From the NCBI GenBank assembly GCA_019923695.1, contig JAHXGO010000005.1, positions 1 through 34,175 on the forward strand: DNA of 34,175 bases. Direction: 5' to 3'. This document shows, piece after piece, positions 1-34,175 of this stretch (positions are counted from its first letter, which is position 1; each line of letters starts with the position of its first letter). A program made the position numbers and the translations under genes. The DNA comes from Candidatus Liptonbacteria bacterium (lineage in GTDB: Bacteria > Patescibacteriota > Minisyncoccia > UBA6257 > Colwellbacteraceae). Below the pieces are notes generated by a model that was not told where the DNA came from, ran no database searches, and was given only the letters and a program-made list of their open reading frames with translations.

Positions 1-29
1 CAAGCGCGGAAAACGCAAACTTTACAAAT

Positions 30-103
30 TGGCTGCCGGACTTGGATTCGAACCAAGATACCATGCTCCAGAGGCATGTGTCCTACCATTAGACGATCCG
101 GCA
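30..103 (-). tRNA. tRNA-Gln (anticodon CTG), CCA encoded
   Basis: Reverse complement TGCCGGATCGTCTAATGGTAGGACACATGCCTCTGGAGCATGGTATCTTGGTTCGAATCCAAGTCCGGCAGCCA folds as a cloverleaf; loop CTCTGGA gives CTG. Confidence 0.95.
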
Positions 104-147
104 ATATTTTATATCTTGCCTATTTTTTTGAAAACTTGGCGAGATAA

Positions 148-178
148 GATGTGTCATTAGACGATCCAACAATATTTA
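148..178 (-). pseudogene. degenerate 5' fragment of tRNA-Gln
   Basis: gatgtgtc-----attagacgatccaacaatattta matches the 5' half of the adjacent tRNA-Gln plus its 5' flank (catgtgtcctaccattagacgatccggcaatatttt), with a 5-nt deletion and a few substitutions. Confidence 0.75.
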
Positions 179-358
179 CCAAGATAATTTTGGGAAAAAC
201 GCTTCGTCATTCTATTTAAAATATTTTTTAAAAAACTAACAATAGTAAATTTTTAACTTAATATATCAAATTAAATTTATTATAAGCAATTGGAATATTG
301 CTATGATATAATAAAAAAGAAGAGATTTCAATCAAAACTTCTTTTTATAAAATAAAAA

Positions 359-952
359 ATGGCAAAAGAAATAATTGTAAAACCGCTTGGGATAACCGCT
401 GATTTAAATGGAATTACTTTCAAAGCTGTTTTAGAGCATTTTAAGCTTTATGAGGGATATATTAAAAAAATTAATGAAATAAGAACCAAAATAGAGACCG
501 TTGATAAACAGCTCGCGAATGCTACTTATAGTGAAATAGGAGAACTTAAAAGGCAGGAATCATTTGCCGCAGATGGGGTTAAACTACATGAAATATACTT
601 CAGTATTTTAGGCGGCAACGGAGAGTCGTCTGGAAAAGTAGCACAGCTTATTAATCGGGACTTCGGTTCTTTGGAAAATTGGATGGCGGATATGACTGCC
701 GCCGGACTTTCGGCAAGGGGATGGGTGATACTTTCATACGATTTAGCGGATAAGTCGCTTCATAATTACAGCGCTGATGCCCATAATGTAGGGTTGGTTG
801 TTGGGACAATACCACTTATAACGCTTGATGTTTATGAGCACGCTTATTTTATGGATTATGGCGTTAACCGAAAAGGATATATTGAAGCGTTTTTCAAAAA
901 TCTTAACTGGAAAAAAATAGATGAAATAGCGGAGGAACATAAAATACAATAA
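359..952 (+). CDS. Fe/Mn-family superoxide dismutase
   Basis: SOD C-terminal signatures: TLDVYEHAYFMDYG (Asp/His ligands), VKLHEIYF (His ligand), FGSLENWMADM. Confidence 0.88.
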   Translation: MAKEIIVKPLGITADLNGITFKAVLEHFKLYEGYIKKINEIRTKIETVDKQLANATYSEIGELKRQESFAADGVKLHEIYFSILGGNGESSGKVAQLINRDFGSLENWMADMTAAGLSARGWVILSYDLADKSLHNYSADAHNVGLVVGTIPLITLDVYEHAYFMDYGVNRKGYIEAFFKNLNWKKIDEIAEEHKIQ

Positions 953-1212
953 AATTTCACCTCATTTTCACTACTTAACAAAATTTTGCAGAATAAGCTT
1001 GAGTTTTTATTGTCGCGAGAATAACACAAAAATAAATTTTCACGCGTATAAATAACGGTGGCGCAAACATAATAATAAAATTTGTGAAAAATTATTCAGG
1101 AGAAAAAACTCTTCGTTAATATCAAATTTTTTAAAAAACCACAATAGTCGAAACTCAAAATTGACAGGAATTTAGCAAGTTTTTGGATGATACCTTAAAT
1201 TATAAAAATTAT

Positions 1213-2118
1213 TTAAATAATTATCGGTTTTTTGCCCTCAATCTGGATTTTCTTGAGTTTTAGTTTCCCATCTAGAGTTAAAATAGCCTCTAAAATTTTT
1301 ATCCGTTTTTCGGTTTTTGTAATTTCGTATAATTTTGTATTTTTGTAAGTATGTGTCCATATTCCCGGCTCGGGATTTAAAGCCCGGATTTTACGATCAA
1401 TTTCTACAGCAAGCCGTTGAATTTCTTGAAGTGAGTTTGTTGAACCTTGAGCTTTTTCTAAATCTGTTGGTTCAATATAAGCGTCTTGAATAAAAAATTT
1501 TTTGGTATAAGTGGCTTGGGATTCGTCTTGAGGTAAGGGGGTAATTTTACCTAACACAAAATCCGGCAAAATTTTAATTAATAAATCCGCTCCTAATTTA
1601 GCTAATTTTTGAGACAAAATTAAAAATTTAAAATTATTTTTGTTTATTGAAAACTCTAATTTTTGTTTTATAAGAATTGGCCCGTGGTCCATTTTTTCAT
1701 CCATTAAATAAAGAGTGAGGCCAGTTTGTTCGTCCCCGTTTAAAATAGCGGCTTGAATAGGGGAGGAACCGCGATGTTTTGGCAAAAGCGAAGGATGAAC
1801 GCCAATAGCGCCAAGTTTTGGAATATCTAAAATTTCTTTCGGTAAAATTTTTGAATAAGCGGCAACTACGAAAAAATCAGGTTTATAATTTATGATATCT
1901 AATTTATGATTTATTAAAATTTCCGGCTGTAGAATATCAATATCATATTTTTCAGCCAAAATTTTAGTTAGCGGGGGAGTAATAATTTTTTTTCTGCCAA
2001 CCGGCTTATCCGGATTGCAGATAATCGCCGAAGGGATAAAACCGGCTTTAATTAATTCTTCTAAAATAACGGCCGCAAATTCAGGCGTGCCGAAGAATAT
2101 GTATTTCAAATTTTTCAT
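1213..2118 (-). CDS. fmt: methionyl-tRNA formyltransferase
   Basis: FFGTPEFAAVILEELI, GAIGVHPSLLPKHRGSSPIQAAILNGDEQTGLTLYLMDEKMDHGPI are characteristic of Fmt. Confidence 0.95.
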   Translation of the reverse strand: MKNLKYIFFGTPEFAAVILEELIKAGFIPSAIICNPDKPVGRKKIITPPLTKILAEKYDIDILQPEILINHKLDIINYKPDFFVVAAYSKILPKEILDIPKLGAIGVHPSLLPKHRGSSPIQAAILNGDEQTGLTLYLMDEKMDHGPILIKQKLEFSINKNNFKFLILSQKLAKLGADLLIKILPDFVLGKITPLPQDESQATYTKKFFIQDAYIEPTDLEKAQGSTNSLQEIQRLAVEIDRKIRALNPEPGIWTHTYKNTKLYEITKTEKRIKILEAILTLDGKLKLKKIQIEGKKPIII

Positions 2119-2126
2119 AATATTTT

Positions 2127-2636
2127 CTATTTGATATTTGCTACTTTATACAATTGCTTTGTTTTGTCTATAAATAGAATGCCATTAAGATGATCAATTT
2201 CATGCTGAATTGCTCTTGCTAAAATTCCCCATGCTTTGATTTTTACTTTTTTACCATTTTTATCAAAGCCTAAAAGAACTATCTTTTTATATCGCGAAAC
2301 TTTGCCGATAACTCCATCAACGCTCAAACATCCTTCTTCTCCGTCTTCGGTTTCTTTGGAAAACTTTATTATTTGAGGATTAAAAATCGCGTAAAATTTT
2401 TCTTTATCGCTTAAAATGAACATTCGCCAATTCATTCCTACTTGATTTGCCCCTAAACCAATACCATTATTTTCCTTCATTATTTTTCTCATTTTTTTGA
2501 TAGCTTCCGTAATTTCTTTTTTTCTTTTTGTGTCGCGCAAAACAGCAAGGTCAAAATCCGGCGCCTGTTTTCGCAAAAATTCAAAATCTTCTTTTAAGTG
2601 TATTTTTAAAAGTTTATTTTCTTTTTGTGTGTTCAT
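2127..2636 (-). CDS. def: peptide deformylase
   Basis: Three PDF motifs: GLGANQVG, EEGCLS, QHEIDHLNG. Confidence 0.95.
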   Translation of the reverse strand: MNTQKENKLLKIHLKEDFEFLRKQAPDFDLAVLRDTKRKKEITEAIKKMRKIMKENNGIGLGANQVGMNWRMFILSDKEKFYAIFNPQIIKFSKETEDGEEGCLSVDGVIGKVSRYKKIVLLGFDKNGKKVKIKAWGILARAIQHEIDHLNGILFIDKTKQLYKVANIK

Positions 2637-2934
2637 TTTTTATTTTTTTTTGTTGATGCCAAACTTTCATAAAATAAGCGCCTTTGTTCTTTACAAGCTT
2701 CATTTCCGAAATTGATTTTGCTAATTCTAAAAGCTTTGTTTCGTCGTCCTTTTTAGCCATTTTTATGTAAAGGGACTTATGTTTTTCATCGTCAAGAAGC
2801 TGGGCAAGTAAAAGGCCGATTAATTGATATTTTGTGTAAACTCTGGATTTTTTAGCTCTTTCAGCGATTGTTTTAAGATAATCGTCAGGGAAGCTTTCGT
2901 TTTTAACCCTGTTGTTGTTTAATGGTTCAGCCAT
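2614..2934 (-). CDS. hypothetical protein, upstream of and overlapping def
   Basis: ORF of 106 aa in the same orientation as def-fmt with a 23-nt overlap; no family recognised. Confidence 0.6.
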   Translation of the reverse strand: MAEPLNNNRVKNESFPDDYLKTIAERAKKSRVYTKYQLIGLLLAQLLDDEKHKSLYIKMAKKDDETKLLELAKSISEMKLVKNKGAYFMKVWHQQKKIKNEHTKRK

Positions 2935-2985
2935 TATATTTCATTGTAGAATAAAAAATATAAAAAAATAAGCCTTTTTATATAT

Positions 2986-3273
2986 ATGGCAAGGAGTTTA
3001 TTTTTAGCTATAAATCTATCTGAAAATATCAAAGTCAATTTTTTTGTTTTTTATTTAACATTAGCGAGGTTTTATTTTCAAATAGATGAGGTTGATTTGG
3101 TTTAATTTGTCAACGATATTACAATTGTAAATAATAAAATAAAAGAAGAAAAAGAAAATTTTTCTTTTTTCGCCGATAAGTTTGACCTTATAAAATCAAA
3201 GATTCATAAAAACGGGCCTTCTTATAATGTAGTTAAAATAATATTTTTTAATCAAAACAACGAATCCCATTAG
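2986..3273 (+). pseudogene. 2'-5' RNA ligase (LigT/ThpR)-like remnant
   Basis: Frame reads MARSLFLAINLSENIKVNFFVFYLTLARFYFQIDEVDLV*FVNDITIVNNKIKEEKENFSFFADKFDLIKSKIHKNGPSYNVVKIIFFNQNNESH*; N-terminal RSLFLAINLSE resembles this family; in-frame TAA at 3103 and missing C-terminal half. Confidence 0.45.
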
Positions 3274-3341
3274 AGGCGATTCAATAAAATTGTTTGGGGA
3301 TATTGGTTATTTTTAAAAAAATTATGTATAATTTAAAAACT

Positions 3342-3671
3342 ATGAAAATAAATATTAAAATTACAAATTTTGATTTAACTCCGGCTATAAAACAATATAT
3401 AGAAAAAAAGCTTAATTATCTGGATAAATTTTTATCTCGTTATACAACTAAAGGCGAAGCTGAAGTGGATTTTGAAGTTGGCAGGACAACGCGTCATCAC
3501 AAAAAAGGAGAAGTGTTTTATGCTAAAGCTAACCTTAAGACGCCGGACGGATTTTTTAGGGCGAATAAAACTAACGATGATTTGTTTACCGCTATTGATG
3601 AAGTTAAAAGCTGTCTTTTGGAGTTAATTAAGAAGCATAAAACAAAAAAAGATTTAAACAAAAGAAAATAA
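3342..3671 (+). CDS. hpf: ribosome hibernation-promoting factor / ribosomal subunit interface protein
   Basis: MKINIKITNFDLTPAIKQYIEKKLNYLDKFL...FYAKANLKTPDGFFRANKTNDDLFTAIDEV; ATG at 3342 preferred to the ORF-track start at 3294. Confidence 0.88.
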   Translation: MKINIKITNFDLTPAIKQYIEKKLNYLDKFLSRYTTKGEAEVDFEVGRTTRHHKKGEVFYAKANLKTPDGFFRANKTNDDLFTAIDEVKSCLLELIKKHKTKKDLNKRK

Positions 3672-6287
3672 TTGTTAAATATCGGAATGATTTTAGATTT
3701 TTTATTTGATTTTAAAAAAGCGTCTTTAAATAAAGCGGAAGCGCTGGTAGAAAAAATTAATCAGAAAGAAAACGAAATTTCTATTTTAAGCGATCAAAAA
3801 TTAAAAGAACAAAGCCTTCAGCTTAAAAATAAAGTTTCAAAAGGCGAAAACCCGGATGATGTTTTAATAGATGCCTTTGCTTTAATTAGAGAAGCGTCAA
3901 AAAGAACTTTGGGTCAAAGGCATTTTGATGTTCAGTTACTTGGCGGAATTGTTCTCCATCAGGGGAAAATAGCGGAGATGTTGACGGGTGAGGGAAAAAC
4001 TCTTGCGGCTACGACGCCAGCTTATCTCAATGCTTTGACCGGCAAAGGAGTTCATATTATTACGGTTAACGATTATTTGGCTAAGCGAGACACTGTTTGG
4101 ATGGGCCAAATATATCATTTTTTAGGATTATCGGTTGGATGTTTAACTCACGAACAGGCTTTTTTGTATGACCCAAATTATCAAGAAAAAGACCCAGAAC
4201 CCGAAATTTTAGTTACAGAAGGAGCGCCAAAAAAAAGCAAATTAGAAATTACAGACAATAATAAGGACAAAGAACGCGATGTTTTAGGCGGCTTTAAAGT
4301 AGTTCGTGAATTTTTAAGACCGGTTTCAAGAAAAGAGGCGTATTTAGCTGACATCACTTATGGCACGAATCATGAGTTTGGATTTGATTATTTAAGAGAT
4401 AATTTGGTTTACAATAAAAGCGATCAAGTTTTAAGTCGTGACTTTGACGAACAAAGCGTTCAAGACATCGAGAAACCTACTATTTATTCTGACGAACAGA
4501 AAACTCAAGATATTAAGCGATATGCCGCTCGGTATAATTACGCCATTATTGATGAGGTTGACAGTATTTTAATTGACGAAGCTAGAACCCCTTTAATTAT
4601 AGCTTCACCCGACTATTCTTCAGCTGAATTTTACAAGTTATTTAATAAAGCCGTTAGTCGTCTTAAGGTGGAAGAAGATTATATAGTTGATGAAAAACAT
4701 AAATCCGCGGAAATAACCGAGAAAGGCATTGATGCGGTTGAAAAATTAACGGGTATTAAAAATCTTTACAGTCCTCAAAATATTGGATTAATTCATTTTT
4801 TGGAAGCTTGCTTAAAGGCTAATTATCTTTTTGTTAAAGACAAAGATTATGTTATTAAAAGTGGAGAAGTTGTTATAGTTGATCAGTTTACTGGAAGGCT
4901 GATGTTTGGTCGGCGTTATTCAGCTGGTTTACATCAAGCAATTGAGGCCAAAGAAATGGTTCAAATTAAAGAAGAATCCAAAACCTTTGCCCAGATTACT
5001 ATTCAGAATTTTTTCAGGCTTTACAAAAAGAAAGCCGGGATGACCGGAACCGCTCAAACATCAGCCGAAGAATTTCATAAGGTTTACAATTTAGAGGTGG
5101 TTAGCATCCCGCCGAATAAACCGATGATTCGTAAGGATTTTGGGGATGTGGTATATAAAACCGCTCAAGCAAAATATCAAGCAATTAGCGAAGAGATAAA
5201 AAAACGTCAAGAAGCTGGACAGCCAGTTTTAGTTGGTACGGTTTCAATTGAAAAAAATGAAGCTCTTGCGGATTATTTTAGGCAGACAGGTATTTCTTTT
5301 GAAATATTAAATGCTAAAAATCATGAACGCGAAGGTTCGATTATTGCTCAAGCTGGAAAATTGGGAGCTGTAACTTTAGCGACAAATATGGCTGGGAGAG
5401 GAGTTGACATTGTTTTAGGAGGAAATCCGTCGTCTATATCTGAATCAGAAAAAATTAAAAAAATAGGAGGACTTCATGTTATCGGAACCGAAAGACATGA
5501 AGCTAGAAGAATAGATAATCAGTTAAGGGGAAGAGCTGGTCGGCAAGGAGATCTTGGGTCTTCGCAATTTTTTCTTTCTTTAGAAGACGATTTAATGAGG
5601 GTTTTTGGAGGCGATAGATTAAAACAATTGATGCATTCTTTTAACATACCGGATGAACAGCCTATTGAGTCGCGATTGGTTTCATCGGCGATCGCTGAAG
5701 CTCAACGAAAAATCGAAGGAATTAACTTTGACACTAGAAAACATCTTTTAGAATACGACGATGTTTTAAATAAGCAAAGAATTAATATTTATCGCCGTCG
5801 TCAAGAAGTTTTGGACGCGGATGAAAAAAGTTTAAAAAATATCGTGGCTAATTTGATATCAGATTATTTAAAAAAAATAAATGATAGCGATAAGTTTGAT
5901 GAGATAAGAGAAAAAATTAATCGATTTGAAAATATTAGTATCATCAAGAGGCCGGTTCTTATGATTCTTGATACTTTGTGGATGAATCATTTGGAAGATA
6001 TAGAATCTTTGACGGACTCGGTTAGGATTAGAGCTTATGGCCAACACGATCCTTTGGTTGAATATCGGCGAGAAAGCCACATTTTATTTAATGAATTAAT
6101 TTTAAACTTGGAGCGGTGGGTTTTTGAAAATATTTTTAAAATCCGGTCTTTATTGGAAAACTCTTCTGAAAATTTGCAGGTTAAAACTAGTAATTTTTTT
6201 AAAGCCGGCAGAAACGACCCTTGTCCTTGCGGAGCAAAAAAAGAAGACGGCACACCGATTAAATATAAAAAGTGTCATGGTAAATAA
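3672..6287 (+). CDS. secA: preprotein translocase ATPase SecA
   Basis: MLTGEGKTLAATTPAYLNAL, VTVNDYLA-like block, YGTNHEFGFDYLRDN, NMAGRGVDIVLGG, RQLRGRAGRQGD-type block, C-terminal zinc motif CPCGAKKEDGTPIKYKKCH. True start may be ATG 3687. Confidence 0.97.
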   Translation: MLNIGMILDFLFDFKKASLNKAEALVEKINQKENEISILSDQKLKEQSLQLKNKVSKGENPDDVLIDAFALIREASKRTLGQRHFDVQLLGGIVLHQGKIAEMLTGEGKTLAATTPAYLNALTGKGVHIITVNDYLAKRDTVWMGQIYHFLGLSVGCLTHEQAFLYDPNYQEKDPEPEILVTEGAPKKSKLEITDNNKDKERDVLGGFKVVREFLRPVSRKEAYLADITYGTNHEFGFDYLRDNLVYNKSDQVLSRDFDEQSVQDIEKPTIYSDEQKTQDIKRYAARYNYAIIDEVDSILIDEARTPLIIASPDYSSAEFYKLFNKAVSRLKVEEDYIVDEKHKSAEITEKGIDAVEKLTGIKNLYSPQNIGLIHFLEACLKANYLFVKDKDYVIKSGEVVIVDQFTGRLMFGRRYSAGLHQAIEAKEMVQIKEESKTFAQITIQNFFRLYKKKAGMTGTAQTSAEEFHKVYNLEVVSIPPNKPMIRKDFGDVVYKTAQAKYQAISEEIKKRQEAGQPVLVGTVSIEKNEALADYFRQTGISFEILNAKNHEREGSIIAQAGKLGAVTLATNMAGRGVDIVLGGNPSSISESEKIKKIGGLHVIGTERHEARRIDNQLRGRAGRQGDLGSSQFFLSLEDDLMRVFGGDRLKQLMHSFNIPDEQPIESRLVSSAIAEAQRKIEGINFDTRKHLLEYDDVLNKQRINIYRRRQEVLDADEKSLKNIVANLISDYLKKINDSDKFDEIREKINRFENISIIKRPVLMILDTLWMNHLEDIESLTDSVRIRAYGQHDPLVEYRRESHILFNELILNLERWVFENIFKIRSLLENSSENLQVKTSNFFKAGRNDPCPCGAKKEDGTPIKYKKCHGK

Positions 6288-6456
6288 GATAAAGCCGGAT
6301 TATTTGTCTACAGCGGGTTCATCAGAAACGGGGTTATTGGTTAGAACTGTCTATGAGTCAAGGATTGTTTATTAACCGTATAGTCTATAAAAAAGAATTA
6401 AAAATACGGCCGTTAAAAATATTTATTATTAAGACTTAAATATAAAGTACAAGTTT

Positions 6457-8532
6457 ATGGTGAAAAAGAAAAATAACGATAAAGAATATTATTTAACTGA
6501 TATTCGTCAGCCTCACAAAAGTGATTTAAAAAAGAAAAAAGCAGACGACCCCGATGTTTCGGTTAAGGCTTCGGTTTTGGGCCTGGGTGATAATTTTTTG
6601 TTTAAAACCGCGAAAAAAAATAACAATAAGAAAAAATTTTCGTTTAATAAAAAAACTTTTTTAATATTCACAGCTTTATTTTTAATTTTGACGGCAGTTT
6701 TATTTTTTCAGGTTCAAAATTTTTTTTCATTGATTGGTGGAACATTTTCAGACTTTAATCAGGAAGCTTTGCGGCCAACGGATAATTTGTCGCAAGAATT
6801 AAAAGTTGAAGATATTAACGAGGGTGATAATAATTCAATCCAACAAGGATTTTCTGAAGTTCTACGGCTTTTGGTTTCGGCGCCTTCTTTATTTGCTTCA
6901 ACAAGGAAATTTGTTGAAGAAACTCGTTCTTTATCGGAGATTTTTTTAGAAATAAGATTAAAAGGGATAAACTGGATTTTTGAGGACGGAAAAGCTTTGA
7001 TAGATAAATTAGAAAACGCAAAAGAGAAAACTCAAAATATTAATAATTTTTTAACTAAAATAAAGGGGCTTGGCATGTTACCTGTTGATCAGGGGTTATC
7101 CCTTGGTCAGGAATTACCCCTTGATAATATTAATTATTTAGAAATTCAGCATCGTTTGGTTTTAGCTGAAGATTTTTTAGAAGGATTAATCGCCATATTA
7201 CAACCGGAAGACAATCCATTAAAACAAAGTCATCTGATATTGCTTTTTAAAAATGCTTCTGAAATTAGGCCGGCCGGAGGTTTTGTTGGGAGTTACGCTC
7301 ATTTGATAATATCCGACGGAGAAATTAAAAATATAGAAGTTTATGATATTGCTTATCCAGACAGACTTTGGGATTCAAGAGTAATTCCTCCTTTGCCTCT
7401 TCAATTAATCACCACAAGTTGGGAGGCTCGGGATGCTAATTGGTTTTTTGATTTTCGGACTTCAGCCAGAAAAATTAAATTATTTTTAGAATCATCTCCA
7501 CTTTATAGTGGTCAGAACGCTCAACAAACTAAACCTCGGGAAGGGTACCCGATTATTTTTGACGGCGTAATAGCCATTAACCATCGCGTTCTTGGCGACA
7601 TTTTTCAAATAATAGATAAAGTAGAGCTTCCTAATTATAAAATTGTTTTAAATAAGAATAACTATCTTTATGAAATTCAACGGGAAGTTTCAAGCGATTC
7701 TTTTATAAGAGGAAGCGAGCGAAAAAATATTTTAAAAGAATTAACCCCAAAATTAATAGATAAAATTAAAAATTTTGACGGAAATCAAAAAAATCAACTT
7801 TTCAATTTTTTAAGTCAACGGATAAAAAATAAGGATATCAAATTTTATTTTTCCGACACAAAAATTCAGAAATTTATAGAAGAGGTTGGCGCCGCCGGAG
7901 ATGTTTATGAACTACCGGACAATTTTTTCGGGGATTATTTAGCGGTGGTAAACGCGAACATTGGTGGCGGAAAAACCGATGTTTTTATGAAACAGAAAAT
8001 TGTTTTAAAAAGTAAATTAGATGAGTCAGGTAGAATTTATAATAATCTTCAAATTGAAAGGCATCATACAGGAGATTCTCAAAAGGCGGATTTTTATCGC
8101 GCTGTCAATCAAAATTTTATAAGGATTTTAACTCCTAAAAATTCTGTTGTCAGCTCTGTTTCTGGAAATACCGTTAAAAATATAAGGCCGAAACTGAATT
8201 ATTCTCGGCTTAATTATAAAAAAGACCCTGATGTTGAATTATTCGAAAAAGGCGAGGAGTCGGGCAAACAAATATTCGGTTATTGGTTTAATGTTTCTCC
8301 CGGCAAAAAAGGTAATTTAGAGTTATCCTATCAAAGAACATCTTTAATTTCAGAAGGAGTTTTTAGGTTTATTTACGAAAAACAATCGGGCGTGGATTCC
8401 GCGCTTCATTATCACTTGACAGCGCCTAAGGGATATATTTTTGTTGAAACACAAAGCTCTGAATTTATTTATATAAACGAAAACCCTCCATCAAGATTAA
8501 TAATTGATTTGAATTTAAAAAAGATAGATTAA
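6457..8532 (+). CDS. DUF4012-family membrane-anchored protein
   Basis: N-terminal TM segment then LLLFKNASEIRPAGGFVGSYAHLIISDGEIKNIEVYDIAYPD, characteristic of DUF4012. Confidence 0.8.
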   Translation: MVKKKNNDKEYYLTDIRQPHKSDLKKKKADDPDVSVKASVLGLGDNFLFKTAKKNNNKKKFSFNKKTFLIFTALFLILTAVLFFQVQNFFSLIGGTFSDFNQEALRPTDNLSQELKVEDINEGDNNSIQQGFSEVLRLLVSAPSLFASTRKFVEETRSLSEIFLEIRLKGINWIFEDGKALIDKLENAKEKTQNINNFLTKIKGLGMLPVDQGLSLGQELPLDNINYLEIQHRLVLAEDFLEGLIAILQPEDNPLKQSHLILLFKNASEIRPAGGFVGSYAHLIISDGEIKNIEVYDIAYPDRLWDSRVIPPLPLQLITTSWEARDANWFFDFRTSARKIKLFLESSPLYSGQNAQQTKPREGYPIIFDGVIAINHRVLGDIFQIIDKVELPNYKIVLNKNNYLYEIQREVSSDSFIRGSERKNILKELTPKLIDKIKNFDGNQKNQLFNFLSQRIKNKDIKFYFSDTKIQKFIEEVGAAGDVYELPDNFFGDYLAVVNANIGGGKTDVFMKQKIVLKSKLDESGRIYNNLQIERHHTGDSQKADFYRAVNQNFIRILTPKNSVVSSVSGNTVKNIRPKLNYSRLNYKKDPDVELFEKGEESGKQIFGYWFNVSPGKKGNLELSYQRTSLISEGVFRFIYEKQSGVDSALHYHLTAPKGYIFVETQSSEFIYINENPPSRLIIDLNLKKID

Positions 8533-8538
8533 AAATAA

Positions 8539-10332
8539 ATGGATAATATCAGAAATTTCGTTATTATTGCTCATATTGATCACGGCAAATCAACTTTAGC
8601 TGACCGGATACTTGAGATAACAAAGACCATCCCTGTCTGGCAGATGCAGCCGCAATATTTGGATCAACTTGATTTAGAAAGGGAAAGAGGGATTACCATT
8701 AAAATGGCGCCGGTTAGAATGATTTATAAACCGCAAGACCAAAAAGAGGCAGAAACTTTTAATTTTGATTTTTACATTTTAAATTTAATCGATACTCCCG
8801 GCCATTCTGATTTTTCTTATGAAGTTTCAAGAGCCTTAAAAGCGGTTGAAGGAGCGGTTCTTTTGGTTGATGCTGTTCAGGGAGTTCAGGCTCAAACATT
8901 GGCTAATTTTAACGCCGCTCGAAAAGCGGGATTAAAAATCTTAGGCTGTGTTAATAAAATTGACCTTAATCCTTTAGGTTTGGAATCAGTAATAAAGGAA
9001 TTAGCAGATCTTATTGGTTGTGGCGAAGAGCAGATTTACAAAGTTTCAGCTAAAACAGGACAAGGAGTAAAAGACTTGATAAACGGAATTGTTAAAAATA
9101 TTCCTTCTCCGGCTTTATCTGATGATGAACAATCTTTAATTTTTGATTCTGCTTATGACGACCATAAAGGAGTTATTGCTTATGTGAGAGTTTTTGGAGG
9201 AAAATTTTATCCTAAAAAAGAAGCTCGGCTTATAGCCGTGGAAAAAAGTTTTTTAATCAAGGAAACAGGTTTTTTTTCTCCGCTTTTACAGCCTGTTAAC
9301 GAAATTAAGGCGGGGGACATAGGTTATATTGCCACAGGAATAAAGGATTCGGGCATTATTAGGGTAGGCGACACAATCGGCGCTAAAGCCTTGTCGGGTT
9401 ATACCTTACCTCAACCAGTTATTTTTGTATCTTTGTATCCTGACGACGGCAATAAATATGATGATTTAAAAAATGCTTTAAACAGATTAAAATTAATTGA
9501 TTCTTCTCTTTATTTTGAACCTGATTTTAGCGAGATTTTAGGGAGGGGATTTAAAGTGGGGTTTTTAGGGCGTCTACATTTTGAAATTATTATTGAACGT
9601 CTAAAAAGAGAATTTGCTATTGAGATTATCCCAACTTTTCCAAGTGTTGCTTATAAGGTTAAAACAAAAAAAGGAGAAATTATTGTTGAAACTCCAAAAG
9701 ACTTTCCGGAAGATAATCTTGGAGTTTATGAGCCGATTGTTTTAATTAAAATAATAACACCTTCGGAATACTTGGGAAGAATTTTAAGTTTAAAAAACAT
9801 TTTTCATTTTTATGATATTGAAACAGAATTTTTGCGATTAAAGGGCGACTCTAAAGACAAAGTTTTACTTTCTTTGAAAATGCCTCTTGCCGAGCTTATT
9901 TCCGATTTTGATGATAAGTTAAAATCAGTTTCAGTTGGTTATGCTTCTTTTAGTTATGAATTTTTTGGATATGCGCCGGCTGAAGTTGCAAAACTTGAGG
10001 TTTTAGTAGCCGGAGAAATAGTGGCTGGTTTAACTAGAATAGTTTATAAATCGGAAACTTATCATATTGCTAGAAAAATAGCCGAAGAATTAAAAAAGTG
10101 TCTCCCAAAACAACTTTTTATTCAACCGATTCAAGTTAAAGTTTCTAGTAGAATTGTGGCCAGAGAAACAATTTCAGCTTTAAAAAAGGACGTTACCGGC
10201 CATCTTTATGGCGGCGATCGAAGCAGAAAAATGAAGCTTTGGAAAAAACAAAAAAAGGGGAAGAAGAAGCTTCAAGCAAGAGGTCGAGCAAATATTCCCT
10301 TGGATGTTTTTAAGGACTTGTTGAAAAAATAG
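8539..10332 (+). CDS. lepA: elongation factor 4
   Basis: AHIDHGKSTLADRILE, LERERGITIK, DTPGHSDFSYEVSRAL, and LepA-specific C-terminus ARETISALKKDVTGHLYGGDRSRKMKLWKKQKKGKKKLQ. Confidence 0.97.
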   Translation: MDNIRNFVIIAHIDHGKSTLADRILEITKTIPVWQMQPQYLDQLDLERERGITIKMAPVRMIYKPQDQKEAETFNFDFYILNLIDTPGHSDFSYEVSRALKAVEGAVLLVDAVQGVQAQTLANFNAARKAGLKILGCVNKIDLNPLGLESVIKELADLIGCGEEQIYKVSAKTGQGVKDLINGIVKNIPSPALSDDEQSLIFDSAYDDHKGVIAYVRVFGGKFYPKKEARLIAVEKSFLIKETGFFSPLLQPVNEIKAGDIGYIATGIKDSGIIRVGDTIGAKALSGYTLPQPVIFVSLYPDDGNKYDDLKNALNRLKLIDSSLYFEPDFSEILGRGFKVGFLGRLHFEIIIERLKREFAIEIIPTFPSVAYKVKTKKGEIIVETPKDFPEDNLGVYEPIVLIKIITPSEYLGRILSLKNIFHFYDIETEFLRLKGDSKDKVLLSLKMPLAELISDFDDKLKSVSVGYASFSYEFFGYAPAEVAKLEVLVAGEIVAGLTRIVYKSETYHIARKIAEELKKCLPKQLFIQPIQVKVSSRIVARETISALKKDVTGHLYGGDRSRKMKLWKKQKKGKKKLQARGRANIPLDVFKDLLKK

Positions 10333-10361
10333 TTTATTTTTTCTAAAATTAAAACAGAGAA

Positions 10362-10637
10362 ATGAAGTTTGTTATTGTTTGTCTTCTTTTTTTAGTTTTG
10401 GTTGCGGTCGGTTATCAGCTTTACGGGGTGGCAGGTAATTATTTTTCTTTAAGAGGTCGTTTTATTGATTTTCAAAAAACAGCCGATGAACTTAAGGTGG
10501 AAAATAAAAATCTTGAGAAAAAAATAAATTATTTTGCGAACCCTTATAATTTAATCAAAGAAGCTCGTTTAAGACTTAATTATCGTTTGCCGAACGAAAG
10601 AATGATAATTATTGTTCCTCCTCAAAATAATGAATAA
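10362..10637 (+). CDS. septum formation initiator (FtsB/DivIC-like)
   Basis: 91 aa; one TM, a coiled coil and an ANPYNLIKEARLRLNY-type segment. Confidence 0.75.
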   Translation: MKFVIVCLLFLVLVAVGYQLYGVAGNYFSLRGRFIDFQKTADELKVENKNLEKKINYFANPYNLIKEARLRLNYRLPNERMIIIVPPQNNE

Positions 10638-10665
10638 TAGAAATATCAAGTTGTCTATCAAACTT

Positions 10666-10694
10666 GCGGATATAGTATAATGCTAATATCTAAC
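10666..10694 (+). pseudogene. degenerate 5' fragment of tRNA-Gly
   Basis: gcggatatagtataatgctaatatctaac matches 21 of 29 positions of the tRNA-Gly 5' end 48 bp downstream (gcgggtatagtatagtggcagtacgtgac). Confidence 0.5.
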
Positions 10695-10713
10695 TTTTAT
10701 TGAACATAATTTT

Positions 10714-10784
10714 GCGGGTATAGTATAGTGGCAGTACGTGACCTTCCCAAGGTTAAGGCGTGGGTTCAATTCCCATTACCCGCT
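10714..10784 (+). tRNA. tRNA-Gly (anticodon CCC)
   Basis: GCGGGTA/TACCCGC acceptor; anticodon loop TTCCCAA; T-arm GTGGG-TTCAATT-CCCAT. CCA not encoded. Confidence 0.95.
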
Positions 10785-10821
10785 TAAAAAATTGACTTTC
10801 GGGCAGAACATCGGCTTTTTG

Positions 10822-10846
10822 ATGGGCGGCGATGCGCGCCGCCCAT
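10822..10846. other. strong GC-rich hairpin
   Basis: ATGGGCGGCG-atgcg-CGCCGCCCAT, perfect 10-bp stem, 5-nt loop, downstream of tRNA-Gly. Confidence 0.85.
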
Positions 10847-11090
10847 TGATTTGATTTTGTGGCTCGCCGCGGTGTGCTACTTCATAATTTTAGTAACAAA
10901 TTTTAGTTTGTCTAAGAGTGTTTGATACTTTAAGTTTGAAGTTTGAAATAAGGGGCAATTATATACAAAAAATAGCAATTTTTTAAAAATTTTGATAAAA
11001 TTAATTTTATTATGTTAGAGAGAGAAAATCTTTTATTTACTTGATTTTGAGTTTATATAGTTTTTTGTTGTCTTTGTTTTATGATTTGAC

Positions 11091-11162
11091 GCCGGAGTAG
11101 CTCAGTGGCAGAGCAGGACTTTCGTAAAGTCAAGGTCGCGAGTTCGAATCTCGCCTCCGGCT
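11091..11162 (+). tRNA. tRNA-Thr (anticodon CGT)
   Basis: GCCGGAG...CTCCGGC acceptor; loop TTCGTAA; T-arm GCGAG-TTCGAAT-CTCGC. Confidence 0.95.
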
Positions 11163-11182
11163 TAATATATTAAAACCTAACT

Positions 11183-12145
11183 ATGAATAAAGATAAAAAA
11201 GAATTTTCAGAAAATTTAGATAAATTAAAAAAGCTTTTAGCCGAACGCTTGGGTATTGAAGAAAAAAGAAGGAAATTGAGAGAGCTTGAGTTTGAAGTTT
11301 CTGATTCTGATTTATGGCAGAATAATAAAATTTTAGCCGAAGCAAAAGTTAAAGAATTCGGAATATCAAAAAATTTAATAGAAAAATTTGACGCAATTGA
11401 TTCTGTTGAAAAATTGCATCGTTTTGAAGTTGAAGCAATGACTGGAAGCAAATATGAATTTTTACCCTCAATTATTTCTGTTTATCCTGGGGCAGGCGGG
11501 AAAGATGCCGAAGACTGGGCAGTTATTCTTTTAAAGATGTATGAAAAATATGCGACTTATCGCGGTTGGGGTTTTTCTTATATTGATGATTTTATTTTAA
11601 AAATTAAAGGTGAAGACTCTTACAATATTTTACGGAAAGAATCGGGTGTCCATAGATTGGTCAGGATTTCTCCTTATGATTCAAAAAAACTAAGGCACAC
11701 TTCTTTTGCTTTAGTAGAAGTTTTACCGGACTTAAAGAAAGCTGATGTGGATAAAATTCAAATTCCCGAAAAAGACATCAAATTTGAATTTTCCCGTTCT
11801 TCGGGTCCGGGTGGACAAAATGTCAATAAAGTGGAAACAGCCGTAAAAGTTGTTCATCTTCCAACAGGATTGACTGCTTCTTCTCAATCATGTCGTTCTC
11901 AAGCTCAAAACAGAGAACAAGCAATAAATATTTTAAAAGCTAAAATCATTAAATTAATGGAAGTTAATCGGGAGACAGAAATAGAGAAATTAAAAACTAA
12001 AACTGTTCCAGAGTGGGGGAGTCAAATTCGTTCTTATGTTATGCATCCTTATAAACTAGTCAAAGATCATCGCACTGGCGTTGAAACTGCGAAAATAGAC
12101 GAAGTTTTAGATGGTCGACTTGATGATTTTATAGCAAGTCGTTAA
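11183..12145 (+). CDS. prfB: peptide chain release factor 2
   Basis: PGAGGKDAEDWAVILLKMYEKYATYRGW, GVHRLVRISPYDSKKLRHTSFALVEVLPD (RF2-type tripeptide region) and SSGPGGQNVNKVETAVKV (GGQ). Confidence 0.95.
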   Translation: MNKDKKEFSENLDKLKKLLAERLGIEEKRRKLRELEFEVSDSDLWQNNKILAEAKVKEFGISKNLIEKFDAIDSVEKLHRFEVEAMTGSKYEFLPSIISVYPGAGGKDAEDWAVILLKMYEKYATYRGWGFSYIDDFILKIKGEDSYNILRKESGVHRLVRISPYDSKKLRHTSFALVEVLPDLKKADVDKIQIPEKDIKFEFSRSSGPGGQNVNKVETAVKVVHLPTGLTASSQSCRSQAQNREQAINILKAKIIKLMEVNRETEIEKLKTKTVPEWGSQIRSYVMHPYKLVKDHRTGVETAKIDEVLDGRLDDFIASR

Positions 12146-12200
12146 GTTTAATATATGGTAAATCGCTAAATTTAATATATCAAAGCTTTACTTTACTATA
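12131..12200. repeat. dispersed palindromic element, two degenerate copies (intergenic prfB-ftsE)
   Basis: tatagcaagtcgttaagtttaatatatgg followed by an inverse-orientation copy taaatttaatatatcaaagctttactttactata. Confidence 0.6.
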
Positions 12201-12226
12201 TATAGAATTTGGGTTAAAATTAGCAA

Positions 12227-12907
12227 ATGATAAGTTTTAATAAAGTTTCAAAAAACTATAATCATCACGAGGTTTTAAAAGATATCAGCTTTAAAATAGC
12301 CCCAAAAGAGTTTGTTTCTATTGTCGGACGCTCTGGAACGGGGAAAACAACTATTATCAAACTTTTAATGGCCGAGGAAAGGCCGACAAAAGGTAGAATT
12401 GTTTTTGGTCAGTATGATGTTACTAAATTGAAAAGTCATCAACTTCCCGAACTTCGCCGGCATATGGGAGTTGTTTTTCAAGACTTTAAACTTTTACCTA
12501 AAAAAACCGCTTACGAAAATATTATTTTTACCTTGGAGGTAGCAGGGAGATCACAAAAAGAAGCAGAAGAAATTGCTTTGCAGGCTTTAGAGCTTGTTGG
12601 GTTGATTGATATGAAAAATAATTTTATTAATGAGCTTTCTGGTGGAGAAAAACAAAGATTAGCTATAGCCAGAGCTATGGTTAATCAACCAGACCTTATT
12701 ATTGCTGATGAACCCACTGGTAATTTAGACCCCTCAAACACGCTCGGAGTTATTAATTTATTGTTGAAAATAAACGAATTAGGAACAACAGTTATTTTAG
12801 CCACCCATAATAAAGAAATCGTCAATCATATTGAAAAAAGAGTTATTAGTATTGAAGACGGAAGAATAATAAAAGATGAAGAAAAAGGTCGTTATTTTTT
12901 GGTATAA
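12227..12907 (+). CDS. ftsE: cell division ATP-binding protein FtsE
   Basis: Walker A GRSGTGKTT, signature LSGGEKQRLAIARA, DEPTGNLDP; followed directly by ftsX. Confidence 0.95.
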   Translation: MISFNKVSKNYNHHEVLKDISFKIAPKEFVSIVGRSGTGKTTIIKLLMAEERPTKGRIVFGQYDVTKLKSHQLPELRRHMGVVFQDFKLLPKKTAYENIIFTLEVAGRSQKEAEEIALQALELVGLIDMKNNFINELSGGEKQRLAIARAMVNQPDLIIADEPTGNLDPSNTLGVINLLLKINELGTTVILATHNKEIVNHIEKRVISIEDGRIIKDEEKGRYFLV

Positions 12908-12936
12908 TAAACTATAAGTTTCATATAATAAAATAA

Positions 12937-13845
12937 ATGATTACAACACTTTATCGCATAATAAAATACGGTTTTCAAAATTTTTGGCGAAATTATTTAA
13001 TTTCCATTGCTACGGTTCTGGTTTTATTTTTAAGTGCGGCTGGATTTTTAGGACTTTTGATTTTCGGAGCAGTTGGCTCTAAAGCTATTTCATCTGTTCA
13101 AGAAAGGATTGATATCAGCGTTTATTTTAAACCCGATGCTCCAGAAGACGATATTCTAAAAATCAAGGAAGGCCTTAGAGGTTTGCCTGAAGTAAGGTCT
13201 GTTGAATATATTTCAAAAGATGAAGCTTTGGAGATATTTAAAAAAAGACACGCTTATGATAATGTTATTTATCAAGCGATTGAAGAGCTTAATGTTAATC
13301 CTCTTTCTGCCTCTTTAAATATTAAAGCCTATGACCCAGGCCAGTATTCTCTCATTGCTTCTTATTTTGAAGTCGAAGCTTTTAAAAATATTATTGATAA
13401 AATTACTTATTCTGAAAATTATCTGATTATAAATCGGTTAGCTAGAATAGTCAGTCTGGGAGAACAAGGAGGGTTAATGCTGACTTTGATTTTAGCTATT
13501 ATCGCGGCGATTGTCGCTTTTAATGCTGTTCTTTTAGCGATTTATTCCAACAAAGAAGAAATCGCAATTATGCGTTTGGTCGGAGCTTCAAATACTTTTA
13601 TTAGGAGCCCTTATATTTTTGTTGGGATGATTTACGGTTTTTTAGCTGCTTTTTTAGCAATGGTAGTTTTTACTCCTTTCGTTTATTTTATTTCTCCTTA
13701 TATTGAAGTTTTTATTCCCACAACGGATCTTTGGTTTTATTTTCTTGGAAATTTTTTTAAATTTTTTGGTTATTGCCTTTTATTTAGTATGAGTATTAGT
13801 GTTGTTTCAAGTATAGTCGTTGTAAAAAGATATTTAAATGTTTAG
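12937..13845 (+). CDS. ftsX: cell division permease FtsX
   Basis: N-terminal TM, extracellular region (ISVYFKPDAPEDDILKIKEGLRGLPEVRSVEYISKDEALEIFKKRH), C-terminal FtsX permease domain (EEIAIMRLVGASNTFIRSPYIFVGMIYG). Confidence 0.95.
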   Translation: MITTLYRIIKYGFQNFWRNYLISIATVLVLFLSAAGFLGLLIFGAVGSKAISSVQERIDISVYFKPDAPEDDILKIKEGLRGLPEVRSVEYISKDEALEIFKKRHAYDNVIYQAIEELNVNPLSASLNIKAYDPGQYSLIASYFEVEAFKNIIDKITYSENYLIINRLARIVSLGEQGGLMLTLILAIIAAIVAFNAVLLAIYSNKEEIAIMRLVGASNTFIRSPYIFVGMIYGFLAAFLAMVVFTPFVYFISPYIEVFIPTTDLWFYFLGNFFKFFGYCLLFSMSISVVSSIVVVKRYLNV

Positions 13846-13906
13846 TTTTGCTGGATAATATAAGAAATCATTAGACAAATCTTAAATTCGATTTAATAAG
13901 ATAAAC

Positions 13907-13935
13907 AAAAATGCGGAGATTAAATCTCCGCATTT
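13907..13935. terminator. bidirectional intrinsic terminator downstream of ftsX
   Basis: AAAATGCGGAGATTAAATCTCCGCATTTT hairpin with flanking A/T tracts. Confidence 0.85.
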
Positions 13936-13944
13936 TCTTTCTAC

Positions 13945-14019
13945 AAAAAAATGCTATCGTCAGAGGGAACTAGACTTTCATGATTGCTCATAATCACCCA
14001 GCTCCATAAACGATAGCAT
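13945..14019 (-). ncRNA. candidate small structured RNA (~75 nt)
   Basis: Minus strand: outer stem ATGCTATCGT/ACGATAGCAT, inner stem GGAGCUGG/CUAGUUCC (with G-U pairs), apical TGATT-ATGAGC-AATCA, followed by T7; consensus promoter immediately upstream. Confidence 0.65.
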
Positions 14020-14023
14020 AGTA

Positions 14024-14051
14024 ATTATACCTAAGGCATTTTTTTTGTCAA
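14024..14051 (-). promoter_or_regulatory. consensus sigma70-type promoter for the small RNA
   Basis: Minus strand TTGACA (14051-14046), 16-nt spacer, TATAAT (14029-14024); predicted start at the 5' arm of the outer stem. Confidence 0.75.
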
Positions 14052-14146
14052 GTGGCTGTATAACCGCACCCACTTTTGCACTCTTGAGACCTTAGAGGTA
14101 TTTTATTTTGTAAAAAATATAGCGATGACCTTTTGGCGAAGAAACA

Positions 14147-14338
14147 TTGGAACCGAAATCAACCAACCCAAAAACAAATCCAAAGGAAACGGTTATTCAC
14201 GTCAAAGAACTAGTTATCTCCAAGAGAAAAAAGTTAAAACAATGCGCTCAAAAACTCCATTGGCAACTTGCTCTTGAAGGCACGATTATTCCTGTCCGCA
14301 CTATTGGAAAAATTCTGAAGTTGTTGATTTTGCAATGA
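14147..14338 (+). pseudogene. transposase/integrase HTH fragment
   Basis: VIHVKELVISKRKKLKQCAQKLHWQLALEGTIIPVRTIGKILK resembles the HTH region preceding the rve domain of IS481/IS3-like transposases; no catalytic domain follows. Confidence 0.55.
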
Positions 14339-14370
14339 TATCATATGCGGGAAACCGAAACTTTACTAAA

Positions 14371-14444
14371 TGGCTGCGGGACTTGGATTCGAACCAAGAT
14401 ACCCAGCTCCAAAGGCTGGTGTCCTACCATTAGACGATCCCGCA
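14371..14444 (-). tRNA. tRNA-Gln (anticodon TTG), CCA encoded
   Basis: Reverse complement TGCGGGATCGTCTAATGGTAGGACACCAGCCTTTGGAGCTGGGTATCTTGGTTCGAATCCAAGTCCCGCAGCCA; loop CTTTGGA. Confidence 0.95.
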
Positions 14445-14663
14445 ATTTTGGCCGCAAATAAATAATCGACCTTTAAGGTTGATATTTATTTTAACTTTAT
14501 TTTTGTTAATCGTAAAGTTAGGTATTTAACACATCAAAATGTAAAATTATAAATAATTCAAAAACCTTTTAAGTTTAAAAATTAAATCATTGAAAATTCA
14601 TTGAAAATTGGAATTATTGAAACTCAACTTCGATAAATACACCTTGCCACTGTGAGGTATTAT

Positions 14664-14687
14664 AGCACTATGCTATAGCATAGTGCT
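14664..14687. repeat. 24-bp perfect palindrome
   Basis: AGCACTATGCTATAGCATAGTGCT equals its own reverse complement. Confidence 0.95.
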
Positions 14688-14701
14688 TGGTGATTTTAAT
14701 C

Positions 14702-14767
14702 TATGGAAGTTATGTAAAAGTTCAACTTCCATATAACTTTCATATAGCTTTTATACAACTTCTGTAG
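14702..14767. repeat. inverted repeat plus four imperfect 11-bp tandem repeats
   Basis: TATGGAAGTT...AACTTCCATA inverted repeat; AACTTCCATAT/AACTTTCATAT/AGCTTTTATAC/AACTTCTGTAG in tandem. Confidence 0.75.
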
Positions 14768-14810
14768 GGTTTTGAACTTATGCAGTTAACAGGCGCTCGA
14801 TTTTTTAAAA

Positions 14811-15911
14811 TTATTTTAAATTTTCAATAATTGCCACTTCTAAAGGAATAATAGCAAAAGGAGAATACTTCATTTCACTGTAAGCCCTTATTAAGGATTT
14901 TAAAAGAATAATATGTTTTTCAGGCTGGCAAATTTTACTGTGTTCTTTTAACTGTTTTAATTCTTCTAAAGTTAGTTCTTCTTCAAAAATTTTTTCCATT
15001 TTTGGGTCAAAAGACAAAACTAAAACCCGTCTCAAATAATGAATAATATCATGATTTAATTGAATTAAATTATATCCGCCTTCGTTGATTTTACTTAAAA
15101 ATTCTAAAGATTCTTCAAGCTCTCCTTTGAGTATTAAACCAGCCAATTCAGCGGTTTTTGAAAAACCGATTTTTCCCAAAATTTGTTCAACCGTTGATAA
15201 ATCTCCGTTGCCTAAAAGAATAACTTGGTCAAGCAGAGATTCAGCATCCCTAAAGCTTCCTTCTGCCGCTGTTGCTATCAATTCAAGGCTAATTTCATCT
15301 ATTTTTATTTTTTCAACTTCAACGACATTTTTCAGCTTTTGCAAAATTTTATTTTTTGATAATTTTTTGAAGTTAAATCTTTGTGTTCTAGAAATAATAG
15401 TTGTCGGAATTTTTTCAAATTCAGTTGTGGCTAAAATAAAAATTGCGTGAGAAGGGGGTTCTTCAAGAGTTTTTAATAAGGCGTTTGAAGCTTCTTTAGT
15501 TAATTGATGACATTCGTCAATAATAAAAACTTTATATTTATAAGAAGTGGGGGAAAGTCTTATACCTTCTTTTAAATTTCTTATTTCGTCAATTCCCCGA
15601 TTAGAAGCGGCGTCGATTTCAATAACATCTAAAGCCTTGCCTTCATCGATTTCAAGGCAGGGCCGGCATTTATTACAGGGTTCTCCCTTTTTTTTAAATT
15701 GATTATCCGAGTCCCTTGTTTCGCAGTTAACAACTTTTGCCATAATTCTTGCCAAAGTTGTTTTTCCGCTTCCTCTTGGGCCGTAAAAAAGGTAAGCGTG
15801 TCCGATTTTGTCGTTTTTGGCGGCATTTTGCAGAATTTCAATAATTGGTTCCTGACCGATAAGTTCTTTAAAGGTTTTTGGACGATATTTACGATAAATG
15901 GCTAAAGGCAT
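14811..15911 (-). CDS. dnaX: DNA polymerase III subunit gamma/tau (short, gamma-like)
   Basis: YRPKTFKELIGQEPI, GPRGSGKTTLARI, Cys zinc motif CNKCRPC, EIDAASNRGIDEIRNL, LLKTLEEPPSHAIFILATTE. Confidence 0.95.
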   Translation of the reverse strand: MPLAIYRKYRPKTFKELIGQEPIIEILQNAAKNDKIGHAYLFYGPRGSGKTTLARIMAKVVNCETRDSDNQFKKKGEPCNKCRPCLEIDEGKALDVIEIDAASNRGIDEIRNLKEGIRLSPTSYKYKVFIIDECHQLTKEASNALLKTLEEPPSHAIFILATTEFEKIPTTIISRTQRFNFKKLSKNKILQKLKNVVEVEKIKIDEISLELIATAAEGSFRDAESLLDQVILLGNGDLSTVEQILGKIGFSKTAELAGLILKGELEESLEFLSKINEGGYNLIQLNHDIIHYLRRVLVLSFDPKMEKIFEEELTLEELKQLKEHSKICQPEKHIILLKSLIRAYSEMKYSPFAIIPLEVAIIENLK

Positions 15912-16026
15912 ACTTTTAATAATAGAGTAAAATTTGATAAAATAAAAGAGATGTATTTTGTTTTTCCGATAGAAATTATTTCGGAGATTTCAAAATATTT
16001 ATCCAAAACAAAGACAATTTAAAAAA

Positions 16027-16419
16027 TTGAAAAATAAAATGATATTTATAACAAAACGAAGCTCTGATATATTGAACCAGAATTTTGATATGTCTTCCGA
16101 CGAAAAAAAAATTCATTGGACTTCTCATGCCAAAGCGAAAATGAGATTTTACGCTCTATCTGAATCAAGAATTAAAAGGATAATCAATTATCCGGACAGA
16201 ATTGAAGAGGGGATAGCTTTTGATACCATCGCTTTAATGAAAGATATTTCAGGAACAAAAAAATCGCAGGAGATTTGGACAATGATTCAAAAAAAGAACA
16301 AAAAAATAATAGTTATCAGCGCTTGGCGTTATCCAGGAAAAACAAAGCCGGACAATCCCTTGCCTCGCAAAATTCTTATAGAAATCAGTGAGGCCTTATT
16401 AATTAAAAACAATGTATAA
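16027..16419 (+). CDS. DUF4258-like small protein
   Basis: IHWTSHAKAKMRFYALSESRIKRIINYPDRIEEGIAFDTIALM...IIVISAWRYPGK. The true start may be ATG 16090 (MSSDEKK), which would exclude the repeat-derived N-terminus. Confidence 0.6.
   Translation: MKNKMIFITKRSSDILNQNFDMSSDEKKIHWTSHAKAKMRFYALSESRIKRIINYPDRIEEGIAFDTIALMKDISGTKKSQEIWTMIQKKNKKIIVISAWRYPGKTKPDNPLPRKILIEISEALLIKNNV
16047..16091 (+). repeat. dispersed palindromic element copy at 5' end of the DUF4258-like ORF
   Basis: tataacaaaacgaagctctgatatattgaaccagaattttgatat; translates as (I)TKRSSDILNQNFD in the extended frame. Confidence 0.65.
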
Positions 16420-17155
16420 ATTATCAATAAATAATTTTTCTGGACCGCTTCAAAAACTTCTAGAATTAATTGAGGAAAAAGAGCTGGAGATAACCCAAGT
16501 TAGTTTGGCGCAAATTACGGCTGATTTTCTTAATTATTTAAAATCTTTAGATAAAATTGAGGCGCGAGTTTTGGCTGATTTTGTAGCCGTGGCCGCAAAG
16601 CTTATGGTGATAAAATCAAAAAGTCTTTTACCTGATTTGCGATTAACGCCTGAAGAAGAAAAAGATATTAAAGACTTAGAGGAAAGACTAAAGTTATATA
16701 AAGAATTTAAAAACGCCGAAGCCGGCCTAAAAAAAGTTTACGCTGAAAATAAATTTTCTTTTTCCAGAAAATTTTTGCCGGTAACAGATATTGGTTTTTT
16801 TTATCCATCATCGAATTTAACAATTAACTCTATTCATTCTTCTCTTGAAAAAATTTATGAAACCACCACTGCTTTAAAATTTGAAAAAGTTGAACGCAAG
16901 ATGATTGATTTTAAAGAATATATAAATCAGCTTTTTTTGAGAATTGGTTGTCTTTCGACTACAAAAGGGGATGGATTGTCCTCTGGCTATAAATCAAAAT
17001 TCAGCGATTTAAGTTTTGGTAAAAAAAGGGAAGAAATAATTATGCTTTTTTTAGCTGTTCTTTATTTGATTCAAGATAATCTTGTCAAGATTAGCCAAGA
17101 AAATCATTTTTCTGATATTATTATAGCAAAGCGAAGCTTTGATATATTGAATTAA
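16412..17155 (+). CDS. scpA: segregation and condensation protein A
   Basis: FSGPLQKLLELIEEKELEITQVSLAQITADFLNYL and AAKLMVIKSKSLLP; C-terminus KRSFDILN lies in a repeat. Confidence 0.93.
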   Translation: MYKLSINNFSGPLQKLLELIEEKELEITQVSLAQITADFLNYLKSLDKIEARVLADFVAVAAKLMVIKSKSLLPDLRLTPEEEKDIKDLEERLKLYKEFKNAEAGLKKVYAENKFSFSRKFLPVTDIGFFYPSSNLTINSIHSSLEKIYETTTALKFEKVERKMIDFKEYINQLFLRIGCLSTTKGDGLSSGYKSKFSDLSFGKKREEIIMLFLAVLYLIQDNLVKISQENHFSDIIIAKRSFDILN

Positions 17156-17190
17156 GATTCACTATAGCAAAGTAAAATTTAAAATCTTAA
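17122..17190 (+). repeat. dispersed palindromic element (one copy plus partial second copy in tandem)
   Basis: TATAGCAAAGCGAAGCTTTGATATATTGAATTAAGATTCAC then TATAGCAAAGTAAAATTTAAAATC; includes CAAAGC-GAA-GCTTTG hairpin. Confidence 0.75.
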
Positions 17191-17202
17191 TAATGTTAAA
17201 TT

Positions 17203-17739
17203 ATGAATAATTTAGAAGCAAAAGTAGAGGCCCTGCTTTTTATTTACGGGGAGCCGACAACCTTTAACCATCTCGCTTTAGTTTTAGAGGTAGAAGAAAA
17301 AGACATTAGAGAGGCGGTTTTGGGTCTTGCTGAATCTTTAAAGTCCGATAATCGGGGCATTAAATTAATTGTTGACGGAAATAAAATACAATTCGTGACA
17401 AAACAAGAATTCGGTTCCTTAATTGAGAAAGTTGTCAAAGACGAATTACGAGAAGAACTTACTCCTGCCAGTCTTGAAACATTAAGTATTATCGCTTATC
17501 TTGGGCCGGTAATGCGTTCTACTATCGAATATATAAGAGGAGTAAATTCGGATTTTATTTTAAGAAAACTTTTAATAAGAGGTTTAGCAGAAAAAATTCC
17601 TCATCCAAATCGCAATAATATTTATCTTTATGCGCCGTCTTTTGAATTATTAAAGTATTTTGGGATTAACTCGGTTGAAGAACTGCCTGAATATCCAAAA
17701 TATCGGGAATTATTGCATATCTTTGAAAAAAATACCTAA
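17203..17739 (+). CDS. scpB: segregation and condensation protein B
   Basis: KVEALLFIYGEPTTFNHLALVLEV, TPASLETLSIIAYLGPVMRSTIEYIRGVNSDFILRKLLIRGL. Confidence 0.95.
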   Translation: MNNLEAKVEALLFIYGEPTTFNHLALVLEVEEKDIREAVLGLAESLKSDNRGIKLIVDGNKIQFVTKQEFGSLIEKVVKDELREELTPASLETLSIIAYLGPVMRSTIEYIRGVNSDFILRKLLIRGLAEKIPHPNRNNIYLYAPSFELLKYFGINSVEELPEYPKYRELLHIFEKNT

Positions 17740-17740
17740 A

Positions 17741-18709
17741 ATGTCTAAAGAGCTTAAAAAGATATTTTATTATATTTTTTCCAGTATTATTTTAATTTTG
17801 TTTATAACCAGTTTTAAGGTTATTTCTGAAATCGATTCGGCGCCGAATCTTAAACAGGTTTATTCTTCTGAAATTTATAACGAGCAGTACGCCGCTCGAT
17901 ATATTGAGTTTTCGATTCAGTATAATAAACAGCGCGCTATTCGATCTATTGAGCTTGAAGATCAATATACCTTTTCTTCTTTAAAAAAATTATCGAATAA
18001 TTCACAACTTAATAATGAATTAACGAATTTATTGGCTCCGATTTTTTTAGTTTTTGATTTTAGAAAAAATGCCATAATTTTTTCAAAAAATAGTAATCAT
18101 CGCTGGCCCTTGGCGTCTTTAACAAAACTGATGACAGCTTTAATAGCTTTAGAAAACCTGCCTAAAGATAAAATTATTAAAATAAACGAAAAAGGAGAAG
18201 AATTTAAGGTTTTAGACCTGATAAAGGCAACAATAATTTATTCTTCAAACGAAGCGACGCTGGCTTTGTCTAATTCTTTTTCTGAAAAAGAATTTATTTT
18301 ACTAATGAATAAAAAGGCCGAAGAAATTGGTATGAAAAATACAATTTTTGAAGAACCAACAGGGCTTTCTATGTTTAATCAGTCAACTGGAAAAGATGTG
18401 ATAAAATTGGTAAAATATATTTTAAGGGTTCAGCCGCTGATTTTTGAAATTGCCCAGCTTCCTCAAACAACTATCATTGAACAAAAAAGCGGAACAAAAA
18501 TAGATATTTACAACACCCATCCTTTTGTTGGACAGCTGAATTTTATGGGAGGTAAAACCGGACTTATTAGGATTAGCAACGGTAATTTGCTTTCAATTTT
18601 TGAAAATAATAAAAATTTAGTTTTAATAGTAGTTCTTGGGGCGGAAGACCGCTATGAAGAAACAAAAAAAATAATGGATATTTATATTCAACAATCAAAA
18701 CTTGATTAA
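17741..18709 (+). CDS. D-alanyl-D-alanine carboxypeptidase (peptidase S11)
   Basis: SLTK (SxxK), SSNEA (SxN) and GGKTGLI (KTG) motifs; ATG at 17741 preferred over 17660. Confidence 0.85.
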   Translation: MSKELKKIFYYIFSSIILILFITSFKVISEIDSAPNLKQVYSSEIYNEQYAARYIEFSIQYNKQRAIRSIELEDQYTFSSLKKLSNNSQLNNELTNLLAPIFLVFDFRKNAIIFSKNSNHRWPLASLTKLMTALIALENLPKDKIIKINEKGEEFKVLDLIKATIIYSSNEATLALSNSFSEKEFILLMNKKAEEIGMKNTIFEEPTGLSMFNQSTGKDVIKLVKYILRVQPLIFEIAQLPQTTIIEQKSGTKIDIYNTHPFVGQLNFMGGKTGLIRISNGNLLSIFENNKNLVLIVVLGAEDRYEETKKIMDIYIQQSKLD

Positions 18710-18816
18710 TTATTAAAAACGATAAATTTTTTATCTAAAGATAATCTTAAATAAAAAAATGATATACTCAAGGTCAAGTTTATTAGTAATAATTAGTCAA
18801 ATTTCTATTACTTAAT

Positions 18817-19863
18817 ATGGCAACAACAGCAATAATTATTATTTTAACAATAACAATTTTATCTTTTTTTGTCGCTTTCATCAGCGTTCGTTTTGTTTAT
18901 AAAGGACTTTTAAAATTTGGCATTAAAAAACAAATTAGGGTGTCAGACTCAACTCCTGTGTTTTCAGCTCTTCACGCGAAAAAAGCCGGAACCCCAACAA
19001 TGGGCGGAGTTATTATCTGGGGAACGGTTTTAGGACTTTCTTTGTTATTTTTTGTTTTGGACAAATTATTCGGCGGTTTTTTCAGTTATTTAAACTTTAT
19101 TGACCGCGGTCAAACATATCTACCTTTAGCAACAATGTTTATTGCCGCAGCCTTTGGGTTGTTTGATGATTTTTTGGGGGTAAAACGAATTGGCCCAAAA
19201 GGCGGAGGATTGAGTATTAAACACAAACTTATTCTTTACACGGTTATCGCTTTTATGGCCGCTATTTGGTTTTATTCCAAGCTTGAATGGAGCGTTTTAT
19301 ATATTCCTTTTTTTGGAAATTTTGAGATAGGTGTTTGGTATGTTCCGGTATTTATGTTTATTATTATTGCCAGCGCTTTTTCCGCTAACGAAACTGACGG
19401 GCTTGATGGGCTTTTAGGCGGAATAATGCTTTTTGTTTTCGGAGCTTTGATGATAATTTCTTTTTTTCTCGGCAAATATTATTTGGCAATGATGATTGGT
19501 TCTATTATCGGCAGTCTTTTAGCTTTTTTATGGTTTAATATTTATCCGGCAAAATTTTTTATGGGAGACACCGGTTCTATGGCCTTGGGGATTACTTTAG
19601 GCGTAGTAGCAATGCTTACAAATACTCTTTTGCTTTTACCCTTATTGGTTTTGCCGCTTGTCATTGAATCTTTGTCGGTTATTATTCAACTAACAAGCAA
19701 AAAATTTTTTAAAAGAAAAGTTTTTCTTTCCGCTCCGATTCATCATCATTTTGAAGCCTTAGGAATGCCAGAATCGCAGATTACTATGCGTTTTTGGATT
19801 TTCTCGTTTGTTTGCGCCAGTTTGGGAATCATTATTTTCTTTTTGGATTATTTATTCAAATAG
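18817..19863 (+). CDS. mraY: phospho-N-acetylmuramoyl-pentapeptide-transferase
   Basis: TPTMGGVIIW, DDFLGVKRIGPKGGGLSIKHKL, ETDGLDGL, FMGDTGSMALG, PIHHHFEALGMPESQITMRFWI. Confidence 0.95.
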   Translation: MATTAIIIILTITILSFFVAFISVRFVYKGLLKFGIKKQIRVSDSTPVFSALHAKKAGTPTMGGVIIWGTVLGLSLLFFVLDKLFGGFFSYLNFIDRGQTYLPLATMFIAAAFGLFDDFLGVKRIGPKGGGLSIKHKLILYTVIAFMAAIWFYSKLEWSVLYIPFFGNFEIGVWYVPVFMFIIIASAFSANETDGLDGLLGGIMLFVFGALMIISFFLGKYYLAMMIGSIIGSLLAFLWFNIYPAKFFMGDTGSMALGITLGVVAMLTNTLLLLPLLVLPLVIESLSVIIQLTSKKFFKRKVFLSAPIHHHFEALGMPESQITMRFWIFSFVCASLGIIIFFLDYLFK

Positions 19864-19960
19864 ATTAAACAAAAATCATTGAAATGGTTTAGCAAAATTA
19901 ATCAGCTATTTTATCCTAAAAAACTGTAAATAACACGACTATTTTTACATATAAATATAT

Positions 19961-20575
19961 ATGATAATAATATTTACCGGTAACGGAAAAGGTAAAACAA
20001 CTGCTGCTTTAGGTCAGGCAATGAGGGCATTGGGTTATAATAAACGGGTTTTAATGATCCAGTTTATTAAAGGGTCTTGGATTTCTGGAGAACATATTTT
20101 AATATCAAAAATTAAAAATCAAAAATTAAAATTACAAATCAAAAACAAAAAACTTCCGAAAGGATTAGAAAGTTTTTATAATTTTCAGATTATTAAAGCT
20201 GGGAAAGGATTTATTAAAATAGCCGGCGACAAAACTTTATTTTCCGAACATAAAAAAGCTGCCCAGAAGGCTTTATTTTTGGCGGAAAAAGCAATTAAAA
20301 GTCAGAAATGGGATTTAATTATTCTTGATGAAATAAATGTAGCCGTACATCTGAAATTATTGAATGAAAAAAAAGTTTTGGATATTTTAAAATGTATTTA
20401 TTTGTATCCACATAAGCCTGTCACAAGTCTGCATAGATCTGCGCTAACGGTGATTTTAACCGGTAGAAATGCGCCAAAATCCTTTATTAAAGAAGCTGAT
20501 TTAGTCACTGAAATGAAAGAAATTAAACATCCTTTTCAAAAAGGATGTTTAGCCCAAAAATCAATTGAGTATTAA
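19961..20575 (+). CDS. cobO: cob(I)yrinic acid a,c-diamide adenosyltransferase (CobO/BtuR-like)
   Basis: FTGNGKGKTTAALGQAMRALG, VLMIQFIKG, WDLIILDEINVAVHLKLL, VILTGRNAPKSFIKEADLVTEMKEIKHPF. Confidence 0.88.
   Translation: MIIIFTGNGKGKTTAALGQAMRALGYNKRVLMIQFIKGSWISGEHILISKIKNQKLKLQIKNKKLPKGLESFYNFQIIKAGKGFIKIAGDKTLFSEHKKAAQKALFLAEKAIKSQKWDLIILDEINVAVHLKLLNEKKVLDILKCIYLYPHKPVTSLHRSALTVILTGRNAPKSFIKEADLVTEMKEIKHPFQKGCLAQKSIEY
20525..20550. repeat. perfect 12-bp inverted repeat inside the cobO 3' end
   Basis: AAACATCCTTTT-CA-AAAAGGATGTTT. Confidence 0.9.
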
Positions 20576-20616
20576 ATTGTTCGTTGACGGCAAATACATT
20601 GCAGATGAATCAGATA

Positions 20617-20686
20617 ACCATAGCAAACAATATCCTGCTCAATATATAAACTTAAGTTTTGATATAGTAAAATTAAGATTCACCAT
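20617..20686. repeat. dispersed palindromic element copies (intergenic, 3' of cobO)
   Basis: AAGTTTTGATATAGTAAAATTAAGATTCACCAT closely matches the 17134-17165 copy; adjacent inverse-looking TGCTCAATATATAAAC. Confidence 0.7.
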
Positions 20687-20718
20687 CGGGCGTTTTTTCT
20701 GCTATAATTAATCATAAT

Positions 20719-22290
20719 ATGAATTTACTTATTAAAGGTGGCCAGATTTTAGACGGTTTAGGCAATCCGCCGTATAAAGCCGATATTTTAATATCCGGAA
20801 ATAAAATTTCCGCTATCGGCGATTTTAGTCATCGTTCAGCCCAAGAAACTATTTTAACCAACGGAAGCTATATAAGCCCTGGCTTTATTGAAATAAGAAA
20901 TGAAGCTGACCATTATTTGACTCTTTTTAATGAGTCTCATCAGAAAAAAATGATTGAGCAGGGGATAACAACAATTATCGGAGGATTTAATGGGTGTTCA
21001 CTCTCTCCTCTTATTTACGGAGATTTAAACATTTTTAATCAATGGCAAGATTCAGAAAATATTAATATTAATTGGCATAGCTTAAAGGAAATGTTTAATT
21101 CATTTAAAAAATTTCCTTTAGCGATTAATTTTGGAACTGTAATTGGGTATTACACCATTAGAAGGGATATTACTTTAAATCGACGGGAATTAAGCGAAAA
21201 AGAATTAGAAATATTTTCAAAAATAATTGAAAAGTCCTTCAAAGAAGGCGCTTTTGGTTTATCTTCGGGCTTAGATTATTCTTTTGGTTATCAAATACCT
21301 TTTAAAGAAAAACAAATTATTTTAAATCTTTTAAAAAAATTCCGAAAGTTTTTTGCTATTCAGCCGATGGAAAGAAAACAAAATCCACTCCAAGTCGCAG
21401 AAGAAGCGGTAGAAATAGTAAAAAACGGAGTAAGTGTTATTATCAACGATTTTCAACCGGTTATCGGCTGTGAAAATGAATATCAAAAAGCGCTGGAATT
21501 AATTTCTTTGAATTTGACAAAAGCGGATATTCGTTTTGATATTTGTCCATACGGAATTAATGTGGTTTCTCTTTCTGATTTTTTGCCACAATGGTTTAAG
21601 AAAAAAGGGAAAGAGGGGATATTTAATAAAGAAAAACTTACGGCCAAAGGACAATTTACGACCAAAGGACGACTCACGGTCAAAGAACGACTCAAAAAAG
21701 AATGGAAGAATCTGGATTTTGAAAAAATAATAATTTTAAACATCCCAAAATTTAATTATTTAACCGGAAAAAATATTTTAGAATTTTCTGAAAACAGAGG
21801 TTTAGATGAAATTGAGGGTTTAATTGAACTTGCAAAATTATCCCTTAATCATGAAATAAATTCTTCAGGTCGCCCTTTGGCCATAAACGGAACAATAGGA
21901 ATAAAAAATATAAATGAAGAATTATTAGAAAAAAATTTAATGCATCGTCAGTCCTTTATAAGTTCTAACTTTACTTCATTAAAAGAAGAAGAGAGATTAC
22001 CCTTTAGTCGTGAAGGAGCTTTTATGAAGTTTTTGGGATTTTCTTTTGTTGACGACCAAAAAACAGCCTTATTACCGATTGAATCAGCCATAAAAAAAAT
22101 TACTTCTGAACCGGCAAAGTTTTTATCTCTTAAAGATAGGGGAGTGATTAAAGAGGGCAATGTTGCTGATTTAACGATATTTAAAGAAAAAAAGATCCAA
22201 AATGTTATTATTTCAGGCAAGCTGGCCGTAAAAGAAGGGGAGTTCCAAAATATTTTTAATGGTAAAACATTAAAACATTATAGCCGCTAA
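20719..22290 (+). CDS. N-acyl-D-amino-acid deacylase (D-aminoacylase)-like amidohydrolase, probably lacking metal ligands
   Basis: Amidohydrolase framework: LLIKGGQILDGLGNPPYKADILISGNKISAIG, SYISPGFIEIRNEADHYLTLF, EQGITTIIGGFNGCSLSPL, GAFGLSSGLDYSFGYQIPF, DRGVIKEGNVADLTIFK. Confidence 0.8.
   Translation: MNLLIKGGQILDGLGNPPYKADILISGNKISAIGDFSHRSAQETILTNGSYISPGFIEIRNEADHYLTLFNESHQKKMIEQGITTIIGGFNGCSLSPLIYGDLNIFNQWQDSENININWHSLKEMFNSFKKFPLAINFGTVIGYYTIRRDITLNRRELSEKELEIFSKIIEKSFKEGAFGLSSGLDYSFGYQIPFKEKQIILNLLKKFRKFFAIQPMERKQNPLQVAEEAVEIVKNGVSVIINDFQPVIGCENEYQKALELISLNLTKADIRFDICPYGINVVSLSDFLPQWFKKKGKEGIFNKEKLTAKGQFTTKGRLTVKERLKKEWKNLDFEKIIILNIPKFNYLTGKNILEFSENRGLDEIEGLIELAKLSLNHEINSSGRPLAINGTIGIKNINEELLEKNLMHRQSFISSNFTSLKEEERLPFSREGAFMKFLGFSFVDDQKTALLPIESAIKKITSEPAKFLSLKDRGVIKEGNVADLTIFKEKKIQNVIISGKLAVKEGEFQNIFNGKTLKHYSR
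21640..21693 (+). repeat. three 18-bp in-frame tandem repeats
   Basis: ACGGCCAAAGGACAATTT / ACGACCAAAGGACGACTC / ACGGTCAAAGAACGACTC, encoding TAKGQF/TTKGRL/TVKERL. Confidence 0.9.
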
Positions 22291-22377
22291 CAAAAAGTAT
22301 CAATTTAGAAAAAAATAATAATCTACTAAAGGTCATGATTTTTACAAATAATAAATAATCAATTTTTATTATTAGGT

Positions 22378-23469
22378 ATGCTTATTAAACACGCTGATAA
22401 AGTTATTTTTTTTACTGTTTTTATTTTAATTGTTTTGGGGATGGTTATGCTTGTAAGCGCTTCTTCGGAATTAGCTAAGTTAAGATTTGATGATCCTTAT
22501 TTTTTTGTCAGACGTCAGTTAACATACGGATTAAGCGCTGGAATCGTTGGTTTTTTAATTTGTCTTTTAGTTCCTTATAAGTTTTTTAAAAAAATCTCTT
22601 TTTCGTTGTTGGTTGTTAATATAATCCTTTTAGCCGCTGTTTTTTCGCCCTTAGGAGAACAATTTGGGGCTGCTTCTCGCTGGCTTAACATTGGTTTATT
22701 CACTTTTCAGCCTTCAGAAATCCTAAAATTTACTTTTATTGTTTATTTGGCAGCTTGGTTGACTTCAAAAACTAAAGACAGAAAAGGAAATTTTTTTGAA
22801 AGTGTTTTACCCTTTTTAATAATAAGCGGCTTCATCACTTTTTTATTAATTAAACAACCTTCAACAAGCGCGGTTATTATATTAATGTCTGCCGCCTTAA
22901 TACTTTATTTTGTTCATGGCGTTAAAATATCGTATATATTAAGTTTAGTTTTTATAGGGTTTTTTGCTTTGGTGTTAATTATTTCTTTTTCCCCTTATCG
23001 TCTTCAAAGGATAGTAACTTTTTTAAATCCGGGAGTTGATTTACAAGCAAGCCGCTTTCATATTAATCAATCACTTATTGCCATAGGGTCCGGAGGTTTT
23101 TTTGGGGTTGGTTATGGAAACTCTATTTCTAAAATAAGGTTTTTGCCGGAACCTATAGGTGATTCTATTTTTGCCATTATTGCGGAAGAATTTGGTTTTT
23201 TAGGTTCGTTTTTGTTTATTTTTCTTTTTTTTATTTTAATTAGCGCCGGTTTTTTTGGTAGTAAAAAAATTAGAAATCCATTTGGGAAACTTATTCTAAT
23301 CGGTTTTTCTTCTCTAATAGGAATTCAGGCCTTTGTCCATATAGCGGCTATTTCTGGTTTGATTCCTTTGACTGGCATACCCTTGCCTTTTATAAGTTAC
23401 GGTGGGTCTGCTTTAGCGACATTTATGTCAATGAGCGGTTTAATGATTAATGTTTTAAAAAATGCCTGA
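22378..23469 (+). CDS. ftsW: FtsW/RodA/SpoVE family lipid II polymerase, probably FtsW
   Basis: MVMLVSASS, SRWLNIGLFTFQPSEILKF, FLPEPIGDSIFAIIAEEFGFLG, ISGLIPLTGIPLPFISYGGSA; overlaps murG. Confidence 0.9.
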   Translation: MLIKHADKVIFFTVFILIVLGMVMLVSASSELAKLRFDDPYFFVRRQLTYGLSAGIVGFLICLLVPYKFFKKISFSLLVVNIILLAAVFSPLGEQFGAASRWLNIGLFTFQPSEILKFTFIVYLAAWLTSKTKDRKGNFFESVLPFLIISGFITFLLIKQPSTSAVIILMSAALILYFVHGVKISYILSLVFIGFFALVLIISFSPYRLQRIVTFLNPGVDLQASRFHINQSLIAIGSGGFFGVGYGNSISKIRFLPEPIGDSIFAIIAEEFGFLGSFLFIFLFFILISAGFFGSKKIRNPFGKLILIGFSSLIGIQAFVHIAAISGLIPLTGIPLPFISYGGSALATFMSMSGLMINVLKNA

Positions 23470-24667
23470 ACTTAAAAATAAAAAAAGAAGAAAACTGAAG
23501 ATTGTTTTAGCCGGCGGAGGCACAGGAGGTCATTTTTATCCGCTTTTAGCGGTTGCTGTTGAGTTTCAAATTTTAGCGGCCCAACAAAATATAGACCTTG
23601 ATCTTTTTTATCTGGGGACAGCATCTACAAAATATTATAATTTATTTTTAAAAAATAATATTGTCGTCAAAAAAACGTTAGCTGGAAAATTTCGCCGTAC
23701 CTTAAGTTTGTCAAATCTCTTTGATTTAATAAAATTCGCAATCGGTTTTTTACAATCGTTATGGCATCTTTTTTGGATTATGCCGGACGCGGTTTTTTCC
23801 AAAGGAGGGCCAGGAGCTTTATCCGTTGTTTTTGCGGCTGTTGTTTATAGAATTCCTGTTTTTATTCACGAATCAGATTCTGTTTCTGGTTTAACAAATG
23901 TGATTTCCGCTAAATTTTCCAAAGCGATATTTATAGCTTTTAAAGAAAATGCCAAAAGTTTTAATCAGAATAGAAATGTGGTGGTGAGCAGAATGCTCAA
24001 TATATCAAGCAGTATGCCGCTTACTATAGTTGTCGGTAATCCTATTAGACGTTACATTCTCAACGATATTCCAAAAAAAGAAAGAGCAAAAAAAATTTTA
24101 GGCCTTAATCCAGAAATTCCTCTTTTATTGTTTTTAGGTGGGTCTCAAGGCGCGGTTAGAATAAATAATATTGTGATTAAAAATTTAAAATCTCTTCTTT
24201 CAAATTATCAAATTTTTCATCAAATAGGAGACGCCAATTATAATGATTTTGAAAACCAAATTAATTCTGTTTTAAAAGAAATTCCTTTTAAAATTCGCAG
24301 TCGGTATTTTTTCGTCGATTATTTTTATGATGATTTCAAAGATATTTTAGCCGCAGCTGATTTAGTTATTTCACGAGCAGGCAGTGGCGCTATTTTTGAG
24401 ATTGCCGCTTTTGGCAAGCCGTCGATTTTAATTCCTTTGCCGGAATCCGCTTCTGACCATCAGTTGTTAAATAGCCAAATATATTCGTCTTCCGGAGCAG
24501 CCTTAGTGATGGAAGAAAAAGATTATTTTCCAGAACATTTTCTTAATTTAATTGAAAGTCTTTTATTGAATCCAGAAATTCTGGAAAAAATGTCCGTGAG
24601 AGCTAAAGAATTTAGCAAACCAGAAGCGGCTAAAATAATCGCTCAAAAAATAATTGAATTAACTTAA
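23462..24667 (+). CDS. murG: UDP-N-acetylglucosamine transferase MurG
   Basis: VLAGGGTGGHFYPLLAVA, FIHESDSVSGLTN, VGNPIR, FLGGSQGAVRIN, DLVISRAGSGAIFEIAAFGKPSILIPLPESASDHQ. Confidence 0.95.
   Translation: MPELKNKKRRKLKIVLAGGGTGGHFYPLLAVAVEFQILAAQQNIDLDLFYLGTASTKYYNLFLKNNIVVKKTLAGKFRRTLSLSNLFDLIKFAIGFLQSLWHLFWIMPDAVFSKGGPGALSVVFAAVVYRIPVFIHESDSVSGLTNVISAKFSKAIFIAFKENAKSFNQNRNVVVSRMLNISSSMPLTIVVGNPIRRYILNDIPKKERAKKILGLNPEIPLLLFLGGSQGAVRINNIVIKNLKSLLSNYQIFHQIGDANYNDFENQINSVLKEIPFKIRSRYFFVDYFYDDFKDILAAADLVISRAGSGAIFEIAAFGKPSILIPLPESASDHQLLNSQIYSSSGAALVMEEKDYFPEHFLNLIESLLLNPEILEKMSVRAKEFSKPEAAKIIAQKIIELT
23984..24028. repeat. 45-nt dispersed palindromic element inserted in frame in murG
   Basis: gtgagcagaatgctcaatatatcaagcagtatgccgcttactata sits between NVVV and VGNPIRR; shares ATATATC/GATATATTGA core and CTATA terminus with other copies. 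Confidence 0.6.
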
Positions 24668-24747
24668 AATTTTAAAATCTAAAATATATAAAAATTAATA
24701 GTATGAAAATTGGTAAACTTTTTTGTTTTTTGCTAAAATAAAAAATA

Positions 24748-26214
24748 ATGGCTGATAACCCAATAAAATCAATTAGAGTAAGATTTGCGCCTTCTCCAAC
24801 AGGCCCTTTTCATATTGGCAATTCAAGAACGGCTCTTTTTAACTGGTTTTTTGCTAAAAATCACAATGGTCAGTTTATTTTAAGAATTGAAGATACTGAT
24901 AAAGAACGGTCAAAGCCGGAGTTTGAAGAGGATATTATCAGCGGATTAAAAAGCTTGGGTTTGAACTGGGACGAATTTTATCGTCAAAGCGAACGGATTG
25001 AAATTTATAAAAAATATCTTGAAAAGATGCTTGAAGAGAAGAAAGCCTATCGTTGTTTTTGCGATAAAGAGCAACTGGAAATCGAACGTCAGGCAATGTT
25101 TTCACAGGGTTTAGCGCCTAAATACTCCGGTCATTGCCGATATTTAAAAGACGAAGCAATCAACAACTTAATTAAAGAGAATAAGCCTTTTGTTGTCCGG
25201 CTTAAAGTCCCTGAAGAAGGAGAAGTTATTTTTAATGATTTAATTAGAGGGCATATTAAATTTAATTTAAATTTATTAGGTGATATAGTAGTCGCTAAAA
25301 ATTTAGAAGAACCTCTTTATAATTTCAGCGTTGTGGTTGATGACATATTAATGAAAGTTTCTCATGTTATTCGGGGGGAAGACCATATTTCAAATACTCC
25401 GAAACAAATAATTATTTTTAGAGCCTTAGGGGCCGAAGAACCGATTTTTGCTCATTTACCCCTAATTCTTAATTCAGACCGAAGCAAAATGTCTAAAAGA
25501 TACGGTGATACCGAGCTTCGTTTGTATTTAGATGACGGCTATCTGCCTGAAGCGATTGTTAATTTTTTGACTTTTTTAGGTTGGCACCCAAAAGAAGATA
25601 AAGAAGTAATGACAGTTTCAGAAATTATCAAAGATTTTAATTTAAAGCGGGTTCAAAAAGCCGGCGCAATATTTAATATTGAAAAATTAAATTGGTTCAA
25701 CAAGCATTATATCGCTTCAATGGATATTTATGAGCTTTTAGAAAAAGCGGTTAATTTTGTTCCTTCTGAATGGCCCCTGACAATCCAAATTTTAGAAGCG
25801 GTTCGCGGCCGATTAACCAAGCTTTCAGAGTTGGAAAAATTTGTTGAATTCTTTTTTATCAGGCCGAATTATCCAAAAGAGTTACTTTTTTGGAAAGGTA
25901 AGGAAGAATTTACGATAGAAAATATGAAAAAACTTTACGAATTTATAAAAGAATCAGAAGAAAAAGATTTTTTAACAATGGATTATTCTCCAACCACAGG
26001 CTCTCCTTTGGCTATTAGTTGTCCTTCAACCATAGAAAAAAAGATTTTAGGGGTTATTCCAGAAAACCAAAAAGGGGATTATTTGTGGCCCTTAAGAGTT
26101 GCTTTGTCTGGCAAAGAAGCATCTCCGGGCCCCTTTGAAATAATGACTGCGTTAGGAAAACAAGAAAGTCTTGAGCGCTTGCAAATAGCAATAACCAAAC
26201 TGGAAAAAGAATGA
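24748..26214 (+). CDS. gltX: glutamyl-tRNA synthetase
   Basis: RFAPSPTGPFHIGNSRTALFNWFFAK, LRIEDTDKERSKPEFEE, KMSKRYGDTELRLYLDDGYLPEAIVNFLTFLGW. Confidence 0.96.
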   Translation: MADNPIKSIRVRFAPSPTGPFHIGNSRTALFNWFFAKNHNGQFILRIEDTDKERSKPEFEEDIISGLKSLGLNWDEFYRQSERIEIYKKYLEKMLEEKKAYRCFCDKEQLEIERQAMFSQGLAPKYSGHCRYLKDEAINNLIKENKPFVVRLKVPEEGEVIFNDLIRGHIKFNLNLLGDIVVAKNLEEPLYNFSVVVDDILMKVSHVIRGEDHISNTPKQIIIFRALGAEEPIFAHLPLILNSDRSKMSKRYGDTELRLYLDDGYLPEAIVNFLTFLGWHPKEDKEVMTVSEIIKDFNLKRVQKAGAIFNIEKLNWFNKHYIASMDIYELLEKAVNFVPSEWPLTIQILEAVRGRLTKLSELEKFVEFFFIRPNYPKELLFWKGKEEFTIENMKKLYEFIKESEEKDFLTMDYSPTTGSPLAISCPSTIEKKILGVIPENQKGDYLWPLRVALSGKEASPGPFEIMTALGKQESLERLQIAITKLEKE

Positions 26215-27485
26215 ATTATTTTTTAAGAAATTTTGCTTTTAGGCTATTTTTTAGCCGAAAACTCGCTTTTTTTGTTCTGATAATATCTTTTATTTTTTTA
26301 AATATTACAAACATTGGATTAGCTTCTGATGATTTTTTAAAGACTCAAATTGAAGAAAAAAACAAAGAGTTAAACGTTATTAAATCTCAAATTCTCGAAA
26401 CTCAAAAAAAACTTGACGAAGTTGAAACCCAAGGCCAAAGCTTAAAAAAAGAAATTTCATTAATTGATTACCGTATTCGTCAGCTTGTGCTTGGTATTCG
26501 TTCCAGTGAAATAAATATTAAAAAATTGACTCTTGAAATTAAAGAGTTAAACACGAATCTCGGCGAAACAAAAAAACAAACAAATAATAAAAAAGAAACA
26601 ATAGGCCTTCTTTTAAGAGAAATGCAGAGAAAACATAATGAAGACTTACTTATAAGATTTTTAAAATCAAGAACTTTATCTGACAGTATGCTGGAATTCC
26701 ATTCTTTTATTAATTTTCAAAATAGTTTAACAAGCGAAATTAGCAGATTAAATAACTTAACCGAAGAAACTGATATTAAGCTAAAAGAATCAATAGAAAA
26801 AAAAGAAGAACTTAAAATTGAAAATTTAAATTTAAAAAGTCGTCGGAACATTATTAACGAGCAAAAAAACTTAAGACAAAATGTTTTAACTCAAACTAAA
26901 AATCAGGAAAAACTATATCAAGCCGGATTAAAAAAACTTCAAAAGCAGCAAAGAGAAATCGCCGAGGAAATTGAAAAAATTGAAGTTGGGTTAAGACCTA
27001 AAATTAATCTCGGATTTTTACCTCAAAAAGGCAGGGGAGTGTTGATGATGCCAGTTCGAGGAATATTGACGCAAGAATACGGCTATACGCGTTTTGCAAG
27101 ACATTCTTTTAAAGGAAGATTTCATAATGGTATTGATATTGGCGCGCCCATAGGAACTCCAGTTTTTAGCGCCGAAGATGGGAGAGTGGTAGCTTTTGGC
27201 GATCAGGATAGAACTTGTCCGAGAGTCAGCGCTGGAAAATATATTGTCATTAAACACAATAATAACTTAACTACTTTATACGCTCATTTATCTAAAATTA
27301 TTATTACTCACAATCAGCAAGTTAAAAGAGGCGAGATTATAGGTTATGTTGGGTCTTCTGGTTATTCCACCGGCCCTCATCTTCACTTTACTGTTTATGA
27401 TTCTAATACTTTTTATATGGGCCACAGCCGACTTTGCGGCCCAATGCCTTTAGGTGGGACTTTAAACCCAATGGACTATCTTTAA
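26211..27485 (+). CDS. murein hydrolase activator-like M23 peptidase with coiled coil
   Basis: Long coiled coil then HNGIDIGAPIGTPVFSAEDGRVV...TLYAHLSKI...GYVGSSGYSTGPHLHFTVY (LytM motifs). Confidence 0.92.
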   Translation: MNYFLRNFAFRLFFSRKLAFFVLIISFIFLNITNIGLASDDFLKTQIEEKNKELNVIKSQILETQKKLDEVETQGQSLKKEISLIDYRIRQLVLGIRSSEINIKKLTLEIKELNTNLGETKKQTNNKKETIGLLLREMQRKHNEDLLIRFLKSRTLSDSMLEFHSFINFQNSLTSEISRLNNLTEETDIKLKESIEKKEELKIENLNLKSRRNIINEQKNLRQNVLTQTKNQEKLYQAGLKKLQKQQREIAEEIEKIEVGLRPKINLGFLPQKGRGVLMMPVRGILTQEYGYTRFARHSFKGRFHNGIDIGAPIGTPVFSAEDGRVVAFGDQDRTCPRVSAGKYIVIKHNNNLTTLYAHLSKIIITHNQQVKRGEIIGYVGSSGYSTGPHLHFTVYDSNTFYMGHSRLCGPMPLGGTLNPMDYL

Positions 27486-27557
27486 TTATTAGTGTAAAAT
27501 AATATAAATAGCAAAATAAAAAAATAATAGCGCAAAATTTTAATTTGTTATTTTAAT

Positions 27558-27728
27558 ATGGAAATTATAAATACAATAATAAATAATGATCAAATTCAAC
27601 AGATATTCGATACCATTCAATCCTCTTTGCCTGTTTTGATTTCCGCTTTTAAAAGTTTAGTAAATATTTTTGTTTTGATTTTTGAATTTTTTATTGACCT
27701 TATCAGGGAAGCGATAGAGCAACTCTAA
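27558..27728 (+). CDS. small hydrophobic protein, 56 aa
   Basis: MEIINTIINNDQIQQIFDTIQSSLPVLISAFKSLVNIFVLIFEFFIDLIREAIEQL; below the ORF-track size cutoff. Confidence 0.5.
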   Translation: MEIINTIINNDQIQQIFDTIQSSLPVLISAFKSLVNIFVLIFEFFIDLIREAIEQL

Positions 27729-27788
27729 TATCAAGATTCTTATATTTGTCGCATAATATATCTTTTGTGACAGATAATTTTAAAAAAT

Positions 27789-29333
27789 ATGAAACAACCC
27801 AAAATTCATTTTATTGGTATTGGAGGCATTGGAATGAGCGCTTTAGCTCAATGGTTTTTAAGTAAAAAATGGCTTGTAAGCGGCTCTGACGCTTCAGATA
27901 GCCCAATCATCCAATTTCTTAAAAAACAAGGCGTAGAGGTTAAAATTGGACACAAAAGCGGTAATTTCTCCCGTAATTCTCAAATGGCGGTTTATAGCGC
28001 TGCGGTGCCGCCTGATAATCCGGAGTTTAAAAAAGCTAAAGAATTAGGTATAAAAACTCTTTCTTACAGCGAAGCCTTAGCAGAACTGACAAAACAATAT
28101 AAGACTATCGCTGTTTCTGGTATGCATGGCAAAAGTACTACCACCGCCATGCTCGCTAACGTACTTATTAAAGCCGGAATGGATCCGACTGTTATTTTCG
28201 GCAGCAAATATCTTTTTGATAATCAAAAACAAGCTAATAATTTTAGACTTGGTAATAGTCAGATTCTGGTTATTGAAGCTGACGAATATCGCGATCATTT
28301 TCTTAATTATTCTCCATTTGGCGCGATTATCACCAATATTAATTTAGAACACGTAGATTATTTTAAAAATCTTCAAACTATTAAAAAATCTTTTATAAAA
28401 TTCATAAATGGAATTAATAAATCGCCTTCTGATTATAAAAATGGACCTATAGTTTTAAACGCTGATGATAAAAATATCGAATCAATAAAAAATAAATTAT
28501 CCGAACAAAAAATAACATGGTTTTCTTTAAATCAAAAAAACCGCGTTCGGATTTTAAAAAAGAATTTAAAAGTTATTGGAAAACACAATATCGCTAATGC
28601 TTTAGCTGTTTGGGCTTTAGCGGAAAAGCTTGGAATTAAACAAAATATAATTTTAAAAGGACTAAAAGAGTTTACTGGCATTTGGCGGCGGCTTGAATAT
28701 AAAGGCGAAATTAAATTTAAAAATCAATCCTTTAACAAATTCAAGATTGACCCTAAACAAAATCAAGCGGGCCAAAAATCAAAAATCAAAATTAAAGTAT
28801 ATGACGACTATGCTCATCATCCGACTGAAATCAGGGCTTCATTAAATGCTTTAAGAGAAAATTTCAAAAAATCTGATATTATATGTGTTTTCCAGCCTCA
28901 CCAGCAAAAAAGACTTGAAGCCTTATTTAAAGAGTTCAGCCTTGCTTTTGATGAAGCAGATTATTTGGTTTTATTGGATATTTTTAAAGTTGTCGGCCGA
29001 GATTCTTCGGTTTTATCCAAAACAAATAAAGTGTCGCAAAATCAATTTTGCAATAGAGATTCTTTTTGTTGTAAAAAATTATCAAGATTTCACAACGCCA
29101 AAAATGTCGTCGCGGAATCTCTTTCAGAACAATTGGCATATGTGATTAATAAAAGATTATCAAAGTTAAAAAATATCAGATTAAAAAAAATTATTTATCT
29201 CCCCTACTCTGAACAAGGACAAACTCCAAAATTATTAAAAGAAATTATTTTAAATAACCCTCCTCAACTCGCGATTATTGTAATGATGGGCGCTGGAGAT
29301 ATTTACAAAATAACAGATAAGCTGATAGAATAA
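27789..29333 (+). CDS. murC: UDP-N-acetylmuramate--L-alanine ligase
   Basis: HFIGIGGIGMSALAQWF, VSGMHGKSTTTAML, EADEYRDHFLNYSPFGAIITNINLEHVDYF, VYDDYAHHPTEIRASL, VFQPHQ. Confidence 0.95.
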   Translation: MKQPKIHFIGIGGIGMSALAQWFLSKKWLVSGSDASDSPIIQFLKKQGVEVKIGHKSGNFSRNSQMAVYSAAVPPDNPEFKKAKELGIKTLSYSEALAELTKQYKTIAVSGMHGKSTTTAMLANVLIKAGMDPTVIFGSKYLFDNQKQANNFRLGNSQILVIEADEYRDHFLNYSPFGAIITNINLEHVDYFKNLQTIKKSFIKFINGINKSPSDYKNGPIVLNADDKNIESIKNKLSEQKITWFSLNQKNRVRILKKNLKVIGKHNIANALAVWALAEKLGIKQNIILKGLKEFTGIWRRLEYKGEIKFKNQSFNKFKIDPKQNQAGQKSKIKIKVYDDYAHHPTEIRASLNALRENFKKSDIICVFQPHQQKRLEALFKEFSLAFDEADYLVLLDIFKVVGRDSSVLSKTNKVSQNQFCNRDSFCCKKLSRFHNAKNVVAESLSEQLAYVINKRLSKLKNIRLKKIIYLPYSEQGQTPKLLKEIILNNPPQLAIIVMMGAGDIYKITDKLIE

Positions 29334-29373
29334 ACCAATTATAATTTTGATTTTTAAATTTTAAACTTAATTT

Positions 29374-30123
29374 ATGTATTATTCTAATTTAGAACATTTT
29401 AAGGGAGCTTGCGGTTATGAAATTGACGGTATATGGTACCCGAGAGTTACCAGTATTGTAAATATAAAAGCAAAACCGGCTCTTTATCGTTTTTACGCGG
29501 AAATGAGTAGTTTTAACGAAGGAGAAGCCGTAAAAAAACAATCAGCGACCGAAGGCACTTTAATTCATGAAACAATTGAAAAAATACTTTTAGGCGAAAA
29601 CCCGGTTATTGATTCGTTAATTAAGCCGGCTGTAGACGCATTTTTGCGGTTTTCGTCAGAAAAAAATATTCAGGTTGATCCTGAATGGGTTGAAAAAAAA
29701 GTTATAGACTATGATGAAAGATATGCCGGAACAATTGACGCCTTAGCCTTAATTGACGGCAAATTCGGAGTTTTAGACATTAAAACCTCGCAAGCTATTT
29801 ATCGTGATTATAATCTTCAGGTATCCGCTTATACCGTACCTTTAAAAAGACAGCTTAAAAATATCTCAACTAGCTGGATTTTAAGAATTGACCAATCCCA
29901 AAAATGTCTTAAATGCGGAGCTACTTTAAGAACAAAAGGCGGGAGAGAAAAAATAAAATCCGGCAATAATAGTCATTGCGAACATCAATGGTCTGAAGTT
30001 AAAGGCAGTATCGAGCTTAAAGAGCTTCCTTATTTCGAAAATGATTACGAAGCTTTTTTAGGGGCTAAGAAATTATGGGAATGGGAAAACGAATATTGGT
30101 TGAAAGATGCAAAATATTTTTAA
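29374..30123 (+). CDS. PD-(D/E)XK (RecB-like) nuclease with a Cys/His cluster
   Basis: TLIHETIEKIL; YAGTIDALALIDGKFGVLDIKTSQAIYRDYNLQVSAY (D...DIK...Q..Y); CLKCGATL...HCEHQW. Confidence 0.75.
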   Translation: MYYSNLEHFKGACGYEIDGIWYPRVTSIVNIKAKPALYRFYAEMSSFNEGEAVKKQSATEGTLIHETIEKILLGENPVIDSLIKPAVDAFLRFSSEKNIQVDPEWVEKKVIDYDERYAGTIDALALIDGKFGVLDIKTSQAIYRDYNLQVSAYTVPLKRQLKNISTSWILRIDQSQKCLKCGATLRTKGGREKIKSGNNSHCEHQWSEVKGSIELKELPYFENDYEAFLGAKKLWEWENEYWLKDAKYF

Positions 30124-30147
30124 CGCCAATTTTTTGGCTGATTTAAT

Positions 30148-30327
30148 TTATAACTGTTCGCTTCTTTCGTAGACAGGGTCGCCGCATTTTTCAATTATTA
30201 TTGGGGTTTTCCTAAGATTAAAAGTTGATAAATATCCTAATCCAAAACCTAAAGAAATTGATAAAATAGTCACCAAAATAAGAATTTTAATAAATTTCTT
30301 TTCTTCGGGATTATTTGACGGCTTCAT
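30148..30327 (-). CDS. small single-pass membrane protein, 59 aa
   Basis: MKPSNNPEEKKFIKILILVTILSISLGFGLGYLSTFNLRKTPIIIEKCGDPVYERSEQL; below the ORF-track cutoff. Confidence 0.5.
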   Translation of the reverse strand: MKPSNNPEEKKFIKILILVTILSISLGFGLGYLSTFNLRKTPIIIEKCGDPVYERSEQL

Positions 30328-30374
30328 TATATTATGATATCATTTTTTTTATAAAAATTTAAATTTTATATTAT

Positions 30375-30653
30375 ATGGCACATACTAAGGCAGGCGGCTC
30401 AACGAAATTAGGTCGTGATTCAATAGGTAAAAGATTAGGTCTTAAAAGAGCGGATGGCCAATTTGTTTCAACCGGCGAAATTTTAGTTCGTCAAAGAGGA
30501 ACAAAATATTTTCCAGGAGAAAATGTTAAAAAAGCAAGTGATGACACTCTTTTTGCCGTAAAAAGTGGTATTGTAAGATTTGTTTCTAAAAAAAGGGTAA
30601 GATTTGATTCCAGTGTTCGTTTTGTTACTAAGGTAATGGTTGTACCGAAATAG
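30375..30653 (+). CDS. rpmA: 50S ribosomal protein L27
   Basis: [51 protein letters not shown]. Confidence 0.97.
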
Positions 30654-31086
30654 TTATTTTCTCTTTAATCCCCCTTTCTAAATCAACCTCTACTTCATGT
30701 TGACCGATTGATTTAATCGGTTTTTTTATATTTACCCTGAAATTAACAGACGACCCGGCGTCAAAAAACCCTTTTTCTTTTATTCTATTTTCAATTTCTT
30801 CTCGGCTAACAGAGCTGTATATCTCCCCTTTCCGCCCAACTTTTAAATAAAAAATAAAATCTTCTTTTTTTAGTTTTTCTTTTAGTTCTTTTAAATTTGA
30901 TTTTAGTCTGTTCTCTTTTTCAATATAAGACGATTTTATCAATTCTAATTTTGATAAAGATTCTTTTGTTGCCGGTTCGGCTAATTTTTGAGGAATTAAA
31001 AAATTACGAGCGTATCCACTTTTTACCTCTTTTATTTCGTTTGTTCTTCCTAAACCTTTTATATCCTTAAGAAGGATAATTTTCAT
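30628..31086 (-). CDS. rplI: 50S ribosomal protein L9
   Basis: [40 protein letters not shown] is the L9 N-terminal signature. Confidence 0.95.
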
Positions 31087-31093
31087 TTTACTA

Positions 31094-32284
31094 TTAAAGG
31101 GATTTTAATAGCTCAATCGCTTTTTTTAATTGCTGGTCGTTTTCTTCTATTATATAATTCGGAACTAAACCATTTTGTTCAATTTTCATTCTTTTTGGCG
31201 TTAACCAATAAGCAATCGTTATTTTTATACTAGAACCATCTTTCAATGATTCCAGTTGTTGAACCGTTCCTTTACCAAAGGATTTTTCTCCAACTAATTT
31301 AATATCAAGCTGGTCTCTTAAGGCGCCGGCTAAAATTTCTGAAGCCGAGGCAGTGCCTTTATTTATTAATATGACCGTCGGATAATTTTTTAAAAATCCA
31401 TTACCCCTAGAATAAATTGTTCGTTCTTCACCTTCGGTTTTTTGTTCTATAACAACTGGCTCTCCGCGACCTAAAAACCATCCGGCGATAGTTACAGCAA
31501 CATCAAGATAACCGCCGGGATTATTTCTTAAATCAAGAATTATTTTATTTGCTTTCTCATTTAAAACAGTATCCACAACAGCTTCATAAAACATTATGGG
31601 CGTTTGAGGATTAAAAGTATAAATTTTTATATGAGCGATTTTATCATCAAGTATTTCCCATTCAACTGTTGGCGCTCTAATTAATTCTCTTGTGATTTCA
31701 AATTCTTTCGGAGTTGTAAACCCCTCTCTGTTAATTAAAAGTTTTATTTTGGTTCCTGGTTCTCCGCGAATTATTTTAACGGCCTCATAAACATCAAAAC
31801 CCGCAAAATCCTCATTATTAACTTTTAAGATAATGTCTTGCGGTTTCAGTCCGGCCTTTTCTGCCGGAGAATTTTTAAGCGGAGAGATAATAATGATATT
31901 ATTATCTTTTTTACCTAATTCAGCGCCTATTCCTCCAAAAACGCCAGCTATATTTTCATTGAATTTTTTTGTTTCTTCAGGCGTGAAAAATACAGTATTT
32001 GAATCTTTTACGCTTTGTAAAAGTCCTTCAATCGCTCCGTAAACTAAATCTTGATGATTTAGTTCAGCTCCTCTAATATGAATATTTTTTAACTTATCCC
32101 AAGCTTGCCAGAAAACTCCAAAATCCGCTTTTACTTCCTCAAGCGGATTAATATCCGCCACTCCCCTAATTTCAATGATTCTAGTTTCATTAAATCCTGT
32201 AAGATAACCAATATAAAATGAACCGCCAGCTGCAGAAACAAATAATACTACTCCTAAAATCAAAATTAAAATTTTTTTATTCAT
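31094..32284 (-). CDS. ctpA: S41 family C-terminal processing peptidase
   Basis: N-terminal TM, PDZ (GVFGGIGAELGKKDNNIIIISPLKNSPAEKAGLKPQDIILKVN), catalytic NKGTASASEILAGAL and SFGKGTVQ. Confidence 0.95.
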   Translation of the reverse strand: MNKKILILILGVVLFVSAAGGSFYIGYLTGFNETRIIEIRGVADINPLEEVKADFGVFWQAWDKLKNIHIRGAELNHQDLVYGAIEGLLQSVKDSNTVFFTPEETKKFNENIAGVFGGIGAELGKKDNNIIIISPLKNSPAEKAGLKPQDIILKVNNEDFAGFDVYEAVKIIRGEPGTKIKLLINREGFTTPKEFEITRELIRAPTVEWEILDDKIAHIKIYTFNPQTPIMFYEAVVDTVLNEKANKIILDLRNNPGGYLDVAVTIAGWFLGRGEPVVIEQKTEGEERTIYSRGNGFLKNYPTVILINKGTASASEILAGALRDQLDIKLVGEKSFGKGTVQQLESLKDGSSIKITIAYWLTPKRMKIEQNGLVPNYIIEENDQQLKKAIELLKSL

Positions 32285-32358
32285 TATTTATCTAAAATAG
32301 ATTTTATACTTAATTGTTCGTAAAGTCCACCCTAAACATTAACCCATAAGATCCACTA

Positions 32359-32404
32359 TTATAATGAATCAAAATTTAATATATTAATGCTTCACTTCAC
32401 TATA
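32359..32404 (-). repeat. dispersed palindromic element copy upstream of rpmB
   Basis: Reverse complement TATAGTGAAGTGAAGCATTAATATATTAAATTTTGATTCATTATA aligns with the 17122 copy. Confidence 0.65.
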
Positions 32405-32453
32405 ACATAACTCTAAATTTGATTTTTTGGAAGTTTTTATCTAAAATAAATTT

Positions 32454-32672
32454 ATGAAACAATGTAAAGTTTGCGGCAAGGGCTCAATTCTCCGCGGCGC
32501 TAGAAAAAAAGTTCGCAGTAAATATAATCCGACGCCTAAAAAAAGAAAATATCCAAATCTTCAACAGACTAAATTATCTTCCGGTAAAAAAATATTAGCC
32601 TGTACCAAGTGCGTCAAAACAATAAAAAACGCCGCTGTTAGCGTCGCAAAAAAGAAAAAAATAAATATTTAA
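32454..32672 (+). CDS. rpmB: 50S ribosomal protein L28 with two CxxC motifs
   Basis: MKQCKVCGKGSILRG...TPKKRKYPNLQQTKL...KKILACTKCVKTI. Confidence 0.88.
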   Translation: MKQCKVCGKGSILRGARKKVRSKYNPTPKKRKYPNLQQTKLSSGKKILACTKCVKTIKNAAVSVAKKKKINI

Positions 32673-32784
32673 TATAACGGCTGTTACTCTCTATATTAAG
32701 AATTTTAGTAATAGTAAACGAATCGTTATATAATGACAGTCTATCTCGTTTTTTTTTAAAATAGAGTATGAGCTTGTGGTTACT

Positions 32785-32930
32785 CACGCGAATAAACTCA
32801 TACTAAAATCGGAGTGTCGTATAGTGGCAGTACGCATGCATGGGGTGCATGTAGCGGCACGCGAATAAACTCATACTAAAATCGGAGTGTCGTATAGTGG
32901 CAGTACGCATGCATGGGGTGCATGTAGCGG
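32785..32930. repeat. perfect 73-bp tandem duplication
   Basis: cacgcgaataaactcatactaaaatcggagtgtcgtatagtggcagtacgcatgcatggggtgcatgtagcgg occurs twice in tandem (32785 and 32858). Confidence 0.97.
32810..32857 (+). pseudogene. truncated tRNA-Pro (first 48 nt)
   Basis: Identical to tRNA-Pro positions up to the variable loop; lacks T-arm and 3' acceptor strand. Confidence 0.92.
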
Positions 32931-32953
32931 GAGTTCAATTCTCCCCACTCCGA
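32883..32953 (+). tRNA. tRNA-Pro (anticodon GGG)
   Basis: CGGAGTG/CACTCCG acceptor; anticodon stem CATGC/GCATG with loop ATGGGGT; T-arm GGGAG-TTCAATT-CTCCC. Confidence 0.93.
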
Positions 32954-33027
32954 CTAATTAAGACATTTTGAAAATTCAGAGGCGATTAGTTGCTCCGCCA
33001 AAGGCGAAGCAGAAAACTGAACGCTCG

Positions 33028-33073
33028 GGCGGGCAAAAATTTCTCTCCTCAAGCCCCCCAATTTTTGCCCGCC
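33028..33073. repeat. 14-bp perfect inverted repeat
   Basis: GGCGGGCAAAAATT - 18 nt - AATTTTTGCCCGCC. Confidence 0.95.
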
Positions 33074-33157
33074 TGGTGGGAGACTAAATTAAATTTTATA
33101 AAATTCGTTTGTTTTGTTATAATAAGTTAACAATGATAAAGTTTTAGAGTAAATGGT

Positions 33158-33340
33158 ATGGATTTAGAAAAACTTCCAGAATTACTAACAATGAAACAAG
33201 TATCGGAGATACTTAGCGTTTCTAGCATGACTTTAAGACGCTGGGACACCAAGGGGATACTAAAACCCTTTAAACCAACACTGTGAAATGTAAGGAGGTA
33301 CAGAAAACAGGATATTATTAAATTTATCAATAAAAAATAA
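33158..33340 (+). pseudogene. MerR-type HTH DNA-binding protein interrupted by in-frame TGA
   Basis: MDLEKLPELLTMKQVSEILSVSSMTLRRWDTKGILKPFKPTL*NVRRYRKQDIIKFINKK*; TGA at 33284-33286, frame maintained. Confidence 0.7.
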
Positions 33341-33356
33341 AATATGACCCATAGTT

Positions 33357-33385
33357 TTAACAAAAACACGAAAAAGGATTATACT
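33357..33385 (+). promoter_or_regulatory. putative trpS promoter
   Basis: TTAACA (33357-33362), 17-nt spacer, TATACT (33380-33385). Confidence 0.6.
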
Positions 33386-33445
33386 ATCCACAGTAATTTA
33401 AGTACCTTAAAAAAGGCCAAAACCCAAAGAAAGGAGGTGTCTGCC

Positions 33446-34175
33446 ATGCAGTACAAGGTTGAGTTACTGACGGGCATTAGGCCCACTGGCGACTTGACCG
33501 TCGCCAACTACTTGGGAGCGGTTGCGCCCATTGTTGAACTTCAGGCACAGGGTATGTCTCCGGTAGTTTTCGTTGCCGATCTTCATGCGATCACGGACAA
33601 CGAACCGGCTACTGTGAGACAGTACATCCACGGAGTGGTTGCTGACTATATCGCGCTTGGGATAGATCCGCAGAAAACGAAGATCTATCTCCAATCGGAT
33701 ATAACAGGAGAGGTAACAACGTTTACCGCTCTTCTGGCTCGGCTTGTTTCTGTCGCTGAACTCTTGAGGGTGCCGACTCTCAAGGATAAGCTCAAAAACA
33801 ACGCACGGCCGGAAACGGCGAATGCTCTCCTTCTTCTCTATCCGGTCCTGATGGCTGCTGACATCTTGCTCAACAGAGCCAAGAAGGTTGCAGTCGGGGA
33901 AGATCAGTTACCACACATGGAAGTCACGCGTCTACTCGCCCGTAGGTTCAACAAGAGGTACGGAGAGCTTTTCCCGATTCCTCAGGTGTTGCAGGTCAAG
34001 TCGCTCCGAATTCTTTCCCTGAAGGGGGAGGGTAAGATGAGTAAGACCAATCCTGGCGGCGCCATCTTCTTGACGGATGATGTAAAGACGGTTACCAACA
34101 AGATTAAGACCGCTGAAACCGCCTTTGAGGGAGCGATGAGCGACAAACTGGAAAGTCATATCTTGATTGCCAAGG
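33446..34175 (+). CDS. trpS: tryptophanyl-tRNA synthetase, truncated by window end
   Basis: MQYKVELLTGIRPTGDLTVANYLGAV...VVFVADLHAIT...LLYPVLMAADILL...VGEDQLPHMEVTR...LKGEGKMSKTNPGGAIFL; Shine-Dalgarno AAGGAGGTG at 33431-33439. Absent from the ORF track, presumably because no stop is in the window. Confidence 0.93.
   Translation, partial: MQYKVELLTGIRPTGDLTVANYLGAVAPIVELQAQGMSPVVFVADLHAITDNEPATVRQYIHGVVADYIALGIDPQKTKIYLQSDITGEVTTFTALLARLVSVAELLRVPTLKDKLKNNARPETANALLLLYPVLMAADILLNRAKKVAVGEDQLPHMEVTRLLARRFNKRYGELFPIPQVLQVKSLRILSLKGEGKMSKTNPGGAIFLTDDVKTVTNKIKTAETAFEGAMSDKLESHILIAK

Follow-up and report, generated by a model that had tools for sequence, protein, structure and literature searches.

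What is the sequence that ends the scpA gene of this Liptonbacteria contig, and does it belong to something larger? A first-pass annotation of the window (the whole 34,175-nt stretch of DNA analysed here) had noted, at the last ScpA codons, TATAG...CTATA ends around a CAAAGC-GAA-GCTTTG hairpin, a partial second copy in tandem, and sister copies elsewhere. Ends and hairpin are indeed present at 17122-17166, which reads TATAG-CAAAGCGAAGCTTTG-ATATAT-TGAATTAAGATTCA-CTATA; a partial further module begins at 17162; and the four sister copies (at the end of prfB, near the N-terminus of a 130-aa ORF, and at two intergenic sites) are all real (Table 1). Missing from that list were the copies in the peptidase S11 gene and in murG, and the degenerate doublet at the start of the window. 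The observation was thus correct but undersized: the stretch at 17122-17166 is a single member of a family dispersed through the genome, which we call TATAG after its ends.

Table 1. TATAG elements and the scpA gene in the 34,175-nt window.
Feature	Position	Strand	Evidence
Weak degenerate doublet	241-284		
Overlapping array of two doublets at the end of prfB; codes RF2 tail IASR-stop	12130-12200		
Degenerate doublet near N-terminus of 130-aa ORF (FITKRSSDILNQNFDM)	16047-16091	+	
scpA; final ~10 codons element-derived	16412-17155	+	Alignment with relatives; Pfam SMC_ScpA
Module 1: TATAG-CAAAGCGAAGCTTTG-ATATA, 6-bp stem, GAA loop; codes ScpA tail IAKRSFDI	17122-17146	+	
Module 2, inverted: TATAG-TGAATCTTAATTCA-ATATA; ATATAT common with module 1; holds ScpA stop codon	17143-17166	-	
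Third module of the array, partial (CTATAGCAAAGTAAAATTTAAAATC)	17162-17186	+	
Two tandem doublets (second decayed) in N-terminal part of peptidase S11 (DacA-like) gene	17876-17965		
Decayed array, intergenic	20619-20685		
49-nt doublet in frame in murG (VVSRMLNISSSMPLTI); family relatives lack it	23980-24028	-	Protein alignment
Doublet, intergenic	32360-32404		

Aligned copies from the Liptonbacteria genome define a unit of 44-51 nt, TATAG-hairpin-ATATAT-hairpin-CTATA, in which two hairpin modules are paired head-to-head: a single module is 5'-TATAG-hairpin-ATATA-3', and a doublet is a module plus an inverted module with ATATAT common to both. Conservation among the aligned profile matches is confined to three short boxes; what lies between the boxes is always a hairpin, though not a constant one. 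Stem sequences vary from copy to copy while complementarity is kept, and hairpin types mix freely within doublets (AAAACGAAGTTTT with GAACTTTAGTTC, GAGCGGTACGCCGCTC with GAACTTCGAGTTC, and others). The modules alternate strictly in orientation: counted on exact boxes across the genome, neighbors are head-to-head in 13 cases, tail-to-tail in 6, and head-to-tail in 0; at the one-mismatch level the tail-to-tail pairs are mostly head-to-head arrays that have been extended, and tandem doublets overlap via a CTATAG junction. Nearly all perfect modules (40/43) lie within head-to-head doublets, and 3/43 lie outside any doublet. One variant is lengthened by a 24-nt spacer around TGCGATCGCA, and the 101-nt composite (spacer) copies on contigs C7 and C16 are 100% identical, which argues that the family has spread recently. 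Folded as single-stranded DNA the elements reach a z of about -4, and the TATA of the TATAG foot pairs with the 3' TATA, leaving the foot partly paired.

The genome scanned comprises 422,137 bases in 22 contigs and is ~96% complete. A profile search of all of it, the means of counting copies that the first-pass annotation had proposed, yields 83 matches, 49 of them with E <0.01; high-confidence loci number ~49 in all and take up 0.55% of the genome. The annotation had also staked its reading on an excess over shuffled sequence, and that excess is found: modules with perfect boxes and a stem of at least 5 bp number 43 in the genome and 0, 0, and 0 in three Markov shuffles; exact doublets picked by their boxes alone number 13, against 0 in five shuffles; and doublets with at most 1 mismatch number 31-33 (depending on how overlapping matches are merged), against 0-2. 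A reversed-pattern control in the exact-doublet search of our genome collection returned 0.

The stems covary. The hairpin slots of exact doublets hold a stem of at least 5 bp in 73% of cases, against 2.6% after letter shuffling. Among 27 distinct 15-nt hairpins, 87% of cells are paired (78.5 +/- 1.3 when shuffled) and 41 double changes are seen (18.7 when shuffled), values that 0/500 shuffles reach in either case. Pairing in the more uniform 18-nt hairpin set is not above column shuffles, but these hairpins pair at 86% in register and at no more than 50% once the register is shifted. Imperfect palindromes corrected by template switching could also yield compensatory changes; the covariation therefore indicates that the hairpin is maintained, but not the force responsible.

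Placement relative to genes is far from random: of the 49 loci, chance alone would put 39.9 inside ORFs, 2.7 across ORF edges, and 6.5 outside ORFs, whereas the observed numbers are 8, 10, and 31, respectively, the counts being approximate, as ORFs of at least 100 aa were chosen greedily and two inside copies were added by hand. At scpA, the conserved core of the relatives' proteins stops at ..DIII and is followed by 2-8 unrelated residues; the Liptonbacteria protein runs on beyond DIII into the element, which codes IAKRSFDILN-stop, so that the element does supply the ScpA C-terminus as originally claimed. The RF2 terminus IASR-stop is likewise element-coded. N-terminal fusions to the element are likely, though less certain, in HolB, guanylate kinase, YqeY, and a PHP protein, since translation could start downstream. 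Matches within SecD and LigA were judged to be chance because the peptides fit normal protein. Two other irregularities were seen in genes of this set: scpA carries an ~11-residue insertion at residues ~178-190 (CLSTTKGDGLS region), which has no counterpart in relatives and no match to the TATAG element, and in the RNase HII start region (C1:54383-54763) the IIGIDEVGR segment is repeated and the gene is interrupted by a TATAG element where the contig ends.

A few copies interrupt essential proteins without breaking the reading frame. The MurG doublet codes its peptide directly before conserved VVGNPIR, where protein alignment gives 13-17 residues fewer in 23 family relatives and where a solved MurG structure also has a gap; an AlphaFold model of MurG (20 sequences) predicts that the fold is kept (mean pLDDT 86) and puts the insert within residues 171-190, which join a helix to a strand and are modelled at low confidence. 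In MreC, a 46-nt doublet lies inside an 18-residue insertion that is absent from 24 relatives in the alignment. The genus is represented by one genome, and so offers no nucleotide-level empty site; judged from the protein alignments, then, the TATAG element has been inserted in frame in both murG and mreC.

Beyond this genome the family is scarce. The exact doublet occurs in 0 of 26 other genomes of the family Colwellbacteraceae; among 245 genomes of the order and an even draw of 387 from the class (nearly all of 0.4-1.5 Mb), the only other matches that fit were in a single genome of another family, G135; nothing matched in viral contigs, phages, or plasmids; no Rfam family covers the elements; and a ScpA-based scan of genome contigs returned lactobacilli only. 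The open-access papers that we searched, a set that takes in few subscription titles, describe no such repeats in Patescibacteria. The G135 matches sit on contigs of 565 and 4,046 bases, and the remainder of the 568 kb examined in G135 has no TATAG elements. Because the longer contig codes a protein 93% identical to a Liptonbacteria one, where G135's own proteins are ~40-60% identical, the element-bearing contigs most likely entered the G135 assembly as contamination from a sister of the Liptonbacteria organism, and the transfer between families that the matches had first suggested was rejected. These contigs, C19 and C32 of G135, carry tRNA-Ala and tRNA-Ser genes that are missing from the Liptonbacteria assembly. 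As to other tRNA genes, the window holds an exact 73-bp tandem duplication over the 5' part of a tRNA-Pro gene (32785-32930), and a C4 tRNA called Stop(tta) is, by its loop, tRNA-Lys(UUU).

How did the copies disperse? We think it probable that TATAG is a REPIN/BIME-like family of non-autonomous mobile hairpins with HUH (Y1)-type spread and with a new tag in place of GTAG or CGTC. Each unit would present two short inverted hairpins, their 5' TATAG feet outward and ATATAT as their common centre, and would spread as folded single-stranded DNA cut in trans by an HUH (Y1) nuclease, the model precedent being REPINs and RAYTs, and would leave no target duplication; selection would then remove gene-breaking copies, so that the survivors would be intergenic copies, copies in tolerant loops, and copies at the ends of genes, to which they give new termini. 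An unlikely alternative is that a DDE transposase moves a miniature element, with a TA or TATA target duplication concealed in the TATAG...CTATA ends (compare the ends of the Correia elements of Neisseria); the CTATAG array junction would then record a later copy that had landed in the end of one already there. The symmetric ends and the nested arrays with common TATA suit such an element, and the genome does contain at least one other family with DDE-type duplications: a separate, MITE-like family, its members 113-279 nt long and bounded by TGTAA...TTACA (C1:31943-32055, C12:41709-41917, C2:7639-7917, and further C12 copies), has exact 7-bp target duplications (TCTAATG, TGTAAAG, TATAACG) in 3/5 copies. 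With that family as internal control, the result that direct repeats of 3-8 bp flanking 31 TATAG doublets are not above chance argues against an ordinary DDE element; moreover, the TATAG terminal repeats span just 5-6 nt, a DDE element has no need of covarying, internally swapped hairpins or a conserved ATATAT centre, and no transposase was recognised by eye between neighboring copies, where the ORFs read as housekeeping genes. Of the earlier proposal, then, the idea of a small dispersed family, non-autonomous and able to remodel the ends of genes, survives, as does its likeness to Rickettsia palindromic elements (given the in-frame MurG and MreC copies); a classical MITE, with terminal inverted repeats of 15-30 bp and a target duplication of 3-8 bp, is not supported. 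Elsewhere in the genome, another repeat (C1:38334-38862; C19:5803-5992 and 10557-10847; C1:14430-14627; C11:49-195) has in its long copy an ORF that by eye looks like a four-helix bundle (S23/IVP-type), and its other copies are internally deleted, which suggests a mobile element carrying that ORF.

Location at gene edges and covarying stems would also be expected if the copies were not mobile but served the host as terminators, mRNA stabilisers, or nucleoid-protein sites, with selection for hairpins retaining them at the ends of genes; but the in-frame MurG and MreC insertions, the arrays, the near-identical copies at unrelated sites, the absence of elements from all 26 family relatives, and the lack of a covering Rfam family make this very unlikely. 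Within the REPIN-like explanation, a more specific form has the genome's own RAYT-like Y1 transposase (C7:8577-9275) as the mobiliser. This gene is the sole Y1_Tnp match in the genome, and a dense TATAG cluster lies on the same contig; we nevertheless find the assignment doubtful, as the gene is immediately bordered on either side by another hairpin, TTACGATGTCGGGAATCGTAA, in the same orientation (C7:8553-9323), with four copies in total (one of them within the Y1 reading frame and one at C5:6572), the nearest TATAG cluster is 1.2 kb off, and Y1 genes of similar score are present in relatives that have no TATAG elements. For these reasons we infer, rather than name, a mobilising enzyme. A broader suggestion, which we regard as rather doubtful, is that TATAG would be a third REP-type class, moved by an unrecognised enzyme in a minimal Patescibacteria genome, in which new hairpins form while boxes and symmetry are kept, and which furnishes essential genes with new segments and termini.

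Protein-coding palindromes owe their fame to Rickettsia, where they were seen as possible raw material for new protein segments. A second example, from a genome of 422 kb in which the MurG and MreC insertions are clean and the tag differs, would show the phenomenon recurring among reduced genomes, independently of the GTAG and CGTC classes; the TATAG family would also offer a compact and testable system in which to ask what enzyme mobilises these repeats and how essential proteins accommodate insertions.

The Correia/Nemis elements of Neisseria have TATAG...CTATA ends and gene-proximal insertions, as does the TATAG family, but the latter has end repeats of 5-6 nt, a total length of 45-50 nt, and two separate hairpins. 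Parallels are also found among REPINs, head-to-head pairs of REPs whose stem changes compensate one another (PMC3116915), and among the GTAG and CGTC repeats, which form head-to-head pairs found also within genes and at gene ends (PMC3733652). TATAG shares with REPIN/BIME the head-to-head unit of short hairpins, the alternating arrays, the compensatory stem changes, and a mainly intergenic, partly intragenic distribution (PMC3116915, PMC3733652), with 40/43 modules in inverted pairs and 31/49 loci extragenic; it differs in that i) its tag is a partly paired TATAG, whereas REPs have an unpaired GTAG; ii) its pair has a common 6-nt centre and is spacer-free, apart from the one variant with a 24-nt spacer; and iii) no RAYT gene is flanked by TATAG repeats, the lone Y1_Tnp gene being flanked by the other hairpin. 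The last two guide bases of TnpA-REP, AG, have been implicated in the choice of a CT cleavage site (PMC8266576). TATAG resembles IS200/IS605 and TnpA-REP substrates in having a hairpin with a short 5' guide that retains AG, with CT directly 3' of the downstream hairpin (PMC8266576), although cleavage of TATAG is putative and the Liptonbacteria Y1 gene has other flanking hairpins. Like the Rickettsia palindromic elements (RPE-4/RPE-6, RPE-1), it is found in a reduced genome, inserted in frame in protein genes that have no relation to one another (here MurG and MreC), and in head-to-head pairs for which a dedicated transposase is not known (PMC3733652, PMC10969869); R. conorii RPE-4 and RPE-6, however, are CGTC repeats (PMC3733652), whereas TATAG ends in its own tag, has no CGTC in its consensus or similarity to an RPE class, is shorter than the cited ~150 bp, and inhabits another host lineage (PMC3733652, PMC10969869). 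TATAG thus works like the GTAG and CGTC repeats, yet we assign it to neither class, since it has neither tag and no matching REPtron. We conclude that it is a previously unlisted family resembling known small mobile repeats.
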